Source of the DNA: Halobellus limi
Lineage (GTDB): Archaea; Halobacteriota; Halobacteria; Halobacteriales; Haloferacaceae
DNA: 64,000 bases
Direction: 5' to 3'
Assembly: GCF_004799685.1 (NCBI RefSeq)
Contig: NZ_CP031311.1
Coordinates: 1,426,001-1,490,000 of the forward strand
Below, one piece after another: positions 1 through 64,000 of this stretch. The notes beneath the pieces were generated by a model. That model was not told where the DNA came from. It made no database searches and worked only from the letters and a program-made list of their open reading frames with translations. Each line of letters begins with the position of its first letter. Position 1 is the stretch's first letter. The translations under genes were made by a program, and so were the position numbers.

Positions 1-487
1 CCTCGCGCTTGTCCTCGATCTTCTCGATGAGTTCGCGCTCGTCCTCCGTCGAGAGGACCTCGGTCTGCTGGCGGAACTCGAGCTGCTCGATCTCCTCTTC
101 GAGCTCCTCGATGTTCTTGCCGTCATCGAGCTCGAGGTCCTCTTTCATCTCCTCGACCTCGTCGAAGAGCTCGTTGGCCTTCGCGTTGAGCTCGTTCCGG
201 CTCTCTTTGTGTTCCTGAACCTTCTCGTTGAGCTCGTCGCGCTTCTCGCGGTGCTCCTGGGCCTCGTCGACCTTCTCGCGAGTCTTTGCGTTCAGATCGT
301 CGCGCTTCGACGCGCGCTCGGAGGCCATCTGGTTCAGCTCGTTTCGTCGATCGCGGAGCTGCCCCGCGATCTTGATGAGCTGGCCCTTCGAGCCGTTCTC
401 GAGCTTCTCGTCGGTAAGCTCGATGTTGTCTGAATCTTTGAGTTCCTGTACGTCGTATTCGGTAAGAACGTCTTGCTGCGTCACCAT
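1..487 (-). CDS. Archaeal coiled-coil protein (COG1340-like), 3' part missing
   Basis: Read on the minus strand from the ATG at 487, the frame stays open to the left edge, so the C-terminus is missing. The visible 162 residues start MVTQQDVLTEYDVQELKDSD and are almost all charged heptad-like sequence (repeated DELNEK, RNELNAK, EELEEEIEQLE blocks), that is, one long coiled coil without a catalytic motif. This matches the abundant haloarchaeal coiled-coil proteins related to COG1340, which are often mislabelled phosphoserine phosphatase. Function is unknown; a structural or scaffolding role is an inference. Codon use is normal for the window. The upstream 340 bases hold inverted repeats but no gene. 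Confidence 0.75.
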   Translation of the reverse strand, partial: MVTQQDVLTEYDVQELKDSDNIELTDEKLENGSKGQLIKIAGQLRDRRNELNQMASERASKRDDLNAKTREKVDEAQEHREKRDELNEKVQEHKESRNELNAKANELFDEVEEMKEDLELDDGKNIEELEEEIEQLEFRQQTEVLSTEDERELIEKIEDKRE

Positions 488-592
488 ACGTAATCAATCC
501 TCGATACCATCACCGCTCCGGACCGTGGCGGCCGCTCGTCGATCGCTGTCAACCGTGGATAAGAATTCCCGATCATTCTGCGTGCTGTGCCG

Positions 593-615
593 CCGGAACG
601 CCGGAGGCGTTCTGG
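593..615. repeat. Short hairpin in the intergenic region
   Basis: CCGGAACGCC (593-602) and GGCGTTCTGG (606-615) pair over ten positions with one G-T pair and a 3-nt loop. It lies 106 bases upstream of the coiled-coil gene start and points into a gene-free stretch (488-826). Similar small hairpins occur at the ends of IS200/IS605-type elements, but no transposase is nearby. Confidence 0.5.
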
Positions 616-666
616 TACCTACACATTGACCGCTACCATATATAAATCTGCCGGAGGGTCGAGCGG

Positions 667-716
667 CTGTAAATCACTCGCACACACCGCCTACGGCTCG
701 TGTGAGTGATTCACAG
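667..716. repeat. Interrupted 16-bp inverted repeat between two TATA-like boxes
   Basis: CTGTAAATCACTCGCA (667-682) and the complement of 701-716 (CTGTGAATCACTCACA) agree at 14 of 16 positions, with an 18-nt spacer. TATATAAAT motifs lie on either side, near 639-647 and 730-738. The second could drive the DUF371 gene with a 60-nt leader. The arrangement fits an operator, or a remnant of a small non-autonomous mobile element. No reading frame is present, so the choice stays open. Confidence 0.5.
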
Positions 717-826
717 TGCTCCGGAGTAGTATATAAATAAAAGTGGTACTGTGTCACACACGAGAGGCGAACCCGGCCGAGGACGGAGACCGAGCGACAC
801 TTACCGCCGCACCGGCGACTACGGGT

Positions 827-1276
827 ATGCGAGAGCGAGAGGTCGTCCACGCGCGCGGCCACGAGAATGTGTCGGCCGAACACGCGAGCACGTTCGAGGT
901 AACGACCGACGACTGGCTCACCCCCGCCGGCGACTGCATTCTCGCCGTGGAGGCGGACCGGACGCCCGCCGACTTCGACGCCGCGTTCGTCGAGGCCTGC
1001 CGCGACCCCGACGCGACGGTCACGGCGACGATCGCGGCGACGACCGACGACGGCGAGACCCACGAGCAGACAGTCACCGGCCGGGGGCATCCGGACCTCA
1101 CCTTCGAGAACGAGCGGAGCCACGTGGGTCGGACAAGCGAGTACGTGGACGACCGGACGGTGCTCGTCGACGCCGACGCGGCCGCGGCGGATCTGGATCG
1201 CGACCTAGTGGAAGCGCTCGCCGACGGCGCGTCGGTTCGCTTCGAGTTGGTCGTCGAGGCCGGCCCGGCGGAGTGA
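827..1276 (+). CDS. DUF371 family protein
   Basis: A 149-residue cytosolic archaeal protein. The family signature is visible at the N-terminus: ARGHENVSAEHASTFEVTTD followed by LTPAGDCILAV, matching the GHpN..H.tT.E and gDCI core of DUF371. The start at 827 was chosen because family homology begins at MREREVVHARG; in-frame upstream codons encode no family-like sequence. A TATA-like element lies about 90 bases upstream. DUF371 proteins are widespread in archaea and have no established function. The next gene (endonuclease III) follows after 64 bases on the same strand. Confidence 0.8.
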   Translation: MREREVVHARGHENVSAEHASTFEVTTDDWLTPAGDCILAVEADRTPADFDAAFVEACRDPDATVTATIAATTDDGETHEQTVTGRGHPDLTFENERSHVGRTSEYVDDRTVLVDADAAAADLDRDLVEALADGASVRFELVVEAGPAE

Positions 1277-1340
1277 TAGGGGTTATCCTCGCCGGCCGGC
1301 GGGCCGACGGCTTTTTTCGCTTACCGACGAACGTCGCGGT

Positions 1341-2201
1341 ATGGCCGAGGAACCGACCGAAAACATCAGCGGCGGCGACGACGGGAGCGCCGCCGCGGCC
1401 TTCGAGGCGGGCGACGCGGGAACGCGCGCCGAGGCGGTCGTCGACGAACTCGGCGACCTGTACTGGCAGAAGACCTACGGCGGCAAGGACGCCTTCGAGT
1501 CGCTGGTGCGGACGATCCTCTCGCAGAACACGTCGGACGTCGCCAGCCAGCCCGCCCACGACGCGCTGATGGAGCGCTACGGACCGGAGGGGAGCGACGA
1601 CGACGCGGCGGGCGGGGGAGCGGACGGCGGCGGCACCGCGGACGACCGCGACCTCGCGGCCGCCCTCGCCGACGCCGAGCAGTCCGAACTCGCCGAGACC
1701 ATCTCCTCGGCGGGGCTGTACAACCAGAAATCGGAGATGATCGTCGGCGCGGCCGAACGGATCCGAGAGGAGTACGGCGGCCGGGCGGGGTTCGACGAGT
1801 TCGTCCGAACGGAGGAACCGAGCGAGGTCCGGGAGGCGCTCTTGGACATCCACGGCGTCGGGCCGAAGACCGCCGACTGCGTCCTCCTGTTCGCCGGCGG
1901 CCGGGACGGCGTCTTCCCCGTCGACACGCACGTCCACCGCATCGCCCGCCGGATGGGACTCGCGCCCGCGGACGCCGACCACGAGACGGTCCGCGAGCAC
2001 CTCGAAGCCGACGTGTCGGGCGAGAAGTGCGGCTTCGGACACACGGCGATGATCCAGTTCGGGCGGGAGTACTGCACCGCCCGCAAACCCGCCTGTCTCG
2101 ACGGACCGGAGGCGTGTCCGCTGTACGATCTCTGCGACCGCGTCGGCGTCGACGAGGTCGGCGAGTCAGTCGTCGATCCGGCGGAGGCGGCGGGCGAGTG
2201 A
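1341..2201 (+). CDS. nth: Endonuclease III (HhH-GPD DNA glycosylase/AP lyase)
   Basis: A 286-residue base-excision-repair enzyme that removes oxidised pyrimidines and nicks at the abasic site. It has the HhH motif HGVGPKTADCVLL (about residues 170-182) with the catalytic lysine, the catalytic aspartate in PVDTHVHR (about 193), and a C-terminal four-cysteine iron-sulphur loop (about 244-264). The cysteine spacing reads C-X6-C-X6-C-X5-C rather than the bacterial C-X6-C-X2-C-X5-C, which I believe is a haloarchaeal variant. A low-complexity Gly/Asp insertion sits near residues 85-105, and an acidic Ala-rich tail (about 1-35) precedes the domain. It converges with the VOC gene 7 bases downstream. 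Confidence 0.93.
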   Translation: MAEEPTENISGGDDGSAAAAFEAGDAGTRAEAVVDELGDLYWQKTYGGKDAFESLVRTILSQNTSDVASQPAHDALMERYGPEGSDDDAAGGGADGGGTADDRDLAAALADAEQSELAETISSAGLYNQKSEMIVGAAERIREEYGGRAGFDEFVRTEEPSEVREALLDIHGVGPKTADCVLLFAGGRDGVFPVDTHVHRIARRMGLAPADADHETVREHLEADVSGEKCGFGHTAMIQFGREYCTARKPACLDGPEACPLYDLCDRVGVDEVGESVVDPAEAAGE

Positions 2202-2208
2202 GGCCGCT

Positions 2209-2703
2209 TCACTCGTTCGCGTAGATCCGCGCCGCCTCCTCGCCCGCCTCGGGCCACTCCACGTCGGTCCGCTTCACCAGGTTCCGCACGACCGACCCGT
2301 CGAGGGCGTCGGCGTCGGGGGCGTTCACCTCGACGAGGTTCCCCGCCGGGTCCCGGACGTAGCACTGGACCTCGCCCGAGGGGAGCACGTACACCGGCGG
2401 GTGGCCGTCCGCGTCGACCTCGATCTGCGGGAGGGCCTCGATCTCGGCGCTCTCGTGCTCGCGGATCGACCGATAGACCGCCTCGAAGTCGTCGACGTGG
2501 AGCGCGTGGTGGTTGAACGCCGGCGGGTCGTCGTCGCGTTCGACGAGGTGCAATTGGAGGTCCCCGCACCCCAGCCACTGGATCCGCTCGTCGAAGGCGG
2601 GGGTGCGGATCCGCTCCATCCCGAAGACCGAGGCGTAGAAGTCGACCGACTCTTCGAGGTCCGCCGCGACGATGCTGACGTGGGTGTACCGCGATTCGAC
2701 CAT
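2209..2703 (-). CDS. VOC superfamily protein (glyoxalase/bleomycin-resistance fold)
   Basis: A 164-residue protein with two beta-alpha-beta-beta-beta VOC modules: YTHVSIVAADLEESVDFYAS at the N-terminus and HHALHVDDFEAVYRSI followed by CYVRDPAGNLVEVN. Metal-ligand candidates are the first-module His, the second-module His and the Glu of NLVEVN. The substrate cannot be told from sequence; glyoxalase I or a dioxygenase-like role are both possible. A methylglyoxal synthase lies 4 kb away but is not linked. A minus-strand TATA-like box (CTTTATG, 2729-2735) sits about 28 nt upstream of the ATG, so a leaderless transcript is likely. Confidence 0.85.
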   Translation of the reverse strand: MVESRYTHVSIVAADLEESVDFYASVFGMERIRTPAFDERIQWLGCGDLQLHLVERDDDPPAFNHHALHVDDFEAVYRSIREHESAEIEALPQIEVDADGHPPVYVLPSGEVQCYVRDPAGNLVEVNAPDADALDGSVVRNLVKRTDVEWPEAGEEAARIYANE

Positions 2704-2821
2704 ACTGCGAGCACCCGCAGCGGAGGAACATAAAGCCGCTCGCGTCGCGGGACGGGTCGGACGAGTGGCCGAGAGCGACGGTCCAGGCGTTTCTGCGGCC
2801 GACAGGGCGAGTCGGGACCGC

Positions 2822-2861
2822 CTCCGCGACCGACGCTATCGCTCCGCGACCGACGCTATCG
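2822..2861. repeat. 20-bp perfect tandem duplication
   Basis: CTCCGCGACCGACGCTATCG occurs twice back to back (2822-2841 and 2842-2861), ending 29 bases before the GTG start of the CARDB protein. Because it lies in the promoter zone it could tune spacing, or be a simple slippage event. Confidence 0.9.
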
Positions 2862-2890
2862 TTTAGTGTCGCCGACGTGTACGCCGGTGT

Positions 2891-4078
2891 GTGAACTGGT
2901 CCCCCTCGACTCGACTGCTCGTCGCCCTCCTCGTCATCCTCGGCGGTGTCGGAGCCGTCGGGACGACCGCGACGGCGGCGAACCCGGCCGTACAGCTCTC
3001 CTCGGTGTCGGTCTCCCCCGAGGATCCGAACACCGGCGAACGGGTCACGATCGACGCGACGATCTCGAACCTGGAGAACAGCGACACGACCGTCGAAGTG
3101 CGGGACGTCTACGTCCGAACGCCCGGCACCACCGACGAGTACGCCCGCCTCGAGGAGGTCGGCTCGATCGCACCGGGCGGGTCGCTCTCGATCCCCATCT
3201 CGACCACGTTCGAGTCCGCCGGCGAGAAACGGCTCAACGTCAACGTGGTCGTCCAGGACGAGGACGGCGACTACCACCGTTACACGTACCCGGTGTACGT
3301 CGACGTGACAGAACCCAACGTGCGAGCGGACCTGTCCTCGCGGACGGACGCGGACTCGGGCACGACGTCGGTCTCGCTGACGAACTTCGGCAACGCCGAC
3401 CTCTCCGACGTCGAGATCACCGCCCGCGTCGGCGGCGAGGTCGTCGCGCGGAACTTCCTGTTCGACGTCGCGCCGGAGTCGAACCGGACGACCACCTTCG
3501 ACACCGACGACTACGCCTCGGAGACCGTCCGGTTCGTCGCCACCTACGACGCGGCCGGCGAGAGCCACGAGACGACGCTCTCGGTGGAACTGGACGACCG
3601 GACGGAGATCCCCGGCGAGATCCGACTCACCGCCGTCGAGACCACGCGGACCGGGTCCGGCGTGACGATCGAGGGCGACGCCGCGAACCTCGGCGGCACC
3701 GACGCCGAATCGGTCCTCGTGAGCGTCGGCGACGCCGACGGCGTGCGCCCGGCCTCGCCCTCCGGGGAGTACTTCATCGGCGCGATCGACGCCAGCGAGT
3801 TCGCGACGTTCGAGCTGACGGCGGCGGCCGATCAGAACGCGTCGTCAGTGCCCGTCGAGATCGCGTACATCGTCGACAACGAGCGCGTGACGACCACACA
3901 GCGGGTCTCGATCGACGGCGATTCGCCGTCGAGCGGCGTCGATCCGGCGGCCGGAAGCGGTGACCGGCGGCCCGGCGGTGGCCCCGGTGACTCCGGCGGC
4001 CTCCAGCTGACGGTCATCGGCGGCGTCGCGGTCGTCGTCCTCGTGGTCGGCGCCGGCGTCTACCTGTGGCGCAGATGA
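2891..4078 (+). CDS. Secreted CARDB-domain surface protein of an ABC export locus
   Basis: A 395-residue protein beginning with GTG, followed by a Sec-type signal peptide (hydrophobic run LLVALLVILGGVGAVGTTATA). The exported part is made of Ig-like CARDB/COG1361-type modules (for example SVSPEDPNTGERVTIDATIS and SVSLTNFGNADLSDVEITAR). It ends with a Pro/Gly/Ser linker and one membrane helix followed by LWRR, so it is anchored with the bulk outside. The stop overlaps the ATPase start as ATGA, giving a translationally coupled trio with the ATPase and permease. An accessory or periplasmic-adaptor-like role for the exporter is inferred from context. Confidence 0.8.
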   Translation: MNWSPSTRLLVALLVILGGVGAVGTTATAANPAVQLSSVSVSPEDPNTGERVTIDATISNLENSDTTVEVRDVYVRTPGTTDEYARLEEVGSIAPGGSLSIPISTTFESAGEKRLNVNVVVQDEDGDYHRYTYPVYVDVTEPNVRADLSSRTDADSGTTSVSLTNFGNADLSDVEITARVGGEVVARNFLFDVAPESNRTTTFDTDDYASETVRFVATYDAAGESHETTLSVELDDRTEIPGEIRLTAVETTRTGSGVTIEGDAANLGGTDAESVLVSVGDADGVRPASPSGEYFIGAIDASEFATFELTAAADQNASSVPVEIAYIVDNERVTTTQRVSIDGDSPSSGVDPAAGSGDRRPGGGPGDSGGLQLTVIGGVAVVVLVVGAGVYLWRR

Positions 4079-4740
4079 CGGTCGTCGAACTCGAGGACGC
4101 GGTGAAGCGGTACCGGAGCGGCGAACAGACCATCGAGGCGCTGAAGGGCGTCGACTTCGCCGCCGAGCGCGGCGAGATGGTCACGGTGATCGGCCCCTCC
4201 GGGTCGGGCAAGAGCACGATGCTCAACCTGGTCGGACTGCTCGACACGCCGACCGAAGGGACCGTCAGGGTCGACGGCCGCGACGTGACGGACTTCACCG
4301 AGGACGAACTCACCGAGGAGCGCCGCTCGGGAATCGGCTTCGTCTTCCAGGCGTTCCACCTGCTGCCGATGCTCACCGCGACCGAGAACGTGGAGCTCCC
4401 GTCGATGTGGGACACCTCGCGGGACCGTCGCGACCGGGCGGTGGACTTGCTGCGGCGGGTGGGCCTCGGCGACAGGCTGGATCACACGCCGAGTCAGCTC
4501 TCGGGCGGGCAGCAGCAGCGCGTCGCCATCGCGCGGGCGCTGATCAACGAGCCGAAGGTCCTGCTCGCGGACGAGCCGACCGGGAACCTGGATCAGGACA
4601 CCGGGCGCACGATCCTCGACGAACTGACGCGGCTCAAAGCCGAGGAGGGAATCGCCATCGTCGCGGTGACCCACGACGAGCAGCTTCTGGACTACGCCGA
4701 CCGGGTCGTTCGCCTCGTCGACGGGGTGATCCAGGAGTGA
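4075..4740 (+). CDS. ABC transporter ATP-binding protein, MacB/LolD type
   Basis: A 221-residue nucleotide-binding subunit. Walker [11 protein letters not shown]-loop VFQAFHLLP, signature LSGGQQQR, Walker [13 protein letters not shown] and the H-loop VAVTHDE are all intact, and the DEPTGNLD form is typical of the MacB/LolD/FtsE group. The ATG at 4075 is preferred over the in-frame GTG at 4066 because it forms the ATGA overlap with the upstream stop. Its own stop overlaps the permease GTG (GTGA at 4737-4740). It energises the downstream FtsX-like permease at the inner face of the membrane. Cargo is unknown. Confidence 0.93.
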
Positions 4741-5879
4741 GCGTCACCGACCTGCTGTGGCGGTTCCCCAGCGTGCAGATGGCCTGGCGGAACCTCGGGC
4801 GCAACCGGGTCCGGACGGCGCTCGCGGCGCTCGGGATCATCATCGGCGTCGTCGCCATCTCCTCGCTCGGGATCGCCGGCGTCGCCCTCCAGCAGCAGGC
4901 GACGACCGACCTCGGGAGCCTCACGAACGAGGTGTCGGTCTCCTCGGGGACCGACAGCACGACCGACGGGGTGACCGACGATCAGGTCGAGGAGATCCGG
5001 AGCCTCGCGGGTGACGCGGCCGTCGTCCCGCAGAAGTCGAACGCGACGACGCTCTCGGCGCGCGACGGCAGCGAGGCGTTCGTGAGCGTGACCGCGGTGA
5101 CGCGAGCGAGCGCGCTGTACACGGTCTCCGCCGGCGACAGCCCCGATCGGCTGGAGTCGGGAGCGCTTCTCACCGCCGGCACGGCGGAACGGCTCGGAAT
5201 CGAACTCGGCGACCCCGTCGAGTACGACGGACGGCTCTACCGCGTCCGGGGGCTGGTCGAGTCCTCCACCGGATTCGGCGGCGGGAGCGAACTCGTGGTC
5301 CCGCTGTCGGCACTCGCAGCGCAGGAGCACTACGACACGGTCACGGTCGTCGCCGCCGACGGCGACGAGGCCCAGGCGATCGCCGATCGGCTCGAAGCCC
5401 GGTTCAACGAGGGCGACGAGGAGGTGCTGAGCGTCACCAGTTTCGCGAGCACGCAGGAGAGCATCGACTCGTTCCTGAACACGCTCAACCTCGCGCTCCT
5501 GGGAATCGGCTCCATCTCGCTCGTCGTCGCCAGCGTCGCGATCCTCAACGTGATGCTGATGAGCACGATCGAGCGCCGCGGCGAGATCGGCGTGCTCCGC
5601 GCGGTGGGGATCAGACGCGGGGAGGTGCTCCGGATGATACTCGCCGAAGCCGCGTTCCTCGGCGTCGGCGGCGGCGTCGTCGGCGCGGCCGCGTCACTCG
5701 GCGTCGGCCTCGTCATCTTCCAGGTGCTGTCGGGGGACCCGCTCCTCGTCTTCGGGTGGCCGAGCGTCCGGTACCTCCTGCTCGGGTTCGGGTTCGCCGT
5801 CGTGGCGAGCCTGCTGAGCGGGATCTACCCCGCCTGGAAGGCGGCGAACGACCCGCCCGTCGAGGCGCTCAGGGGGTGA
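4737..5879 (+). CDS. ABC transporter permease, FtsX/MacB family
   Basis: A 380-residue permease with the MacB topology: N-terminal helix (TALAALGIIIGVVAISSLGI), a large extracellular MacB_PCD domain (about residues 45-240), then three helices including SISLVVASVAILNVMLMSTI, ERRGEIGVLRAVG and a final GIYPAWKAANDPPVEALRG tail. The GTG start overlaps the ATPase stop. These proteins work as mechanotransmitters for export or lipid/peptide handling rather than as conventional importers. The locus includes a CARDB surface protein in place of the bacterial MacA adaptor, which suggests an archaeal version with a different extracellular partner. Confidence 0.92.
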   Translation: MSVTDLLWRFPSVQMAWRNLGRNRVRTALAALGIIIGVVAISSLGIAGVALQQQATTDLGSLTNEVSVSSGTDSTTDGVTDDQVEEIRSLAGDAAVVPQKSNATTLSARDGSEAFVSVTAVTRASALYTVSAGDSPDRLESGALLTAGTAERLGIELGDPVEYDGRLYRVRGLVESSTGFGGGSELVVPLSALAAQEHYDTVTVVAADGDEAQAIADRLEARFNEGDEEVLSVTSFASTQESIDSFLNTLNLALLGIGSISLVVASVAILNVMLMSTIERRGEIGVLRAVGIRRGEVLRMILAEAAFLGVGGGVVGAAASLGVGLVIFQVLSGDPLLVFGWPSVRYLLLGFGFAVVASLLSGIYPAWKAANDPPVEALRG

Positions 5880-5931
5880 GATCGCCGTCGGTGGCTCGTC
5901 GCTGCGAATCGCCGTTGCGAACCGGCCGCCG

Positions 5932-6417
5932 TCAGCAGCCGCGGGTCTCGACCCCGGAGACCGGACCGCCGGTCGGTTCGTACGTCGAGTCGTCGACGGC
6001 GTCGGAGAACATCGGCAGCGACAACCGGTAGTCGAAGAGGATCGCGAAGGCGTCCCAGACGGCGGCGGGTGAGATCCCCTCGGGAGTTCCGTCGAGGACG
6101 ACGCCGGTCCGGAGTTCGATCACGTCGCTGTCGAGGGCGACGCCGCGGGCTTCCAGCCCGAGCGCGCTCGGCGGCGACGGGTCCGTGAACAGCGAGGTGT
6201 GCACGGTCACGTCGATGTGTGGATTGCCGTCGCCGACCGTGAGGTCGTGTCCGCCGGCCGGGAAACACCGCCGCTCGTCGGCGTCCGGGGCGGCTCCGCC
6301 ACCCCCGTCTCCGTCCGACTGCGCCGCCGCCGGCGGGACGGCGGCGACGACGAGCGAGCAGACGAGGGCGACGACGACGAGCCGGGCGAGGGCGGACGTA
6401 CCGCGACGGCGACTCAT
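5932..6417 (-). CDS. Uncharacterised secreted haloarchaeal protein
   Basis: A 161-residue protein I do not recognise with certainty. It has a twin-arginine-poor, Sec-like signal (ARLVVVALVCSLVVAAVPPAAA) with cleavage likely near residue 32, an acidic Gly/Asp linker, and a mature part with two cysteines (one in ERRCFPAGG, one as the last residue) that could form a disulphide. There is no second hydrophobic segment, so it is probably released or peripheral. It lies tail-to-tail with the ABC permease and 46 bases downstream of methylglyoxal synthase coordinates on the same strand. A DUF7332-like family assignment is only a recollection. Confidence 0.7.
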   Translation of the reverse strand: MSRRRGTSALARLVVVALVCSLVVAAVPPAAAQSDGDGGGGAAPDADERRCFPAGGHDLTVGDGNPHIDVTVHTSLFTDPSPPSALGLEARGVALDSDVIELRTGVVLDGTPEGISPAAVWDAFAILFDYRLSLPMFSDAVDDSTYEPTGGPVSGVETRGC

Positions 6418-6463
6418 ACGGGGGCGTTTCGACGGGACGGGATTAAGTCCCGCGGCGAAATTC

Positions 6464-6934
6464 TCAGCGCTGAGACTCCGAGGCGTCGTCGCCGTCCGGG
6501 GACTCGCGGCGCTCCGGACGATCGTCGACGGGCGCTTCCCGAGATTCCGGTCGATCTCCGCCGTCGAGCACGCGCACGAGTTCGTCGAGGACGGCGTCGG
6601 CGCTGGCGAGGTTCGTCGCCAGCGGGATCGAGTGGACGTCGCAGAGGCGAAGGAGCGCGCTGATGTCCGGTTCGTGCGGCTGCGCCGTCAGGGGGTCCCG
6701 GAGGAAGATCACGCCGTCGCAGTTCCCGTCGGCGATCTCCGCGCCGATCTGCATATCGCCCCCGATGGGCCCGGACTGCTTCCGTTCGACGTCGAGGCCG
6801 GTCGACTCCCGCAGTCGCTTGCCGGTCGTCCCCGTCGCCATCAGGTCGAACCGCTCGAGGTCGTCGAGCCTGCTCTCCGCGAACTCGATGATGTCGGGCT
6901 TCTTCTCGTCGTGGGCGATCAGCGCGAGACGCAT
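6464..6934 (-). CDS. mgsA: Methylglyoxal synthase
   Basis: A 156-residue enzyme converting dihydroxyacetone phosphate to methylglyoxal and phosphate. The diagnostic stretches are present: [12 protein letters not shown] at the N-terminus, [11 protein letters not shown] (phosphate-binding) and [17 protein letters not shown] with the catalytic aspartate, then [15 protein letters not shown] and LATNLASAD. The start at 6934 puts ALIAHDEK at residue 4, as in bacterial MgsA. A charged tail of about 30 residues follows the fold. In haloarchaea the methylglyoxal bypass links glycerol/DHAP metabolism to pyruvate. It lies 104 bases downstream of aCPSF1 on the same strand. Confidence 0.94.
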
Positions 6935-7038
6935 ACGGCTACTGTCGTCGCACTCGGGTAAGAAGGTTCGTCGGCGTCCTGCGGGATGCGAGACGGGATC
7001 GGCGCACCGGTCTCCCGGCGGGACCGAACCGTTCGCAG

Positions 7039-8955
7039 TCAGCGGAACCGGAACGTTTCGAGGTTCTTCGGGGTGAACGTCCGGAGGTGGTACTCGTGGT
7101 ACAGCCCGGAGGAGAGGTCCTGGACGGCGCGTTCGTCGCCGTCGACGCAGAGGATCTTTTCGGGGCGAGGGTTCATCGTCTTCACGAAGTTCTCGAGGCC
7201 CTGCCGGTCGGCGTGTCCGGAGAAGCCGTCGAAGGTGTCCACGTCCGCCTCCAGGCGGATCGACTCCGAGCGGCCGACGCCGTCGTCGATCGGGACCTCC
7301 TCGAGACCGTTCTCGATGCGGCGGCCGAGCGTCCCCTGCGCCTGGTAGTCGACGAAGACGAGCCGTGAATTGGGGTCGGGGCCGGCGTGGCGGAGCCACG
7401 AGGTGATCGGTCCACCCGTGACCATCTCGGCGGGCGCGAGGACGATCGCGGGGTCCCTCTCGACGATCTCCCGACGCTCGTCGTCGTCGCCGTCGAACTG
7501 CGAGAACGCGTCGGCGAGGAACGGGTTGTCCTCCTCGCCGAAGATGCGGTCGCGGAGGTCCGAGCGGAGGTACTCGGGGTACGTGGTGTGGACCGCGGTC
7601 GCCTCCCAGATCATCCCGTCGAGGTGGACGGGCATACTCGGGATCTCCCCCTCGCGCATCGCCTCTTCGAGCACGAGCATCAGCTCCTGTGCGCGGCCCA
7701 CCGCGGAGGTCGGAACGACGACCGTGCCGCCGCGGTCGTGCGTCTCGTTGATCGCCTCGACGAGCTTTCGCTCGGAGTCCTCCTGGTCTGTCTGATAGTC
7801 GTTTCGACCGCCGTAGGTCGACTCTAACACGAGCGTCTCGACGCGCGGGAAGTCGTTGACCGCGCCGTCGAACAGTCTCGTCTCCCCGTAGTGGACGTCG
7901 CCGGAGAAGGCGACGTTGTAGAGGCCGTCGCCGATGTGGAAGTGCGCGATCGCCGATCCCAGCGCGTGCCCGGCGTTGTGGAGCGTCAGTTTGACGTCCG
8001 GCGCGATGTCGGTGACGTCGCCGTACTCGATGGGGATGGCGTGTTTGATCGCCTCGCGGACCATCTCCGGGTCGTAGGGCGGCGACCGTCCCTCCGTGCG
8101 CTCCACGTCGAGGTAGTCGAGTTGGAGCAGTCCCATCAGGTCCCGCGTGGGTTCGGTCGTGTAGACCGGGCCGTCGTAGCCGTGCTTGTAGAGCAGCGGA
8201 ATCAGCGCGGAGTGATCGAGGTGCGCGTGCGTGAGAATGACCGCGTCCAGGGAGTTCGCGCCGGCGCCGAGCGCCTCCGGGATGTCCATATACGGCGGCT
8301 CGCCGGTCCCCGGCTTCTCGCCGCAGTCGACCAGGACTCGCGTCTCCGCCGTCGAGAGGATGAACGACGACCGCCCGACCTCCCGGCAGGAGCCGAGCAT
8401 CGTGATCCGGACCCACTGCTCGTTGGCGAGTTCCTCGCGGTGGATCTGTCGGCCGACGCGTTCGAGGATCTGTCGGCGGTCCTCGCGCTCCTGCTTGAGG
8501 AAGTCCCGGACGTTCGACACCGTCGAAGATTCGATCGGCGGCGTCCGAACCACCTCGGGCGTCCAGCCGACCTCCCGGGTGATCTCCCGGAGGGTCTCGC
8601 CGTTGCGGCCGATGACCACTCCGGGTTTGTCGGCCTGGATGACGACCTCGCCGGTGTCCTCGTGGAAGTCGAGGTCGGTGACGCCGGCCTCCTCGGGGAT
8701 CACCTCGAGGATCCGGTCTCTGGCCCGCTCGGGCGGCGACAGCGCCACGGGGTCCGGACGGACGGTGATCCGCTTGCGGAGTTTGCCCGCGAGGTCGCGA
8801 ACCAGGTCCCCGTTCCGGGCGAACCGCTTCGGGTCACGCGTGTAGATGACCAGTTCCGGACCCTCGTAAGTGACGTCCGACACCGAGATGTCGGCCGGCA
8901 GCTCCGATTTGATCTCTGCTTTCAACTCCTCGAGTTGCGTGTCTACTGAACTCAT
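7039..8955 (-). CDS. aCPSF1: KH-domain beta-CASP ribonuclease (transcription-termination nuclease)
   Basis: A 638-residue beta-CASP metallo-beta-lactamase nuclease. Two N-terminal KH-like domains (about residues 1-180, including [18 protein letters not shown]) precede the MBL core with [10 protein letters not shown], the zinc motif [15 protein letters not shown] (about 240), FSGDVHYG, and the beta-CASP region ending in [10 protein letters not shown]. The family (FttA/aCPSF1) cleaves pre-mRNA behind archaeal RNA polymerase and causes transcription termination. The start at 8955 gives [20 protein letters not shown], matching family length; the open frame upstream is not conserved. It is divergent from the 9228 gene. 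Confidence 0.95.
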
Positions 8956-9227
8956 AACTGAGAGCGTCCCGTCGTGATCGCCGACGACAGCTGATTGGTC
9001 GGGGTACCCAGCCCCCGCAGCGGACCCGCCAGTTCGAACACTCCGTCGACGCGGGGGAACGGCGATGTCGCGTGAGAGAGCATAGGACGAACGTCGTACG
9101 TGTCGAACGACTATGTCTGCGGTCCTGGCTGCTGAGAGGCAGGGAGAACCCGCTTGGAGCGAAGTAGATCCGCCTCCGTATAAAAGCCTTCGCAAAACCG
9201 AAACCGCGACGGCGCGTGAGCGCCCGT

Positions 9228-9719
9228 ATGGAGATCTCCCCCGAACGGGTCGCGAGCGAGGCAGCGTGGGTGCACGACCGGGCGGACGAGGTCGTCCCGA
9301 TCATCAACGAGACGCGGGCGCGACTCGGCGAGCTGTTCGAGACGGACGTCGGCCGCGTGTCGACGGAGGCGTACCGCGAGGAGGTCGCGACGGTATTCGC
9401 CGACGGCGACGTCGCCGTCAACGCCGCCGCGTACGTCGCGCTGCTCCGGGGCCTGGACGTCGACGGCGACTACCCCGGGTTCGTCGTCGACGAGGTGCTC
9501 GGTCGGGAGCTCGCGGCCACGATCGCCGGCGGGACCCCGCTGTCGCTGCTCGCGCAGGCGACGTTCCACTTCGCGGACGTGTCGACGCACAGCGAGGGCG
9601 GTGCCGGGATCGACGACCTCGACGCGGCGCTGGCGGCGGGGTTTCAGACGCGACTCCCCGGATGGAACTGGCAGGAGACCGAAAGTCCGTTCGCCGTCGA
9701 CCGCGACCGACTCCGCTGA
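9228..9719 (+). CDS. Conserved haloarchaeal protein of unknown function
   Basis: A 163-residue soluble acidic protein that I do not recognise. It is mostly helical by inspection (SEAAWVHDRADEVVPIINET, AAYVALLRGLDVDGDYPGFV), ends in an aromatic-rich stretch (RLPGWNWQETESPFAVDRDR), and has no cysteine, membrane segment or obvious catalytic motif. The ATG at 9228 is preferred over the GTG at 9216 because family-like sequence begins at MEISPERV. It sits between aCPSF1 (divergent, 272-bp spacer) and proS (75 bases downstream, same strand), both RNA or translation genes. This gives context but no function. Confidence 0.65.
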   Translation: MEISPERVASEAAWVHDRADEVVPIINETRARLGELFETDVGRVSTEAYREEVATVFADGDVAVNAAAYVALLRGLDVDGDYPGFVVDEVLGRELAATIAGGTPLSLLAQATFHFADVSTHSEGGAGIDDLDAALAAGFQTRLPGWNWQETESPFAVDRDRLR

Positions 9720-9794
9720 TCGGTCCCCGGTGAGCCAACCGAATACCGGGGCGCTTCAGGAGATTTAAGACCGCCCTGGGGCTCGAAACACGTA

Positions 9795-11261
9795 ATGAGC
9801 GACGAGCAGGAACTCGGCATCACCGAGTCGAAGGAGTACAACACCGGCGAGTGGTACGCCGAGGTGGTCCAGAAGGCCGACCTCGCGAACTACGCGCCCG
9901 AGGGGATGAGCGGGTTCATCGTCACGCGGCCGCGCGCGTACGAACTGTGGGAGCGAATCCAGGGCCATCTCGACGGCCTGTTCAAGGACACGGGCGTCCA
10001 GAACGCCTACTTCCCGATGTTTATCCCCGAGAGCTACCTCGAACAGGAGAAGGACATCGTCGAGGGGTTCGACCCGGAGGTCGCGTGGGTCGAGCGCGCG
10101 GGCAAAGAGGAGCTAGAGGAGCCGCTCGCGGTCCGGCCGACCTCCGAGTCGATCATCACGCCCTACATCTCGCAGTGGGTCCGGAGCCACCGGGACCTGC
10201 CCCTCCGCGTGAACCAGTGGGTCTCGGTCGTCCGCTGGGAGGCGACCGAGACGAAGCCGTTCTTCCGGACGAAGGAGTTCCTCTGGCAGGAGGGCCACAC
10301 CGCGCACGCGACGCGCGATGACGCCTGGGCGGAGACGATGCGCCGGCTCGACCAGTACGAGGAGACCTACGAGGACCTGCTCGCGATGCCCGTCCTGCGC
10401 GGCGCGAAGCCCGAACACGACAAGTTCCCCGGCGCGGACACGACGACGACCGTCGAGGCGCTGATGCCCGACGGCAAGTCCGTCCAAGGGGCGACCTCCC
10501 ACTACCTCGGGACCTCGTTCGCGGAGGCGTTCGACATCACCTACACCGACGAGGACGAGGACTCGCAGATCGCCCACACCACGTCGTGGGGGCTCTCCTG
10601 GCGCGCGATCGGCGCGCTCATCATGACCCACTCGGACGACCAGGGGCTCGTGTTGCCGCCGGCGATCGCCCCCGATCAGATCGTCGTGGTGCCGATCTGG
10701 CAGGCCGACACGAAAGAGGACGTCTTAGAGTACGCCGAGGGGATCGCCGACGACCTCGAAGACGCGGGTATCCGCGTCGAACTCGACGACCGCGACGAGC
10801 GCAACCCCGGCTTCAAGTTCAACGAGTGGGAGCTGAAGGGCGTCCCCGTCCGGATGGAGATCGGCCCCAACGAGGCCGACGACGGGACCGCCACGCTCGT
10901 GCACCGACCCGACGGGGAGTCGGCGGAAGTCGACCGCGAGGACATCGCCGAGACCGTCGAGTCCCACTTCGACGAGGTGTACGCGAAACTGTACGCCGCC
11001 GCCGAGGAGAACCTCACGGAGAACGTCCGCGAGGCCGAAAGCAGGGCGGAGATCCTGGGAACGATCGGTCAGCACGGCGGCTACGTGAAGGCGCCGTGGT
11101 GCGGCGACGAGGACTGCGAGACCGAAATCAAAGACCAGATCGCCGCCGAGATCGTGATGGTGCCCCTCGACGACGAGGAGGCGGAGATCCACCACGGCGA
11201 GGAGTGTGCGATCTGCGGCGACGACGCCGTCGAGACCGCGTACTTCGCGAAGTCGTACTGA
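9795..11261 (+). CDS. proS: Prolyl-tRNA synthetase, archaeal/eukaryal (type 3)
   Basis: A 488-residue class II aminoacyl-tRNA synthetase charging tRNA-Pro. The class II motifs are clear: motif 1/2 zone LAVRPTSESIITPYI (about 110) and FFRTKEFLWQEGHTAHAT (about 156), motif 3 LIMTHSDDQGLVLPP (about 278). An anticodon-binding domain follows (QIVVVPIWQ onward). The C-terminal zinc domain typical of the archaeal form is present, with cysteines in APWCGDEDCE and EECAICGDD, and the protein ends in the conserved Tyr (AKSY). It has a single-gene layout with a TATA-like GATTTAAGA about 30 bases upstream of the ATG. Confidence 0.97.
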   Translation: MSDEQELGITESKEYNTGEWYAEVVQKADLANYAPEGMSGFIVTRPRAYELWERIQGHLDGLFKDTGVQNAYFPMFIPESYLEQEKDIVEGFDPEVAWVERAGKEELEEPLAVRPTSESIITPYISQWVRSHRDLPLRVNQWVSVVRWEATETKPFFRTKEFLWQEGHTAHATRDDAWAETMRRLDQYEETYEDLLAMPVLRGAKPEHDKFPGADTTTTVEALMPDGKSVQGATSHYLGTSFAEAFDITYTDEDEDSQIAHTTSWGLSWRAIGALIMTHSDDQGLVLPPAIAPDQIVVVPIWQADTKEDVLEYAEGIADDLEDAGIRVELDDRDERNPGFKFNEWELKGVPVRMEIGPNEADDGTATLVHRPDGESAEVDREDIAETVESHFDEVYAKLYAAAEENLTENVREAESRAEILGTIGQHGGYVKAPWCGDEDCETEIKDQIAAEIVMVPLDDEEAEIHHGEECAICGDDAVETAYFAKSY

Positions 11262-11425
11262 GCCCCTCGCCGCGCGCGTCCCGGCGATTGTCCTGGTCAC
11301 CCCGCCCGCAACGTCAAACGTCGCTCCGCCCGAAACGTCAGACGTCTGTCAGCCGACTGCAAGACTGATATCACCGGCGAGAACGTCCCACAACGCTTTA
11401 CAGCGGCGGCGGCGTAGAGGGACCA

Positions 11426-12241
11426 ATGTCGGCGTTATCGGACCTCCTGGGAGCTGTCGTGTCGGACGTCGAGAGCGTGTTTCTGTTCTCCCCGAGCAGT
11501 TCCCACTACGAGCGGTTCGCCGACGCCGAACTCGACGAAGAGGTCGTGGTCGTCGCCCCCGCGAACGACGTCGACGCCGAGACGTACGTCGAACTGCCGC
11601 TGGAGTTCGACAACGTCCGCGATCGGATCAAGTTCGGCGTCGAGGGGGCGCTCGAACAGGATCTCGTCGAGGAGGGCGACGTCGTCGCCTGCAGCGTCCG
11701 GGTCTTCGACGGCGACCCCGACGGCGTGGTCCGCGTCCGAGTCGAGGAGGCGATGCGATCGGGGATCTACGACCTGTTCGCGAACTCCCGGGCGGACCCG
11801 AGCGTCATCCGCGACGTCTTCGAGGTGGCGATCGAACTCGGCAAGAAGGGACAGAAGGGCAAGCCGGTCGGCGCGCTGTTCGTCGTCGGCGACGCCGGAA
11901 AGGTGATGAACAAGTCCCGGCCGCTGTCGTACAACCCCTTCGAGAAGTCCCACGTCCACGTCGGCGACCCCATCGTGAACGTGATGCTCAAGGAGTTCTC
12001 CAGGCTCGACGGCGCGTTCGTCATCTCGGATTCGGGGAAGATCGTCAGCGCCTACCGCTATCTCGAACCCGCCGCCGAGGGCGTCGACATCCCGAAGGGA
12101 CTCGGCGCGCGCCACATGGCGGGCGCGGCGATCACCCGCGACACGAACGCGACGGCGATCGTCCTCTCTGAATCCGACGGCCTCGTCCGCGCGTTCAAGG
12201 GCGGTCAGATCATCCTGGAGATCGATCCGGAGGAGTACTGA
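11426..12241 (+). CDS. dacZ: Diadenylate cyclase (c-di-AMP synthase)
   Basis: A 271-residue DisA_N/DAC-domain protein producing cyclic di-AMP from two ATP. The two catalytic signatures are visible: DGA in SRLDGAFVISDSGKI (about residue 195) and RHxxG/A in GLGARHMAGAAITRDTNA (about 229), followed by IVLSESDGLVRAFKGGQI. The N-terminal about 130 residues lack the bacterial membrane helices and form the archaeal DacZ-specific pyruvate-kinase-like domain. Its stop overlaps the start of a mechanosensitive channel gene by one base (TGATG). In Haloferax volcanii DacZ is essential and linked to osmotic and potassium control, so the coupling here is informative. Confidence 0.94.
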   Translation: MSALSDLLGAVVSDVESVFLFSPSSSHYERFADAELDEEVVVVAPANDVDAETYVELPLEFDNVRDRIKFGVEGALEQDLVEEGDVVACSVRVFDGDPDGVVRVRVEEAMRSGIYDLFANSRADPSVIRDVFEVAIELGKKGQKGKPVGALFVVGDAGKVMNKSRPLSYNPFEKSHVHVGDPIVNVMLKEFSRLDGAFVISDSGKIVSAYRYLEPAAEGVDIPKGLGARHMAGAAITRDTNATAIVLSESDGLVRAFKGGQIILEIDPEEY

Positions 12242-13119
12242 TGACGGGTTCTCTGATGCGAGCGACGGTCGCGAGCGTCGCTCACCCGACACCGGGTCTC
12301 GGCGTCGGGACGAACCCGGTCACGACCGGATTACAGGTCGATCTGAGCCGGCTCACCGGTCTCTTCGACGCGGTCCCGCAGTGGGTCTGGGCCGCCCTGA
12401 TCGTCGTCGTCGCGGGCATCGTCGCCGCCTTCGTACTCGGCACGCTCACGACTCGCCTCCTGATTCGGGTCGGCATCCCGGAGGCGATCGAGGGAACCGC
12501 CTTCGAGCGTACCGCCCGGGAGTTCGACACCTCGACCGTCGAGGTGCTCGGGACCTTGGTCCGCTTTTTCGTGCTCGGGATCACGTTTCTCGCGATCCTC
12601 TCGGTCGCTCACGTCACGGTCGCGGCCAGTTTCTGGAGTCGGACCGTCGAGTTCCTCCCGCAGCTGTTCTTCGCGGCCGTCATCCTCATCGTCGGCATCG
12701 TCGTCGGCGACAAGGTCCAAATCGTCGTCGGTGAGCGCCTCACCGGTATCAAGCTCCCGCAGATCGGCATATTCCCGCGGCTCGCGAAGTTCACCGTCAT
12801 CTACGTGGCCGTCCTGGTCGCGCTGTCGCAACTGGGGGTCGCCACGCTGGCGCTCGTCGTGCTGCTGGCGGTCTATCTGTTCGCGCTCGTCTTCCTCTCG
12901 GCCATCGCGTTCTCGGACCTCCTGAAATCCGGGGCCGCGGGATCGTATCTCCTGTTGAACCAGCCCTACGCGATCGGCGACGAGATCGAGATCGGCGAGA
13001 AACGCGGTATCGTCCAGGAAGTGAACCTCTTCGTGACGCACGTCGAGAACGACGGTGAGGAGTTCATCGTGCCCAACAGCACCGTCTTCGAGGAGGGCAT
13101 CGTGCGCATCCGCGAGTGA
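12241..13119 (+). CDS. Small-conductance mechanosensitive channel (MscS family)
   Basis: A 292-residue membrane protein with five to six hydrophobic helices (for example AALIVVVAGIVAAFVLGTLT, LFFAAVILIVGIVVGDKVQI, LALVVLLAVYLFALVFLSAI). An MscS-like beta domain follows (PYAIGDEIEIGEKRGIVQEV, then THVENDGEEFIVPNSTVFEE). The protein ends just after the beta domain and lacks the large C-terminal cage, as in short archaeal MscS homologues. It should open on membrane tension to release solutes during hypo-osmotic shock. Translation is probably coupled to dacZ (TGATG), and the next small membrane gene overlaps by GTGA. Confidence 0.88.
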   Translation: MTGSLMRATVASVAHPTPGLGVGTNPVTTGLQVDLSRLTGLFDAVPQWVWAALIVVVAGIVAAFVLGTLTTRLLIRVGIPEAIEGTAFERTAREFDTSTVEVLGTLVRFFVLGITFLAILSVAHVTVAASFWSRTVEFLPQLFFAAVILIVGIVVGDKVQIVVGERLTGIKLPQIGIFPRLAKFTVIYVAVLVALSQLGVATLALVVLLAVYLFALVFLSAIAFSDLLKSGAAGSYLLLNQPYAIGDEIEIGEKRGIVQEVNLFVTHVENDGEEFIVPNSTVFEEGIVRIRE

Positions 13120-13490
13120 CGGGATCGATGTGGCCCCTCGTTCCCTCGGACCCGTCGTTGCTACCGCTTCAGGGTACCTCCGGAGGACTCCCGCTCTACG
13201 TGCTCTTCGGAATCGGCTTCGTCGTCACGAGCCTCGTGGTGTCCGTCGCCGTGGTCCGGTCCACCCTCCGGCGTCGGCGAGAGGAGGAGGCGTCCCAGAG
13301 CAGGCGCGAACGGGCGTTCCGCGCGGTCGCCGCTGCGCACGCGCTGGCGGCCGCGGGGGCGGTGTTCGGACCGCCGGATCCCCTGACGCAACTCCGCTAT
13401 CTCGCGGGCGGACTCGTCGTCGCGTACCCGCTGGCGTACGTGTTCGTCTACCGCGAGGGAGTCGATCGAATCCGGGAACGGCTCTCCTGA
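13116..13490 (+). CDS. Small membrane protein in the dacZ operon
   Basis: A 124-residue protein from the GTG at 13116 (GTGA overlap with the channel gene), or 120 residues from the ATG at 13128. It has a helix in LPLYVLFGIGFVVTSLVVSVAVV, a basic cytosolic loop (RSTLRRRREEEASQSRRERA), then further hydrophobic stretches (RAVAAAHALAAAGAVF; LAGGLVVAYPLAYVFVY). No family is recognised. The overlap places it as third gene of the c-di-AMP synthase/mechanosensitive channel unit, so an osmotic or membrane role is a reasonable inference only. Confidence 0.7.
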   Translation: MTGSMWPLVPSDPSLLPLQGTSGGLPLYVLFGIGFVVTSLVVSVAVVRSTLRRRREEEASQSRRERAFRAVAAAHALAAAGAVFGPPDPLTQLRYLAGGLVVAYPLAYVFVYREGVDRIRERLS

Positions 13491-13517
13491 GTCGCTCGAG
13501 GAAAGTGAAGCTGGGGG

Positions 13518-14168
13518 TCACTCGTCGTCGCTGTCGCCCATCGGCCGTGCGGGCACGCCGGCGACGGTCGTCTCCGGGGGCACGTCGCGCGTGACGAGCG
13601 AGTTCGCCGCGATCTGCGCCCTCTCGCCGACGTGCACGCCGGGGAGGATCACCGTCTTCGCGCCGATCATCGCCCGGTCGCCGACGACGACCTCGCCCGT
13701 GCGGTACTCGTCCTGTAAGAACTCGTGGCAGAGGATGACCGAGTCGTAGCCGACCACGGCGTGGTCGCCGAGGGTAATCAGTTCCGGCCAGAACACGTCG
13801 GGCGTCGCCTCCAGGCCCCAGGAGACGCCCTCGCCGACGGTGACGCCGAGCCGGCGCAGCGCCCAGTTGCGGACCCGCAACGACGGGGCGACGCGCGCGA
13901 CCCACACGAGGACGTAGTTGAGCGCGATCCGCCAGACGGGTTTCACGTCGGTCCACCCCCGCAGGGAGTTCATCGCCCCCGGCGTCGGGTGACGTTCGAC
14001 GCGGTCGTGCCTGCGTCCCGCGTCGCCTCCGGGTTCGGATCCGTCGCTCCCGGCGCCTGCGGGTGCGTCGGCCGTTCGACCGTCGCGTTCCTCCGGGTCG
14101 CGGTCATCGCGCTCCTCGTCCTCTCGGTCGTCGCGTTCCTCGGCCTCTCGGTCGTCGTCCTCGCTCAC
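13518..14168 (-). CDS. Acyltransferase with left-handed beta-helix (hexapeptide repeats)
   Basis: A 216-residue protein. From about residue 65 (MNSLRGWTDVKPVWRIALNY) it is a typical hexapeptide acetyl/acyltransferase: GVTVGEGVSWGLEATPDVFW, ITLGDHAVVGYDSVILCHEF, VVVGDRAMIGAKTVILPGVH and VGERAQIAANSLVTRDVPPE, ending GVPARPMGDSDDE. The catalytic His candidate is in ILCHEF. The GTG at 14168 is chosen because a minus-strand TATA-like CTTTTGATA (about 14190-14198) lies 26 nt upstream, predicting a leaderless message. The first 60 residues would be a charged Asp/Arg/Glu-rich tail, unusual for the family. The ATG at 13973 is the alternative start. Substrate unknown (sugar or lipid acetylation). Confidence 0.82.
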   Translation of the reverse strand: MSEDDDREAEERDDREDEERDDRDPEERDGRTADAPAGAGSDGSEPGGDAGRRHDRVERHPTPGAMNSLRGWTDVKPVWRIALNYVLVWVARVAPSLRVRNWALRRLGVTVGEGVSWGLEATPDVFWPELITLGDHAVVGYDSVILCHEFLQDEYRTGEVVVGDRAMIGAKTVILPGVHVGERAQIAANSLVTRDVPPETTVAGVPARPMGDSDDE

Positions 14169-14255
14169 GACTGTCCGTTGGGGGCGAAGTATCAAAAGGT
14201 TCGCTCGGTTTCCTCCGCGCAACCGCGTCGGCGACGACCCGAAAGCGGCGCTCGG

Positions 14256-15554
14256 TCAGTTCCCGCGGAGTTCGTTCATGTGGTCGATCCGACGCTGGAC
14301 GAGATCCGCCTTGCCGACGTCGTGGCGGACGCGGAGGCCCTCGCCCGCGGCGGCGAGGGCCTCTTCGGCCTGTCTCTCCGCCGCTTCGATCGAGTCGGCG
14401 ACGCCGACGACGGCGAACGAGCGGGAGGTCGTCGTGTAGAGGCCGTCCGCCCGCTCGTCGACGCTGGCGTAGAATAAGAGCGCCTCGCCGACGCTCTCCT
14501 CGTCGACGGTGATCTTCGCGCCGCTCTTCGGGTCCGTCGGGTAGCCGTCGGGAACGGCGTACTTACAGACGGTCGCCTTCCCGTCGAACTCGAGTTGCGG
14601 CAGCGACTCGCCGTCGCGGGCGGCGGTCAGGACGTCGAGGAACGAGGTGTTCAGGACGGGGAGGGTGTTCGTCGCCTCCGGATCGCCGAAGCGGGCGTTG
14701 AACTCGACGACCTTCGGTCCGTCGGCACCGAGCATGAACTGCCCGTAGAGGACGCCCTTGTACTCGGGGAGCGCCTCGACGGTCGCCTCCAGAATCTCGA
14801 CCGCGTCGGCGTAGTCCTGAGACGTCATAAACGGCAGTTCGGGGCCGGCGTCGCTGTAGCTCCCCATCCCGCCGGTGTTCGGCCCCTCGTCGCCCTCGTA
14901 GGCGCGCTTGTGGTCCTGGACGGCCGGCGTCGGTCTGACGTCGCCGTTCGCGACGAACGCCTGGACGGTGAACTCCTCGCCGACGAGGCGCTCTTCGAGG
15001 ACGACCCGCTCGTAGTCGTTCTCGCGGAGGTACGCCTTTGCCCCCTCCCGATCCACCTGATCGCCGATGACCTTCACGCCCTTGCCGCCGGTGAGGCCGG
15101 CGGGCTTGACCGCGAGGTCGCCGTCGTACTCGTCGATGTACTCGCAGGCGGCGTCCATATCCTCGAAGACGGCGTAGTCCGGACAGCCGGGGATCGACTC
15201 CGAGTTCATAAACTCCCGCTGGAACGCCTTGTCCGTCTCGATGCGGGCGGCCTCGGCGTCGGGGCCGAAGGTGTAGACGCCGGCGTCGTCGAGGGCGTCG
15301 GCGACGCCGGCTTCGAGCGCGGACTCCGGACCGATCACGGCGAGATCGGCGTCGATCTCCGTCGCGTATTCGACGACCGCCTCGACGGCCGTCTCCTCGA
15401 TCGTCTCGAACCCCGCCGCGAGCGCCGTGATCCCCGGGTTCCGGTTGCTCGCACACGCGTACAGGTCACACGCCGGGTCCTCGGCGAGCGAGCGGGCGAT
15501 CGCGTGTTCGCGTCCGCCGCCGCCGACGAGGAGCACCGTCTCCGAGCTTGACAT
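14256..15554 (-). CDS. purD: Phosphoribosylamine--glycine ligase (GAR synthetase)
   Basis: A 432-residue ATP-grasp enzyme of purine biosynthesis that joins glycine to phosphoribosylamine. The N-terminal motif VLLVGGGGREHAIARSL, DADLAVIGPESALEAGVAD, the ATP-grasp stretch LAVKPAGLTGGKGVKVIGD, TPAVQDHKRAYEGDEGPNTG and VVEFNARFGDPEATNTLPVL are diagnostic. The ATG at 15554 matches the family N-terminus. A minus-strand TTTACA at 15579-15584 stands about 27 nt upstream, suggesting a leaderless transcript. Genes on both sides are unrelated, so purD stands alone here, as is usual in haloarchaea. Confidence 0.97.
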   Translation of the reverse strand: MSSSETVLLVGGGGREHAIARSLAEDPACDLYACASNRNPGITALAAGFETIEETAVEAVVEYATEIDADLAVIGPESALEAGVADALDDAGVYTFGPDAEAARIETDKAFQREFMNSESIPGCPDYAVFEDMDAACEYIDEYDGDLAVKPAGLTGGKGVKVIGDQVDREGAKAYLRENDYERVVLEERLVGEEFTVQAFVANGDVRPTPAVQDHKRAYEGDEGPNTGGMGSYSDAGPELPFMTSQDYADAVEILEATVEALPEYKGVLYGQFMLGADGPKVVEFNARFGDPEATNTLPVLNTSFLDVLTAARDGESLPQLEFDGKATVCKYAVPDGYPTDPKSGAKITVDEESVGEALLFYASVDERADGLYTTTSRSFAVVGVADSIEAAERQAEEALAAAGEGLRVRHDVGKADLVQRRIDHMNELRGN

Positions 15555-15831
15555 ACCCGGAGCACATACACAGGAGAGTGTAAAGGTTGCTCTTTTTCCA
15601 TCCCTCGGTATGCACGTCTGTGCTGTACTTCGCGCTCGATGGGCGCTTCGATCGGACTCGACGATCACCCGCTGTGGGGCGGCCACCTGACTCCGAGGCG
15701 ATCGGCCCGGCGGTCGCCGGGGCCCCCGAGTCGGTCAGTCCGCCGGTCACCGGACTGCGGATCGGTCGGACGCTCGACCGTCGGGGCGACCGGGTCACAC
15801 CGCTTTTCCCACCCACTCCCCTACGAGGCGT

Positions 15832-18147
15832 ATGGACGATCCCCTTTCGCGGAACCGGCTCGACGAGGAGGAGAGCCCCTACCTCCGGCAGCACGCCGAT
15901 AACCCGGTGCACTGGCAGCCGTGGGACGAGGCGGCGCTGACCGCGGCGCGGGCGACCGATCGACCGATCTTCCTCTCGATCGGCTACTCGGCGTGCCACT
16001 GGTGTCACGTGATGGCCGAGGAGAGCTTCGAGGACGAGGAGGTCGCGAGGGTCCTCAACGACTCCTTCGTCCCGATCAAGGTCGACCGCGAGGAGCGCCC
16101 GGACCTCGACCGGGTGTACCAGACGATCTGTCAGCTCGTCACCGGCGGCGGCGGGTGGCCGCTGTCGGTCTGGCTCACCCCGGAGGGAAAGCCGTTCTAC
16201 GTCGGTACCTACTTCCCCAAGACGGAGAACCCCCAGCGCGGCAACGTCCCCGGCTTCCTCGATATCTGTCGGTCCTTCGCGGACTCCTGGGAGTCGGCGG
16301 CGAACCGCGAGGAGATGGAGAACCGCGCCGACCAGTGGACCGACGCGCTCCGAGACAACCTGGAGACGACGCCCGCGGGCGGGTCGGGACCCGCCGGTGA
16401 CGTCGACGACGACCGCGAAGGGGTCGACGACGACGTCCTCGCCGACGTCGCGAAGTCCGCGCTCCGCGCGACCGACCGCGAACACGGCGGGTTCGGCTCC
16501 GGCGGGCCGAAGTTCCCCCAGCCGGGGCGCATCGAGGCCTTACTTCGGTCGCATCTCCGTTCGGGCTCCGACGAGGCGCTCTCGGCGGCGACGACGACGC
16601 TCGACGCGATGGCGGCCGGAGGGGTCTACGACCACGTCGGCGGCGGGTTCCACCGCTACGCCACCGACCGCGAGTGGACGGTTCCGCACTTCGAGAAGAT
16701 GCTGTACGACAACGCGGAGCTCCCCCGGGTCTACCTCGCGGCGTACCAACTCACCGGAAAGGAGGCGTACGCGACGGTCGCCCGCGAGACGTTCGACTTC
16801 CTCGACCGGGAGTTCAGACACGACGAGGGCGGGTTCTACAGCACCCTCGACGCCCGCAGCGAGGGCGAGGAGGGGAAGTACTACGTCTGGACGCCCGACT
16901 CGGTCGAGGCGGCCGTCGACGACGAGCGGACGGCCGAGATCGCCACGGAGCGATTCGGCGTGACGGAGGCGGGCAACTTCGAGGGCGAGACGGTCCTCAC
17001 GGTGAGCGCGTCGATTCCGGACCTCGCCGACGCGTACGACTGCGACGAGGGTGAAATCGTCGACCGGCTCGACGACGCCCGGAGGGCGCTGTTCGAGGCG
17101 CGCGAGGAGCGCGTCCGACCCGCCCGCGACGAGAAGATCCTCGCGTCGTGGAACGGCCTCGCGATCTCGAGTCTCGCCCGCGGGGGGCTGGTCCTCGGCG
17201 ACGACGCCTACACCGAACTGGCCGCCGACGCGCTCGGTTTCGTCCGCGAGCACCTGTGGGACAGTGAGGAAGAGAGACTCGCCCGCCGCTACAAGGACGG
17301 CGACGTGAAGGGCACGGGCTATCTGGACGACTACGCGTTCCTCGCGCGCGGCGCGTTCGACCTGTATGGGACGACCGGCGACGTCGACCACCTCGCGTTC
17401 GCGCTCGATCTGGCCCGGGTCGTCGTCGAGGAGTTCTACGACGCCGACGCCGGCACCCTCTATATGACGCCCGCGGAGGGCGAGTCGCTCGTCACCCGAC
17501 CCCAGGAGCTACAGGACCAGTCGACGCCGTCCAGTACCGGCGTCGCGACCTCGCTCCTGCTCGGTCTCGACGCCTTCGCCCCCGACGAGGGGTTCGACGA
17601 GGTCGCCGGCGCGGTGCTCGACACCCACGCGAACCGGATCCGCGGCGGCCCCCTCGAACACGTTTCCCTGGCTCTCGCCGCTGACAGGCGCTCTCGCGGG
17701 GGAACCGAGGTCGTGATCGCCGCCGGGGCGTCGGAGGGGTCGGTTCCGCTCCCCGAACGCTTCCGGGAGTCGCTGGCGACGACGTACCTCCCCGATTCGC
17801 TCGTCTCTCCGCGGCCGCCGACCGACGACGAACTGACGGACTGGATCGACCGCCTGGGGACCGGCGAGATTCCCGCGATCTGGAGGGGGCGAGAGATGCG
17901 CGACGGCGAGCCCACCGTCTACGTCTGTGAGGGCCGCACGTGTTCGCCGCCGACGCACTCGCTGTCGGAGGCGTTCGGGTGGTTCGGAGCTGGTGGCGAA
18001 TCGACGGGCGAATCAGCGGACGTCGACGACGTGTCGATCGACGACAACGACGTCTCGATTCCGGACGTCGGCGGCGACGGATCCGGTGAAGTCGGCGGCG
18101 ACAGACCCGATGACGTCGGCGACGGGTCTCGTGACGGCGAGTCGTAG
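15832..18147 (+). CDS. YyaL/SSP411-type protein: DUF255 thioredoxin domain plus (alpha/alpha)6 barrel
   Basis: A 771-residue cytosolic protein. The DUF255 signature opens it: RNRLDEEESPYLRQHADNPV, then IGYSACHWCHVMAEESFED with a CxxC-type pair (about residue 56), GGGGWPLSVWLTPEGKPFY and GTYFP. The middle and C-terminal parts form the six-hairpin glycosidase-like barrel (GGVYDHVGGGFHRYATDREW, PHFEKMLYDNA, DEKILASWNGLAI). A CEGRTCSPP motif near 700 adds two cysteines. The family is often annotated thioredoxin or epimerase-like; biochemical function is not settled. The last about 45 residues are a low-complexity Asp/Gly/Ser tail absent from most relatives. Confidence 0.92.
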   Translation: MDDPLSRNRLDEEESPYLRQHADNPVHWQPWDEAALTAARATDRPIFLSIGYSACHWCHVMAEESFEDEEVARVLNDSFVPIKVDREERPDLDRVYQTICQLVTGGGGWPLSVWLTPEGKPFYVGTYFPKTENPQRGNVPGFLDICRSFADSWESAANREEMENRADQWTDALRDNLETTPAGGSGPAGDVDDDREGVDDDVLADVAKSALRATDREHGGFGSGGPKFPQPGRIEALLRSHLRSGSDEALSAATTTLDAMAAGGVYDHVGGGFHRYATDREWTVPHFEKMLYDNAELPRVYLAAYQLTGKEAYATVARETFDFLDREFRHDEGGFYSTLDARSEGEEGKYYVWTPDSVEAAVDDERTAEIATERFGVTEAGNFEGETVLTVSASIPDLADAYDCDEGEIVDRLDDARRALFEAREERVRPARDEKILASWNGLAISSLARGGLVLGDDAYTELAADALGFVREHLWDSEEERLARRYKDGDVKGTGYLDDYAFLARGAFDLYGTTGDVDHLAFALDLARVVVEEFYDADAGTLYMTPAEGESLVTRPQELQDQSTPSSTGVATSLLLGLDAFAPDEGFDEVAGAVLDTHANRIRGGPLEHVSLALAADRRSRGGTEVVIAAGASEGSVPLPERFRESLATTYLPDSLVSPRPPTDDELTDWIDRLGTGEIPAIWRGREMRDGEPTVYVCEGRTCSPPTHSLSEAFGWFGAGGESTGESADVDDVSIDDNDVSIPDVGGDGSGEVGGDRPDDVGDGSRDGES

Positions 18148-18169
18148 TGAGCCGCCCGCGCAGAGAGAA

Positions 18170-18580
18170 CTACGACGACGAACTGTCGTACAGTTCGTCG
18201 AACGCCTGCTCGCCGCGGATCAGTTCGTCGACGCCCTCGGTGAGCGTGACCTCGCCGAAGACCGTCGCGCGGTAGTACGTGTACAGCCCGTCCTGCCCGC
18301 GTTCGGTCCGGGCGCGTTTCTCGACGAGGCCGGCATCGACGAGTTTGCTGAGATGGTAATGGAGCGTGCTGTCGTCGATGTCGATGGCCGCTTCGAGTTC
18401 TTTCGGGCTCATCTCTCCGCCGTGGACGAGCCGATAGAGGATCTCGTATCGGGTTCTGTGCCCGACCGCGGCGTGCATTTCGAGGTACTCGTCGAGGCTG
18501 AGCACGCTGTCGTCGGGGAGTAAATCCGCGGGGTCGTCCGGAACGTCCCCGTTGACGACACGCGTTTGATCCGTCGACAT
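18170..18580 (-). CDS. ArsR-like winged-helix transcriptional regulator
   Basis: A 136-residue regulator with an HTH_20/ArsR winged helix at about residues 30-110. It reads YLEMHAAVGHRTRYEILYRL, then GEMSPKELEAAIDIDDSTLH and YHLSKLVDAGLVEKRARTER with a YRATVFGEVTL wing. No metal-binding cysteines are present, so it is not a classical metal sensor. The start at 18580 is preferred over the upstream in-frame ATG because the earlier codons would cover the promoter: TTAAAACTA (about 18610-18618, minus strand) and an 8-bp inverted repeat at 18629-18649. Targets are unknown; self-regulation through that repeat is plausible. Confidence 0.85.
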   Translation of the reverse strand: MSTDQTRVVNGDVPDDPADLLPDDSVLSLDEYLEMHAAVGHRTRYEILYRLVHGGEMSPKELEAAIDIDDSTLHYHLSKLVDAGLVEKRARTERGQDGLYTYYRATVFGEVTLTEGVDELIRGEQAFDELYDSSSS

Positions 18581-18628
18581 CTCGGGTACTGATACGTCGA
18601 CGAGACTCTTAGTTTTAACCGGGCCAGG

Positions 18629-18649
18629 AAACGCCAAAAAGTGGCGTTT
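18629..18649 (-). promoter_or_regulatory. Perfect inverted repeat: terminator of the thioredoxin gene or operator of the HTH gene
   Basis: AAACGCCA (18629-18636) and TGGCGTTT (18642-18649) are perfectly complementary around a 5-nt spacer. On the minus-strand transcript the loop carries five Us (CUUUUU). It lies 18 bases past the thioredoxin stop and about 12 bases upstream of the regulator's TATA-like box, so it could end one transcript and also be the operator of the next. Confidence 0.55.
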
Positions 18650-18667
18650 TGATATGGGTCAGAAGGA

Positions 18668-19060
18668 TTACAGCCGTTCTGCGAGGTAGACCGCGATCGG
18701 CGCGCGCTCGTCCTCGACGTAGCGCGCGACCTCCTCGCCGTCGCGCTCGACGACCACCGTCGGGATCAGTTCGATCCCGTACTCCTCGACGAGCGGGCCG
18801 GTCTTGCTGCCGTCGTCCTCCTTCTCGACGGGGTAGTGGTGGACCCGCTCCTCGGGGACGCCCGCGGCGTCGAGGGCGGCCCCGAAGTCGGGGAGTTGCC
18901 CCCGGCAGTCGCCGCACCAGTCGCCGCCCCAGACGCGGAAGACGAGGCCGTCCTCCGAGAGCGCCTCGACGGCGTCCTCGTAGGAGTCGGCGTCCCACGC
19001 GGGGTTCGGTCGCATCGTTTCGAGCGTTCCGGCTTCCGTTTCTGCGTCGGCTTCGGACAT
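18668..19060 (-). CDS. Thioredoxin-family protein with a CGDC active site
   Basis: A 130-residue single thioredoxin fold. The active site is VWGGDWCGDCRGQLPDFGAA (about residues 45-64), that is WCGDC rather than WCGPC. The cis-proline region is IELIPTVVVERDGEEVARYV. There is no signal peptide, so the protein is cytosolic. The ATG at 19060 is used. CGDC active sites occur in archaeal thioredoxin-like proteins related to low-molecular-weight-thiol chemistry; the partner is unknown. It precedes the ArsR-like regulator on the same strand and is divergent from cysteine synthase, so a shared thiol theme is possible but unproven. Confidence 0.88.
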   Translation of the reverse strand: MSEADAETEAGTLETMRPNPAWDADSYEDAVEALSEDGLVFRVWGGDWCGDCRGQLPDFGAALDAAGVPEERVHHYPVEKEDDGSKTGPLVEEYGIELIPTVVVERDGEEVARYVEDERAPIAVYLAERL

Positions 19061-19206
19061 ACTCCCCCGTAGGACGGCCGCGGGCGTAAACCCCGCGGTG
19101 ATCGGGAGCGAGTCACGTGAGGGAAGCGGCGCCGCGTCCCGCCGGTAGCGGCACCTCGTGGCCGGCGTCGTCACCGTCTTGTGCCCCACCGACGAAGGTC
19201 CGATCG

Positions 19207-20220
19207 ATGAACGCGAACGTCCTGGAGACGATCGGGTCGCCGCTGGTCCGCGTCGACTCGCCCGCGGGCGCCGAGATCGCCGCGAAGATCGAATCGAAGA
19301 ACCCCGGCGGGTCCGCGAAGGACCGGCCGGCGCTCGCGATGGTCGAGCGCGCCGAGCGAGAGGGGGAGATCGAACCCGGCGACGCCCTCGTCGAACCGAC
19401 GAGCGGGAACACCGGAATCGGTCTGGCGGTCGTCGCGGCCGCGAAGGGCTACGACCTCACGGTCGTGATGCCGGGGTCGAAGTCCCCGGAGCGCCGCCAG
19501 ATAATGAAGGCCTACGGCGCGGACATCGAACTCGTCGACGGCGACATCTCCGACGCGAAGGACCGCGCGGACGAACTGGAGGAAGACGAGGGGATGATCC
19601 AACTGCGGCAGTTCGAGAACCCCGCGAACCCGGAGGCGCACTACCTGACCACGGGCGAGGAGATCCTCGACCAGATCGGCGACCGGAGCGTCGACGCGCT
19701 CGTCGCGGGGGTCGGAACCGGCGGGACGATCACCGGGATCGGCCGTCGGCTCCGCGAGGAGTTCCCCGAGATGGAGATCGTCGCCGTCGAACCCGCGGAC
19801 AACGCGGTCCTCTCCGGCGGCGAGCCCGGGATCGACGACTTCCAGGGGATGGGACCGGGGTTCGTCAGCCCGAACCTCGACACCGACCTCCTCGATGGCG
19901 TCGAGACCGTCACCATCGAGGACGCCGAGGCCGAGTGCCGGCGCCTCGCCCGCGAGGAGGGGATCCTCGTCGGGCAGTCCTCCGGCGCCTCGAACCTCGC
20001 GGCCAAGCGCGTCGCGGAGCGGCTCGCCGACCCCGACGCGGACTGCCACGAGCCCGACCTCGGGTACGTCATCGGTTCCGGAGACGGTGCCACGGGGGAC
20101 GGCACGGCCGCGACGGCGGCGACCGACACGCCCGAGCGCGGACCCGACGAGTGCCCGCTCGTGATCACGGTCTTCTGGGACAGCGGGGAGCGGTACATGT
20201 CGACGGGGATGTTCGAGTAG
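19207..20220 (+). CDS. Cysteine synthase family PLP enzyme (CysK/CysM)
   Basis: A 337-residue fold-type II PLP enzyme making L-cysteine from O-acetylserine (or a related activated serine) and sulphide. The PLP lysine is in SKNPGGSAKDRPALAM (about residue 38), the substrate loop is EPTSGNTGIGLAVVAAAKGY, the phosphate-binding loop is VAGVGTGGTITGIGRRL and the late motif is GILVGQSSGASNLAAKRVAE. The C-terminal region contains a Gly/Thr/Ala insertion near residues 290-312 that looks non-conserved. The start is the ATG at 19207; the longer frame upstream encodes Pro/Ser-rich filler. CysK versus CysM cannot be decided from sequence alone. Confidence 0.93.
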   Translation: MNANVLETIGSPLVRVDSPAGAEIAAKIESKNPGGSAKDRPALAMVERAEREGEIEPGDALVEPTSGNTGIGLAVVAAAKGYDLTVVMPGSKSPERRQIMKAYGADIELVDGDISDAKDRADELEEDEGMIQLRQFENPANPEAHYLTTGEEILDQIGDRSVDALVAGVGTGGTITGIGRRLREEFPEMEIVAVEPADNAVLSGGEPGIDDFQGMGPGFVSPNLDTDLLDGVETVTIEDAEAECRRLAREEGILVGQSSGASNLAAKRVAERLADPDADCHEPDLGYVIGSGDGATGDGTAATAATDTPERGPDECPLVITVFWDSGERYMSTGMFE

Positions 20221-20601
20221 GCGTTCGACCATCGTGGGTCGCCTGCCCACCGGAGCGGTCCGTCATCCGACAAGTCTACGATTCAACGGACATACTACGG
20301 TTCGAGTTACGTTTTGAAGCCGTAAACGGACCGAGACCATTGGTACGACAGAATATCCCTCACTTTCGTTTACACAAGTAGGTGGTTATAAATATCAGGC
20401 CGGCGAATTGTTCTCTGCCGGGGTGCCTCTGACAAACCGGCAAACGGTGCGTCTCGACGCCGACTCGCACGGCACGCGTGTCAGTCGGATGATGCCGTAT
20501 CCACGGCCGGAGACGCAACGACGGGCGGTGTCTGCCTTGCCCGGACAGGCACGGTCCGTGTTTTCGATCTGTGTTTCGTTCTCGGGAGACCGCCTCCGGA
20601 T
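20221..20601. other. Gene-free stretch with a relatively AT-rich, promoter-like segment
   Basis: No convincing reading frame is present. Bases about 20270-20400 are clearly less GC-rich than the surroundings and contain GGTTATAAATATC (about 20388-20400), a good archaeal TATA box on the plus strand with no protein gene in the expected position downstream. A non-coding RNA or a decayed gene is possible. Confidence 0.4.
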
Positions 20602-21132
20602 TCAGGAACGTATCGTCTCGGCGACAGCGACGGCCCTGTCGCCGAGAGAGGCCGCATCGCTGCCGCCGAGGAGGTGCGTCTCACACGTGCAGTCGGAGGC
20701 CCCGAAGCCGTCGAGCGGCGTGGGATCGACGGCGTCGCGACCGTCCACCGCGTCGGCGAGCCCCGTCGCGAGCAGACACTCGACGTCTGCGCGGGGCACG
20801 GCGACGACGGCGTCGAGCGTCACGTCGGGGTGGCCGCCGAGGTAATCGACGTGCCAGTGCTGGACGTCGTGCGCCCCCGCGGCGACGCGGCGGTGTCGGT
20901 CCACGCGACCGAGGCCGTTCGACCCGAACGCGCTCCCCACGTAGGCGTACGCCCCGGCCGGGAACCTCGCGGTCCCGAGCGCGCCGACCGTGATCGTGGC
21001 CGCCGAGTCCAGCGAGAAGAGGAGGACGTACGTCCCGGGCGGCGCGGTTCCGTCGCCGATCCCGAGCGCGTCGGTTCCGGCTTCGATCGCCTCGGGGTCG
21101 ACGACGGCGACTCCTCCGGGGCCGCCCGTCAC
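20602..21132 (-). CDS. DUF123 (GIY-YIG-related) protein
   Basis: A 176-residue protein with the DUF123 core: [48 protein letters not shown] and [13 protein letters not shown], then a cysteine pair in [18 protein letters not shown]123 is related to the GIY-YIG nuclease fold and in some archaea is fused to endonuclease III; activity is not established. The GTG at 21132 overlaps the stop of the DCC-family gene (GTGA), so the two are translated together. Residues 1-30 form a variable leader. Confidence 0.85.
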
Positions 21133-21557
21133 GCCAGCGCCTCCGGGCGCTCGACCGCCGCCGCGACCAACTGATCGAACAGGGCGGCCGCGTCGTCGTC
21201 GAGCGGGTAGATCTCGTGGTAGTCGTCGGGGTCGCGTCCGCGGCCGCTCGCGACGCCGACGGCGCGCGCGATCCGGTCGTAGTTCTCCCGCACGAGCGAT
21301 CCCACGATCCCGGGGGTCCCGGCACGGTCGGCCAACTCCTCGGCGGCCGACCGGCCCGCGTAGACCCGCCCGCGGCGCTCGTCGACGAGAAACATCGCGA
21401 ACGGGACCTCGCCGAACTGCGCGTCGAGAAACGCCTGCGCGGCGTCGTCGTACCATGATATCGCGCCCACGTTGTCGAGGCGTTCGAGCGCGCGCGCCGC
21501 GATCGAACAGTACGGGCACTCGCCGTCGTAGACGAGCACCGCGTCGTACGTTCCCAT
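21129..21557 (-). CDS. DCC family thiol-disulphide oxidoreductase (DUF393)
   Basis: A 142-residue protein with the family signature at its N-terminus: [20 protein letters not shown], where the CxxC sits in the DGECxYC motif. Further family features are [20 protein letters not shown] and [14 protein letters not shown]. The fold is thioredoxin-like, and it is cytosolic. The ATG at 21557 puts the motif near residue 12, as usual; the upstream in-frame ATG (21584) adds a non-conserved leader. First gene of a two-gene unit with the DUF123 protein. Substrate unknown. Confidence 0.88.
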
Positions 21558-21685
21558 AGGCGGGTAGAGGAACCGAGCGGGCAAAACCGTGCTGGCGGAT
21601 CGTCGCCGTTCCGCTCTCGGGTGGGGGAGGCGGCGGGGTCTCGGCCGACCGTAACGGTGAGTACCGCGCCGCCCCGAGGACGGAC

Positions 21686-24076
21686 GTGACCGTGGACGAA
21701 CGCGCGTCGATCGACGAACTCGTCGACCGGATCGAGGACCGGCCGTACTACGCGGGACAGATCCGCGATCACCGGCGCGTCGAGGGTCGCGCGGCCGACC
21801 ACGCCGACGTGGAGACGGAGTCGCGACTCGCGAGCGCGCTCGGAGAACGCGGGATCGACCGACTCTACCGGCACCAGGCCGACGCGATCGAGGCCGTCCG
21901 CGACGGCGACAACGTCGTGCTCGCGACGCCGACCGCGAGCGGCAAGAGCCTCGCGTACACGGTTCCGGCGTTCGAGCGCGCGATGGATCATGGCGGCCGG
22001 ACGCTGTATCTGGGCCCGCAGAACGCCCTCGTTTCGGACCAGCGGGAGACGCTCTCGGACCTCGCCCACGGCCTCGGGTTCGGGAGTCGGGTCTCCGTCG
22101 AGGGGTACACCGGCCGGCTCTCCCAATCGGAGAAGCGCGACGTCCGCGACCGCCGTCCCACCGTACTGCTCTCGAATCCGGATATGCTGCACTACGCGTT
22201 GCTGCCGCACGCCCACCGCCTCTGGGAGTGGTTTTTCGGGTCGCTCGAAACGGTCGTCGTCGACGAGGTACACGGCTACCGGGGCGTCTTCGGCAGTCAC
22301 GTCGCGCTGACGCTCCGTCGACTGAACCGGGTCTGCGAGCGGTTCGGGAGCGACCCGCAGTACGTCTGCTGCTCGGCGACGATCGGCAACCCCGTCGAGC
22401 ACGCGGCCCGCGTGACCGGCCGAGGAGAAGAAACGTTCCGGCTGATCGACGAGGACGCGAGCGCGACGGGCACGAAACACTGGCTGCTGTGGAACCCGCC
22501 GGAGTACGACGGCGGGTCGGGGGGATCCGACGCCGACGGCGGCGACAGCACCGGCGGAAGCACCTCCGGCAGCGGTCGCCGCCGATCCAGCCACGTCGAG
22601 ACGAAGAACCTCTTCGTCGACCTGGTGTCTCGGGGGTTCCAGACGCTCGCGTTCACGCGGGCCCGGCAGACGGCCGAGCGGTACGCCACCGAGAGCGCCT
22701 CCGACCTCAGAGAGCGCGGCGAGCACGACGCGGCGGCGTCGGTGACGGCGTACCAGGCCGCCCTGAACCACGATCGGCGCCGGGAGATCGAGGCGGGGCT
22801 GCACGACGGCTCGGTCCGCGGCGTCTGGTCGACGAACGCCCTGGAACTCGGCGTCGACGTGGGCGAACTCGACGCCGTGCTGATCGACGGCTACCCCGGC
22901 ACGCGGATGTCGGCGTTCCAGCAGGCCGGCCGGGCGGGCCGCGGCGACGACGAGGCGCTCGTGGCGCTCGTCGGCGGCGAGGACCAGCTGGATCAGTACC
23001 TGCTTCGACACCCCGAGGAGTTCTGGGACGGGGAGCCCGAGCGGGCGGTCTGCGACCCCGAGAACGACGAACTCCTTCCGGATCACGTCGCCTCGGCTGC
23101 GCGGGAAAACTGGCTGAAAACAGGAGATGCGCGTCACTTCGGCGAGTCGTTCCCGGACGTCGTCGCCGCGCTGTCGGAGGCGGGCCGGCTGGAACGCCGC
23201 GAGACCGACGAGGGGATCCGCTGGCTGTACGACGGCGACGGCAGCCCGCAGCACGAGATGAGCCTGCGGACGATCGAGCGCCGCGAGGTCGACCTGCTCG
23301 ACGCGCGCTCGAACGAGGTGATCGCGTCGCTGTCGTTCGCCGACGCCCTGCGCGACGCCCACGTGGGCGCGATCTACCACCACCAGGGGACCACCTACGA
23401 GGTGGTCGAACTCGACCTCGACCGCGACACGGCGACGCTCCAGCCGACCTGGGCGGACTACTACACGCGCGTCCTCCACGACAAGACGATCACCGTCGAG
23501 GCGGACCTGAAGTCGAAGTCGCTGTCGGCTCGACCCGACACGGAGGTTCGCTTCGCCGAGGTGACGATGCGCAAGCAGATCACGGGGTTCGAGCGCCGAG
23601 ACCCGCGTCGCGGCGAGGCGATCGGGCGGGAGACGCTCGATCTGCCGGAGACGACGCTGCGGACGACCGCGCTATACGTCACGGTGCCCGCGGACGTCGA
23701 ACGGGAGATGCGCGAGGCGGGCGGCGAGTACGGGTTCAACGGCGGGATCCACGCGGCCGAACACGGGATGATCTCGCTGTTCCCGCTGTCGTTCCTCTGC
23801 GATCGGGGGGACATCGGCGGCCTGTCGACGCCGTATCACCCCCACACCGATCAGTCGACCGTCTTCGTCTACGACGGCTACCCCGGCGGGGTGGGGTTGA
23901 CAGAGAGCGGCTACGACGAGATCGAGACGCTGCTCCGCCGGACCCGAGAGATGATCGACGACTGCGAGTGCGCCGACGGCTGTCCGGCCTGCGTCCAGTC
24001 GCCGCACTGCGGCAACGCCAACGACCCGCTCGCGAAGGCGGAGGCGGTGCTGTTGCTCGATTCGCTCGCGGAGTGA
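21686..24076 (+). CDS. Superfamily 2 DNA helicase, Hrq1/YprA (MrfA) type with DUF1998
   Basis: A 796-residue helicase. Motif Q-like [15 protein letters not shown], Walker [15 protein letters not shown] (about residue 75), DEVH box [12 protein letters not shown] (about 191), CCSATIGNP (motif III), then helicase C with [17 protein letters not shown] and QQAGRAGRG. The C-terminal DUF1998 zinc domain has the four-cysteine set in [20 protein letters not shown]. This architecture is that of Hrq1/MrfA, RecQ4-like 3'-5' helicases implicated in repair of crosslinks and mitomycin damage. A low-complexity Gly/Asp/Ser loop lies near 275-305. The GTG at 21686 is used. Confidence 0.93.
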
Positions 24077-24095
24077 TCGGCTTCCGCCGTCGCAC

Positions 24096-24578
24096 TCAGC
24101 GGCGGAGGGTTTCCGAGAGAATCCGATCGACCAAAAGCACCGACGCGACCGCCGGCAGCACGACGACGAGCGCCGGAGCCGGTTCGAGAAGCCCGAGCCC
24201 CACGATGAGCGTCGTCGCGCAGGCCGGAGGGTGGACGAGGTGGGTGAGACGCATCCCGGCCGTCGTCAGCGCCACCGAGGCGACCCCGCTGATCGCCAGC
24301 CACGGCGGGTCGAAAGACAGCGGCGACGCCGGGACGGGAACGACGCTGGAGACGGCCAGGTACGCGAGGAGACCGGCGACGACGCCGACCGCGTGCCCCC
24401 CGACGACGACGCGTTCGGACGGGCCGGGGCGGTCCGTCGAGAGCACGTACGCGGTGGGACCGAGGCTCGGAAAGACGGCCGGCGCGCCGGAGAGCCAGGC
24501 GACTGCGGCCGCGACTGAGAGGAGCCCGCCGGCCCGGATCCCGACCGCGAGGTCGCCCCGCGCGTCTGTGTCGGACAC
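24096..24578 (-). CDS. HPP family integral membrane protein
   Basis: A 160-residue protein with about four to five hydrophobic helices and the family hallmarks FPSLGPTAYVLS near residue 40 and HLVHPPACATTLIVGLGLL near 115, the HPP motif giving the name. HPP proteins include nitrite transporters of chloroplasts and cyanobacteria; substrate here is unknown. It converges with the helicase gene and is divergent from the RGP-like glycosyltransferase. The iron-type operator at 24655-24670 therefore lies in its upstream region and could affect it too. Confidence 0.85.
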   Translation of the reverse strand: MSDTDARGDLAVGIRAGGLLSVAAAVAWLSGAPAVFPSLGPTAYVLSTDRPGPSERVVVGGHAVGVVAGLLAYLAVSSVVPVPASPLSFDPPWLAISGVASVALTTAGMRLTHLVHPPACATTLIVGLGLLEPAPALVVVLPAVASVLLVDRILSETLRR

Positions 24579-24654
24579 GGATCCGTGGAGCGGGCCCTCA
24601 GAGAAGAAAGGAGCGATCGCTCCGTCGCGGGGTCGTGCCCAGAGCGACAGAACT

Positions 24655-24670
24655 TTTAGGGCGGCCTAAA
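24655..24670 (+). promoter_or_regulatory. DtxR/Idr-type iron operator upstream of the RGP-like gene
   Basis: TTTAGGGCGGCCTAAA is a perfect inverted repeat (TTTAGG, 4-nt centre, CCTAAA). It contains TTAGG-N4-CCTAA, the core of the DtxR-family metal-regulator box used by haloarchaeal Idr/SirR proteins. It ends 3 bases before the ATG at 24674. The preceding TTTTA may itself be the TATA element, 28 nt upstream of the alternative ATG at 24683. A bound repressor would block initiation. Confidence 0.8.
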
Positions 24671-24673
24671 GAG

Positions 24674-25855
24674 ATGCAGTCGATGAAGCAGGACGTGTGT
24701 GTCGTGGTGCCGACGATCCGCGACTACGACTGTATGCGGGCGTACTTCGAGAACGCCCGCGAGCACGGGTTCGACCTCGACCGACTGTTCGTCCTCCTCG
24801 TCACGGAGGACTTCTGCGACGTCGAGGAGATGGAAACGATGCTGGAGGAAGAAGGCGTCGACGGCGCGGTCTACGACGGGTCGCGCCGGGAGGCGTGGTT
24901 CGAAGAGCGGGGCCTCTCCTCGTTCTCGCACCTGATCCCGGCCGCCTCGCACGCCCAGACCAGTTTCGGACTGCTGTATATGTGGGCGCACCCGCGGTTC
25001 GAGCGCGGCGTCTTCATCGACGACGACACGCTGCCGCACGAGGAGTGGGACTTCTTCGGTCGCCATATGGCCAACCTCGACCGGACCGACGAGGTCGAGT
25101 CCGTCCGCTCGGAGGAGCGCTGGGTGAACGTCCTCTACCAGAACGCCGAGGAGCACGGTCTGTACCCCCGCGGATACCCCTACTCCGCGATGGACGAGGA
25201 CGTCCAGACCGATCGCCGGGAACTCACGGACGTCGTCGCCTCGCAGGGCCTGTGGACGAACGTTCCGGACCTCGACGCGGTCCGCATCCTGATGGACGGC
25301 GACCTGCAGGGACAGGCGCAGACCCGGACGGAGAAGGCGGACTTCGAGGGCGACTTCGTCGCCGAGACCGGCCAGTACCTCACGGTCTGCTCGATGAACC
25401 TCGCCTTCGAGCGGGAGGTCATCCCCGCGTTCTACCAGCTGCCGATGGACGACAACGAGTGGGAGGTCGGCCGCTTCGACGACATCTGGTCGGGCGTGTT
25501 CCTCAAGCGCGCCGCCGACGTCTTGGAGAAGGACGTCGTCAACGGCTACCCCCTCTGTGAGCACAACAAGGCCCCGCGGCCGACGTTCGACGACCTGAAC
25601 AACGAGGTCCCAGGCCTCGAACTCAACGAGCACGTCTGGGAGGTCGTCGACGGCGTCGCCGACGACGCGGACTCCTGGGAGGGGGCCGCCCGCGAGATGG
25701 CCCGGGCCTTCGCCGGGGGCGACTTCTCGGAGTGGAACAACGGGTCGTTCCTGAACCACTGCGGCGAGTACTGGCTCGACTGGCTCGACTGCCTGGACGA
25801 ACTGGCCGGCGCGGAGGGGGCCCGGGCGGAGTCCGCCGTCGCGGCCGACGACTGA
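24674..25855 (+). CDS. Reversibly glycosylated polypeptide (RGP)-like glycosyltransferase
   Basis: A 393-residue protein of the RGP / 'alpha-1,4-glucan-protein synthase' family, GT-A-like, which in plants includes UDP-arabinopyranose mutases. Visible features: CVVVPTIRDYDCMRAYFENA at the N-terminus, a DxD-like metal/nucleotide-sugar motif in RGVFIDDDTLPHEEWDFF (about residue 115), LTVCSMNLAFEREVIPAFYQ, and RFDDIWSGVFLKRAADVLEK. No signal peptide. The ATG at 24674 is used; the ATG at 24683 (MKQDVCVV) is equally credible because it would sit 28 nt from TTTTAG. Control by the iron operator immediately upstream is the striking point and suggests glycosylation linked to iron starvation. Confidence 0.8.
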   Translation: MQSMKQDVCVVVPTIRDYDCMRAYFENAREHGFDLDRLFVLLVTEDFCDVEEMETMLEEEGVDGAVYDGSRREAWFEERGLSSFSHLIPAASHAQTSFGLLYMWAHPRFERGVFIDDDTLPHEEWDFFGRHMANLDRTDEVESVRSEERWVNVLYQNAEEHGLYPRGYPYSAMDEDVQTDRRELTDVVASQGLWTNVPDLDAVRILMDGDLQGQAQTRTEKADFEGDFVAETGQYLTVCSMNLAFEREVIPAFYQLPMDDNEWEVGRFDDIWSGVFLKRAADVLEKDVVNGYPLCEHNKAPRPTFDDLNNEVPGLELNEHVWEVVDGVADDADSWEGAAREMARAFAGGDFSEWNNGSFLNHCGEYWLDWLDCLDELAGAEGARAESAVAADD

Positions 25856-25867
25856 ATAGTATCGGAA

Positions 25868-25895
25868 AGTATATACGTTTTAGGCAGGCCTAAAA
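25868..25895 (+). promoter_or_regulatory. Promoter and DtxR/Idr-type iron operator of the Fe(III) ABC operon
   Basis: TATA box AGTATATACG (25868-25877) stands about 28 nt before the ATG at 25901. Between them lies the palindrome TTTTAGGCAGGCCTAAAA (25878-25895), with 7-bp arms and a TTAGG-N4-CCTAA core. Its position between TATA and start fits a metal-dependent repressor that blocks transcription when iron is plentiful. The arms are longer than those of the 24655 copy. Confidence 0.88.
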
Positions 25896-25900
25896 CAACT

Positions 25901-27094
25901 ATGAAGGAACACAACGAGACCTCGCGAACCGAAACCCCGCGAACGCGTCGTCGCTTCCTCCAGGCCGCGGCCGCGGCCGGAATCGTCGGCGTCGCAGGGT
26001 GCAACACGCCGGGCGGAGACGGAACCGACACGGAGACGGAGGCCGACAGCGGTGGAGACGGAACGGGCGGCAGTGCGCCGGAGCAAATCGGCTCCGGGCG
26101 GTCGCCCTTCGGCGATCGGGAACTCTCCGGCGTCTCGATGTCGGAGATGCCCGACCTCGAGGGCGAACTGACGCTGTACTCCGGGCGCGGCCAGGCGCTC
26201 GTCGGCGAACTCGTCGGGTTCATCGAGGACCGCTATCCCGACCTCACCATCCGGCCGCTCTACAACACGGCTGCCGAACTGGTGAGCCAGATCCAGACCG
26301 AGGGACAGAACAGCCCCGTGGACGTCTTCTACTCGGTCAACGCGGGCGCCCTCGGCGCGCTGGCGCAACGGGACCGAACGCAGGAGCTCCCCCAGGAAGT
26401 GCTGGAGTTCGTCCCCCAGAACTTCCGCGCCCCCGACGGCCACTGGATCGGGACCTCCGGCCGCGCCCGCTCGATCCCGTACAACACGGACACGTTCTCC
26501 GAGTCCGACATCCCGGACAGCATCATAGCGTTCCCCGAGACGTCGGCGTTCGACGGCGAACTCGGTTGGGCGCCGACGTACTCCTCGTTCCAGGCGTTCA
26601 TCACGGCGATGCGGATCCTCGAGGGCGACGAGGCCACCCGCGAGTGGTTGGCCGGGATGCAGGAGCTGGGCGTGAGCCAGTACGGCGACGAGTTCCAGGT
26701 CGCCCGAGCCGTCGCGGACGGCGAGATCTCCGCCGGCCTGACGAACCACTACTACATCCAGCGCGTGCTGGCTCGCCGCGGTCTCGGCGCGCCGCTCAGA
26801 ACCACGTTCACGCAGAACGACGCCGGCGCGGTGTTCAACGTCGCGGGGGCCTGCGTCCTCGACACCGCCGAGGACTCGACGCTCGCCGCGAACTTCGTCC
26901 GGCACCTCCTCTCGGCGGAGGCGCAGGACTACTTCGCTCGGACCACCTTCGAGTACCCGCTCGTCCCGGAGGTCGAACCGATCGGCCGACTGCCGACGAT
27001 CGACGAGTTGAACCCGCCCGAGGATATAGACCTCTCACAACTCGCGGATCTCGAGGGGACGATCGATCTCCTGCGTGAGACCGGCGTCCTCTAG
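25901..27094 (+). CDS. Fe(III) ABC transporter substrate-binding lipoprotein (FbpA type)
   Basis: A 397-residue Tat-exported lipoprotein: twin-arginine TRRRFLQAAAAAGIVGVAGC with the lipobox cysteine at about residue 36, followed by an acidic Gly/Asp tether. The mature part is a ferric-binding-protein fold (GELTLYSGRGQALVGELVGF, DVFYSVNAGALGALAQRDRT, SGRARSIPYNTDTF). The adjacent tyrosines in LTNHYYIQRVLARR (about 282) match the Tyr-Tyr iron ligands of FbpA. It captures Fe3+ outside the membrane for the permease encoded next. The iron operator directly upstream supports this role. First gene of the operon. Confidence 0.92.
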   Translation: MKEHNETSRTETPRTRRRFLQAAAAAGIVGVAGCNTPGGDGTDTETEADSGGDGTGGSAPEQIGSGRSPFGDRELSGVSMSEMPDLEGELTLYSGRGQALVGELVGFIEDRYPDLTIRPLYNTAAELVSQIQTEGQNSPVDVFYSVNAGALGALAQRDRTQELPQEVLEFVPQNFRAPDGHWIGTSGRARSIPYNTDTFSESDIPDSIIAFPETSAFDGELGWAPTYSSFQAFITAMRILEGDEATREWLAGMQELGVSQYGDEFQVARAVADGEISAGLTNHYYIQRVLARRGLGAPLRTTFTQNDAGAVFNVAGACVLDTAEDSTLAANFVRHLLSAEAQDYFARTTFEYPLVPEVEPIGRLPTIDELNPPEDIDLSQLADLEGTIDLLRETGVL

Positions 27095-27118
27095 AGGTCC
27101 GGGAACACCCACGTGAAG

Positions 27119-28732
27119 ATGGCCACGGAGCACCGGACGACGGCGGACGACGACGCGGGAGAGGCCGACGAGCAGACGCGACTCCCGCTCGGCGTCTCCG
27201 TCGCCGCCGCCGCCGTCGCGGCCGCGGTGTTGCTCCCGGTGCTGTGGCTGATCAAGACGAGCCTCGACGTCGGTTTCGCGGAGGCAACCGCGCTCCTCAC
27301 GCGCCCGACGACGCTCGAAGTCCTCCTCAACAGCGCCGTCCTCGTCGTGCTGACGACGACCGCCTGCGTGGTCATCGGCGTGCCGCTGGCGTACCTGACG
27401 GTCCGGACCGACCTGCCCTTCCGACGCTTCTGGACGGTCGTCGTCTCGCTGCCGCTCGTGATCCCGAGTTACGTCGGCGCGTTCGCGTTCGTCTCGGCGT
27501 TCGGCCCGCAGGGGGGCTTCCAGCGCCTGCTCGCGCCGATCGGGATCGAGCGGATCCCCGAGATCTACGGCCTCGAAGGGACCGTGCTGATCCTCACGCT
27601 CTACACCTACCCGTACGTCTACATCACCGCTCGCGCGTCGCTGAAGTCGATGGACACGACGCTGATCGACGCCGCGCGGACGCTCGAACACGACCGCTGG
27701 GAGACGTTCAGGCGGGTCACGGTCCCCCAGATCCGCCCGGCGGTCGCCGCCGGGGCGCTGCTCTCTGGGCTCTACGTCCTCGCGGACTTCGGGACGCCGT
27801 CGATTATGCGCTACGACGTGTTCACGCGCGTCATCTTCGTCGAGTTCGGGACGTTCGGGCGCGACACCGCCACGCTGCTCTCCCTGCAACTGGTCGCCGT
27901 GACGGTCTTCATCCTCTGGCTCGAGTCCCGCGTCCGCGGCGAGGAGCGGACCACCGCCGGCGGGCGCTCGCGCGCGGTCGTCTCGCTCGGCGGGTGGCGC
28001 TACCCCGCGATGGGCTTCGCGGCCGCGATCGCGGGTCTGGCGCTCGTCGTCCCGCTCGTGATCCTGCTGTCGTGGCTCGGAACCGCCTCGGCGACGGTGA
28101 ACCAGTCGCTGGCGTTCCAGTGGTCCTACGCGGCCAACTCCGTCGTCATCGCGACCGCCGCCGCCGCCGTCGCCGTCGTCGCCGGCCTCCCGGTCGCGTA
28201 CCTCTCCGCGCGGTACGACGGCCTCCTCCCGACGGCGTTCGAGCGGATCAGCTACGTCGGCTACGCCGTCCCGGGGGTCGTTCTCGGCCTCGCCTTGGTC
28301 TTCTTCGGGAGCCAGTACGCGACGCCGATCTACCAGACCCTGTATCTCCTGGTGTTCGCGTACGTGATCCGGTTTCTGCCCCAGTCTGTCGGGTCGCTCC
28401 GGGCGTCGTTCCTCTCGGTCGACCCCGCGCTTCCGGAGGCGGCGCGGACGCTCGGGCAGACCTCCGCGGGCGCGTTCCGGTACGTCACGCTCCCGCTGGT
28501 CGCGCCCGGGCTCTTCGGCGGCGCGGCGCTCGTGTTCCTGACGACGATGAAGGAGCTGCCGGCGACGCTGCTTCTGCGACCGTCGGGTTTTACCACGCTC
28601 GTCACGCATATCTGGACAGCCTATGAATCGGGGTACTTCGGACAGGCGGCGGTGCCGGCGCTGGTCTTGCTTTTCGTCTCGGGGCTCTCGATGCTCGTGA
28701 TTCTCAGACAGGAGGGATACGATGTCAAATAG
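27119..28732 (+). CDS. Fe(III) ABC transporter permease (fused, FbpB type)
   Basis: About 537 residues and twelve predicted membrane helices, made of two BPD_transp_1 halves. Each half carries an EAA-like coupling loop: LIDAARTLEHDRWETFRRVT in the first and LPEAARTLGQTSAGAFRYVT in the second. This tandem layout is typical of FbpB/CysT-like iron permeases. The ATG at 27119 is used; the GTG at 27113 is in frame two codons earlier and no ribosome binding site decides. The gene starts 24 bases after the binding protein and overlaps the ATPase gene by 11 bases. Confidence 0.93.
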   Translation: MATEHRTTADDDAGEADEQTRLPLGVSVAAAAVAAAVLLPVLWLIKTSLDVGFAEATALLTRPTTLEVLLNSAVLVVLTTTACVVIGVPLAYLTVRTDLPFRRFWTVVVSLPLVIPSYVGAFAFVSAFGPQGGFQRLLAPIGIERIPEIYGLEGTVLILTLYTYPYVYITARASLKSMDTTLIDAARTLEHDRWETFRRVTVPQIRPAVAAGALLSGLYVLADFGTPSIMRYDVFTRVIFVEFGTFGRDTATLLSLQLVAVTVFILWLESRVRGEERTTAGGRSRAVVSLGGWRYPAMGFAAAIAGLALVVPLVILLSWLGTASATVNQSLAFQWSYAANSVVIATAAAAVAVVAGLPVAYLSARYDGLLPTAFERISYVGYAVPGVVLGLALVFFGSQYATPIYQTLYLLVFAYVIRFLPQSVGSLRASFLSVDPALPEAARTLGQTSAGAFRYVTLPLVAPGLFGGAALVFLTTMKELPATLLLRPSGFTTLVTHIWTAYESGYFGQAAVPALVLLFVSGLSMLVILRQEGYDVK

Positions 28733-29942
28733 CACGCACGCTGCAGTAGAGTCGGACTCGGAGCAACGCACGGAGACAGGGGCTGGCGAGGGACCGGCGG
28801 ACGCCGAATCGCCCGCCGGCCCCTCGGCAGCGGGTACCGACGGCGACGTCGTCCTCGAACTCGACGGACTCAGTAAGTCCTACGGGACCGAGACGGTCGT
28901 CGAGGGGCTCTCGCTGACTGTCAACGAGGGCGAGATCCTGACGCTTCTGGGCCCGTCCGGCTGCGGTAAGACGACGACGCTTCGGCTGGTCGCCGGGCTG
29001 GAGAGGCCCGACGGGGGCGCGGTGCGGCTGAACGGTCGCTCGGTGTCGGGGTCGACGTTCGTCCCGCCGGAGGAGCGCGGCGTCGGCGTCGTCTTCCAGG
29101 AGTTCGCGCTCTTTCCGCACCTCACGGCGCGGGAGAACGTCGCCTTCGGACTGAAGGACCGGCCCGACGAGGAGGTCCGAGAGCGCGTTGACGAACTGCT
29201 CGAACTCGTCGACCTGGCCGACCAGGGCGAGAGCTACCCGGATCAGCTCTCCGGCGGGCAGCAGCAGCGGGTCGCCCTCGCGCGCTCGCTCGCTCCCGAA
29301 CCGGAGATCCTGCTCCTCGACGAGCCGTTCTCGAACCTCGACGTCGACCTCCGCGTCGAGATGCGCGAGGAGGTCCGTCAGATCATCAAAGAGACCGGCG
29401 TCACGGCCGTCTCGGTCACCCACGACCAGGAGGAGGCGCTCTCCATCTCGGATCGGGTCGCGGTGATGAACGACGGACAGATCGAACAGATCGGCGACCC
29501 CGAGGGCGTCTTCCAACACCCCGAGTCGCGCTTCGTCGCCGCCTTCCTGGGTTACGCGAGCTTCGTCCCGGGGTACGTCTCCGGCGACGTCGTCGAGACC
29601 GACCTCGGAACCGTCCCGCGCGACCAGATCCACGGCCTCGCGAGCGAGTACGACCACACCCGGATCGACCTGCTCGTCCGCCCCGACGACGTGAGCGTCC
29701 GTCACCTCGACTGCGAGGGCGTGGAGTCGAGCTGCGGCGAGGTCGTCGCCCGCCGGTACCTGGGCCCGACGTTCCTCTACGAGGTGGAACTGGACACCGG
29801 AGAGTCGATCCAGTGCATGCACAACCACGACGAGAACGTCCCGAAGGAGGGGCCGGTCGACCTCGAACTCGACGCCGACCACGAGCTCGCGTGGTTCCCG
29901 CGCGAGCAGCGCCCCGAAGACGACTCCCGATACGGCGAGTGA
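28722..29942 (+). CDS. Fe(III) ABC transporter ATP-binding protein (FbpC type)
   Basis: A 406-residue ATPase. After an acidic linker of about 45 residues come Walker A LLGPSGCGKTTTLRLVAG, Q-loop VFQEFALFPHLTARENVAFG, signature [15 protein letters not shown], Walker B ILLLDEPFSNLD and SVTHDQEEALSISDRVAV. A C-terminal TOBE-like regulatory region follows (RIDLLVRPDDVSVRHLDCEG, VVARRYLGPTFLYEVELDTG). This domain order is that of FbpC/PotA ATPases. It overlaps the permease gene, and the next gene starts 4 bases after its stop, so the operon continues. Confidence 0.95.
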   Translation: MSNSTHAAVESDSEQRTETGAGEGPADAESPAGPSAAGTDGDVVLELDGLSKSYGTETVVEGLSLTVNEGEILTLLGPSGCGKTTTLRLVAGLERPDGGAVRLNGRSVSGSTFVPPEERGVGVVFQEFALFPHLTARENVAFGLKDRPDEEVRERVDELLELVDLADQGESYPDQLSGGQQQRVALARSLAPEPEILLLDEPFSNLDVDLRVEMREEVRQIIKETGVTAVSVTHDQEEALSISDRVAVMNDGQIEQIGDPEGVFQHPESRFVAAFLGYASFVPGYVSGDVVETDLGTVPRDQIHGLASEYDHTRIDLLVRPDDVSVRHLDCEGVESSCGEVVARRYLGPTFLYEVELDTGESIQCMHNHDENVPKEGPVDLELDADHELAWFPREQRPEDDSRYGE

Positions 29943-29945
29943 GCC

Positions 29946-32204
29946 GTGTCGCGACGACAGTTCACTTCTCGACTCCGGTCGCTCGTTCGCCGCCTCCGCC
30001 TCGCCCCGCGCTCGGTCGTCGCCGCAGTCCGCGACCGCCTGGAGCGAGTCGCCGTCGCCGCCCGTGCCGTCGTCGCCGCCGGACGCGACCGACCCGAGCG
30101 GGTCGTCGCCGCCGTCCTCGCGCTCGCGGTCGGCGGCCTCGTCTACTACCTCGCGATCGACCTCTTTCCGTACCACTCGGTCAACGACGACGAGGGCGTC
30201 TACCTCTATCAGGCCGCGATGCTCCTGGAGGGGAAGCTGTTCCTCCGCCCCGGCGACATCCCGTGGGAGGCGGTGCGCCCGTGGTTCTTCGTCGTCGACG
30301 AGGTCGGCGGCGAGGTCCGGATGTACAGCAAGTACTCGCCGGTCGCGCCGGCGGTCTTCGCGATCGGACGGCTCCTCGGCGACTGGAACATCGCGCTGGG
30401 GCTCGTCGCGGCGGCGACCGCGGGCGGGGTCTACCTCCTCGGATCGGCCGCCTTCGACCGCCGCGTGGGACTCCTCGCGGTGCCGATCCTCGCCGGGTCG
30501 CCGCTGTTCCTGCTCACCTCCGCGACGTTCTTCTCCTACGCGCCGGCGACGATGCTGAACGTCGCGTTCGCGGCCGCGTACGTCCGCGCGGCGCGGACCG
30601 GGAGCCGTCGGTGGGGCGCTGCGGCGGGGACGGCCGTCGGCGTGGCGTTCTTCTGTCGGCCCTACACGGCGGTGCTGTTCGCGCTCCCGTTCATCGGCCA
30701 CACGCTCGCCTCTCTCGACGTGGCCTGGCGGCGGTCCGGGTGGTCGCCGGGGTTCCGGGGGGTACTCGGGCGGTCGCTCGCGATCGCGCTTCCGGGCGCG
30801 GCGTTCGTCGGCGTGACGCTCGCGTACAACGCGGTCGTGACCGGCGATCCGTTCCTCTTTCCCTACGCCGCGTTCGCGCCGAACGACGGCATCGGGTTCG
30901 GCACGCGGGAGATCCTCAACTACGAGCGGGAGTACACGCCCGCACTGGCGGCCGACGTGACAGAGCGGATCGTCGAGTACTTCTTCACCGAGTGGGTCGC
31001 CGCGGGGCTCCTCGGGACCGCGCTCGCCGCCGTCGGCGTCCTCGCGGCGCTGTGGCGCGAACGGGGGCGGAGCGGACCCGGTGCGATCGCTCGCTTCGAT
31101 CCCGCGGCGGGGATGGGAAGCGGCGAGGTCGCCGCGGTCCTCTTCGCGGTCCTCCCGTCCGTCTTCCTCGGCGAGGCGTACTTCTGGGGGACCCACAACG
31201 GGCTCCGGAACGGCCTCATCGACCTCCTCGGGCCGTTCTATCACTTCGATGCGCTCGTCCCGGTCGCGGTGTTCGGCGCGGCAGGCGTCGCGTTCCTCGT
31301 CCGCGGTGCGGGGTCGCTGCTTCGGTCGGTGACCACCCGCCGCCGCGCCCGGATCGCGCTCCTCGTCGGCCTCGTCGTCTCCGCGCCGGTCGTCGCCTCC
31401 GCCGAGGCGGCCGTCGTCGAGGGGCCGTTCGCGGCGAACGAACGGCGGACCGACAGTCTGGAAGCGACCTACGAGCCGTTCGAGGACCGCTCCTTCGACG
31501 ACGCGCTCGTGTTCACGCCCGACCCCTACGGCGACTGGCAGGCGCACCCGTTCCAGTACCTCCGCTCCGGCGGCGGCTACGACGGCGACGTCGTCTACGC
31601 GACCGACGGGAGTCCCGAGCGCGACCTGGCCGTCCTGGCCGCGACGAACCGGACGGCGTACCGGTTCACCTACCGGGGGGACTGGACCGGCGCGTACTTC
31701 CCCGTGAACTCGGAGCTCCGGCGGCTCCGCGTCCTCGAGGGCGAGTCGGTCCGGGCGACCACGACGGTCGGCGTGCCCGCGGCGGCGTCGAGTACGAGCG
31801 TCCGCGTCGAGACGCCGGAGGGGTACGCCCGCTACAGCGTCCCCGACGCCGCGCGGACGAACGACACGGTCCGCGTCGAGTGGACCATCGGCCCCGACGC
31901 CGCGCGGGCGGAGAACCTGGTGTACGAGGGCGGGTCGCGCTTCCGCGACGTTCCGCTCGCAGACGGCGGCGCGGAGGTCGACCTCGTCGTGACGTTCGTC
32001 GGCGTCGGCGGGTCGAGCGTCACCTACAGACAGGAGGTCACCATCGACGGCGACGCCGACGGAGGGGTCCGGGCCGTCTGGCCCCCGGAGACCCGCGTCT
32101 GCCGGCTGACGACCGAGTGCGGGTACGAGGGGACCTGGGTCGGCCCCGACGGTGACTACGTCGACGGCGTCTCCGTCGCGATGGACGCGCGCGTCGCGTC
32201 GTGA
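29946..32204 (+). CDS. Large membrane glycosyltransferase-like protein (GT39/ArnT-like topology)
   Basis: A 752-residue protein with about ten to twelve membrane helices in the first 480 residues and a secreted C-terminal domain of about 270 residues. The first extracellular loop holds FPYHSVNDDEGVYLYQAAML, with the adjacent acidic residues seen in GT-C enzymes such as ArnT and Pmt (D-E after helix 1). VRMYSKYSPVAPAVFAIGRL follows, as in ArnT relatives. It begins GTG four bases after the iron ATPase stop, so it is probably cotranscribed. A transferase using a lipid-linked sugar is inferred from topology; the iron-operon position is unexplained. Confidence 0.72.
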   Translation: MSRRQFTSRLRSLVRRLRLAPRSVVAAVRDRLERVAVAARAVVAAGRDRPERVVAAVLALAVGGLVYYLAIDLFPYHSVNDDEGVYLYQAAMLLEGKLFLRPGDIPWEAVRPWFFVVDEVGGEVRMYSKYSPVAPAVFAIGRLLGDWNIALGLVAAATAGGVYLLGSAAFDRRVGLLAVPILAGSPLFLLTSATFFSYAPATMLNVAFAAAYVRAARTGSRRWGAAAGTAVGVAFFCRPYTAVLFALPFIGHTLASLDVAWRRSGWSPGFRGVLGRSLAIALPGAAFVGVTLAYNAVVTGDPFLFPYAAFAPNDGIGFGTREILNYEREYTPALAADVTERIVEYFFTEWVAAGLLGTALAAVGVLAALWRERGRSGPGAIARFDPAAGMGSGEVAAVLFAVLPSVFLGEAYFWGTHNGLRNGLIDLLGPFYHFDALVPVAVFGAAGVAFLVRGAGSLLRSVTTRRRARIALLVGLVVSAPVVASAEAAVVEGPFAANERRTDSLEATYEPFEDRSFDDALVFTPDPYGDWQAHPFQYLRSGGGYDGDVVYATDGSPERDLAVLAATNRTAYRFTYRGDWTGAYFPVNSELRRLRVLEGESVRATTTVGVPAAASSTSVRVETPEGYARYSVPDAARTNDTVRVEWTIGPDAARAENLVYEGGSRFRDVPLADGGAEVDLVVTFVGVGGSSVTYRQEVTIDGDADGGVRAVWPPETRVCRLTTECGYEGTWVGPDGDYVDGVSVAMDARVAS

Positions 32205-32297
32205 CCGCCGAGCTTTCGGACGGTTCGCGGCAGCGCGCGTCGTGAGCGGCGGATCCCGGTGAAGTCCGCGGCTGCCGCGCGCCGTGCCGGCCGACGC

Positions 32298-32549
32298 TCA
32301 GATCGGTCCGGTGAAACTGATATCGAGGAGTTCCTCGCGGATCGCGTACCGGAGCCGATCGTCGAGCGGCATCTCCTCCCAGTCCTCGGGTCGCTGTGGT
32401 TCGGGTACCTCGTCCAGTCGGTCGGCGAGGGACCGGTGAATGAACCGCCCGTTCTCCCCGCAGTCGGGACAGGTGAGAACGATGAGCCGGACCCGGTAGG
32501 GGCGTTCCTCGATGTGCCCGCAGTGCGGGCAGACGTACGAGTCTGTCAC
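32298..32549 (-). CDS. Small zinc-ribbon protein
   Basis: An 83-residue protein with two CxxC knuckles, SYVCPHCGHIEERPYR and LIVLTCPDCGENGRFIHRS, forming a rubredoxin-like zinc ribbon, followed by an acidic helical tail (EDWEEMPLDDRLRYAIREEL). The start is GTG at 32549; an earlier ATG runs into a stop within four codons. It lies downstream of the GghA/amylase pair on the same strand, 95 bases after the hydrolase stop. Possible nucleic-acid or protein-binding adaptor; no function is assigned. Confidence 0.78.
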   Translation of the reverse strand: MTDSYVCPHCGHIEERPYRVRLIVLTCPDCGENGRFIHRSLADRLDEVPEPQRPEDWEEMPLDDRLRYAIREELLDISFTGPI

Positions 32550-32643
32550 TGCCCGATCATAGGGGCGGGGGTAACTCGTATCTGTGGGTTTCGAACGGCG
32601 TCTCGACGCCCCTCCGCGGCCGAGTCGGCAGACGGGCGCCCGG

Positions 32644-35127
32644 TCAGGGGTCCCGCCGCCAGACGACCGCCTCGGCGTTGTCGAGCGTCACCGCGGGGGC
32701 CGACCCGTCCGCGTCGCCGGGGCGCGCCTCGGCCCCCGGTGCGATCAGCGCGAGTTCCCACCCCGCCGTCGGGACCGACGGGGCGTTCGCGTCCGCCGCC
32801 GCGTCGGCCGCGAGCGAATCGGGGGCGACCTCGACCGCGACGCCCTCCATATTCGCCGCGAACAGGAGTTCCTCGTCGCCGTCTGCCTCGGGCGGCGCTC
32901 GGCGGAGGCCGTAGTAGAGCACGGTCCCCTCCGTCGGGTGCCGGTAGGCGAAGTACTCGTCCGCCCGGAGGTCCGCGCGGAGCCACTCGCGCGCCTGGCG
33001 GAACTCCCGGGTCCGCAGGCGGAACCCGGTCCGCTCTTCCTCCTGCGCGTCCCGCCAGTGGTCGAGCGTCGAGAACTCGCGGACGTCCCGCATCCACGCG
33101 TCGGCGAGGGCTTCGAGGTCCGCGGGGGAGACGTCGTCCTTCCCGAGCGGCGGATCCAGCGCCGACAGCATCGCCGCAACCGCCGTCAGGTCGTAGTCGG
33201 TGACGTCGACCGCCGCCGCCAGCGCGTCCATCACCGTCTGGAGTTCGGCGAGCGACTCGAAGCCCAGCGACTTCACCCGCTCGAAGAACCGGTCGTCGGC
33301 GAAGTCCGACTCCCGCACCTGCCAGTGGAGGAAGTTCGCCTCCTCGGCGACGACCTTGACGTTCCACGCGTCGTCGGTGTCGCGGACGAACCCCCAGGGC
33401 GCACGCATGTTCGCGTGGGCGAAATCCATCGGGACGCCCGGGAGGAAGGCGTGAAACAGCATCGACGCGGCGGCGTTGTCGTAGGCCTCGTCGAGGGTTT
33501 CGGGGTACCCGTCGCCCAGGTAGGGGTTGATCGGTGAGCGGGTGAACGCGGTCGTCGGATCGACCTGCGTGCCGCGGCGGACGGTGTCGTGGTTCGCGAC
33601 GCCGGTGATCCAGCGGCTGCCGAACTCGCCGATCTCGCGGACGCGCCACCACTTCGTCGCCCAGAAGGTGAGGAGCGCGGGCGTGTTGTGCGCGAACGTG
33701 ACCGGCGACCACTGGAACGCGTGGGGGTGCTGGTCGGTCAGCGCGCGGTACGACGAGGCCAACTCCCAGTCCTCGCGGGGCCACGGCCGGCCGTCCTCGT
33801 AGATCATCCACGGTCGGTACTCCGTGCCGGCGACCTCCTGGACGACCCGGTCCATCTCCGCGAGGAAGTCGTCGTCGTGGTACATCTCGCCCGTGTCGGG
33901 GTCGTAAGCGGTGAAGTCCTGCGCTCCGTCGACCCTGATCCCGTCCGCGCCGAAGTCCATCTTCCGACGCTGGAGTTCCAAGAAGACGGCGCGGGCGGTC
34001 GGCTCGGTGTAATCGAGGTGCTTGCCGTACATCCCGGGGCCGAGGACGTAGCGGTCGGCGAGCAGTTCCGCCCCCCGGTCGTCGGCGTGACCGAGCGCGA
34101 CGTCGAAGACGACCTTGATCGGCCGCGGAAGCCCGTGACAGGCGGCGATGAAGTCGACAAGTTCGTCCGGGCGTCCGGTCTCCAGTACCGCCGGGTTCGG
34201 CGCCGAAAACGCCGAGACGACGATGTCGTACCCCCAGTTTATCTGCTCGGGCCGTGCGACGGTCGCCGTCAGCGACTCCTCTGTCGCCGTCTCGGCCGTC
34301 CAGAACTCGTGGGACGTCTCGTTCTGGGTGAGCGGTTCGACCGGCATCAGTTGCACGGCGTCGTAGCCGACGAAGTTCCGCTGCCAGGCGTCGAGGTCGC
34401 CGTCGCCCCGCTGGGCGTCGCCGATGGACTCGTACACGTCGGCGAGGCCGGCCAGCGACCCGCGGTCCGTGGCGGTTCCGGGGTGGATCTCGAGCATACT
34501 CGTCGCCGGTTCGATCCGCGGGAGGCCGTCGTCCTCGCGCGTCGGGACGCGCTCTCCGTCGGTCCCGAGGGCCTCGAAGTAGCCCCGGTCCGCTCGCGTC
34601 TCGTCGAGCCGATCGACGTCGTAGAACTCCGCGGGCGCGAACGGCCCGAACGGGACGGAGTACGCCAGCGGGTCCGCGACCGTCTCCCACTCCCCCTCCC
34701 GCGTGCGGTACGTCAACCGATAGAGCGACCCCAGGCGCTCTCGCGTCCCCGGTCGAAGCCCGGCCACGACGCCCCAGTGGTAGTCGCCCTCGCGCTCCAG
34801 CGGAACGCGCGAGCGGTCGAACGTCACCTCGCGGGCGTCCGTCGCGCCGGGATCGAGATCCGCGGGCGGCGTGAGTACCTCCAGAAACACCGCCGACTCG
34901 GGCACGCCGGCCTCGACGAGGTCGGGCGTCCAGAAGCCCACTTCCGCGTTGCCGTCGTCATTCGGGTGCGCTCCCAGTCGCCCCGTCAGTTCGGTCGCGG
35001 CCGCGAAGTCGTCCTCGTGACGCGATTTCACCGCCCGGTGCCACGCGAGCAGTTCCGCGGTCTGGTCTTCGAGCAGTCCGCAGGGGGTCGACTCTGAACT
35101 CCGATCCGCGGTCGAGTCTCGGCCCAT
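32644..35127 (-). CDS. gghA: Glucosylglycerol hydrolase (GghA-like, GH13-type fold)
   Basis: An 827-residue protein resembling cyanobacterial GghA (Synechocystis Slr1670), which hydrolyses the compatible solute glucosylglycerol. Family features: EVGFWTPDLVEAGVPESAVF and YHWGVVAGLRPGTRERLGSL in the N-terminal domain; the barrel has QLMPVEPLTQNETSHEFW, the nucleophile region DFGADGIRVDGAQDFTAY (about residue 400), the acid/base region WMIYEDGRPWPREDW (about 441) and SRWITGVANHDTVRRGTQVD (about 512). No signal peptide. The ATG overlaps the amylase stop (TGATG), so both are translated from one message. The true substrate in a salt-in archaeon is uncertain; a related alpha-glucoside is possible. 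Confidence 0.8.
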   Translation of the reverse strand: MGRDSTADRSSESTPCGLLEDQTAELLAWHRAVKSRHEDDFAAATELTGRLGAHPNDDGNAEVGFWTPDLVEAGVPESAVFLEVLTPPADLDPGATDAREVTFDRSRVPLEREGDYHWGVVAGLRPGTRERLGSLYRLTYRTREGEWETVADPLAYSVPFGPFAPAEFYDVDRLDETRADRGYFEALGTDGERVPTREDDGLPRIEPATSMLEIHPGTATDRGSLAGLADVYESIGDAQRGDGDLDAWQRNFVGYDAVQLMPVEPLTQNETSHEFWTAETATEESLTATVARPEQINWGYDIVVSAFSAPNPAVLETGRPDELVDFIAACHGLPRPIKVVFDVALGHADDRGAELLADRYVLGPGMYGKHLDYTEPTARAVFLELQRRKMDFGADGIRVDGAQDFTAYDPDTGEMYHDDDFLAEMDRVVQEVAGTEYRPWMIYEDGRPWPREDWELASSYRALTDQHPHAFQWSPVTFAHNTPALLTFWATKWWRVREIGEFGSRWITGVANHDTVRRGTQVDPTTAFTRSPINPYLGDGYPETLDEAYDNAAASMLFHAFLPGVPMDFAHANMRAPWGFVRDTDDAWNVKVVAEEANFLHWQVRESDFADDRFFERVKSLGFESLAELQTVMDALAAAVDVTDYDLTAVAAMLSALDPPLGKDDVSPADLEALADAWMRDVREFSTLDHWRDAQEEERTGFRLRTREFRQAREWLRADLRADEYFAYRHPTEGTVLYYGLRRAPPEADGDEELLFAANMEGVAVEVAPDSLAADAAADANAPSVPTAGWELALIAPGAEARPGDADGSAPAVTLDNAEAVVWRRDP

Positions 35128-37151
35128 CAGGCCGTCCGGAAGACCGCGACGTCGTCGACTTCGAGGCCGTCGGCGGTCGAGAGCGACTCGCCCGAGACGA
35201 GGTCGGTGGCGTCGACGTCCAGTCCATCGAGCGTCACCGTCGCCGACGACGCGCCGAAGTTCAGCGCGCAGACGTAGGTCTCGCCGTCGCGTTCCCTCGC
35301 GAAGGCGACCGCGCGGTCGGTGTCGGTCTCGTGGTCGACGCGCGCTATCGAGCCGTCGGGGCCGAGCGCGGGGACCTCCTCGCGGAGCGCGACGAGTCGC
35401 GCGTAGTGCTCGCGGAACTCCTCGCGGGCGTCGTCCCAGGCGATGGCGTCCCGGCGACCCCGCTGGCCGAGTTCCTGACCGCCGTAGAGCATCGGCACGC
35501 CCGGGAGGGTCACGAGCGCGCCCGCCGCGGCCATCGCGGCGTCGTCGCCGCACTCGACGAGGTAGCGCGTCTCGTCGTGGTTCTCGATGTAGAGCATGAA
35601 CGCCGCGTGCGGCGGGAAGCCGACCGCGGTGCGCTGTTCGACGGCGTCGACGATCGACTCGGCGGGGGCGTCGCCGCGGCCGACCTGCCGCAGCGTGAAG
35701 TACAGCGTGGTGTCGAAGTGCATGTCGAACATCCCGTCGTGGAAGTCCGCGATGTACGGGATGGTCTCGTCGAGGAGGAGGAAGTCGGGATCGCGGGCCT
35801 TCACGCGGTCGCGGAGTTCCCGCCAGAACGTGTCGGGGACGGCCCACGCCATGTCGCACCGGAAGCCGTCTGCGACCTCGAACCACGTGTCCACGGCGTC
35901 GAGGAGGTGCCGGCGGACGGCGAGGTTCTCGAAGTTCCAGTTGGCGATGTACTCCCAGTCGAAGTACGTCTCCGGTTCGCCGTCCTCCCGCCAGTCGTAC
36001 CAGTCGTAGTACTCCGAGTCGGGGTTCTTGTAGGCGTCCTGGTAGAACGGGTGGTCGCGCGCAGAGTGGTTCAACACGAGGTCGAAGAGCACCTTCATCC
36101 CGCGGTCGTGTGCGGCCTCGACGAACCGCTCGTAGTCCTCGCGATCGCCGAGGTCGTCGGCGATGCTGAAGAAGTCCGTGATGTTGTAGCCGTGCGGCGC
36201 GTGGTCGTTTTCGAGCACGGGCGTCAGCCACAGGCAGTCGACGCCGAGGTCCGCCAGGTAGTCGAGCCGCGCCTCGATCTGCTCGAAGACGGACGCCTCG
36301 CCCTCCTCCGTCCCGCCCGCGAACCCGCGGACGTAGATCTCATAGAGCGTGACCTCCGTCGCCCACTCCGGGGGGTCGTTCGGGCGGACGACCTCGAATC
36401 CCGTCTCCCGGACCGCGCCGCCGTCCGGGGCGTGGGCCTCCTCGGCGGTGGCGAACGCGTTTCCCGGGCCGCTCCCGTCCGGGAGGGCCTCACGGACGAA
36501 CTCGATCGTGTCGGGGACGCTGTAGGCGTCCGCGACCGCGACGGCGTGGACCCGCACGCGGTCGCCCACCGCCGAGGTCGGGATCCGAAGCTCCCAGCCC
36601 TCGGTCTGGATTTCGTCCGGGTCGACGTCGTCGCGGTCGTCGAGCAGGAACTCGACGACGACCTCGTCGCGGTCGGTGTCGCTGTCGGGGTGCGGTTGCG
36701 GGTCGGCCCGGACGACGAGTTCGTCGCCCTCGATCGATCCGCGGAGCTGTATCCGCGGTCGACCGCTGCCGCCGCCCTCGGAGTGGGTGCCCGACCCCGA
36801 GCCCGAGACGCCGCCGCTCTCCGCCGGCGGCCGAGCCGATCCGCTCCCCCGGCCGCTGTAGCCGCTCGCGCCGCTCGCGCCGGCGGTCCGCCCCGCGGGT
36901 GCGAGCTCGCCCGGGAACGCCCTGACGGTGAGTCTGTGGGTCTGATCCGGCGCGGTGAGCTCGAACTGGTAGGTACCCGCCGCGTCGGGGACGAACTCCA
37001 CCACCGCCTTGCGTTCGGGAAATTCGATCGTGCTGCTCGCCGGCGCGCTCCGTACCCGCCAGTCGTAGGTCGCGTCCGGGTCGGGGTCGCGGGGCGCGAG
37101 CTGGACGGATTCGCCGACGGCGACGAACCGGGGGGGGCCTGGATGGTCCAT
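35127..37151 (-). CDS. Cytosolic GH13 alpha-amylase with N-terminal accessory domains
   Basis: A 674-residue glycoside hydrolase. An Ig/PKD-like N-terminal domain (VGESVQLAPRDPDPDATYDW, about residues 8-85), a Gly/Ser linker (about 90-135) and a starch-binding-like domain precede the barrel. The four GH13 regions are present: KVLFDLVLNHSARDHP (about 358), DGFRCDMAWAVPDTFW with the nucleophile Asp (about 434), FLLLDETIPY with the Glu (about 460) and LYIENHDETRYLVE (about 524). There is no signal peptide, so it acts on intracellular oligosaccharides. It is the first gene of the amylase-GghA pair and divergent from the glucoamylase. Confidence 0.9.
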   Translation of the reverse strand: MDHPGPPRFVAVGESVQLAPRDPDPDATYDWRVRSAPASSTIEFPERKAVVEFVPDAAGTYQFELTAPDQTHRLTVRAFPGELAPAGRTAGASGASGYSGRGSGSARPPAESGGVSGSGSGTHSEGGGSGRPRIQLRGSIEGDELVVRADPQPHPDSDTDRDEVVVEFLLDDRDDVDPDEIQTEGWELRIPTSAVGDRVRVHAVAVADAYSVPDTIEFVREALPDGSGPGNAFATAEEAHAPDGGAVRETGFEVVRPNDPPEWATEVTLYEIYVRGFAGGTEEGEASVFEQIEARLDYLADLGVDCLWLTPVLENDHAPHGYNITDFFSIADDLGDREDYERFVEAAHDRGMKVLFDLVLNHSARDHPFYQDAYKNPDSEYYDWYDWREDGEPETYFDWEYIANWNFENLAVRRHLLDAVDTWFEVADGFRCDMAWAVPDTFWRELRDRVKARDPDFLLLDETIPYIADFHDGMFDMHFDTTLYFTLRQVGRGDAPAESIVDAVEQRTAVGFPPHAAFMLYIENHDETRYLVECGDDAAMAAAGALVTLPGVPMLYGGQELGQRGRRDAIAWDDAREEFREHYARLVALREEVPALGPDGSIARVDHETDTDRAVAFARERDGETYVCALNFGASSATVTLDGLDVDATDLVSGESLSTADGLEVDDVAVFRTA

Positions 37152-37250
37152 ACCGGTTCGAACGGGACCTCGGGACTTTGTCTTTGCCCCGCCCGGCTGT
37201 CTCTGTCCATCTATCGTGTGGTATACGGGGGCGACGGGACGATTTCCGCC

Positions 37251-37260
37251 AATACTTATG
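37251..37260 (+). promoter_or_regulatory. Promoter of the glucoamylase gene
   Basis: AATACTTATG is a TATA-like element centred about 28 nt before the ATG at 37285, predicting a leaderless transcript. The 133-bp spacer also holds the start of the divergent amylase-gghA unit, so a common regulator would control the whole alpha-glucan locus. I could not find a clear TrmB-type palindrome in it. Confidence 0.6.
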
Positions 37261-37284
37261 TCGTAGGGACTCTGGTCCGTGTGT

Positions 37285-40200
37285 ATGAGACTACGGACCG
37301 TGCTGAACGAATATAAGCGCGACCGAGACGGGCGGTTTCCCGGGGAACTGCCCACGACCGAGGGCGCGCTCTCCGGGCACGGCGACCGGCTCGTTCACGT
37401 CGGGAAACACGGATCACTGCGGGACTACTCGTCTGCGCTGTCGGGGCTGTACGGGATCGACCGTTCCAGATTCGCGATCGAAGCCGACGGCGAGATCCGC
37501 TGGTTCGACGACCTCGAACCGGTCAGACAGCACTACTACCGCGAGACGAGCCTCGTCGAAACCGAATACGACGCCGAATCGTACACCGTCCACCAGTACG
37601 ACCTCACGCTCGGTCGGGCCCACGTCACCCACGTCGAACTCCGCGGGGCGATTCCGACCGACGCCCACCTGACTGCGTTCTTGACCCTCGCGCCCGAGGG
37701 CCGCGAGACGCAGGTCGGCCGGCTCATCCACGATGAGGGCGGCCCGAACGACACGCAGGCCGTCGAGGTGTTCCACCGGAACGAGCACGACTACGTCACC
37801 GCCTCGACCGGGATCGACGACGTTCGCGGTCAGGTCCCCGAGCGGTTCGAGGAGATGCTCTCGGCGGACGCCTTCGACTTCCCGCGCGACGCCGTCCTCG
37901 AACGGTACGAGGACACCCACCTCAGCGGCGACATCGTCGTCTCCGCGCCGCTGGAACAGGAGGGCCGCGGTGTCCAGACGACGCTCGTCACGCAGGTGTC
38001 CGACCACGACGAGGTGGACCGCGAGACCGCACTGGCCGACCTCCGGAACTGCGCGCTCTCGCACACGAGTGCGGCAGACATTCGAGCGGCCGCACGGGAG
38101 CGAGCGGAGATCGTCGTCCCCGAGGGGACGCCCCGCCAGCAGTCGGTCCGTTCGGACCTGCGCGCGCTCTCGCTGCTGACCGCACCGTCGGGGGCACACA
38201 TCGCCGGCCCCGAGTTCGATCCGTTCTACACCCACACCGGTGGCTACGGCTACACCTGGTTCCGCGACGAGGCCGAGAGCGCGCGGCACCTGCTGCGAAG
38301 CGACGACGCGCTCGGACTGGACGCGACCTCGCGGCTCACGAAGGTCGGGTCGTTCTTCTGTGAGACCCAGCTCGACGACGGGTCGTGGCCCCACCGCGTG
38401 TGGGCGATCGACGGCTCGCTGGCGCCCGGCTGGGCGAACGCGCGGATCGAGGACTCGGAGGACCCCGAGTACCAGGCCGATCAGACCGCCAGCGTCGTCA
38501 CCTACCTCGCGACGCTGCTGTCCGAGCGACGGTCCGACCTCACCGCCGAACAGCGGAGTCGGTTCCGCAGCGCCGTCGAGGACGGCATCGACGCGCTCGA
38601 CGACGACCTCGAAGCCGACGGGCTTCCGACGACGTGTCAGAACGCCTGGGAGAACATGGTCGGTCGCTTCGTCCACACCGCCGCGACGTTCCTGCAGGCG
38701 TACGCGACGGTCGCCGAGGCGCCCGTCGGCGACGCGCTGGCGGAGCACGCGGCCTCCCAAGCGGAGTCGGTCTTCGAGGGACTCGATCGGCTCTGGGACG
38801 ACGAGTACGAGGTGTACGCGCTTCGGGTGCGCGACGGCGGCCTCGACTCGCGGCTCGATTCGGGGTCGTTCGCCCTCGTCGAGGCGTTCGCCGCCTACGA
38901 CGAGATCAGCGCGCTCGACGGACTCTCTCCGGGGGCGGTGTCGCGGCTCGAGCGCCATATGGAGACGGCGCTCGAGGACCTCTACCGCGAGTCCGACGAC
39001 GGCGAGGTCGCGGGCCTGATTCGGTTCGAGGGCGACTACTGGCGAAGCGCCGACCAGGACGACGAGAAGGTGTGGTCGGTCTCGACCGCCTGGGGCGCGA
39101 ACGCCGCCGCCGAGCTGGCGGCGCTGCTCGACGATCACGGGCGTTCGAGCGCGGCGGAGACCTTCCTCGAACACGCGACGAGGCTGTACGACTTACTGGG
39201 CCGCGACGGCTCGTTCTGCTCCGGGGCGGGGTACCTCGCCGAGCAGACGTTCGACGACGGCACGCGCGACAGCGCGACCCCGCTCGCGTGGTCGCACGCG
39301 ATGCGCCTCAGGGCCACGGGGACCCTCGCGTCCTCCGACGCGCTGCCGGCACCGAAGCCCGCGCCCTCCGGCCCCGCCGGTCGACCCCGGTGGACGACGG
39401 GCGAAAAGTACGGCGTCGGGACGGTCGCCGACCACACGGCAGAGGACCCCTCGCGGGTCTGGTTCACGCTCACGGAGGGCTCGCTGACGGAGGTCCGGTT
39501 CCCGCGGGTCGACCTGATGAACCTCCGGACGTTCGACTTCCTGGTGGTCGACACCGGCGACGGCGCGGACTACACGGCGCGGACGCACAACGAGACGCGC
39601 CGCGACGACGACGCCGACACGATCGAGCGCCGGGCCGAGATCGTCGACGACGACGCCCTGTTGTTCCGACACGTGATCTCCGAGACCGGCGACGGCCGGG
39701 GTCACGAGTGGACGCTGACCGCGGAGTACGTGACCGATCCCGAACACGACGCGCTGCTCGTCGACGTCGCGTTCGAGGCCGCCGACGACAACGAGTACGA
39801 ACTGTACGCCGTCGCCGACACCTCGCTCACCAACACCGGGTCGACCGACCGCGGCCTCCGACTCGGCGGATCCGCGGGGTATCAACTCGTCGCTCGCGAC
39901 GCCAGCGCGTACGATCAGGGCGAGGACGTCGAACCGCTGCTCATCGACGAGGACGGCACCGAATACAGCGTCGCGGCCGCGATGGCCGCGGCGGGCCGCT
40001 TCGACTGGGCGACCGTCGGCGTCGCCGGATCGGAGTACCTCGCGGAGCTGTTCACGGACGGTATCGAACCCACGCCGGTCGACAGCGTCGACGACGAGAG
40101 CGTCGTGCTCGTCGGCCGGATCGGGTCCGGATCGGCGGTCGACCAGCACCTGGCCCTCGGGTTCGCCGAGGACGCCGATACGGCGGCCGCGCTCGGCGAG

Positions 40201-41835
40201 GCCGCCGGCGCACTCAGCCGCGGCTACGAGACGGTCCGCCGCGACTACGTCGGCTCCTGGGACGACTTCCTCGCCGATAAGGAGCTTCCGGCGTCGGTCC
40301 TCGACGACGAGTCCCTCGCGAAGCAGTACAAGACCTGTCTGATGTCGCTGCGCGCGGTCGAGGACAAGACGTTCCTGGGCGCCGGGATCGCCTCGCCGTC
40401 GGTGCCGTGGGGCGAGGCCGTCACCGCCGAGGAGGCGAAGGGCTACGGCTACAACTTCGTCTGGTCGCGCGACCTCTATCAGGTGTTCACGGTCTTCGAG
40501 GCGGTCGGAGACCTCGAGACGGCGCGCCTGGCGCTGGAGTACATCTACCGCTATCAGCAGGACGACCGCGGGTTCATCCCGCAGAACACCTACCTGAACG
40601 GGCGGGCCCGGTGGGGCGGCGAACAGATGGACAACATCTCGTTCCCGCAGGTGATGGCGTGGATGCTCCGGCAGCGCGGAGTCGGCTTCGCGGACGCCGA
40701 GTACGGCTACCAGAACGTCAAGCGGTCGGCGGACTACGTCGCGCGCAACGGCCCGCCGACCGCCCAGGAGCGCTGGGAGGAGGAGGCCGGCTACTCGCCG
40801 TCGTCGATCGCCGCCGAGATCGCCGGACTGGCCTGCGCGGCTGACATCGCGAGCGACGAGGGAGAGTCCGCCGACGCGCTCATCTGGCAGTCGCTGGCCG
40901 ACGACTGGACCGACCGCGTCGAGGAGTGGACCGCGACCGAGACGGGGACGGAACGGCACACCAACACGCCGTACTACGTCCGGATCACCCGCGACGGCGA
41001 TCCCGACGCCGGCCACCTGCGGACGCTCGCGAACAACGGACCGACGCTCGACGAGCGGGAGATCATCGACGCCGGCTTCCTCGAACTCACCCGACTCGGC
41101 ATCAAGCCCGCCGACGACGAGGTGATCCGCAACTCGATCGCGGAGGTCGACGGGACGCTCCGCGTCGACACGCCGCACGGGCCTGCCTTCTACCGCTACA
41201 ACGGCGACGGGTACGGCGAGCGCGCGGTCGACGAGGAGGGTGCGCCCTGGTCGATCGAGTCGAAGGGGAAGGGACGCCTCTGGCCGATCTTCACGGGCGA
41301 ACGCGGCGAGTACGAACTGCTCTACGGGACCGACGAGGAGGCGCTCGAACCGGGGAACCTGCTGGAGACGATGGCCGGGTTCGCCAACTCCGGTCGGATG
41401 CTCTCCGAGCAGGTCTGGGACCGCGAGCACAGCACGGAGTACAACTGGGCGTTCGGCGAGGGCACCGGGGCGGCGACGCCGCTCGCGTGGTCGATGGCCC
41501 AGTTCGTCAGGCTGGCGCACAGCATCGACGCCGGCCGGCCGGTCGAGATGCCGTCGGTCCTGCGCGAGCGATACGTCGAGGGCGACCGCCCGGAGGGTCC
41601 GCGACTGCAGGTCAGTACCCGGTTCAAGGGCGACGAACTCGTCGTCTCGGGACGGACGGACGCCGCCGTCGTCGCGGTCAAGACGCCCTCGGAGACGGCG
41701 CTCGTCGACCCCGTCGAGGGGTCCTTCGAGACGTCGCTCGACATCGAACACGGGGAGAACCAGATCACCGTCGCGGCCGCCAGCGACGAGGAGTTGCAAT
41801 CGGCCGGGACGAGCGTGACGCGCTTCACGCTGTGA
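37285..41835 (+). CDS. Giant tandem GH15 glucoamylase (glucan 1,4-alpha-glucosidase)
   Basis: A 1516-residue protein composed of two GH15 units, about twice the family length. Unit 1 (about 1-690): GGYGYTWFRDEAESARHLL (about 322), DGSWPHRVWAIDGSLAPGW, NAWENMVGRFVHTAATFL and SATPLAWSHAMRLR. Unit 2 (about 705-1440): Glucodextran_N-type domain (KYGVGTVADHTAEDPSRVWF), GYGYNFVWSRDLYQVFTVFE (about 1053), the acid region ERWEEEAGYSPSSIAAEIAG and the base region GEGTGAATPLAWSMAQFVRL. A beta-rich C-terminal domain ends it. Both units keep their likely catalytic glutamates. No signal peptide: cytosolic release of glucose from maltodextrins. The ATG at 37285 fits a leaderless start. Confidence 0.9.
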   Translation: MRLRTVLNEYKRDRDGRFPGELPTTEGALSGHGDRLVHVGKHGSLRDYSSALSGLYGIDRSRFAIEADGEIRWFDDLEPVRQHYYRETSLVETEYDAESYTVHQYDLTLGRAHVTHVELRGAIPTDAHLTAFLTLAPEGRETQVGRLIHDEGGPNDTQAVEVFHRNEHDYVTASTGIDDVRGQVPERFEEMLSADAFDFPRDAVLERYEDTHLSGDIVVSAPLEQEGRGVQTTLVTQVSDHDEVDRETALADLRNCALSHTSAADIRAAARERAEIVVPEGTPRQQSVRSDLRALSLLTAPSGAHIAGPEFDPFYTHTGGYGYTWFRDEAESARHLLRSDDALGLDATSRLTKVGSFFCETQLDDGSWPHRVWAIDGSLAPGWANARIEDSEDPEYQADQTASVVTYLATLLSERRSDLTAEQRSRFRSAVEDGIDALDDDLEADGLPTTCQNAWENMVGRFVHTAATFLQAYATVAEAPVGDALAEHAASQAESVFEGLDRLWDDEYEVYALRVRDGGLDSRLDSGSFALVEAFAAYDEISALDGLSPGAVSRLERHMETALEDLYRESDDGEVAGLIRFEGDYWRSADQDDEKVWSVSTAWGANAAAELAALLDDHGRSSAAETFLEHATRLYDLLGRDGSFCSGAGYLAEQTFDDGTRDSATPLAWSHAMRLRATGTLASSDALPAPKPAPSGPAGRPRWTTGEKYGVGTVADHTAEDPSRVWFTLTEGSLTEVRFPRVDLMNLRTFDFLVVDTGDGADYTARTHNETRRDDDADTIERRAEIVDDDALLFRHVISETGDGRGHEWTLTAEYVTDPEHDALLVDVAFEAADDNEYELYAVADTSLTNTGSTDRGLRLGGSAGYQLVARDASAYDQGEDVEPLLIDEDGTEYSVAAAMAAAGRFDWATVGVAGSEYLAELFTDGIEPTPVDSVDDESVVLVGRIGSGSAVDQHLALGFAEDADTAAALGEAAGALSRGYETVRRDYVGSWDDFLADKELPASVLDDESLAKQYKTCLMSLRAVEDKTFLGAGIASPSVPWGEAVTAEEAKGYGYNFVWSRDLYQVFTVFEAVGDLETARLALEYIYRYQQDDRGFIPQNTYLNGRARWGGEQMDNISFPQVMAWMLRQRGVGFADAEYGYQNVKRSADYVARNGPPTAQERWEEEAGYSPSSIAAEIAGLACAADIASDEGESADALIWQSLADDWTDRVEEWTATETGTERHTNTPYYVRITRDGDPDAGHLRTLANNGPTLDEREIIDAGFLELTRLGIKPADDEVIRNSIAEVDGTLRVDTPHGPAFYRYNGDGYGERAVDEEGAPWSIESKGKGRLWPIFTGERGEYELLYGTDEEALEPGNLLETMAGFANSGRMLSEQVWDREHSTEYNWAFGEGTGAATPLAWSMAQFVRLAHSIDAGRPVEMPSVLRERYVEGDRPEGPRLQVSTRFKGDELVVSGRTDAAVVAVKTPSETALVDPVEGSFETSLDIEHGENQITVAAASDEELQSAGTSVTRFTL

Positions 41836-42130
41836 GATCGAGGTAGTGGATGGATCGTCCGCGTCGACACGATCCGCTCGGACGGGAGAGCGTGGGGCGA
41901 ACAGTCGGCACGGGGAGACAGTCGGTCGGTTCCGACGTTCGACCGACGACGTCGTTGGTGCGACGTTCGACCGTCGACGTTCTGTCCGACGCCCGATCGG
42001 CGACGTCGCTGCCGCTTTCGTGACCCGCGCCGGTGTGCCGAACAACCGCGGAGCGGCGCGGGACGAGAGTCAGATCACGGGGCGACTGGCCGCGCCTCCG
42101 TATATAAAGGTACGTCCGGTCGGTGCGGCG
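41836..42130. other. Spacer between glucoamylase and IS6 element, with an orphan promoter
   Basis: No gene is visible. GTATATAAAGG (about 42100-42110) is a strong plus-strand TATA motif whose start point would fall at the left end of the IS6-type element. Either it drives the transposase or it belonged to a gene displaced by the insertion. Confidence 0.45.
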
Positions 42131-42813
42131 GTGTTAAGTTAAGGATGAGGCGGGACGGGGATTCAGTGCTCTATGCCGAAAACCGCCCCCCTCACCGAGT
42201 GTACCGAGTGGATCGACTTGGAGTTTGTGGAGCGAGAGCGGACACCCCGCGAGATCATTGAAAAAGGTATTCGCCACCATCTCGCAGGACTATCACTTTC
42301 GAATACAGTTATTCTTCTTGAGGATTTGGGTGTTGATCGAAGTCGTGTCGCTGTTCACAATTGGGTACAGAAAGCCGATCTACAGCCAGCTGACGGTGAG
42401 AGCCCGGATCGCGTTGCGGTCGATCAGAAAGCGATCCGGATCAACGACGAGCAGTACTGGCTGTACGCTGCGGTCGATCCTGAGACGAACAGTATCCTTC
42501 ATTCACGGCTGTTTCCGACGTATACGATCGCGATCGCACGAGAGTTTCTCACTGAATTAGCTGAGAAACACGATGTCGAAGACGCGCTGTTTCTCGTCAA
42601 TGATGCAGACGATTTGATCGGTGGTCTCCGCCGCGAAAACTACAGCTATCGCGTCGAACAACACGGCTTCAGAAATTCTGTCGAACGTATTTTTAGAGAA
42701 GTACAACGACGAACCTCTTCGTTTTCAAACTGTTTCAGCCACGTCGATCCACCGACCGCGGAAACGTGGTTGCAAGCCCACGCCGTCTGGTGGAATCATA
42801 CTTAAGTTAACAC
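42131..42813 (+). mobile_element. IS6-family insertion sequence (683 bp)
   Basis: Terminal inverted repeats agree at 16 of 18 positions: GTGTTAAGTTAAGGATGA (42131-42148) and the complement of 42796-42813 (GTGTTAACTTAAGTATGA). One transposase gene fills the inside. Length is at the small end of the family. No 8-bp target-site duplication abuts the ends, so the flanks may have recombined after insertion. G+C of the element is lower than its surroundings. Confidence 0.85.
42173..42805 (+). CDS. IS6-family transposase
   Basis: A 210-residue DDE transposase of the small haloarchaeal IS6 (ISH14-like) group. Catalytic candidates are D84 in DRVAVDQKAIRINDEQYWLY, D144 in ALFLVNDADDLIGGLRRENY and E171 in GFRNSVERIFREVQRRTSSF. 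An N-terminal HTH (LSNTVILLEDLGVDRSRVAV) binds the ends. It ends with the AVWWN motif common to the group. The frame is intact, so the element may be active. Codon use is more AT-rich than that of neighbouring genes. The family transposes by a replicative cointegrate route. Confidence 0.9.
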   Translation: MPKTAPLTECTEWIDLEFVERERTPREIIEKGIRHHLAGLSLSNTVILLEDLGVDRSRVAVHNWVQKADLQPADGESPDRVAVDQKAIRINDEQYWLYAAVDPETNSILHSRLFPTYTIAIAREFLTELAEKHDVEDALFLVNDADDLIGGLRRENYSYRVEQHGFRNSVERIFREVQRRTSSFSNCFSHVDPPTAETWLQAHAVWWNHT

Positions 42814-42911
42814 GACCGTCGGTGCGCCGTCTTCTCGGGGTGACGGCGAGCCGGTCGGACGCCTCCCGCGCGGCCACGTCGCTTTTGCGTGGCGGGCGCG
42901 TCTCTCGACGT

Positions 42912-43391
42912 ATGACCACGTACTCGCGTCTCACCCGCGTCGACGCGCCGCTGTCTGCGGTCTGGGAGTTCCACTCGCGGATCTCCGGCCTCGAAGCGCT
43001 CACGCCTGACTGGATGAACCTCCGCGTCGAGTCCGTCACCGGCCCCGACGGCGATCCCGACCCCGAGGTCTTAGAGACCGGCTCGGAGATACGCCTCTCG
43101 ATGCGGCCTTTCGGTATCGGGCCGCGACAGCGGTGGACGTCGGTCGTCGTCGACCGCGAGGAGAGCGACGACCGGGCGGTCTTCCGCGACGAGATGCGCG
43201 GCGGGCCGTTCGCCGAGTGGGTCCACACGCATCGCTTCGTCGCCGACGGCGAGGAGACGATCGTCGAGGACGAGGTCGAGTACGAACTCCCCGGCGGGGC
43301 GGTCGGGCGCAACGTCTCGCCGCTCGCCGTCGTCGGGTTCGAGCCGATGTTCCGCGCGCGCCACCGCAAGACGAAGGAGCTACTGGAGTAA
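42912..43391 (+). CDS. SRPBCC (START/Bet v1-like) family protein
   Basis: A 159-residue protein with the helix-grip fold pattern: TRVDAPLSAVWEFHSRISGL at the N-terminus, EIRLSMRPFGIGPRQRWTSV, GPFAEWVHTHRFVADGEETI and EDEVEYELPGGAVGRNVSPL, ending in the long C-terminal helix MFRARHRKTKELLE. SRPBCC proteins bind hydrophobic ligands; this type resembles cyclase/dehydrase and CoxG-like members. There is no signal peptide. It sits 98 bases after the IS6 element, and its own promoter (about 42884-42892, CTTTTGCG) is weak, so expression may have been changed by the insertion. Confidence 0.85.
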   Translation: MTTYSRLTRVDAPLSAVWEFHSRISGLEALTPDWMNLRVESVTGPDGDPDPEVLETGSEIRLSMRPFGIGPRQRWTSVVVDREESDDRAVFRDEMRGGPFAEWVHTHRFVADGEETIVEDEVEYELPGGAVGRNVSPLAVVGFEPMFRARHRKTKELLE

Positions 43392-43448
43392 CGACCGGGG
43401 ATCGAGCCGCACCGAAGACACTTATCGACGGCCGAGACAGAGGGCGGT

Positions 43449-46151
43449 ATGAAACGCCCTCCACGCGGTCCCGACTCGTCGGCCGAGGCCTCGCGGTCCG
43501 AGGACAGCGAGCGCATCTCGGACGCCGTCGATACCGCCGACCTCGATGGCGGTTCGAGAGCCACTGGACCCTCCCGACGCCGGTTTCTCGCCGGGATCGC
43601 CGTCGGTGTCGGTGGGGTGCTCGCCGGGTGCGGCGAGACGACGCCCGGCGGTCCCGGTACGGCCAGTGACACTGACGGAACCGACGGCTCGCCGACCGAG
43701 GCCACACCCGCCCGGCCCGGCCCCGCACCCGACGTCGCCGGCCCGTGGCCGCAGGCCCGCGCCGACGCGGGGAACACCGGCGCCGTCGACGCCTCGGGAC
43801 CGACCGCGGCCCCGAGCGTCCGGTGGGCGACGGACAGCGCCGGGACGGTCGGCGCGGCAGTCGGTGCGGCCCCGGAGGCGCGGGTCGAGGGAGGCGACGG
43901 CGACGCCCGAGACGCGGCGGTCGGCCCGTACGTCGTCGCCGAAGACGGCCGCGTCGCGGCGCTCGATTCCGCGGGCGAGGTCCGCTGGCGAGCGACGCTC
44001 GGCGACGGCCAGTTCCCGCCGGCCGCCGGGTCCGGGTTCGTCGTGGTCCCGACGCGCGAGCGACTCGTCGTCTTCGACGCCGCGAGCGGTGAGCGGCTTC
44101 GGGAGATCGACCTCCCCGGCGGCGTCCTCTACGCGCCGACGCTCGTCGGGGCGCGAGCGCTCGTCGGGACGTTCTCGAACGGGGTCGTCGCCGTCGACGT
44201 CGAGAGCGGCGAGGTGCTCTGGGAGGCGGTCACGCCCAGTCGGGCGTTCCCGCCGCTCGTCGTCGACGGCGTCGCCTACGTCACCGCGCGACGCTGGGAG
44301 ACGGGCGACGGCGGCGACGCACCGGGCGTGCTCGTCGCGCTCGACGCCGACTCGGGCGACCGGCTGTGGGAGCGACCGCTCGACGGCCCGCCGACCGCGC
44401 CGCCGGGCCATCGCGACGGCGTCGTCTACGCCGGTACGAACCGAGGTTCGGTGGACGCCGTCGACGCCGCGTCCGGCGATCGAATCTGGCGGGAGACCGT
44501 TGGCGACTGGGTGACCCGGGGACCGACCGCCGGCGCGGACGGCGTCTACGTCGTCGTGCTCGGGGAGGGCCCCGTGAAACTGGACCGCGACGGGACCGTG
44601 CTGTGGCGCTCCGACGTCGGCGGCGGGACGAATCCCGTGCTCACCGAGGACGACGTCGTCCTCGGCACCGACGGCGGCGTCGTCGCGGTCGGTCGAGACG
44701 ACGGCGAGGTGAGTTGGCGCGGGGAGACCGGTTCCGTCGTTCAGTTCGACGTTCGACTCCGCGACGGTACCGTCTACGCCGGCGACCAGTTCGGGACGGT
44801 CGTGGGGTTCGACGCCTCGACCGGGGACCGGAACTGGGAGTTCCCGTTCCGCCCGGCGACGATGCCCGGACCGGTCGTCGGCCCGCGGACCGTCGCCGGC
44901 GCGGCCGGGGACGGCGGAACGTACGACGTCCTCGCGAGCGAGGGCCAGGAGCTGTCGCTCGTCGGCGGGGCGGCCACCCCCGCGATCACGCCGGTGTTCC
45001 TCGAAGACGAGGCGGATGAGAGCGGGTCCGAGACGGGCGGCGAGGGAAGCGCCGGATCGCCGACGAGGACGGACGCGGGGACGAGGACGACGACGGCAGG
45101 CGGGTCAGCGACAGCCGAGGCGGGAGCGGAGACGCTCCTCGGCGGCGGCACCGACGGGTCGCTGTACCGCGTCCGGACGGTCGACTACGGGGACCCACCG
45201 GGAGACGAACTCGAACCCACGCCGACGCCGACCGCGACCCCCGATCCGGGGGAGCCGACGCGGACGCCGACGCCGCACATCGACCTTCCGGAACCGGAGG
45301 CGCTCTGGGAGCGCGACCTCGACGTGCGCCCGCGCTCGCCGGTCACGTACGCCGACGGGCGAGCGTACCTCGGGACCGACGAGGGAGTCGCCGCCGTCGA
45401 CCCCCGGAACGGGCGGTTGCTGTGGCGGCTCTCGCTGGCGACGGGAGACGACAGGAACGGGGACGACGGCGGCAGTGATGGGGGTAGCGGCGACGGGGGC
45501 AGCGGCGACGCAGACGACGGGTCGGAGGGCGGCGGCGGGCGCGTGAGCGGAGCGCCGGCGGTGACCGGAGAGCGCGCGTTCGTCGCGACCGACTCGGGGC
45601 GGCTCGTGGCCGTCGACCCGGGGACGGACTCGACGGCCGGCGGGGATGGCGACGGCGAGGGCGGAACCGCCCGCCCCGGGATCGAGTGGGAGGTGTCGCT
45701 GGGCGAGTCGGTCCGTGCCGGCCCCGTCGCGGTCGACGACTCGGTCTTCGTCGCCGACGAGTCGGGGCGAGTGACCGCCTACGACGTCGCCGGCGAGCGC
45801 CGCTGGCGGCGTGAAGTCGGCGGCGCGGTATACGGCGGCCCGTTGGTATCCGACGACCGCGTCTTCGTCGGAACGGACGCGGGCGAGGTCGTCGCGCTGA
45901 GTCGCGGCGACGGGTCCGTCTCGTGGCGACGCGAGACCGACGGCGGGGTCCGCGCGACGCCCGCGGTCGGACGCGAGACGGTGTACGCCGGTGATCACGA
46001 GGGGACACTCTGGGCGTTCGATGCGGCGAGCGGCGACGTCCGCTGGCGGCTGACGCTGGGGCGGTGGATGGATGCCCCGCCGGCGGTCGGTCACGGTGCA
46101 GTGTTCGTGGCCGATCAGACCGGGAACGTGTACGCGGTCGTCGGCGAGTGA
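43449..46151 (+). CDS. PQQ-binding-like beta-propeller Tat lipoprotein
   Basis: A 900-residue secreted lipoprotein. The Tat/lipobox signal is SRRRFLAGIAVGVGGVLAGC (cysteine at about residue 60), preceded by an unusually long cytosolic tail of about 40 residues. The mature protein has many PQQ/BamB-type blades, for example YVVAEDGRVAALDSAGEVRW, TFSNGVVAVDVESGEVLWEA, LGTDGGVVAVGRDDGEVSWR and YAGDHEGTLWAFDAASGDVR. Two Ser/Thr/Gly-rich spacers (about residues 520-560 and 670-700) separate propeller sets, so there are probably two propellers. It is anchored outside the membrane by lipid. Ligand and partner unknown; PQQ binding is not implied. Confidence 0.88.
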   Translation: MKRPPRGPDSSAEASRSEDSERISDAVDTADLDGGSRATGPSRRRFLAGIAVGVGGVLAGCGETTPGGPGTASDTDGTDGSPTEATPARPGPAPDVAGPWPQARADAGNTGAVDASGPTAAPSVRWATDSAGTVGAAVGAAPEARVEGGDGDARDAAVGPYVVAEDGRVAALDSAGEVRWRATLGDGQFPPAAGSGFVVVPTRERLVVFDAASGERLREIDLPGGVLYAPTLVGARALVGTFSNGVVAVDVESGEVLWEAVTPSRAFPPLVVDGVAYVTARRWETGDGGDAPGVLVALDADSGDRLWERPLDGPPTAPPGHRDGVVYAGTNRGSVDAVDAASGDRIWRETVGDWVTRGPTAGADGVYVVVLGEGPVKLDRDGTVLWRSDVGGGTNPVLTEDDVVLGTDGGVVAVGRDDGEVSWRGETGSVVQFDVRLRDGTVYAGDQFGTVVGFDASTGDRNWEFPFRPATMPGPVVGPRTVAGAAGDGGTYDVLASEGQELSLVGGAATPAITPVFLEDEADESGSETGGEGSAGSPTRTDAGTRTTTAGGSATAEAGAETLLGGGTDGSLYRVRTVDYGDPPGDELEPTPTPTATPDPGEPTRTPTPHIDLPEPEALWERDLDVRPRSPVTYADGRAYLGTDEGVAAVDPRNGRLLWRLSLATGDDRNGDDGGSDGGSGDGGSGDADDGSEGGGGRVSGAPAVTGERAFVATDSGRLVAVDPGTDSTAGGDGDGEGGTARPGIEWEVSLGESVRAGPVAVDDSVFVADESGRVTAYDVAGERRWRREVGGAVYGGPLVSDDRVFVGTDAGEVVALSRGDGSVSWRRETDGGVRATPAVGRETVYAGDHEGTLWAFDAASGDVRWRLTLGRWMDAPPAVGHGAVFVADQTGNVYAVVGE

Positions 46152-46283
46152 GCGTCGGGAAGCGACGGTCGGTGAGTGAAGCCGGGGCCGACGGTTGGTG
46201 AGTGAGCGTCGACGGGTGAGCGCTGGCGAGTGAGGCCGGGGGCGACCCGAAACGAGATCGTCGCGAGAGGGAGTGGCTGTCGC

Positions 46284-46871
46284 TCAGGCCTCGTCGCGCA
46301 GGCCGCCGAAGACCTCCTCGGCGGTGGCCGGCGTGTCGAAGTCGTGGTAGTGTTCGCCCTTCTCCTTCGAGAGGATGTTCAGCGCCGCCGCGGCGCCGTC
46401 GCCGGCGGAGATGACCGCCTGCCACTCCTCGGCGCGGACCATCCCGCCGGTGGCGTAGGCGTCCTCGACGCTGGTCTCCATCGAGACGTCGACGTCGACG
46501 GTGTCGTCGTCGGAGAACGCACAGCCGAGCGACTCGGCGAGGTCGCGGTTCGCGCCGGTCGCGAGGACGAGGTAGTCGGCCTCGTGCGTCTCTCCGTCGG
46601 CGGTGACGACGAAGCCGTCGTCCGCGGACTCGACGCCTGTGACCTCCGCGCCCTGGTGGCGTTCCGCCCCGAAATCGTCCGCCTGCTGTCGCGCCGTCTG
46701 CACGAACGCCGACCCGTCGAGAGAGCCGACGCCGGGGTAGTTGAACAGGTGCGCCTTGTGCATCCACGTCCCGTCGGTGTCGAACACGACGGCGTCGAGG
46801 CCGTTCTTCGCAACGAACAGTGCTGCCGAGAGGCCGGCGGGGCCGCCGCCGACGATTGCAACTCGTGTCAT
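46284..46871 (-). CDS. Short FAD-dependent oxidoreductase (thioredoxin-reductase-like, single domain)
   Basis: A 195-residue protein with an N-terminal Rossmann motif VAIVGGGPAGLSAALFVAKN, the YLVLATGANRDLAES stretch and a C-terminal ATGG motif in VEDAYATGGMVRAEEWQAVI, as in thioredoxin-reductase-type FAD domains. It lacks the NADPH-binding insertion and has no redox CxxC (single Cys in SLGCAFSD). At about 60% of TrxR length it keeps only the FAD domain, so its electron donor is not obvious. Compact proteins of this type occur in other haloarchaea, so it is not simply truncated. Divergent from the aldehyde dehydrogenase. Confidence 0.8.
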   Translation of the reverse strand: MTRVAIVGGGPAGLSAALFVAKNGLDAVVFDTDGTWMHKAHLFNYPGVGSLDGSAFVQTARQQADDFGAERHQGAEVTGVESADDGFVVTADGETHEADYLVLATGANRDLAESLGCAFSDDDTVDVDVSMETSVEDAYATGGMVRAEEWQAVISAGDGAAAALNILSKEKGEHYHDFDTPATAEEVFGGLRDEA

Positions 46872-47001
46872 TCGTTACCGATACGATTTCCAGGCGATTG
46901 AGTGTTTGGGCGGCGGAGGCGTCGTAGCGGGGGACGCCGGCCGAACGTCCGCGATCGCGTGACGCAGTTTTATTACGATCTCGGTCGAACTATAATGAGG
47001 T

Positions 47002-48645
47002 ATGCCGATGGACACACGGCCCTTCGAGAACGAACGCACCCTCGCCGCCCACCGAGAGAACGGGAGCCTCGACGAGTTCCATCGGTCGTACGCCGACGCG
47101 GTCGCGAGCGTCGAGTCCGAGTTGGGCGCGTCCCACTCGCTGTGGATCGACGGTCGGTGGGTCGAGACCGACGAGACGTACACGGTCACGAGTCCGGCCG
47201 ATGAAAACCTCGAAATCGGCCGGTTCGCCGCCGGCGGTTCCGACGAGGTCGACCGGGCGGTCGCGGCCGCGAGCGACGCCTTCGACGAGTGGCGCGGGAC
47301 GCACTGGCGCGAGCGGGCCGAGATGTTCCGACGTGCGGCAGAGGTGATGCGAGAGCGAAAGTTCGAGCTCGCGGCGACGCTGACCCTCGAGAACGGGAAG
47401 AACCGAGCCGAGGCGATGGCCGACGTGGACGAGGGGATCGACTTCCTCCGCTTCTACGCCCGCGAACTCGAACGCAACGACGGCTACGAGTACGACACCG
47501 GCGAGCCGACGCCCGGCCAGCACTGCACGAACGCCCTGGAGCCGTTCGGCGTCTTCGCCGTCGTCGGCCCGTTCAACTTCCCCTTCGCCATCTTCTGCGG
47601 GATGCTCTCGGGCGCGTTGCTCACCGGGAACACGGCCGTCGCGAAGCCCGCGAGCGCGACGCCGTTGATCGCACACCGGGCCGTCGAGATCCTCGTCGAG
47701 GCCGGCGTTCCCGACGGCGTCGTGAACCTCGTCACCGGCAGCGGGCGGGCCGTCGGGCAGCCGCTCGTCGAACACGAGGACGTCGCGGGCGCCGTCTTCA
47801 CCGGTTCCAGAACCGTCGGCCGAAGCATCCGCCGGACGTTCTTCGACCTCGAGAAGTCCGGCCCGGTGATAGCCGAACTCGGCGGCAAGAACCCGGTGAT
47901 CGTCACCGCGAACGCCGACCTGGAGAAGGCGGTCTCGGGCGTCAGAAACGGGGCGTTCGGCTACAGCGGGCAGAAGTGCTCTGCGACCAGCCGCGTCTAC
48001 GTCGACGAGCGCGTGATCGAGGCGTTCACCGATCGGTTGGTCGACGCGACCGAGGAGCTCGTGATCGATCGGCCCCGTGCGGAGGACGCCTTCGTCTCGC
48101 CGCTGATCGACGACGACGCGCTCGATCGCTACGTGGAGATCTGCGAGGCGGCGCGGGAGGTCGGCACGATTCGGACGGGCGGGCGGGTGGTCGCCGGCGG
48201 TGACGGCTCAGGCGGGAGCGGCGCCGAGGACCGAACGGGGGACCTCTCGGCCGGCCGGTTCGTCGAGCCGACGGTCGTGACGGGCGTGCCGCACGACCAC
48301 GAACTCGCTCGCGATGAGCACTTCGTCCCCTTCGTGACGGTCCATCCCGTCTCGGGACTCGACGAGGCGATCACGAAGGCCAACGACAGCAGCTACGGGC
48401 TGTGTGCCGGGCTCTTCTCCGAGGACGAGGCCGAGATCGACGCCTGGTTCGAGCGGATCGAGTCGGGGATGTGCTACGTGAACCGAGAACAGAGCGCGAC
48501 GACGGGCGCGCTCGTTCAGGCCCAGCCCTTCGGCGGCTGGAAGGCGTCGGGAACGACGAGCAAGTTCGCCGGCGGCTACTGGTACCTCCCGCAGTTCCTG
48601 CGCGAACAGAGCAGGACCGTCGTCGGGGACGTCGGTCGCCGGTAA
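47002..48645 (+). CDS. Aldehyde dehydrogenase, delta-1-pyrroline-5-carboxylate (glutamate semialdehyde) type
   Basis: A 547-residue NAD(P)-dependent ALDH. Motifs: FGVFAVVGPFNFPFAIFCGM, the nucleotide loop VFTGSRTVGRSIRRTF, catalytic Glu in PVIAELGGKNPVIVTANADL, catalytic Cys in AFGYSGQKCSATSRVYVDER, and the P5CDH-like C-terminal NREQSATTGALVQAQPFGGW. The sequence around the cysteine and the last motif point to RocA/PruA-type oxidation of glutamate-5-semialdehyde to glutamate. A TATA-like TTTTATTA (46967-46974) lies 28-35 nt upstream. The last eight residues (VVGDVGRR) are encoded by the first unit of the 26-bp tandem array, so the C-terminus has been shaped by repeat expansion. Confidence 0.88.
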   Translation: MPMDTRPFENERTLAAHRENGSLDEFHRSYADAVASVESELGASHSLWIDGRWVETDETYTVTSPADENLEIGRFAAGGSDEVDRAVAAASDAFDEWRGTHWRERAEMFRRAAEVMRERKFELAATLTLENGKNRAEAMADVDEGIDFLRFYARELERNDGYEYDTGEPTPGQHCTNALEPFGVFAVVGPFNFPFAIFCGMLSGALLTGNTAVAKPASATPLIAHRAVEILVEAGVPDGVVNLVTGSGRAVGQPLVEHEDVAGAVFTGSRTVGRSIRRTFFDLEKSGPVIAELGGKNPVIVTANADLEKAVSGVRNGAFGYSGQKCSATSRVYVDERVIEAFTDRLVDATEELVIDRPRAEDAFVSPLIDDDALDRYVEICEAAREVGTIRTGGRVVAGGDGSGGSGAEDRTGDLSAGRFVEPTVVTGVPHDHELARDEHFVPFVTVHPVSGLDEAITKANDSSYGLCAGLFSEDEAEIDAWFERIESGMCYVNREQSATTGALVQAQPFGGWKASGTTSKFAGGYWYLPQFLREQSRTVVGDVGRR

Positions 48646-48764
48646 TCGTCTGGGACGTCGACTGGCGGTGGTCGTCGGGGACGTCGGTCGCCGGTAGTCG
48701 TCGGGAACTTGGGCTGGCGGTAATCGTCGGGGGCATCGGCTGGCGGTGGTCGTCGGGGCTGCGG
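48619..48764. repeat. 26-bp tandem repeat array between ALDH and CutA genes
   Basis: Five complete 26-bp units (48619, 48645, 48671, 48697, 48723) and a 16-base partial unit (48749-48764) lie head to tail. Units 1 and 3 are identical; the rest differ at a few positions. Consensus opens GTCGTCGGGGACGTCGG and closes CGGTA or CGGTG. The array begins inside the ALDH coding end, supplies its stop codon and ends 6 bases before the stop of the convergent CutA gene. There are no spacers, so it is not CRISPR. Confidence 0.93.
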
Positions 48765-48770
48765 TTCCGG

Positions 48771-49076
48771 CTATCGAACCTGCGCTCCGACCCACGTCGC
48801 GTAGGAGTCGAGGACGTCCGCCTCGTCGAACCGCTCGATGCAGGGAACGTCGTTCGGATGCTCGGATTCGAGCGTGTCTCGCAGTTCGGGGTATCGATCC
48901 GCCGTCGTCTTCGCGAAGAGGATCGCCTCCTCGTCGCCCTCGAAGGTCTCACCGTCCCAGCGGTAGTACGAGTCGCAGTCGACCACGTTGACGCAGGCGG
49001 CCAACTCCTCGTCGATCAACAGCGCGGCGAGATCGCCCGCGGCTTCTCGTGGGGCGGTAACGTATACCGTTGGCAT
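48771..49076 (-). CDS. cutA: Divalent-cation tolerance protein CutA
   Basis: A 101-residue CutA1 protein: MPTVYVTAPREAAGDLAALL at the N-terminus, EELAACVNVVDCDSYYRWDG with the family's ACVN motif, GDEEAILFAKTTADRYPELR and the C-terminal HPNDVPCIERFDEADVLDSY. CutA forms a PII-like trimer, and its link to copper tolerance is indirect. The ATG at 49076 matches the family start; an in-frame upstream ATG adds seven non-conserved residues. It converges with the ALDH gene across the 26-bp repeat array. Confidence 0.93.
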   Translation of the reverse strand: MPTVYVTAPREAAGDLAALLIDEELAACVNVVDCDSYYRWDGETFEGDEEAILFAKTTADRYPELRDTLESEHPNDVPCIERFDEADVLDSYATWVGAQVR

Positions 49077-49418
49077 CGTTCGGAGATGACACCGCAACCG
49101 GTTAATCGGTTCGGCGGGCCGTCCGTAGTCGGAGAGAAAATCCCAAAATTCTGAGTATCCGATACGGGCCGATACGGACGGGAAGATCCGGACCGAGCTT
49201 CGAGGAGATGTATGGGCTTAATCAGATCAGGGAGGGCATAAATAGCGAGTGAATCGCCGTATGAGGCCGATCGAAGCGTTTTCCACCGGTGTCGTTTTCC
49301 GGGTCCGAACGCTGCGGTTCGACGGCTCGTCCACCGCACTCTTCGTGTCATATATGTTGATATTACTCCCTGAAACTGGTTTCTAACAAAGTCCAAACGC
49401 TCGGACCAATGGGTGGAG
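49077..49418. promoter_or_regulatory. Upstream region of the surface-protein operon
   Basis: No gene is visible in these 342 bases. The segment is more AT-rich than its surroundings and has plus-strand TATA-like motifs at GGCATAAATAGCG (about 49237-49249) and CATATATGTTGATATTAC (about 49349-49366). The second would start transcription near 49385, giving a leader of about 35 nt. GGGTGGAG just before the ATG at 49419 is a possible ribosome binding site. Confidence 0.45.
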
Positions 49419-52364
49419 ATGTCCGCCCACGTCTTATCGATCACTCTCTCCGTCGTACTCGTTCTCGCGATGGGCGCTAGTGGCGCCGTCGGCAGTTACC
49501 ACGAATCACCCGGAGCGGACACGTCCCCGGCGGTCGCGGGAGATACTGGAGACAGTGTTTGGAGTGATCGAGCCCCGGGTGAGCACGACCGATCCGTAGG
49601 CGATTTCGATCCGTCGGCCTCCACGCGCGACCGCGAACCGGTCCCTGACGATGCAAGAGCACGCGAGCGGATCGCGTCGGCGAGCACGACCCAAGAGATC
49701 CAAGAAGACGTCTCCTGGCTGAACGCCCCCGAAGGATTCCGCGTGACGGAGTTTTCGACGGCGGACGAACTCGGTGGGAGGGACACCTTTACGGCCGGTC
49801 CGACACCGGGTGCGCGGATCCTCCGCTTTCACAACGACACGCTCTACGTGTCGGTCCCGACCTTCGGTGCCGGAACTGACCGGATACTCGCCCTCCCGGA
49901 CGACGACGGCGACGGAGAGGCCGATCGGGTCGTCACGGTGCTCGAGAGTCCCGAAATAAGCGACGCCCACGGCTTCGACTTCGCCGACGACCACCTGTAT
50001 CTGGTCAATCACGGCCCCCATAGCGAACAGAACAACATCGTCCGGTATCGGATGTCGGGGCTCTCGGTCGACACCTCCTCGAGGACCGTTCTCAACGACA
50101 GCCTCCCGAGTAGAGGGGAGTACTGGCACTGGACGCGAACGCTCGAAGTGCGGGACGATCACCTCTACGTCGCCGCCGGCTCGGAGTCGAACGTCGACGA
50201 GTCCTCGGGCGGCTGGTACGCCCGGATGACGCGCTGTGACGTCGACGGATCCGACTGCACCTCCTACGCCGAGGGGCTCCGGAACGCCGTCGGATTCACT
50301 TTCCACGACGGCGAGCTGTTCGCGACGGACAACGCGCGGGACGACCTGACCGACGAACTCCCGCCCGACGAGATCAACGTCGTCCGGCAGGGGGCCCACT
50401 ACGGGTGGCCGTACTGCTACGGGGACAACGTCGCCGACCCCGCCTTCGACGATCCGAGCAAGTGTACCGACAAGGCCACACCCGCGGTGAACCTCCGGGC
50501 GCACACGGTTCCGCTGGGCCTCGAGTTCTACACCGCGGACGCGTTCCCGAGCGAGTATCGGGGCGATCTGTACGTCGCGATGCACGGGAGCTACAGCGCG
50601 ATTCCGCCGCGCGGGTACAAGGTCGTCCGCGTCCCCTACGACGACGGGACGCTCGGGACGCCCGAGGACTTCGTCACCGGGTGGTACGACAGCGACGGCG
50701 ACGGAGATCCCTACGAGAAGGGCGAGGACATCCTCGGGCGGCCGGTCGACGTCGCGGTCGGCCCCGACGGGGCGATGTACGTCTCCGACGACTCCGGGGG
50801 CGCGATCTACCGGATCGCCCCGACGAACACCGCGCCGCGGGCGAACGTCTCGTGGTCGCCAGAGCGCCCGGAGACGAACGAGACGGTCGCGTTCGACGCG
50901 TCGAACTCGACCGATCCGGACGGGTCGATCGCGAGTTACGAGTGGGACTTCGACGGCGACGGGGCCGCAGACGCCACCGGCGAGACGGCCAACTGGACGT
51001 TCCCCACAAGCGGCGAGCGGACGGTGACCCTGACGGTCACCGACGACGGCGGGGCCACGGACGCCCAGCAAGTGACGCTCACCGTCGAGGAGCCACCGTC
51101 GCCGGCGAACTTCCGGATCGGGAACGTGACCGCGCCGGACAGCGTGACCCGGGGGGACCTCATCAACGTCTCAGCGGAGATAACCAACGTCGGCGATCGA
51201 GAGGCGACTCAAACCGTCGAATTCCGCCTCGATGCGGACGGTAACGGGACGCTCGAACCCAACGAATCGCTCGATTCGACGACGGTGAGGCTCGGCGGCA
51301 CCGAATCGACGACCGTGGCGTTCGTCGGGATCGAGACGTCCGAACTCGCGCCGGGCGAGTACACCCACGGCGTCGTCACGGCGAACGAGACGGCCACCGC
51401 GACGGTCGCCGTCGAGGCACCGAACCGCCCGCCGACCGCCGACGCCGGTGAGAACCGGACTGTCGAGGAAGGGGACTCGGTGAGCCTCGACGGCTCCGGC
51501 TCCAGCGACCCCGACGGAGACACGCTCGCGTACGCCTGGACGCAGACGGCCGGTCCGACGGCGTCCGTGGCCGACGAGACCTCGGCCACGCCGACGGTCA
51601 CAGCGCCCGAAGTCGACGCCAACCGGACGCTCGTCTTCGAGCTGTCGGTCTCCGACGGTAACGGCGGCACCGACACCGACGCGGTGACGGTCGAGGTACT
51701 GGACGATCCGGACCCGCCGGATCCGGCTCCGCCGGCGACGACGGTGACGCTCTCGCCCGAGCAGTCCGAGGTTCTGATCGGCGAGAACGCGACGTACGAC
51801 GTCGTCGTCGACAGCGTCGACGGCGGGGTCGGCGCGTACAACCTGAGCGTCTCGGTGGAGAACGAGAGCGTCGCCACCGTCGCTGACGCCGGCGTCTCGG
51901 GCACCCCGAGCCGGACCGACGTGAGCTACGGGGCGGACGGCTCGACGGTTCGGATCGAGGCGACGGGCGCGGACACCGCAGACACCGGGAGCGTCGCCGT
52001 CGCGTCGGTCGTGGTCTCCGGATCGACGGCGGGAACGAGCGATCTCACCGTCGCAGCCCGGTCGATCGAGACCGAGAACGGGACCGGATACAACGTCACC
52101 GAGGAGCGCGACGCGTCGGTGACGGTCTCCGCGCTCGATCCGATCGGGGAGTTCGAGAACCCGCCGACGGATCCCGACGGAGACGGCCTGTACGAGGACG
52201 TCAACGGTGACTCGCAGTTCGACGTCGTCGACGTTCAGGCGCTTTTCGCCAACCGGAACGATCCGGCGGTTCGAAACCGGCCGGATCGATTCGACTTCAA
52301 CGGAGACGGGCGCGTCGACGTCGTCGACGTGCAGAGACTGTACTACGAGGTGCTAACCAAATGA
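49419..52364 (+). CDS. Giant secreted sugar-dehydrogenase-like propeller protein with PKD, CARDB, cohesin-like and dockerin modules
   Basis: A 981-residue exported protein. Signal peptide: SITLSVVLVLAMGASGAVG. Residues about 80-465 form a glucose/sorbosone-dehydrogenase-like propeller (GHYGWPYCYGDN-type motif in VRQGAHYGWPYCYGDNVADP; VAVGPDGAMYVSDDSGGAIY). Next come a PKD domain (about 470-554), CARDB (about 561-667), a REJ/PKD-like domain beginning PPTADAGENRT (about 670-760) and a cohesin-like beta domain (about 773-904). A type I dockerin-like end follows (918-981) with two calcium-loop/helix units, VNGDSQFDVVDVQALFANR and FNGDGRVDVVDVQRLYYEV. Its stop overlaps the next gene (ATGA). Enzymatic activity is unproven. 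Confidence 0.85.
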   Translation: MSAHVLSITLSVVLVLAMGASGAVGSYHESPGADTSPAVAGDTGDSVWSDRAPGEHDRSVGDFDPSASTRDREPVPDDARARERIASASTTQEIQEDVSWLNAPEGFRVTEFSTADELGGRDTFTAGPTPGARILRFHNDTLYVSVPTFGAGTDRILALPDDDGDGEADRVVTVLESPEISDAHGFDFADDHLYLVNHGPHSEQNNIVRYRMSGLSVDTSSRTVLNDSLPSRGEYWHWTRTLEVRDDHLYVAAGSESNVDESSGGWYARMTRCDVDGSDCTSYAEGLRNAVGFTFHDGELFATDNARDDLTDELPPDEINVVRQGAHYGWPYCYGDNVADPAFDDPSKCTDKATPAVNLRAHTVPLGLEFYTADAFPSEYRGDLYVAMHGSYSAIPPRGYKVVRVPYDDGTLGTPEDFVTGWYDSDGDGDPYEKGEDILGRPVDVAVGPDGAMYVSDDSGGAIYRIAPTNTAPRANVSWSPERPETNETVAFDASNSTDPDGSIASYEWDFDGDGAADATGETANWTFPTSGERTVTLTVTDDGGATDAQQVTLTVEEPPSPANFRIGNVTAPDSVTRGDLINVSAEITNVGDREATQTVEFRLDADGNGTLEPNESLDSTTVRLGGTESTTVAFVGIETSELAPGEYTHGVVTANETATATVAVEAPNRPPTADAGENRTVEEGDSVSLDGSGSSDPDGDTLAYAWTQTAGPTASVADETSATPTVTAPEVDANRTLVFELSVSDGNGGTDTDAVTVEVLDDPDPPDPAPPATTVTLSPEQSEVLIGENATYDVVVDSVDGGVGAYNLSVSVENESVATVADAGVSGTPSRTDVSYGADGSTVRIEATGADTADTGSVAVASVVVSGSTAGTSDLTVAARSIETENGTGYNVTEERDASVTVSALDPIGEFENPPTDPDGDGLYEDVNGDSQFDVVDVQALFANRNDPAVRNRPDRFDFNGDGRVDVVDVQRLYYEVLTK

Positions 52365-55300
52365 GCGTAACCGACAATAAATTCACATTAGACACGAAGA
52401 GTATCATCGTCCTGACGGTCGCCGCCCTCGTCGCGGTCGGAAGCATCGGCGGGGCGGCCGCGGGGGTCGGCTCTCTCGGCGGCCTCCAGATGGTGACAGC
52501 CCAGGAAGAAGAATCGAAAGAGACGGCGGTTCGTCTCGAACCGAGCAGTGCCACGGTCAATCCGGGACAGACGACGACGTACGACGTTGTCGTCCAGGAC
52601 CCGGTCGCGACACCCAACGGCAGCATCGCCGCTTACGAGCTGACAGTCTGGATCGAGGAGTCGCAGGTCGCCTCCATCACCGATTTCAGTATCGTCGGAG
52701 ATCCCGGGCTAGCGGACGTGAACGAGGACCCTAGTAACTCATCGGTTCGGGTCTCCGTGGCTCTGGCGAACATATCCGGGACCGACAACGTCTCGATCGG
52801 AACCGTAACCGTTCGTGGCCAGGCACCCGGAAACAGTGACATCGGGCTCAGCGTGAATTCTCTGGGTGATCCGGAGGGCAATTCTTATACCGTGACTGAG
52901 ACGCCCGGCGCATCGATCACCGTCGAATCGCCGGGACAACCCGAATCCGACCCGGCTGACTTCGAGGTGTCGAACCTGCAGGCGCCGTCGAGTGCGATGC
53001 AGGGTGACTTGATCGACGTCTCCGCGGACGTCGAAAACGTCGGCGACTCCGAGGGAACGCAGACGGTCGGGTTCCGGATCGGATCCGGTTCTCTCGAATC
53101 GGATGACGACTTCCTCACACAGGAGGTGACGCTGGAGAGCGGCGAGACCGAGACCGTCACGTTCAGCGATATCGACACGAGTAGCCGCTCGCCCGGGGAC
53201 TACACCCACGGCATCTTCACCGCCAACGACTCCGAGACGGCGACGATCACCATCGAGGAGCGACCGGAGACCAGCGTGAGTCTCCAGCCGAGTACCGCGA
53301 CGGTCGACACCGGTGAGACGACGACCTACGACGTCGTCGCCGACAGCGCGTCCGAAGGCGTCGGCGCCTACAACTTCACCGTCAGCGTCGCGGACACGTC
53401 CGTCGCCTCGATAACCGACGCCGAGGCGTTGGCGAACGCGTCCACGACCGACGTCTCCGTCGCGAGCGACGGCTCGTCGGTCGAAGTCGTCGGCGCGATG
53501 GCGGACACGTCCGACACCGGGAGCGTCACGATCGGGAACGTGACCGTCGAAGGCGTCGACCCCGGAAATAGTGCAGTCGGACTCAGCGTGGAAGCGCTGG
53601 GCACGCAAGCGGGCGACGGGTACGAGGTAACTGACACGTCCGGCGCGTCGATCACCGTCGAGGCGCCCGGGGGCGATCCCGGTCCCAGTCCTGATCCTGG
53701 TCCGGCGGACTTCGGAGTGTCGAACCTCCAGGCCCCGTCGAGCGCGACGGTCGGTGACTCGATCGACGTCTCCGCGGAGATCACCAACACCGGCGACTCC
53801 GAGGGAACCCAGTCCGTCGACTTCCGCCTCGATCAGAACGACAACGACGACCTCGAAACCAACGAGACCCTCGACTCCCAGAACGTGACGCTGGGAGCGG
53901 GCGAGAGCACGACCGTGACGTTCAGCGATATCGACACCAGCGGCCTCGAACCGGGCGAGTACACCCACGGCGTGGCCACGGCGAACGAGACGGCCACCGC
54001 GACGATCGAACTCACGGCTGCCAACGAGCCGCCGACCGCTGACGCCGGCGAGGATCAGACCGTCGTGGAAGAGGCGTCCGTGACGCTCGACGCGAGCGAC
54101 TCCACCGACCCGGACGACGACTCGCTCGCGTACGCGTGGACCCAGACCGACGGCCCGAACGTCTCGCTCCCTGATTCGAGCGCGGCGGATCCGTCCTTCA
54201 CGGCTCCGGACGTCGACGAGGAGACGACGCTGACCTTCGAGGTGGAGGTCAGTGACGGCGAGGGCGGCACCGACACCGACGAGGTGACGGTGACCGTGCT
54301 CCCCGCCGAGGAGGAGGCGTTCTTCGCTGTCACCTCGCTGGACGTGCCGGCCGAAGTCCAGCAGGGCGAGTCCGTCGAGGTCACCGGCGAGATCACCAAC
54401 ACCGGTGACGTCGAGGAAACGCAGACCGTCGAGGTCCGCATCGACTTCGATCGGGACGGGACTCCGGAGACGGTCCAGTCGCGGTCGATAACCCTCGCGG
54501 GCGGGGAAAGCACCTCGCTGACGCTCACTCGAACCGTTCCCCCGGCCGTCTCACCGGGGACGTACACCGGCGGCCTGTTCACCGACGATGACTCCGAGAC
54601 GGCGACGGTGACGGTCGTCCCGCCGTCACAGGGCCCGCCCGAGGAGAACGAACCGCCGACCGCCGACGCCGGCGATGATCGGACCGTCTCCGAAGAGAGC
54701 ACTGTGACGCTCGACGCCAGTGGGTCCACGGACCCCGACGGCGACTCGCTGTCGTACACGTGGACCCAGACCGACGGCCCGGACGTCTCGCTCTCTGATT
54801 CGAGCGCGGCGGATCCGTCCTTCACGGCCCCATTGGTCGACGATGAGACGACGCTGACCTTCGAGGTGGAGGTCAGTGACGGCGAGGGCGGCACCGACAC
54901 CGACGCGGTGACGGTGACCGTCGAGCCGGTCGAGACCGCCGGAGCGTTCTTCGAGGTCACGGCCCTCCACGTTCCGGATCGAGCGGCACAGGGCGAATCC
55001 GTCGAGGCCACCGGCGAGATCACCAACACCGGTGACGCCGAGGGCACTCAGACCGTCGAGGTCCGCATCGACGTCGACGGCGACGGTACCCCGGAGACGA
55101 TACGGTCGCGCTCGATAACCCTCTCCGCCGGGGAAAGCTACTCGATGACGGCGACGCGAACCGTCCCGACGGATCTGGAACCGGGGACCTACACCGGCGG
55201 CCTGTTCACCGAGGACAGCAGCCTGACGGACACGATCGAGATCGTGGCGGCCCAGCCGGACGAGCGGTTCACGCGCGATGAGATCGCCCAGGCCAAGTAC

Positions 55301-55798
55301 GGGTACGACTTCGACGAACTCAGCGACGAGACGTCACGGGAGGTCGAGGAGCTGTACAACCGTCAGCCGTTCGCAGACGGTGCACACCCCGAGGACGTCA
55401 AGACGCGCGACGAGATCGCACAGGAGCGTCACGACAGGGACTTCGACGAACTGAGCCGCGAAACCACGGTCGAGATCCAGTCCGACTTCGACGCGCAGTT
55501 CGGCGATACGGGCGACGACGCGGAGTACACCCGCGACGAGATCGCCCAGGCCAAGTACGGCCACGACTTCGACGAACTGAGCACCGAGACCTCCGGACAG
55601 GTCGAGGAGCTGTACAACCGCCAGCCGTTCGCAGACGGTGCGAGTCCGAGCGAAGTCCAGACTCGCGAGGAGATAGCGAACCAGAAGTACGGAATGGACC
55701 TCGACGAGCTCAGTCGTGAGACGCGACTGGAAATCGAGGGAACGTACCACGAACAGTTCGCGGCGTCCACGGAGGGATCCGAGCAGTCACCGGAGTAA
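52361..55798 (+). CDS. Giant secreted modular surface protein: two cohesin-like, four CARDB, two PKD-like domains and four 44-residue repeats
   Basis: A 1145-residue exported protein; the N-terminal signal is TKSIIVLTVAALVAVGSIGG. Order: cohesin-like 1 (about 54-182), CARDB 1 (198-295), cohesin-like 2 (304-430), CARDB 2 (447-547), REJ/PKD 1 (554-648), CARDB 3 (652-757), REJ/PKD 2 (761-858), CARDB 4 (861-965). Four repeats follow, starting at 971, 1015, 1057 and 1101 with consensus TRDEIAQxKYGxDFDELSxE. There is no membrane helix or sorting tag at the C-terminus. It is coupled to the dockerin-bearing gene by an ATGA overlap, so a cohesin-dockerin pairing between the products is a natural inference. 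Confidence 0.85.
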   Translation: MSVTDNKFTLDTKSIIVLTVAALVAVGSIGGAAAGVGSLGGLQMVTAQEEESKETAVRLEPSSATVNPGQTTTYDVVVQDPVATPNGSIAAYELTVWIEESQVASITDFSIVGDPGLADVNEDPSNSSVRVSVALANISGTDNVSIGTVTVRGQAPGNSDIGLSVNSLGDPEGNSYTVTETPGASITVESPGQPESDPADFEVSNLQAPSSAMQGDLIDVSADVENVGDSEGTQTVGFRIGSGSLESDDDFLTQEVTLESGETETVTFSDIDTSSRSPGDYTHGIFTANDSETATITIEERPETSVSLQPSTATVDTGETTTYDVVADSASEGVGAYNFTVSVADTSVASITDAEALANASTTDVSVASDGSSVEVVGAMADTSDTGSVTIGNVTVEGVDPGNSAVGLSVEALGTQAGDGYEVTDTSGASITVEAPGGDPGPSPDPGPADFGVSNLQAPSSATVGDSIDVSAEITNTGDSEGTQSVDFRLDQNDNDDLETNETLDSQNVTLGAGESTTVTFSDIDTSGLEPGEYTHGVATANETATATIELTAANEPPTADAGEDQTVVEEASVTLDASDSTDPDDDSLAYAWTQTDGPNVSLPDSSAADPSFTAPDVDEETTLTFEVEVSDGEGGTDTDEVTVTVLPAEEEAFFAVTSLDVPAEVQQGESVEVTGEITNTGDVEETQTVEVRIDFDRDGTPETVQSRSITLAGGESTSLTLTRTVPPAVSPGTYTGGLFTDDDSETATVTVVPPSQGPPEENEPPTADAGDDRTVSEESTVTLDASGSTDPDGDSLSYTWTQTDGPDVSLSDSSAADPSFTAPLVDDETTLTFEVEVSDGEGGTDTDAVTVTVEPVETAGAFFEVTALHVPDRAAQGESVEATGEITNTGDAEGTQTVEVRIDVDGDGTPETIRSRSITLSAGESYSMTATRTVPTDLEPGTYTGGLFTEDSSLTDTIEIVAAQPDERFTRDEIAQAKYGYDFDELSDETSREVEELYNRQPFADGAHPEDVKTRDEIAQERHDRDFDELSRETTVEIQSDFDAQFGDTGDDAEYTRDEIAQAKYGHDFDELSTETSGQVEELYNRQPFADGASPSEVQTREEIANQKYGMDLDELSRETRLEIEGTYHEQFAASTEGSEQSPE

Positions 55799-55816
55799 CT
55801 CCCGGTAGGTGACACG

Positions 55817-55877
55817 CCGTCGCGTCGGTTCGGCGACGGTGTCGATCCCCTCCTCTCGGAGGATCCGCCACGAGAGG
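55817..55877 (+). terminator. Two consecutive hairpins after the surface operon
   Basis: CCGTCGC/GCGACGG (55817-55823 with 55833-55839) and CCTCTCG/CGAGAGG (55852-55858 with 55871-55877) are perfect 7-bp stems just after the stop at 55798. They could protect or end the mRNA. No strong T tract follows, which haloarchaeal termination usually prefers, so this is tentative. Confidence 0.3.
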
Positions 55878-55978
55878 GGCCTGTTTGCTCTTTGGAAGCC
55901 GTATCATCCACAATCACAGCACCGGTTGCTGCACCCGGTAGCCGCCATTATTTTGACGAAACCAAGCGAACGGTCAGT

Positions 55979-56698
55979 ATGGCACGTACCGCAGTCATCG
56001 CCGGTGTCGGCCCCGGACTCGGCGAGTCGCTGGCCCGCAAGTTCGCCGCCGAAGGGTGTCAGGTCGCGTTGTTCGCCCGCACAGCATCGTTCATCGAGGA
56101 GCTAGCGGACGATCTCCCCGCACCGGGCGAGGGCCTCGCCGTCCCGACCGATCTGAGCGAGGTCGAATCGATTCGAGAGGGTTTCGAGACGGTCAGAGAG
56201 GCGTTCGGACCCGTCGACGTGCTCGTCAATCACGCGAGCGCGGCCTCCTGGGAGGGGCTGATGGATCTGAGCGTCGAGGAGTTCGAGAACGCGTGGGCGG
56301 TCGGCGGCCGCGGGGCGTTCGTCTGCTCGAAGGAGGCCGTCGGCGATATGCTGGAGACGGGCGGCGGGACGGTGATCTTCACGGGCGCGACCTCTGCGGT
56401 GCGGAGCCTCGGTGGCACGATCGGGTTCACCGCCGCGAAGTTCGCGGCTCGCGGGATGGCGATGGACGTCGCCCAGGAGTTCGGACCGGAGGGGGTCCAC
56501 GTCGCCCACGTCGTCATCGACGGCCAGATCGACAATCCCGGGACCCGCGAGCGGCTCCCCGACCGGGAACCCGACACCTTCCTCGACCCCGACGAGATGG
56601 CCGAGACCTACTGGCACCTCGTCGAACAGGACGACGTCGGCACCCAACCCTTCGAGGTGCACATCACGAACGGACCACAGAACACGGAGTTCCTGTGA
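55979..56698 (+). CDS. Short-chain dehydrogenase/reductase-like protein lacking the catalytic tyrosine
   Basis: A 239-residue SDR fold. The cofactor loop is TAVIAGVGPGLGESLARKFA, VLVNHASAASWEGL replaces the usual NNAG, and GGGTVIFTGATSAVRSLGGT carries the serine strand. At the active-site helix the sequence is IGFTAAKFAARGMAMDVAQE: the YxxxK tyrosine is phenylalanine while the lysine is kept. NAD(P) binding is likely, but normal SDR proton relay is doubtful. The ATG at 55979 is chosen because a TATA-like TATTTTGAC (about 55948-55956) stands 27 nt upstream. It lies between the surface operon and the accessory island. Confidence 0.85.
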   Translation: MARTAVIAGVGPGLGESLARKFAAEGCQVALFARTASFIEELADDLPAPGEGLAVPTDLSEVESIREGFETVREAFGPVDVLVNHASAASWEGLMDLSVEEFENAWAVGGRGAFVCSKEAVGDMLETGGGTVIFTGATSAVRSLGGTIGFTAAKFAARGMAMDVAQEFGPEGVHVAHVVIDGQIDNPGTRERLPDREPDTFLDPDEMAETYWHLVEQDDVGTQPFEVHITNGPQNTEFL

Positions 56699-56947
56699 GC
56701 TCGGACACGGAGGTCGTCGTCCACGACGGAGCGACTGAGCTCCCGGTGTGGGTACATCGATCCCGACTCGCCGTCAACGGCTGTCTTCCGTTCGCTCCGC
56801 TTTCGGGAGCGAGAGACGAATCGGACCGCAATCGACTTCGAATCGGCTCGGAAGGAAGTCCGCCCTCCCCGGGAACAACTTCTCGATTGGCGTTGCTGAT
56901 TCTCGTACGCTGACCGCTGTAAGCCGGTTTTTGGATCATCGGATTTC
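56699..56947. other. Spacer between the SDR gene and the integrase
   Basis: No gene, tRNA or tRNA fragment is recognisable. If the integrase marks an element end, the attachment site should lie here or in the SDR 3' end, but I found no matching copy elsewhere in the window. Confidence 0.4.
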
Positions 56948-57967
56948 TCATAGGACTTCGATATGTTCGCGGCGCTGTTCCATCCGGTCGCGAAGCTTCT
57001 CCTCGCGGGGACGCTCGTCGTAGTGCTGTTCGATCACTTCTTGCGTCGCGTTCACCCGACGCTCGATCACCTCCGCCGGCAGCCCCTCTCGCTTCATCCG
57101 GATGATCGCCGCCGACCGGACGTCGTGGGGAGACCGCGACGACGGACACAGCGACCGCCGACCGGTTTCGGTAGCCTCGCACGTCTCGATCTCCCGATCG
57201 TGCGGACACCCACCGATCCAACACGGCGTCGTCAGCCGGTAGATTAGTTCCCGAATCGCTGACTCGGAGAACCGCCCCTGACGCGTCGAGATCAGCGGCC
57301 GTCGGCCCTGATCGTCGGTGACGTCGTGGCGGTTCACCCGGCGGTAGTCCTCGATCAGCTCGACGATCTCGTCGGTCAGGGCGACCCACCGCTCGCCCGA
57401 CGTCCCGTTCTTCAGCGGCGTCGCCGGCGGTCGGTGATTGAACTCGACGAAGTTCTCGTCGGGGTGGAAGTCACCGACGTCGATCGCCCGGAGCCCGCCG
57501 AGACGACACCCGATATGGAAGAACAGCGCGAGCGTCACGTGATCGCGACTCGCGTACTCGAACTTCGCCAGATAGTCGAGCACGTCGTCGACGCGATCGG
57601 GCTGAAGATCGTGGGTCCGAACCAGTTCGTCCTCGTTCAGCGACGGGATGCGGACCTTCGAGGCGATCCCCTCCGGTGCGGCCTCGATCGATTCGCAGAA
57701 CTCCAAGAACGCCTTGTAGGTAAAGGAGTTCCCGCGGAGTGTCGACGGTGCGACCTCGCAGTCCTCGATACGGTACCGCCGGTACCGAGCGAGATCACGG
57801 CCGGTCAGTTCGGTCAGGTCGTCGATTCCCTCCTCGTGGAGCCACTTCTTCAGCTGCTTCAGCCGATACTCGTGGGCCCGACGCGACCGCTGGCGAAGAT
57901 CCACCCGATCCGAGAGGTACATTTGAATCGCTTCGTCGGGCGAGATCGGATTCAGGTCGTCGCTCAC
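56948..57967 (-). CDS. Tyrosine recombinase/integrase (XerC/D-like)
   Basis: A 339-residue site-specific recombinase. A SAM-like core-binding domain covers residues 1-105 (YRLKQLKKWLHEEGIDDLTE). The catalytic domain has box I R155 in FFHIGCRLGGLRAIDVGDF, HxxR with H281 and R284 in SRSPHDVRSAAIIRMKREGL, and the nucleophile Y316 in ATQEVIEQHYDERP. A cysteine set (C249, C254, C263, C274) in the insertion before the HxxR may hold zinc. The start is GTG at 57967, overlapping the stop of the upstream Cys-rich gene (GTGA). It probably moves the island that extends to the right. Confidence 0.92.
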   Translation of the reverse strand: MSDDLNPISPDEAIQMYLSDRVDLRQRSRRAHEYRLKQLKKWLHEEGIDDLTELTGRDLARYRRYRIEDCEVAPSTLRGNSFTYKAFLEFCESIEAAPEGIASKVRIPSLNEDELVRTHDLQPDRVDDVLDYLAKFEYASRDHVTLALFFHIGCRLGGLRAIDVGDFHPDENFVEFNHRPPATPLKNGTSGERWVALTDEIVELIEDYRRVNRHDVTDDQGRRPLISTRQGRFSESAIRELIYRLTTPCWIGGCPHDREIETCEATETGRRSLCPSSRSPHDVRSAAIIRMKREGLPAEVIERRVNATQEVIEQHYDERPREEKLRDRMEQRREHIEVL

Positions 57968-58467
57968 GCCCGATCACCGTCCCTATCGCCGCAGTACCCA
58001 CAGTTCGCCTTCGGACAGAACACGCGCGACCCGACCGCGTCGCAGAAGTGGGAATTCGCTCGGTCGCGACGACGCGTCGGCTTCTCGTGACCCATCGGCG
58101 CGCCGCGGCCGTCGGTTCGAAGGCTGTACGTTCCGCTCGTCGTTGAAGGATTCCGATCCATAGGTTCGCTCGAAGTCAAAAATCCGATCTCGTGACCGCA
58201 CGGCTTCAGCGTACGCCGACCCGGAGCGTCCGCGGAGATCCCCGCGACCTCGCACCCGCATATCGCGCACGCGCCGTTGTTCGTCGTTGATGCCGCTTTC
58301 GTGCCGGGAGTTTCAAGCCCCCGGAGAGAGTTGGTTTGCATAGGTTCTGCGCCACTTCGCAGGACCTCACGCGGGCCCGCTGCGCCCACAGCGGGGTCCG
58401 CTTCGATTTCGCAATGGACCCGATCGCCGAGCGACGGGTCCGCGATAGGCTCCTGCTGATTCCCCAT
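57964..58467 (-). CDS. Cys-rich accessory protein of the integrase operon
   Basis: A 167-residue protein that I do not recognise. Cysteine motifs: GACAICGCEVAG (CxxCxC), LKPCGHEIGF, and at the C-terminus NSHFCDAVGSRVFCPKANCG ending CGYCGDRDGDRA, enough for two zinc sites. The N-terminal third is variable. The ATG at 58467 lies about 22-27 nt from a minus-strand TATA-like TACTTATTA (about 58482-58490), so it is leaderless. It overlaps the integrase GTG by four bases and is therefore made with it. It could be a recombination-directionality factor or DNA-binding adaptor, by position only. Confidence 0.65.
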   Translation of the reverse strand: MGNQQEPIADPSLGDRVHCEIEADPAVGAAGPREVLRSGAEPMQTNSLRGLETPGTKAASTTNNGACAICGCEVAGISADAPGRRTLKPCGHEIGFLTSSEPMDRNPSTTSGTYSLRTDGRGAPMGHEKPTRRRDRANSHFCDAVGSRVFCPKANCGYCGDRDGDRA

Positions 58468-58502
58468 CGTAACTAATTGGTAATAAGTATTGATGCCGAA
58501 CG

Positions 58503-58559
58503 CTATCATAGAAGTAGTTAATGCTATCAAGCATCCAAACATCCATAATACTATGATAG
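58503..58559. promoter_or_regulatory. Paired TATCATAG operator sites in the divergent promoter
   Basis: CTATCATAG (58503-58511) and its exact complement CTATGATAG (58551-58559) flank the AT-rich spacer between the integrase operon and the phiH1-type repressor gene. A partial third copy, GCTATCAAGC, lies near 58523-58532. The right site overlaps the repressor's own TATA region (about 58546-58556), as expected for autoregulation. Confidence 0.6.
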
Positions 58560-58581
58560 AGCCTGCTAAGACCCGGATGTT

Positions 58582-58851
58582 ATGCGTCGGCCGGTGGTGT
58601 CGTGGATGACAAAATCCGACGACGCCATTCTCGAACTTCTGGCAGAAGCGGGGATCGCTATTCCTCCGACAGCGATTGCGTTCAATATAGAAAATGTCTC
58701 GCGGCCGACCGTTGATCGTCGTCTCCCGAATCTGGAAGCTGTCGGTCTCGTAAAGCGCTTCGACGAGCCGCAAGGGTACACCGAAATCACCGAAAAAGGA
58801 AAATTGTACCTCGCGGGCGATCTCGACGAAGACGACCTCCCGGAACCGTAG
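58582..58851 (+). CDS. phiH1-type winged-helix repressor
   Basis: An 89-residue winged helix. It begins MRRPVVSWMTKSDDAILELL, the same opening (MR.P..WM...DD.ILE.L) as halophage phiH1 repressor-like proteins, which is why the ATG at 58582 is preferred over that at 58606. Then come IAFNIENVSRPTVDRRLPNL (recognition helix) and VKRFDEPQGYTEITEKGKLY with the conserved ITEkGk.YL motif. It is divergent from the integrase operon and probably represses both directions through the TATCATAG sites. The toxin-antitoxin pair follows 39 bases downstream. Its last codons (E-P-stop) mark the left boundary of the duplicated module. Confidence 0.82.
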   Translation: MRRPVVSWMTKSDDAILELLAEAGIAIPPTAIAFNIENVSRPTVDRRLPNLEAVGLVKRFDEPQGYTEITEKGKLYLAGDLDEDDLPEP

Positions 58852-58890
58852 CGACAGAACGCTTATTCGACCAGTGCTCAAAGAGAAGGT

Positions 58891-59157
58891 ATGGCGAGCG
58901 CGACACGCGACGCACCCGATGAGGAGGGCGTCGAGTTCATCCACGAGGAAGACGGCAAGATCACCGCCAAGGATCTCGAAACCGGTGTCGCGTCCTTCGG
59001 CGACACGAAGGCCGAAGCCCTCCGGATGCTCGCGGAGGCGATCGAGCTTCACGAGGGCGGCGGCGAGCCCGTGACCGAGGAAGACCTCGAAGAATGGGGT
59101 CTCGACCCCGATCCGGTGCCGGACGAGCCGAAGGAACTCCCTGATTTTATGAAGTGA
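58891..59157 (+). CDS. hicB: HicB-like antitoxin (copy 1)
   Basis: An 88-residue protein with the partial RNase-H-like HicB fold: FIHEEDGKITAKDLETGVAS, then FGDTKAEALRMLAEAIELHE, the sequence by which HicB antitoxins are recognised. There is no separate DNA-binding domain, unlike longer HicB proteins, so the neighbouring phiH1-type repressor may do the regulation. TATA-like CTTATTCG (58862-58869) lies 27 nt upstream, so the message is leaderless. The stop is followed at once by the HicA ATG (TGAATG). It should neutralise HicA by direct binding. Confidence 0.85.
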   Translation: MASATRDAPDEEGVEFIHEEDGKITAKDLETGVASFGDTKAEALRMLAEAIELHEGGGEPVTEEDLEEWGLDPDPVPDEPKELPDFMK

Positions 59158-59409
59158 ATGGTCCGGACGAACTTCTCCGGACACGATATCGCGTCGGTGC
59201 TCCACGACTTCGGCTACAAGCGTGTCGGCCGTGTCGGGAGCCACCTGAAGATGCGCTACGAGTCGCCGGACACTGACGAAGTTCGAATCGTCTCGATCCC
59301 GATGAAGTCCGAGGATGAAATCCCGACCGGAACCCTCCAGTCGATCGCTGATCAGTGCGGTGCGGAGGACTTCCACGCGTGGTGCGAGTGGATCGACGAG
59401 CATCGCTGA
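59158..59409 (+). CDS. hicA: HicA toxin, mRNA interferase (copy 1)
   Basis: An 83-residue dsRBD-like HicA: MVRTNFSGHDIASVLHDFGY, then GRVGSHLKMRYESPDTDEVR with the catalytic His in GSH, and PTGTLQSIADQCGAEDFHAW. HicA toxins cleave mRNA and are held by HicB. It is contiguous with hicB, with no intergenic base. It is tail-to-tail with the 92-residue gene, 5 bases apart. The likely role is stabilisation of the island or phage-induced growth arrest. Confidence 0.88.
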   Translation: MVRTNFSGHDIASVLHDFGYKRVGRVGSHLKMRYESPDTDEVRIVSIPMKSEDEIPTGTLQSIADQCGAEDFHAWCEWIDEHR

Positions 59410-59414
59410 CGCGT

Positions 59415-59693
59415 TCATACTTCCTCCGAACCGCCTCGGACGGCTCGAATCTCGATTCTCGATAAGACCGGCTCGATCCACTCGGGGAGCCGGCCGATCT
59501 CCCAGCGCGAGTACGCGATCTCGTCGTTGACGACGAACTCCCAGGTGTCGCTTCCGGCGTCGACGACGACTCGGCTATCTGGGTTGTCGAAAACTAACAG
59601 CGTGATCGCGCCGATGTCCGTCTCTTCGACGTCGTCGGGCTCGATCGTCGTGACGTGGTCTGCGTTCCGTGGATTTGGTGGTATTCGTTGCAT
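59415..59693 (-). CDS. Uncharacterised 92-residue protein convergent with hicA
   Basis: Not recognised. The sequence is acidic and beta-rich by inspection (VTTIEPDDVEETDIGAITLL, VVVDAGSDTWEFVVNDEIAY, LPEWIEPVLSRIEIRAVRGG), with no Cys and no membrane segment. A minus-strand TATA-like TTTTTACATA (about 59717-59727) is placed 27-30 nt from the ATG, so it is probably expressed. A truncated copy lies at 61531-61653. It is not related by eye to HicA or HicB, so it may be a third component of the module. Confidence 0.65.
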   Translation of the reverse strand: MQRIPPNPRNADHVTTIEPDDVEETDIGAITLLVFDNPDSRVVVDAGSDTWEFVVNDEIAYSRWEIGRLPEWIEPVLSRIEIRAVRGGSEEV

Positions 59694-59760
59694 CCACGAG
59701 ATCCGACAATGGGTATGTAAAAAGTGAAACCGGGCGTGATATCGGAAACGGAACGGAAAC
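59662..59760. repeat. 99-bp perfect direct repeat, copy 1
   Basis: Bases 59662-59760 are identical to 61622-61720. They contain the first 11 codons of the 92-residue gene, its promoter, and a plus-strand stretch ending in ATATCGGAAACGGAACGGAA. This is far more similar than the flanking hicA/hicB coding sequence, which points to recombination or gene conversion. Confidence 0.95.
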
Positions 59761-59859
59761 GTCGATTTCGGCGTTTTTAGGTTATCCAGACGTCAGCGAA
59801 CGGCAAAATATCGGAAATATCGGAAGTGTTGCCGTGATGCGATTAGCGGAATATCGGAA
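59739..59859 (+). repeat. Four copies of ATATCGGAA
   Basis: ATATCGGAA occurs at 59739-59747, 59808-59816, 59817-59825 and 59851-59859, all in the same orientation, the middle two adjacent. Copy 2 of the module keeps two (61699-61707 and 61802-61810). Same-direction short repeats in an AT-rich, gene-free stretch resemble iterons or a regulator-binding array; the last copy is exactly at the module boundary. Confidence 0.85.
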
Positions 59860-59884
59860 ATGGCCTATGTGCTGGTCCCTTACG

Positions 59885-59891
59885 TATATAA
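59885..59891 (+). promoter_or_regulatory. TATA box of the protease gene
   Basis: TATATAA centred 27 nt before the ATG at 59915, which fixes that ATG as the start of a leaderless message rather than any upstream in-frame codon. Confidence 0.75.
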
Positions 59892-59914
59892 TGCCAGTTT
59901 ACAACCTATTTGTG

Positions 59915-60784
59915 ATGTCAGTTGAAAATAAAATACGGGATGCAACCTGTAGGGTGGATTCAAGAGGGTCACAATTGGGTTCTGCGTTTTGGGTGGATAG
60001 CAATTTGCTACTTACTGCTGCCCACGTTGTAGAGGCGAGTCCAGATGAGACTGTATCTATTCGGACTGTCGATGGCGAGTCATTTCAGGCAGATATTGTA
60101 AAAAAAGACGTGAATACCGATCAGAATTCGGGATCTGATCTCGCCCTACTGGAAGCAGATGTTCCTCCCGAGGATTATGAGGTTCTTCCAATGAATACAG
60201 AAATTCCTTCGATCGGCACCGAGGTATTGTGGTCTGGATACGCACGTCTCGTGGGAGAACCCAAAATAGACAGACAGCGTTTTGGCTGGGGGCGAGTCGC
60301 TTCCACTGAATACGGAGAAGGGGAAGGAAGTTTCTTCGAGGTAGACGGGCTGTTCAATCCCAGCCACAGCGGTGGACCTGTTATAGATAATGCTAGTGGA
60401 AATGTGGTTGGGGTTGTCTCTGCCAGTGCTGGTGGATTTGGCGATGTTGAGCAGAAGTGGACGGAACAAATTACCCAACTTCAGGAACTGTTCAAATTAC
60501 AGTCCTCTTCGGACGGAATGCTCTTTCGAACATATGAATATGAAGACCCAGGAAGAGGCATTCAAGCAAAAACTGTTTTCCAGAGTATGGGTTTGAATGT
60601 TGACTCAGATGTAGATGATGATGGAAATATTCACCTTCAGATTAACACAGAAGAGATTCCCTTAGCAGCCGGGAAAATTCAGGCCGAACTTGCAAAGTTA
60701 CTTCTCGATACCTCGCAAGCTACATTTCAAATGGGCGTTGGAATTGCCTCGGGTGGAAGCTTTCTAAAAGAATTCATTAGATGA
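59915..60784 (+). CDS. Trypsin-like serine protease, AT-rich cargo gene 1
   Basis: A 289-residue cytosolic protein with a chymotrypsin-fold protease domain: catalytic His37 in LLLTAAHVVEASPDETVSIR, Asp75 in NSGSDLALLEADVPPEDYEV and Ser152 in FNPSHSGGPVIDNASGNVVG. The usual GNSGGP is SHSGGP. No signal peptide, so it acts inside the cell. Residues about 205-289 form an unassigned C-terminal domain (GIQAKTVFQSMGLNVDSDVD). Base composition and codon use are much more AT-rich than the island's hic genes and the chromosome, indicating separate acquisition. Cytosolic trypsin-like proteases are common effectors in prokaryotic defence loci; that role is an inference here. Confidence 0.85.
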   Translation: MSVENKIRDATCRVDSRGSQLGSAFWVDSNLLLTAAHVVEASPDETVSIRTVDGESFQADIVKKDVNTDQNSGSDLALLEADVPPEDYEVLPMNTEIPSIGTEVLWSGYARLVGEPKIDRQRFGWGRVASTEYGEGEGSFFEVDGLFNPSHSGGPVIDNASGNVVGVVSASAGGFGDVEQKWTEQITQLQELFKLQSSSDGMLFRTYEYEDPGRGIQAKTVFQSMGLNVDSDVDDDGNIHLQINTEEIPLAAGKIQAELAKLLLDTSQATFQMGVGIASGGSFLKEFIR

Positions 60785-60799
60785 ATAGTTGAGACAGTA

Positions 60800-60948
60800 T
60801 CAGGGTTCTTGAAACTCGTACCGTTTCCCCCGACCAGCCCCCGCCGACGTGATTAGTTCGTCCTGCTCCAGCGACTGCAAATACTTCCGCCGCGTACTCT
60901 TCACCCGTGGATTCTGAACCCGATCCTCATACGAGCGTGTAACGTCGA
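60800..60948 (-). pseudogene. Orc1/Cdc6 C-terminal winged-helix fragment
   Basis: Read on the minus strand, the last about 49 codons encode VDVTRSYEDRVQNPRVKSTR and RKYLQSLEQDELITSAGAGR, nearly the same as the C-terminus of the Orc1/Cdc6 gene at the right edge (NPRVKSTRRKYLQSLE vs DPRVKSTRRKYLQSLE). No AAA+ part is attached: upstream the frame runs into the promoter of hicB copy 2. It is a stranded remnant of a second cdc6 gene, cut at the left edge of the duplicated module. Confidence 0.85.
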
Positions 60949-61011
60949 CGCGTCGATCTCTCCGAACCGTAGCGACAGAACGCTTATTCGATCGGTCCCC
61001 AAAGAGAAGGT

Positions 61012-61278
61012 ATGGCGAGCGCCACACGAGACGCGCCCGACGAGGAGGGCGTGATCTTCATCCGGGAGGAAGACGGCTCGATCACCGCGAAGGACTTGGA
61101 AACGGGTCTCGCTCGCGGTGGCGACACGCGAGCCCAGGCGCTCCGATTGCTCTCGGAGGTTCTCGAACTCCACGAGGGCGGCGGCGAGCCGATCACTGAG
61201 GAGGACCTCGAAGAGTTCGGAATCGAGGACCTCGAAACCCCCGACGAGCCGAAGGAACTCCCCGACTTCTTGCAGTAA
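61012..61278 (+). CDS. hicB: HicB-like antitoxin (copy 2)
   Basis: An 88-residue paralogue of the antitoxin at 58891, same length, with FIREEDGSITAKDLETGLAR and RAQALRLLSEVLELHEGGGE. Differences concentrate in the middle and the C-terminal acidic segment (EEFGIEDLETPDEPKE), a likely toxin-specificity surface. TATA-like CTTATTCG at 60983-60990 keeps the 27-nt spacing, so it has its own leaderless promoter although its repressor gene is missing. It starts four codons from the module's left boundary signals and precedes hicA by 3 bases. Confidence 0.85.
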   Translation: MASATRDAPDEEGVIFIREEDGSITAKDLETGLARGGDTRAQALRLLSEVLELHEGGGEPITEEDLEEFGIEDLETPDEPKELPDFLQ

Positions 61279-61281
61279 TCG

Positions 61282-61527
61282 ATGGTGCGAACGACGTTCT
61301 CGGGCCGCAATATCATCGGCGTACTCACTGATTTCGGCTGGACGCCGGTCTCTCGCGAGGGAAGCCATATTCGGCTTCGATACGAGAACAGCGATACCGA
61401 CGAGGTGCGTCTCGTCGACGTCCCGATGCACGACGAGATCGCGATCGGGACGTTGCACTCGATCGCCGATCAGTGCGGAGCCGACGACTTCCACGCGTGG
61501 TGCCGCTGGATCGACGAGCATCGGTAG
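61282..61527 (+). CDS. hicA: HicA toxin (copy 2)
   Basis: An 81-residue HicA with MVRTTFSGRNIIGVLTDFGW, the catalytic His in VSREGSHIRLRYENSDTDEV, and the conserved end IADQCGADDFHAWCRWIDEH. It differs from copy 1 mainly in residues 9-30 and 47-57 (two residues deleted). The changes suggest the two TA pairs may be insulated from each other. Intact frame and active-site His predict a functional toxin. Confidence 0.88.
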   Translation: MVRTTFSGRNIIGVLTDFGWTPVSREGSHIRLRYENSDTDEVRLVDVPMHDEIAIGTLHSIADQCGADDFHAWCRWIDEHR

Positions 61528-61530
61528 CGC

Positions 61531-61653
61531 GCGTCTGTCCCGATCGTCGAAGACGGACAGGGTGATTGCTCCGACGTCGGCCTCGTCGATATCGTCGGGC
61601 TCAATCCTCGTGACGTGGTCCGCGTTCCGTGGATTTGGTGGTATTCGTTGCAT
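61531..61653 (-). pseudogene. Truncated copy of the 92-residue gene
   Basis: The first about 41 codons (MQRIPPNPRNADHVTRIEPD onward to VFDDRDRR) match the gene at 59415-59693; the C-terminal half is missing and the frame runs into antisense hicA sequence. The 5' part and promoter are intact because they belong to the 99-bp identical repeat. Confidence 0.8.
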
Positions 61654-61720
61654 CCACGAGATCCGACAATGGGTATGTAAAAAGTGAAACCGGGCGTGAT
61701 ATCGGAAACGGAACGGAAAC
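61622..61720. repeat. 99-bp perfect direct repeat, copy 2
   Basis: Identical to 59662-59760 at every base; the match breaks at once on the left (one mismatch at 61621, then scattered) and decays on the right. Confidence 0.95.
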
Positions 61721-61861
61721 ATCGATTACAGCGTTCTTAGGTGCTTCAGACGTCAGCTAACGTCGAAATACCCGGAGTGCCGCTGTGATGCGATTAGCGG
61801 AATATCGGAAGCAAAAAATTAGCGACGGTCTTTTGACATCGGATAGCCAATTAGGGCATCT

Positions 61862-63532
61862 ATGCCGTGCCCGAGTTGTGGTAATCTTCTCTGCGTTTCA
61901 GACGACCGTGAGTATCTATTTTGCCCATCTTGTGATGGACTAAGAGTTGAGTCGGATGCTGTAATTCAAGCAACAATGAATTGGCATCTGAAAGATCGGT
62001 TCCCCGAGGAACGCATTCTGACAGCAGCCGAGGATTACAGCAAGAGAGCTTTAGTTTTGTACTTGTTATCTCGTCTAAATCATATCACAAACGTCCATCG
62101 TTCAGACGATAAATTCGGGTTCCCCGTCGACGAATTTGGTTACCTTTTCTACATTCTAAAGCAGTTATACGAAAAACCGCAATCTGATTTTGGTAACGAA
62201 ATCACCTCGGGTGATTTTCGGGAATTAGACGAGAATATCGAAATTCTCCGAGACGCATATACAAAAATAATCAAGATATATACGGAGGTGAAAAATGGTT
62301 TCCAAATTTGCGTTCGGAAACGTCATTATAACGGTCGGATAGATGATTTTCCGACTAACTACAGGCGGTACCAGTCTGAACTAGGACTCTGTTTCGACCG
62401 ATGTATGAAAAGCATCGTGTGTGGTGATCCAGATACATACGAGGATTTTACTTTTGTGGTGGATACACTTCGCTCAACCGATAAGACAGATCCAGAGAAC
62501 GTAGAAAATTCCTGGGACTTCGCCGATGCCTGGTATCATTATATTCTTCAACTCCGACTACTGGCATCTTCGGATCAAATGGTCGGCAATGTCTATTATA
62601 CTCGATTACCTGAGGAAGTAACCATTTTCCATATTGAGGAGTTTCTCGACAGACTCGACAGTCGAATCACGGACAAACAACACCAAGAACTACAGGAGAA
62701 TAGCTATCTGAATATGAAAGAAATTCAAGAAGTAGAACAATGTGGGAGAGCCGCCTTTGGAGATCTGTGGGATGATGTTTGGGATTCTCTAGTCCTGAGT
62801 GAGCATAATCTGGGTGCTCATCCGTTCCTAGTAGCTGTAGATGTCGAAGAAGAATATGAGCCTAACCGGAATCTACCTCCAAGGAAACGTGAAACCACGA
62901 AAGTTGTATATCCTCGATTCTTTGCACAGACTCTCAAATTTCAGCTGTTTCCACTTCTTAAGAACGGTGACGAACCTAGAAGTCACACAATTCTCTCTCA
63001 ATTAACGGCTGAAAGGGGAGAGTCATATGAAAGAAATATGTATGAATATCTCGATAAGAGCGGATTGGAATGCTACCAAGGCGCAGAAGTGACAAAATCT
63101 AATCCCAATGAGATCGATTTGATCGTGGAATTACCTGAGAAGATCTTATTCATTGAAATGAAATATCTGATGCCCCCTGCTAAGATCAATGAACGAGAGG
63201 GAATAATGGAACTCAACGAGAAGTTTGATCGAACTATCTTTAATGAGGTTTCTGAGGATTCAGACCGCGAACCTGAGGGTAAACCTTTCCCTGAAAAAGT
63301 TGGTACTTGGATGGATCTCGCACCGGGAGATCGGTTTGTTTCGCGAGATGGATCGGAAAACAATAATCGAAATAAGCACAAAATTAGCGAAGATTGGAAC
63401 AACTTAGAGTCTGAGATGATCGTACTGTCTAACGTTGTTCCCTCTTATCCAGTGAAAGAAGGAGTTCGGTTCCTCACTGATTTGGAGTTCTACCAGTGGA
63501 TGGAACACGGAGACAAGAGTGCGTTTTACTAG
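61862..63532 (+). CDS. Zinc-ribbon protein with C-terminal PD-(D/E)XK nuclease domain, AT-rich cargo gene 2
   Basis: A 556-residue protein. An N-terminal zinc ribbon uses C3/C6 and C21/C24 (PCPSCGNLL and LFCPSCDG). A long helical middle region (about 35-380) has no recognised family. The C-terminal domain has the restriction-endonuclease core: helix YERNMYEYLDKSGLECYQGA, then D419 in NEIDLIVELPEKILFIEMKY with E432 and K434 (ExK). A TATA-like TTTTGACA (61831-61838) lies 27 nt upstream. It is markedly AT-rich like the protease gene. No partner methylase is in the window, so this is not a standard restriction-modification system; an abortive or self/non-self discriminating nuclease is possible. 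Confidence 0.8.
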   Translation: MPCPSCGNLLCVSDDREYLFCPSCDGLRVESDAVIQATMNWHLKDRFPEERILTAAEDYSKRALVLYLLSRLNHITNVHRSDDKFGFPVDEFGYLFYILKQLYEKPQSDFGNEITSGDFRELDENIEILRDAYTKIIKIYTEVKNGFQICVRKRHYNGRIDDFPTNYRRYQSELGLCFDRCMKSIVCGDPDTYEDFTFVVDTLRSTDKTDPENVENSWDFADAWYHYILQLRLLASSDQMVGNVYYTRLPEEVTIFHIEEFLDRLDSRITDKQHQELQENSYLNMKEIQEVEQCGRAAFGDLWDDVWDSLVLSEHNLGAHPFLVAVDVEEEYEPNRNLPPRKRETTKVVYPRFFAQTLKFQLFPLLKNGDEPRSHTILSQLTAERGESYERNMYEYLDKSGLECYQGAEVTKSNPNEIDLIVELPEKILFIEMKYLMPPAKINEREGIMELNEKFDRTIFNEVSEDSDREPEGKPFPEKVGTWMDLAPGDRFVSRDGSENNNRNKHKISEDWNNLESEMIVLSNVVPSYPVKEGVRFLTDLEFYQWMEHGDKSAFY

Positions 63533-63578
63533 AAATCGGATCTCGATAGTCCCTTTTCAGCACAAGAAAAGACTGCTC

Positions 63579-64000
63579 TCAAGGTGAATTAAACCGATAC
63601 TTTGTACCGCGACCCGTGCCTGAAGATGAGACCAATTCATAGTGCTCTAACGACTGCAAATACTTCCGCCGAGTACTCTTCACTCGCGGATCCCCGGCAC
63701 GCTTCTCGTACCTTTCGTGCAACTCCGAAGCCCCGATCTCGCCGGCGTCTTTGATGATCTCGTAGAGGTGGCGCTGATGCGTCCCGAGCGTATCGACGTG
63801 GCGCTCGTGGATCTCCTCACGTGCCTCTTCCCGGATCGGTCGAACGTTCCCCACGGTCAGCTTCTCGTCGTCTCTCTCGACGACGTCACGGACCGCGCGC
63901 CGAAGCAACGTGATCGCGTGGCGGGCGTCGCCGGCGGCGATATCGGCGATCGTCTCGACGGCGTCTTCGTCGACGACGCCGGAAGCGAGCCCGGCGTTGA
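63579..64000 (-). CDS. Orc1/Cdc6 family replication-initiator protein, N-terminus cut by the right edge
   Basis: The visible 140 C-terminal residues contain the AAA+ sensor-2/lid region (VETIADIAAGDARHAITLLR, where GDAR is the family signature) and a complete winged-helix domain (TLGTHQRHLYEIIKDAGEIG, then DPRVKSTRRKYLQSLEHYEL and a glycine wing SSGTGRGTKYRF). The frame continues beyond 64000. Orc1/Cdc6 proteins bind origins or plasmid/provirus replication sites; haloarchaea carry many, several on mobile elements. Composition is close to chromosomal. Tail-to-tail with the nuclease gene. Confidence 0.9.
   Translation of the reverse strand, partial: NAGLASGVVDEDAVETIADIAAGDARHAITLLRRAVRDVVERDDEKLTVGNVRPIREEAREEIHERHVDTLGTHQRHLYEIIKDAGEIGASELHERYEKRAGDPRVKSTRRKYLQSLEHYELVSSSGTGRGTKYRFNSP

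Follow-up and report, generated by a model that had tools for sequence, protein, structure and literature searches.

The 64,000-nt window of the Halobellus limi genome that was analysed (GCF_004799685.1 NZ_CP031311.1:1426001-1490000) holds a pair of genes, here named P1 and P2, whose products combine cohesin-like and dockerin modules with a putative oxidoreductase and arrays of spacer domains. P1 opens with a GTG at 49413, an ATG in the same frame at 49419 being an alternative start, and its stop ends at 52364; the ATG of P2 at 52361 overlaps the TGA of P1 as ATGA, and the stop of P2 lies at 55798. Both proteins are predicted to be exported, judging from their hydrophobic N-termini. The features of the pair are the following:

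49413..52364, + strand: P1, a multidomain protein of 983 aa, export predicted
49698..50822, + strand: glucose/sorbosone dehydrogenase (GSDH) propeller of P1, aa 96-470 (Pfam PF07995)
50826..51083, + strand: PKD domain of P1 (Pfam)
51102..51401, + strand: CARDB-like module of P1 (DNA likeness to a CARDB of P2)
51444..51698, + strand: second PKD (K319L-like) domain of P1 (Pfam)
51729..52136, + strand: cohesin-like domain of P1, aa 773-908 (alignment, profile, AlphaFold, fold search)
52170..52361, + strand: type I dockerin of P1, two complete loops with an acidic stretch ahead (PF00404, genome scan, homologues)
52361..55798, + strand: P2, a two-cohesin scaffold-like protein of 1145 aa
52514..52933, + strand: cohesin-like domain 1 of P2, aa 52-191 (alignment, profile)
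52952..53248, + strand: CARDB module of P2 (Pfam, DNA comparison)
53261..53668, + strand: cohesin-like domain 2 of P2, aa 301-436 (alignment, profile)
53702..55240, + strand: CARDB-PKD-CARDB-PKD-CARDB spacer array of P2 (Pfam, DNA comparison)
55265..55774, + strand: C-terminal tail of P2, with repeats of type TRDEIAQ.KYG.DFDELS.ET

A preliminary description of this DNA had placed the pair correctly, with ATG 49419 as the start of P1, and its claims of an ATGA coupling, of a sorbosone-dehydrogenase-like propeller and a C-terminal two-loop dockerin in P1, and of two cohesin-like domains and many CARDB/PKD modules in P2 are all borne out by the data presented here. A third cohesin-like domain, situated in P1 directly before the dockerin, had been overlooked.

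The dockerin of P1 (aa 927-976) passes the Pfam cut-off for Dockerin_1 (PF00404; 25.6 bits versus 22.9). Both of its loops, DVNGDSQFDVVD (aa 929-940) and DFNGDGRVDVVD (aa 961-972), hold every calcium position according to the criterion D1-N/D3-D5-x9-D12, and the key positions are invariant or nearly so among 30 homologues. The loops are preceded by an acidic stretch, DPDGDGxYED, near-invariant in the same homologues, which may provide these proteins with a third calcium site of their own. A search of the genome for further dockerins, also suggested in the preliminary description, added one more, located in a second cohesin-dockerin pair; the genome thus encodes exactly two Pfam dockerins, each of which ends a cohesin-dockerin protein whose gene is directly followed by a cohesin gene.

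The cohesin-like domains of P2 are homologous to each other and to the P1 copy, with which they share 35% and 46% identity. A profile built from the three stretches finds no more than five convincing copies genome-wide, the three themselves and a further two at 1.588 Mb. The Pfam family Cohesin (PF00963) has no match anywhere in the H. limi genome and is touched by 2 of 36 members of the family (best E 1.8e-4), while a 36-row profile of these cohesins searched against the PDB gave sub-threshold matches only, two of the three being scaffoldin cohesins. A link of the P1/P2 modules to Pfam Cohesin based on sequence only was rejected as not significant, and a structural route was taken. The AlphaFold model of the cohesin and dockerin of P1, built on 30 homologues, has a mean pLDDT of 95.3. 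A Foldseek search with it returns a ranked list consisting almost entirely of cohesins (E 3.5e-10), with the noncellulosomal cohesin of Archaeoglobus fulgidus (2xdh) in third place, and VIA-align superposes the model on 1g1k with a Z of 14.9, the best obtained (2.1 A over 128 residues), and on 2xdh with a Z of 14.0. On account of this model and of its matches, the P1 copy is assigned a cohesin fold, as the structure prediction proposed in the preliminary description was meant to establish, and the P2 copies would be cohesins by homology to it. These cohesins, most of which escape the current Pfam model, apparently form a new subfamily.

The GSDH domain of P1 scores 51.4 bits against a Pfam cut-off of 25. 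Its propeller matches the solved structures 6jt5 and 2ism, and bacterial relatives assigned to the 'sorbosone dehydrogenase family' are 33-38% identical over nearly its full length. The signature stretches GLRN..G, DEIN...YGWP, HT.PLGLEFY, and LYVAMHGS..PP.GYKVV align with those of solved sugar dehydrogenases and their relatives, and the propeller is predicted to be enzymatically active. The module located between the two PKD domains of P1 has no match to Pfam CARDB in P1 itself, and was recognized because its DNA is 71% identical, across 300 nt, to that of the second CARDB of P2. Among the 292 Halobacteria surveyed, a P1-type propeller (E <= 1e-30) occurs only in the H. limi genome and in one other genome (G268). 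The G268 propeller is 70% identical to that of P1, but the protein ends in a paired-helix tag instead of a cohesin-dockerin, and gives no cohesin match. This distribution would fit a laterally gained enzyme that has been given different local surface tags.

A different role for the propeller, as a binding or structural element in an assembly that would be an adhesin or a surface coat, fits either of the docking models discussed below, and is considered rather unlikely. The GSDH score is indeed modest, and relatives of the pair often carry PKD, CARDB, or malectin modules only; against this role, the signature stretches line up with those of the sugar dehydrogenases, and a second haloarchaeal family, whose C-terminus differs, has kept so similar a propeller.

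In P2, Pfam recognizes four CARDB and two PKD modules, and no cellulose-binding module; the matches to Sde0182_C overlap the PKD domains. The C-terminal tail is composed of two similar units of ~86 aa with two half-repeats each (four repeats), belongs to no Pfam family, and is apparently new. No obvious membrane anchor has been found in partners of the P2 type.

At the second locus of the genome (G000:C1, 1.57-1.59 Mb), the genes described here lie on one strand. One of them encodes a protein of 3,637 aa that combines seven malectin and six PKD domains with two GSDH domains, so that two more GSDH domains lie beside the other cohesin-dockerin pair of this genome. Two proteins of the locus end in the paired-helix tag (IGTQEIQQAIDLW...ISTAQMQQLIDMW). 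The dockerin protein reads signal peptide-PKD-cohesin-dockerin, like its homologue L061, and the cohesin protein (313 aa) holds a hydrophobic N-terminus and a C-terminal transmembrane-like segment. The same order, consisting of a malectin protein of 2,000-3,700 aa with an internal tag, a cohesin-dockerin protein, and a cohesin protein, recurs in ~11 other genomes of the set. Queries with the GSDH domains of P1 and of the second-locus protein do not retrieve each other, which suggests that the P1 propeller represents a different GSDH branch. P1/P2 looks like a compact relative of this type of locus, in which a GSDH propeller is carried directly on the cohesin-dockerin protein. An in-frame read-through fusion of the second-locus dockerin and the cohesin that follows it was modelled as an in-silico docking test and reached a pTM of 0.54. 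The dockerin came out poorly and merged with the helix of the signal peptide, so that the model speaks neither for nor against docking.

Within the 292 Halobacteria, a Pfam dockerin is present in 128 genomes, a cohesin of the P1/P2 subfamily in 123, and a Pfam Cohesin in 116 (107 genomes having one above the cut-off). A cohesin of either kind occurs in 117 of the 128 dockerin genomes (odds ratio 18, p 4e-23). The two genes are also neighbours: the next ORF on the same strand encodes a cohesin after 31 of 33 cohesin-dockerin ORFs (abutting or overlapping in 29 cases), a redundant set of cohesin-picked loci that is biased toward cohesin-rich places. When loci were picked by their dockerin, a cohesin ORF was the next one downstream in ~22 of 40 strong matches, a lower bound obtained with two home-made profiles. 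A narrower alignment, used in the genome-contig scan, yielded 14 named loci. According to these data, a gene for a cargo-cohesin-dockerin protein followed by a cohesin gene is a recurrent pair across Halobacteria, not unique to this genome, and its commonness in haloarchaea is apparently new. Noncellulosomal modules were reportedly surveyed by Peer et al. in 2009, and part of this haloarchaeal distribution may already have been published.

The cargo of these pairs is varied, and includes subtilases, a 5'-nucleotidase-type protein, and PKD proteins. Five of the long dockerin proteins from the dockerin-picked set were examined and are all S8 subtilases ending in Dockerin_1, and the downstream cohesin at the subtilase loci is mostly a protein of ~250-350 aa. 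In Haloferax, a cohesin-dockerin end is carried by a 5_nucleotid_C protein, whose gene adjoins that of an anchored cohesin (L063), and by a beta-helix protein. The GSDH propeller was rejected as the standard cargo of the pair, as it is restricted to H. limi and G268. The partner takes two forms. The first one holds a single cohesin and a C-terminal transmembrane-like segment (L010, L016-L019, L022-L024, L061, and the Haloferax loci), and the second one holds two to three cohesins and a P2-type tail without a membrane segment (L054, L055, L058, and L059, from Halorubrum, Halobellus, Haloarcula, and Halogranum).

The closest precedent is the noncellulosomal pair of A. fulgidus, in which the dockerin of ORF2375 and the cohesin of ORF2376 bind strongly and specifically, a property that has been exploited for E. 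coli display (PMC9705933). As in P1/P2, the genes are adjacent in an archaeon, with the dockerin on one and the cohesin on the next, and the P1 model matches few structures better than that cohesin (2xdh). In contrast, a GSDH propeller, a CARDB/PKD stalk, and a repeat tail are not mentioned for it in the cited literature, and binding has been measured there whereas it is predicted for P1/P2. Multi-cohesin proteins have also been reported in ANME archaea, the archaea surveyed earlier having been said to lack them (PMC9012536). Those proteins are likewise archaeal and noncellulosomal, and some of them are multi-cohesin and scaffoldin-like, but their cargo consists of ABC-transporter binding proteins instead of the GSDH of P1 or the subtilases and the 5'-nucleotidase-type protein of other haloarchaea.

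The recent haloarchaeal papers that the literature search found mention dockerins, of type I, solely as substrate-binding modules (PMC10963439, PMC13260240). On those terms, the dockerin of P1 would bind or stabilize a substrate, the cohesin-like domains would be structural spacers, and both would be co-located for other reasons; Pfam Cohesin does miss these domains, and beta-type PKD/CARDB spacers abound in P1 and P2. Nevertheless, the fold search returns cohesins almost exclusively, dockerin and cohesin are strongly associated both as neighbours and across genomes, and binding between such archaeal modules has been measured in A. fulgidus, so that this explanation is considered very unlikely. 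According to these data, dockerins in Halobacteria are accompanied by a cohesin gene, which in very many cases adjoins theirs, and an interpretation as assembly tags suits them better. Such tags offer a directly testable mechanism by which archaea could hold secreted enzymes at the S-layer, and engineering could draw on these pairs for salt-stable cohesin-dockerin modules.

It is proposed, as a moderately probable reading, that P1 and P2 form a noncellulosomal cohesin-dockerin assembly at the cell surface, with P2 holding P1 and the tail retaining P2. Both proteins would be exported, P1 as a sugar-dehydrogenase-like propeller on a PKD/CARDB stalk with a cohesin and a dockerin at its end, and P2 as two cohesins on a long CARDB/PKD stalk. 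The repeat tail would keep P2 at the surface, replacing the membrane anchor that the partner cohesin carries in many relatives. Calcium would fold both loops of the dockerin, which would then plug into a cohesin, most likely one of those of P2. The cohesin of P1 would be left as a spare socket for another dockerin protein, so that chains or small clusters could form.

Since cohesin and dockerin share one chain in P1, as in nearly all its relatives, the dockerin could instead bind P1-type cohesins and build head-to-tail chains of P1, with P2 nucleating or cross-linking them. In a mirror-tree analysis, the distances between dockerins track those of the cohesin in their own protein (partial r 0.55), and show no independent co-variation with the downstream cohesin once the former is controlled (partial r 0.06, permutation p 0.30); the analysis thus lends no support to docking between P1 and P2. 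However, the correlation inside the dockerin's own protein is what linkage in a single gene would produce, and in many relatives the dockerin gene is accompanied by a membrane-anchored cohesin on a separate protein, for which pure self-assembly would have no use. Self-assembly of P1 is considered unlikely, and docking of the P1 dockerin to the cohesins of P2 is preferred.

The cohesin-dockerin pairing is usually taught as a bacterial device for cellulose degradation. P1/P2 shares with the clostridial cellulosome the cohesin fold, the two-loop dockerin, a multi-cohesin partner (two cohesins in P2, up to three in its relatives, as in a scaffoldin with several cohesins), and an enzyme-like cargo. 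It differs in that P1 holds cohesin and dockerin in the same chain, and in that the genome encodes so few dockerins, neither dockerin protein showing a glycoside hydrolase or a cellulose-binding module; by Pfam, there is none of either in P1 or P2. Judging from its modules, P1/P2 is not a cellulosome, and the 'cellulosome-like' label used in the preliminary description has to be withdrawn in favour of the A. fulgidus precedent. Its reading of the pair as an enzyme plus a scaffold holds for the enzyme-like cargo and the scaffold-like partner, and fails as a clean division, because P1 carries a cohesin too. P1/P2 is a real candidate for an enzyme-plus-scaffold pair of the archaeal noncellulosomal kind. 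Regarding the cargo, P1 shares its propeller family and signature stretches with PQQ-dependent sugar dehydrogenases (PF07995; the pyranose dehydrogenase 6jt5), but P1 joins the propeller to PKD, CARDB-like, cohesin, and dockerin modules, and the activity of the propeller is a prediction. The literature search found no paper combining 'dockerin' with 'sorbosone', and an oxidoreductase as cargo for a cohesin-dockerin pair, which had been put forward as new, is apparently so.

A broader and more tentative possibility is that haloarchaeal gene pairs of this kind, each self-contained, constitute a general calcium-dependent cohesin-dockerin 'click' system fixing many kinds of secreted proteins to the cell surface, of which P1/P2 would be a variant that places a redox enzyme on a scaffold with several cohesins and a new tail for surface retention. 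The cargo named for such a system comprises proteases, nucleotidase-type proteins, sugar oxidoreductases, and lectin-rich giants.

The last module of P2, the protein with two cohesin-like domains, is a repeat tail to which no Pfam family matched.
55265-55774, plus strand: C-terminal repeat tail, consensus TRDEIAQ.KYG.DFDELS.ET...RQPF
The same tail is present at loci L054, L055, L058, L059 and L115-L124 and in 33/292 Halobacteria. The proteins that bear it are secreted surface proteins, some of them with multiple cohesins, and with few exceptions it forms their very C-terminal end. It is a candidate surface-retention domain.

Secreted S8 subtilases with a cohesin-dockerin end (L077, L079, L086, L094, L107) are followed directly downstream by a cohesin gene, an arrangement recurrent in Halobacteria. 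A conserved haloarchaeal cluster (L137:4796-15706, L010:1-9863, L138, L140-L151) encodes, in order, a giant malectin/PKD protein, which carries GSDH in Halobellus limi and in genome G217, a cohesin-dockerin protein and a cohesin protein. Internal to the giant protein is a paired-helix tag. This type of tag resembles dockerin helices without calcium loops and is found in 39 of the 292 genomes, with 21 matches in G213 alone.
L010:3985-4170, L010:6640-6855, L069:3420-3563, L069:5299-5442: paired-helix tag, QEIQQAIDLW...IDTAQLQDVIDAW

In the window, positions 56948-61000 are probably the edge of an integrated element adjoining the P1/P2 pair.
56948-57967, minus strand: integrase-like ORF
58891-59409, after the integrase-like ORF: HicB/HicA-like small genes
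A trypsin-like protease ORF also follows the integrase-like ORF within this region, across which G+C drops from about 0.65 to 0.48. Upstream of the pair lies a further ORF, whose N-terminus is lipobox-like and which contains repeats of a PQQ-like beta-propeller blade.
43449-46151: 900-aa ORF

Follow-up and report, generated by a model that had tools for sequence, protein, structure and literature searches.

The window analysed here is a stretch of 64,000 nucleotides from Halobellus limi (contig NZ_CP031311.1, positions 1,426,001 to 1,490,000). Towards its right-hand end, a candidate left attachment repeat, TCCGCCCTCCCCG (56859..56871), has a second copy at G000:C1:1512790; this short 13-bp exact match lies just outside an integrase and just outside an SNJ2 gp25 homolog at the far end. 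The SNJ2/LSV-48N-type tyrosine integrase (56948..57967, minus strand; phrog_1 integrase, 1.3e-22) scores 311 bits against the SNJ2 integrase ORF and 214 bits against that of LSV-48N. It is followed by a winged-helix regulator in the position of SNJ2 gp4 (58582..58851, plus strand; phrog_2440 transcriptional regulator, 5.1e-24) and by slot A, the interval between regulator and gp7, which is often filled by hicBA. Here it holds a HicB-type antitoxin gene (58891..59157, plus strand; Pfam DUF7387, 8.7e-40), colinear with SNJ2 gp5 (annotated HicB), and a HicA-type toxin gene (59158..59409, plus strand; Pfam HicA_toxin, 1e-11), colinear with gp6. The HicA domain adjoins the antitoxin gene, and the two are thus predicted from sequence to form a HicBA pair. 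An intact gene for a 92-aa protein comes next (59415..59693, minus strand) and matches SNJ2 gp7 in position, strand and size. Its direct similarity to SNJ2 gp7 is weak (17 residues, E 3e-4 in one comparison); the gp7 of one relative is 27% identical to that of SNJ2. Upstream of gp7 lies an iteron region (59694..59859, plus strand) whose repeat count was reached in none of 60 shuffles, and whose terminal box (59836-59859), which recurs in relatives, forms the left edge of slot B, the interval from the last iteron to the orc1 stop codon.

In this first unit, slot B carries a trypsin-like protease gene, cargo 1 (59915..60784, plus strand; Pfam Trypsin_2, 7.1e-21), with PADLOC matches to RT-Protease_XI (8.7e-15) and LmuA (3.7e-11). 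The unit ends in a truncated 3' fragment of orc1/cdc6 (60800..60963, minus strand), 70% identical to the last 43 residues of Orc1 from a second provirus of the same genome, designated K. A second unit follows, with a HicB-type antitoxin (61012..61278, plus strand; 137 bits to the marker set), a HicA-type toxin (61282..61527, plus strand; 121 bits), a gp7 truncated to residues 1-43 of 92 (61525..61653, minus strand; G000:C1:1487525-1487653) and an iteron region (61654..61810, plus strand) ending in the box at 61787-61810. Cargo 2 (61862..63532, plus strand) combines a four-cysteine N-terminus with a putative PD-(D/E)XK-type nuclease motif. An intact orc1/cdc6 (minus strand; a 334-aa ORF with 612 bits to the Orc1 profile) begins at 63579 and runs off the window end at 64000 to about 64583.

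The earlier note had described a block present twice (58843-59859 and 60964-61810), and this duplication is real. The copies have diverged, with ungapped pieces 80-87% identical, ~74% identity over 598 bp of regulator tail and hicBA and ~86% over 274 bp of the gp7/iteron part. Both carry the 26-bp end sequence GTGATGCGATTAGCGGAATATCGGAA, where homology ends as had been noted; a search for its last 24 bp with up to three mismatches gave these two sites only in the window and none in 100 shuffles. Comparison of W1, W2, K and the G427 locus gave 47-69 ungapped matches in the 84 bp before the box, where indels depress the W2 figures, and 12-22 of 58 past it. The two cargo stretches are also unrelated and AT-rich as described, at a GC content of 0.41-0.49 against ~0.6 in the flanks. 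Two further points held for copy 1 only. A start within the repressor gene applies there, whereas copy 2, in which the regulator is reduced to its last few codons, is preceded by the opposite-strand ~160-bp orc1/cdc6 fragment; and the 92-residue gene, said to lie in both copies, is intact in the first but retains only residues 1-43 in the second. A third gp7/iteron copy, at G000:C1:468343-468763, lacks hicBA; behind it come another AT-rich gene, unrelated to the two cargos, and an intact orc1. As side observations, a weak 25-bp match lies in G467, and matches of ~50 bp lie elsewhere in the window's own genome at C1:1017168 and C1:2380784.

The order integrase, winged-helix regulator, HicB, HicA, ~92-aa gp7-like protein, iteron-rich stretch and Orc1/Cdc6 is colinear with SNJ2 gp1-gp8, and the arm is colinear also with LSV-48N and Harhisp1. 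The window shows both the order and the strands of integrase (-), regulator (+), gp7 (-) and Orc1 (-), with the gp7 link weak by sequence. Provirus K has the same arm, and its ends carry 22- and 15-bp repeats, the former overlapping the end of a tRNA-Ala. K also holds the single homolog of the RepSNJ2-type replication endonuclease in the genome; none was found in the window provirus. We therefore regard the block as probably being the arm that serves integration and regulation in a provirus of the SNJ2 type; this arm has two accessory-gene slots, and the window contains two fused units of it. It follows that this is not the free-standing cassette platform originally proposed.

For a broader comparison, loci were selected by Orc1 score, and 11 of 49 without a recognisable gp7 were excluded, leaving 38; Harhisp1, found later, stands outside this count. 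In 13 of the 38, gp7 scores less than 35 bits with the first marker set, and its assignment rests partly on position. A scan of genome contigs returned 10 loci, comprising four close relatives and six distant matches that were left unused, and no relative was confirmed among viral contigs scanned with two Orc1 peptide patterns. Three plasmid records with hicBA-like matches showed no such arm around the match and were dropped.

Slot B is occupied in 15 of the 38 loci (599-3,939 bp) and empty in 23, some with the last iteron abutting the orc1 stop codon. Along the Orc1 tree the slot changed state at least 10 times (shuffled mean, 12). Two close pairs, G272 (empty) versus G447 (~430 bp) and G267 (empty) versus G208 (~510 bp), each differ by one slot B insert, the aligned pieces overlapping by 3 and 6 bp, respectively; both pairs differ in slot A too, and inspection by eye leaves the insertion point in G208 ambiguous. 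Unrelated genes thus occupy one syntenic place and are present or absent in close relatives, as in a hotspot. Slot A is exchangeable as well: 13 of 38 loci have both hicBA genes ahead of gp7, many others have nothing in this interval, and hicBA accordingly does not define the platform. The interval between integrase and regulator also varies (557-5,493 bp in 32 loci), and in 13 of 38 loci the iteron signal does not exceed that of shuffles.

Most loci have slot B cargo unrelated to that of the others; shared genes were seen only among LSV-48N, G271 and G192. The cargo is usually AT-richer; in three of the 15 occupied slots (G271, G347 and G141) it is not AT-richer than its own orc1. Among its products are a trypsin-like protease, a PD-(D/E)XK-type nuclease, and OLD/Gabija-like with TIR-like, TumE, PIN and pentapeptide proteins. 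Homologs of cargo 2 were matched in 19 of 392 genomes, its own included. Residues C3, C6, C21, C24, D419, E432 and K434 are invariant in 10 aligned proteins, two of which (L140 and L141) look identical in the stretch compared, and we read the motif as that of a putative PD-(D/E)XK-type nuclease. A single-sequence AlphaFold model of cargo 2 had a mean pLDDT of 32.8. Family resemblance suggests that the cargo may serve in defence or as toxins. Of 10 slot B proteins searched with PADLOC, four gave matches at E<=0.01, one of them weak, and six gave none; since the core regulator itself draws weak PADLOC matches, such matches mean little.

We considered whether a dedicated cassette system, in which a site-specific activity places cargo at the box/iteron while hicBA stabilises the platform, could account for these slots. 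Cargo follows the box in W1, W2, K, G427 and G447, the close pairs differ by single slot B inserts with 3-6 bp overlap at their ends, and the box stands at eight of nine pattern matches in six genomes, for a pattern drawn from loci already seen. The ninth match (G434) lies inside a gene that Pfam calls Endo_dU and was set aside as chance. The search of other genomes suggested in the earlier note was positive in part, giving a recurrent box with different AT-rich genes, or nothing, behind it. Against such a system, the boundary is positional (last iteron and orc1 stop) and its sequence varies between lineages, rather than being fixed, and many loci lack hicBA. We looked for right-end iteron remnants at 14 sites, which covered 13 of the 15 occupied loci (all except G102 and G271; the W1 right edge was 4 bp off); they were clear over in-cargo controls at one site (G208) and weak at two (G258b and G141). 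Among 27 slot B proteins searched against Pfam, the sole recombination enzyme was an IS-type transposase in G347, and some cargo may therefore derive from IS insertion. No cassette machinery, no general flanking repeat and no shared recombination site at both cargo ends with a dedicated recombinase was found, the repeat test again covering loci other than G102 and G271. With neither a shared right-end motif or flanking repeats nor a slot-specific recombinase, we favour accessory-gene hotspots under purifying selection, and consider the cassette system improbable.

The two stacked units invite a further explanation, plain tandem duplication of one unit with later replacement of cargo. The units do lie head to tail in the same order. 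However, the copies differ by 14-26%; in the gp7/iteron part, copy 1 is as far from copy 2 as from the separate provirus K. By bit score the orc1 fragment ending unit 1 is nearest, among twelve compared, to K orc1. The fragment scores 139 bits to K orc1 versus 67 bits to the orc1 of unit 2, and is 85% identical to K orc1 over 126 bp of DNA; W2 orc1 is 90% identical to it over a shorter 49 bp. This better fit to K points to two source viruses, and tandem duplication is about as doubtful as the cassette system. Weakest of all, and very improbable, is simple decay in which two provirus remnants collapsed at a common attachment arm with no special slot: gp7 of unit 2 and orc1 of unit 1 are indeed broken, but slot B also holds cargo in the virus records LSV-48N and Harhisp1 and in loci whose gp7 and orc1 frames are intact.

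We instead suggest that the tandem arose when two diverged units of related viruses became joined at a short motif that orc1 shares with the end of the regulator gene. The candidate fusion point, GATCTCTCC (60955..60963), has matches in several orc1 genes, as GATCTCNCC, and in the tails of several regulator genes, as GATCTCCCN. K has GATCTCCCC in its orc1 as well as in its regulator tail; the orc1 genes and regulator tails of other loci are one or two bases off the motif, which is absent in some. These matches are suggestive only. An intact gp7 survives in unit 1 and an intact orc1 in unit 2, along with the two cargos and the two hicBA pairs; fusion would have cost one gp7 and one orc1.

Under the hotspot reading, illegitimate or homologous recombination between relatives resident in one host would bring in the genes, and the cargo might benefit the provirus by protecting the host or by keeping hold of it. 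The HicBA pair, a predicted toxin-antitoxin, may likewise help hold the provirus. The boundary would look fixed because purifying selection acts on both the iterons and orc1, and because an empty site leaves little distance between them. A bolder proposal, which we think unlikely, is that cargo docks at the Orc1-iteron region itself. Ends that capture foreign genes just behind orc1 would form where Orc1 binds, or replication stalls, at lineage-specific iterons, and the arm would be a virus-borne defence island growing by unit stacking, common to pleomorphic and lemon-shaped archaeal viruses. The iteron region was also considered as an origin and dropped; the proposed SNJ2 replication origin lies elsewhere, downstream of ORF19, in a paper whose main text does not mention Orc1 or Cdc6. 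The slots also draw attention to the role of the conserved Orc1/iteron pair in viruses like SNJ2, where replication reportedly starts elsewhere. With two cargo loads, one intact gp7 and one intact orc1, the window provirus offers a snapshot of how islands may grow. We found no description of slots A and B in the literature, and they mark a precise place to seek new defence or toxin genes in archaeal proviruses.

Bacterial phages and satellites, such as E. coli islands, have defence and accessory hotspots in which variable, often defence-like genes lie between conserved core genes; the present case differs in being archaeal and located at the Orc1/iteron boundary. The virus HHPV4 carries an extra defence-like gene (ORF6) in the same arm, right after two repressor genes and one short ORF, and its HHPV4I restriction enzyme has been characterised as a protein (PMC10101028); HHPV4 gives no Orc1 match by tblastn, and the enzyme differs from the window cargo. 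Harhisp1 (MW344767), a pleolipovirus reported as an active provirus, shares the order regulator, gp7-like gene (33% over 58 residues to SNJ2 gp7), cargo and Orc1, but its cargo is a pentapeptide-repeat protein and its Orc1 is ~32% identical to that of K. The Haloferax lemon-shaped virus LSV-48N (PP151251) has integrase, regulator, gp7, slot B cargo and Orc1 as in the window, with slot A empty and slot B holding a TumE-like toxin, its HTH partner and a small hydrophobic protein. The betapleolipovirus SNJ2 (OP012469) has in common with the window the order integrase, two accessory genes, regulator, HicB, HicA, gp7 and Orc1. The window differs in that its spike-like gene is unrelated by sequence (BLASTP against the SNJ2 spike gave nothing at E<=10, and there is no PHROG or Pfam match), RepSNJ2 is missing, and no gp2 or gp3 was recognised in its provirus. 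Slot B is empty in SNJ2, whereas the window has two stacked units, both with cargo; SNJ2, LSV-48N and Harhisp1 thereby prove to differ at the slots.

In the window, which occupies G000:C1:1426001-1490000, the duplication described in the earlier note is real: two diverged copies of the block have 26 bp in common, and similarity ends after them. Its proposed start in a repressor gene stands for copy 1, which begins within an intact winged-helix gene, but copy 2, although it begins at the same few regulator codons, is preceded by a 3' orc1/cdc6 fragment on the opposite strand. Likewise, the 92-aa gene assigned to both copies is whole in copy 1, whereas copy 2 retains residues 1-43 only. Elsewhere in the same genome, locus K holds a third copy of this gene (gp7, below) and its iterons, then a third unrelated AT-rich gene, then an intact orc1.

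Among annotated phage records, a DNA search identified SNJ2, whose record runs integrase, two accessory genes, regulator, HicB, HicA, gp7 and Orc1. Order and strands of the window arm are those of SNJ2 apart from gp2/gp3, which were not recognised there. In direct comparison the gp7 link between window and SNJ2 is weak (17 residues, E 3e-4), and the assignment was made because of position, strand, size and a relative with 27% identity to SNJ2 gp7. Repeats of 22 and 15 bp flank K, the 22-bp one overlapping a tRNA-Ala gene end; K also contains a homolog of RepSNJ2 and is therefore a provirus-like element of ~15.3 kb. Excerpts of PMC13107129 assign SNJ2 replication to RepSNJ2/ORF19. Another SNJ2-type Orc1 in this genome (G000:C1:1666219-1667217) has no recognised gp7 beside it.

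The window element spans ~56859 to ~86.8 kb in window numbering, provided that it ends at a 13-bp repeat next to a gp25 homolog. The part beyond orc1 encodes a modification-dependent restriction enzyme and a PIN protein as well as a second integrase, a protein matching DnaA-like PHROG 5484 and the product of a spike-like gene. The spike-like gene, read as having a putative TAT signal, lacks similarity to the SNJ2 spike and resembles spike-like genes of five relatives; we therefore speak of an SNJ2-like arm and do not place the element in Betapleolipovirus. Upstream of the provirus, a large protein gene (52361-55798) contains internal repeats, with DNA units 87%, 80% and 73% identical.

An Orc1 profile was searched in 392 genomes, and its 40 top-scoring places beyond four already collected were combined with seven earlier loci, SNJ2 and LSV-48N (49 loci). 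Gp7 was recognised in 38 of these, in 13 of them with less than 35 bits when the first marker set was used; when LSV-48N gp7 served as query instead, G192, G379 and G287 reached higher scores (140, 177 and 64 bits). The gp7-orc1 interval, containing the cargo site (slot B, last iteron to orc1 stop), is bimodal among the 38 loci: 23 measure at most 233 bp, including one negative value from an over-long gp7 frame, and 15 measure 599-3,939 bp, the window value of 3,885 bp covering both cargos. The regulator-gp7 interval (slot A), measured from the first regulator, is at most 20 bp in 16 of 35 measured loci, and hicB and hicA both precede gp7 in 13 of the 38. On the Orc1 tree, slot B requires at least 10 changes of state, all imposed by branches with good support; with shuffled labels the mean was 12 changes, and 68-77 of 500 shuffles were equally low. 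Between the tree neighbours G272 and G447 (77-89% DNA identity over four aligned pieces), the slot B difference is one ~430-bp insert, and slot A differs too. The close relatives G125 and G330 have in slot A a common 703-aa gene (90% identical) and a 264-aa gene similar to a gene of G427, but they differ at one spot, where one carries hicBA and the other a pair of small genes instead (79 and 130 aa). In K, the two small slot A genes precede a second copy of the regulator tail (~7145-7205, reverse complement of L007); G192 has a similar extra tail.

Repeats in the gp7-orc1 interval exceed shuffles (at most 1/60) in 25 of 38 loci, with a lineage-dependent iteron core (for example ATCGGAAA, GAACGGAA, GAACGAAT or GGCCGGAA). 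At some empty sites the last iteron abuts the orc1 stop, as in G272 (GGAATATCGAAAG|TCAGGG); at others some bases intervene. A pattern for the boundary box at the last iteron (59836-59859 and 61787-61810), derived from loci already seen, matched nine sites, spread over 7 of the 170 family genomes, eight of them at SNJ2-like arms in six genomes; the ninth, outside such an arm, was rejected as a chance match, and the reversed pattern gave none among the matches listed. The predicted recurrence with unlike cargos is borne out in part (both window units, K, G427 and G447), but orc1 follows the box directly in G216, G272 and G429. Since either cargo or orc1 can follow, the slot B edge is the meeting point of two conserved elements. 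No repeat generally marks the right end of the cargo at the occupied sites tested.

Slot B contents are diverse. The window holds a trypsin-like protease (59915-60784) and a putative PD-(D/E)XK-type nuclease (61862-63532), and K a 300-aa protein for which no Pfam match passed the cut-off. Elsewhere, G287 has an OLD/Gabija-like ATPase together with a protein that matches a PADLOC TIR effector, and both LSV-48N and G271 have TumE and its HTH partner. G192 carries a PIN-like protein and UPF0175, Harhisp1 a pentapeptide protein and G347 a transposase of IS type, while several further slot B proteins are hydrophobic or match nothing. The Pfam scans covered 27 slot B proteins. PADLOC gave no match for six of ten slot B proteins in a first set; among four further ones, neither TumE nor the pentapeptide protein matched, and the HTH partner had weak matches. 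The PIN-like protein matches PDC-S70 (5e-20). These PADLOC matches indicate family resemblance only. Slot B GC lies at least 8 points below orc1 GC in 12 of 15 occupied loci (exceptions G271, G347 and G141). The nuclease family (window protein and L136-L144) has an N-terminal four-cysteine motif, keeps D419, E432 and K434 in 10 aligned proteins, and is scattered over 19 of 392 genomes and 13 of the 95 haloarchaeal genera searched, its own included.

The tandem holds one intact gp7, one intact orc1, two hicBA pairs and two cargos, its units fused at GATCTCTCC. At the fusion-point position K orc1 and the K regulator tail both carry GATCTCCCC; other orc1 genes have GATCTCGCC or similar, or lack the motif, and other regulator tails are 1-2 bases off. 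A short motif common to orc1 and regulator tail as fusion site is suggestive only, because 7-9 bp matches between these stretches occur elsewhere too. Units 1 and 2 diverge as much as copy 1 does from K, and the unit 1 orc1 fragment gives a stronger match to K orc1 (85% over 126 bp, 139 bits) than to unit 2 orc1 (90% over 49 bp, 67 bits). From these alignments, we read the tandem as a probable product of recombination between two related viruses.

Titles and abstract openings among the matches listed on SNJ2, pleolipoviruses, betapleolipovirus proviruses/Orc1 and archaeal-virus defense contained no description of either slot, and a literature search for SNJ2 together with HicA gave no match. 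The words toxin, defense, accessory, hypervariable and auxiliary do not occur in the main text of PMC10599561, nor Orc1 in excerpts of PMC12714723; excerpts of PMC12596717 treat CRISPR-Cas on haloarchaeal proviruses. Directly beyond the window end, the restriction enzyme (L018:2303-3457, +) combines an AspBHI N-terminal and an Mrr domain (PADLOC mREase_II, 4e-34) and, with the PIN gene (L018:3471-3854, -), sits downstream of orc1, possibly a third accessory place. It finds a parallel in HHPV4I, which is proposed to exclude other viruses and whose gene lies close to two repressor genes (PMC10101028, in excerpt). The earlier note had seen a platform of new layout; the order is instead that of the SNJ2 arm, and the regulator-gp7-Orc1 order recurs, with additional genes ahead of Orc1, in LSV-48N, called lemon-shaped in the abstract of its report, and in the pleolipovirus Harhisp1, reported as an active provirus at tRNA-Ala (PMC7911831, in excerpt). 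The layout is real and recurrent, and it is best read as accessory hotspots of a temperate virus.
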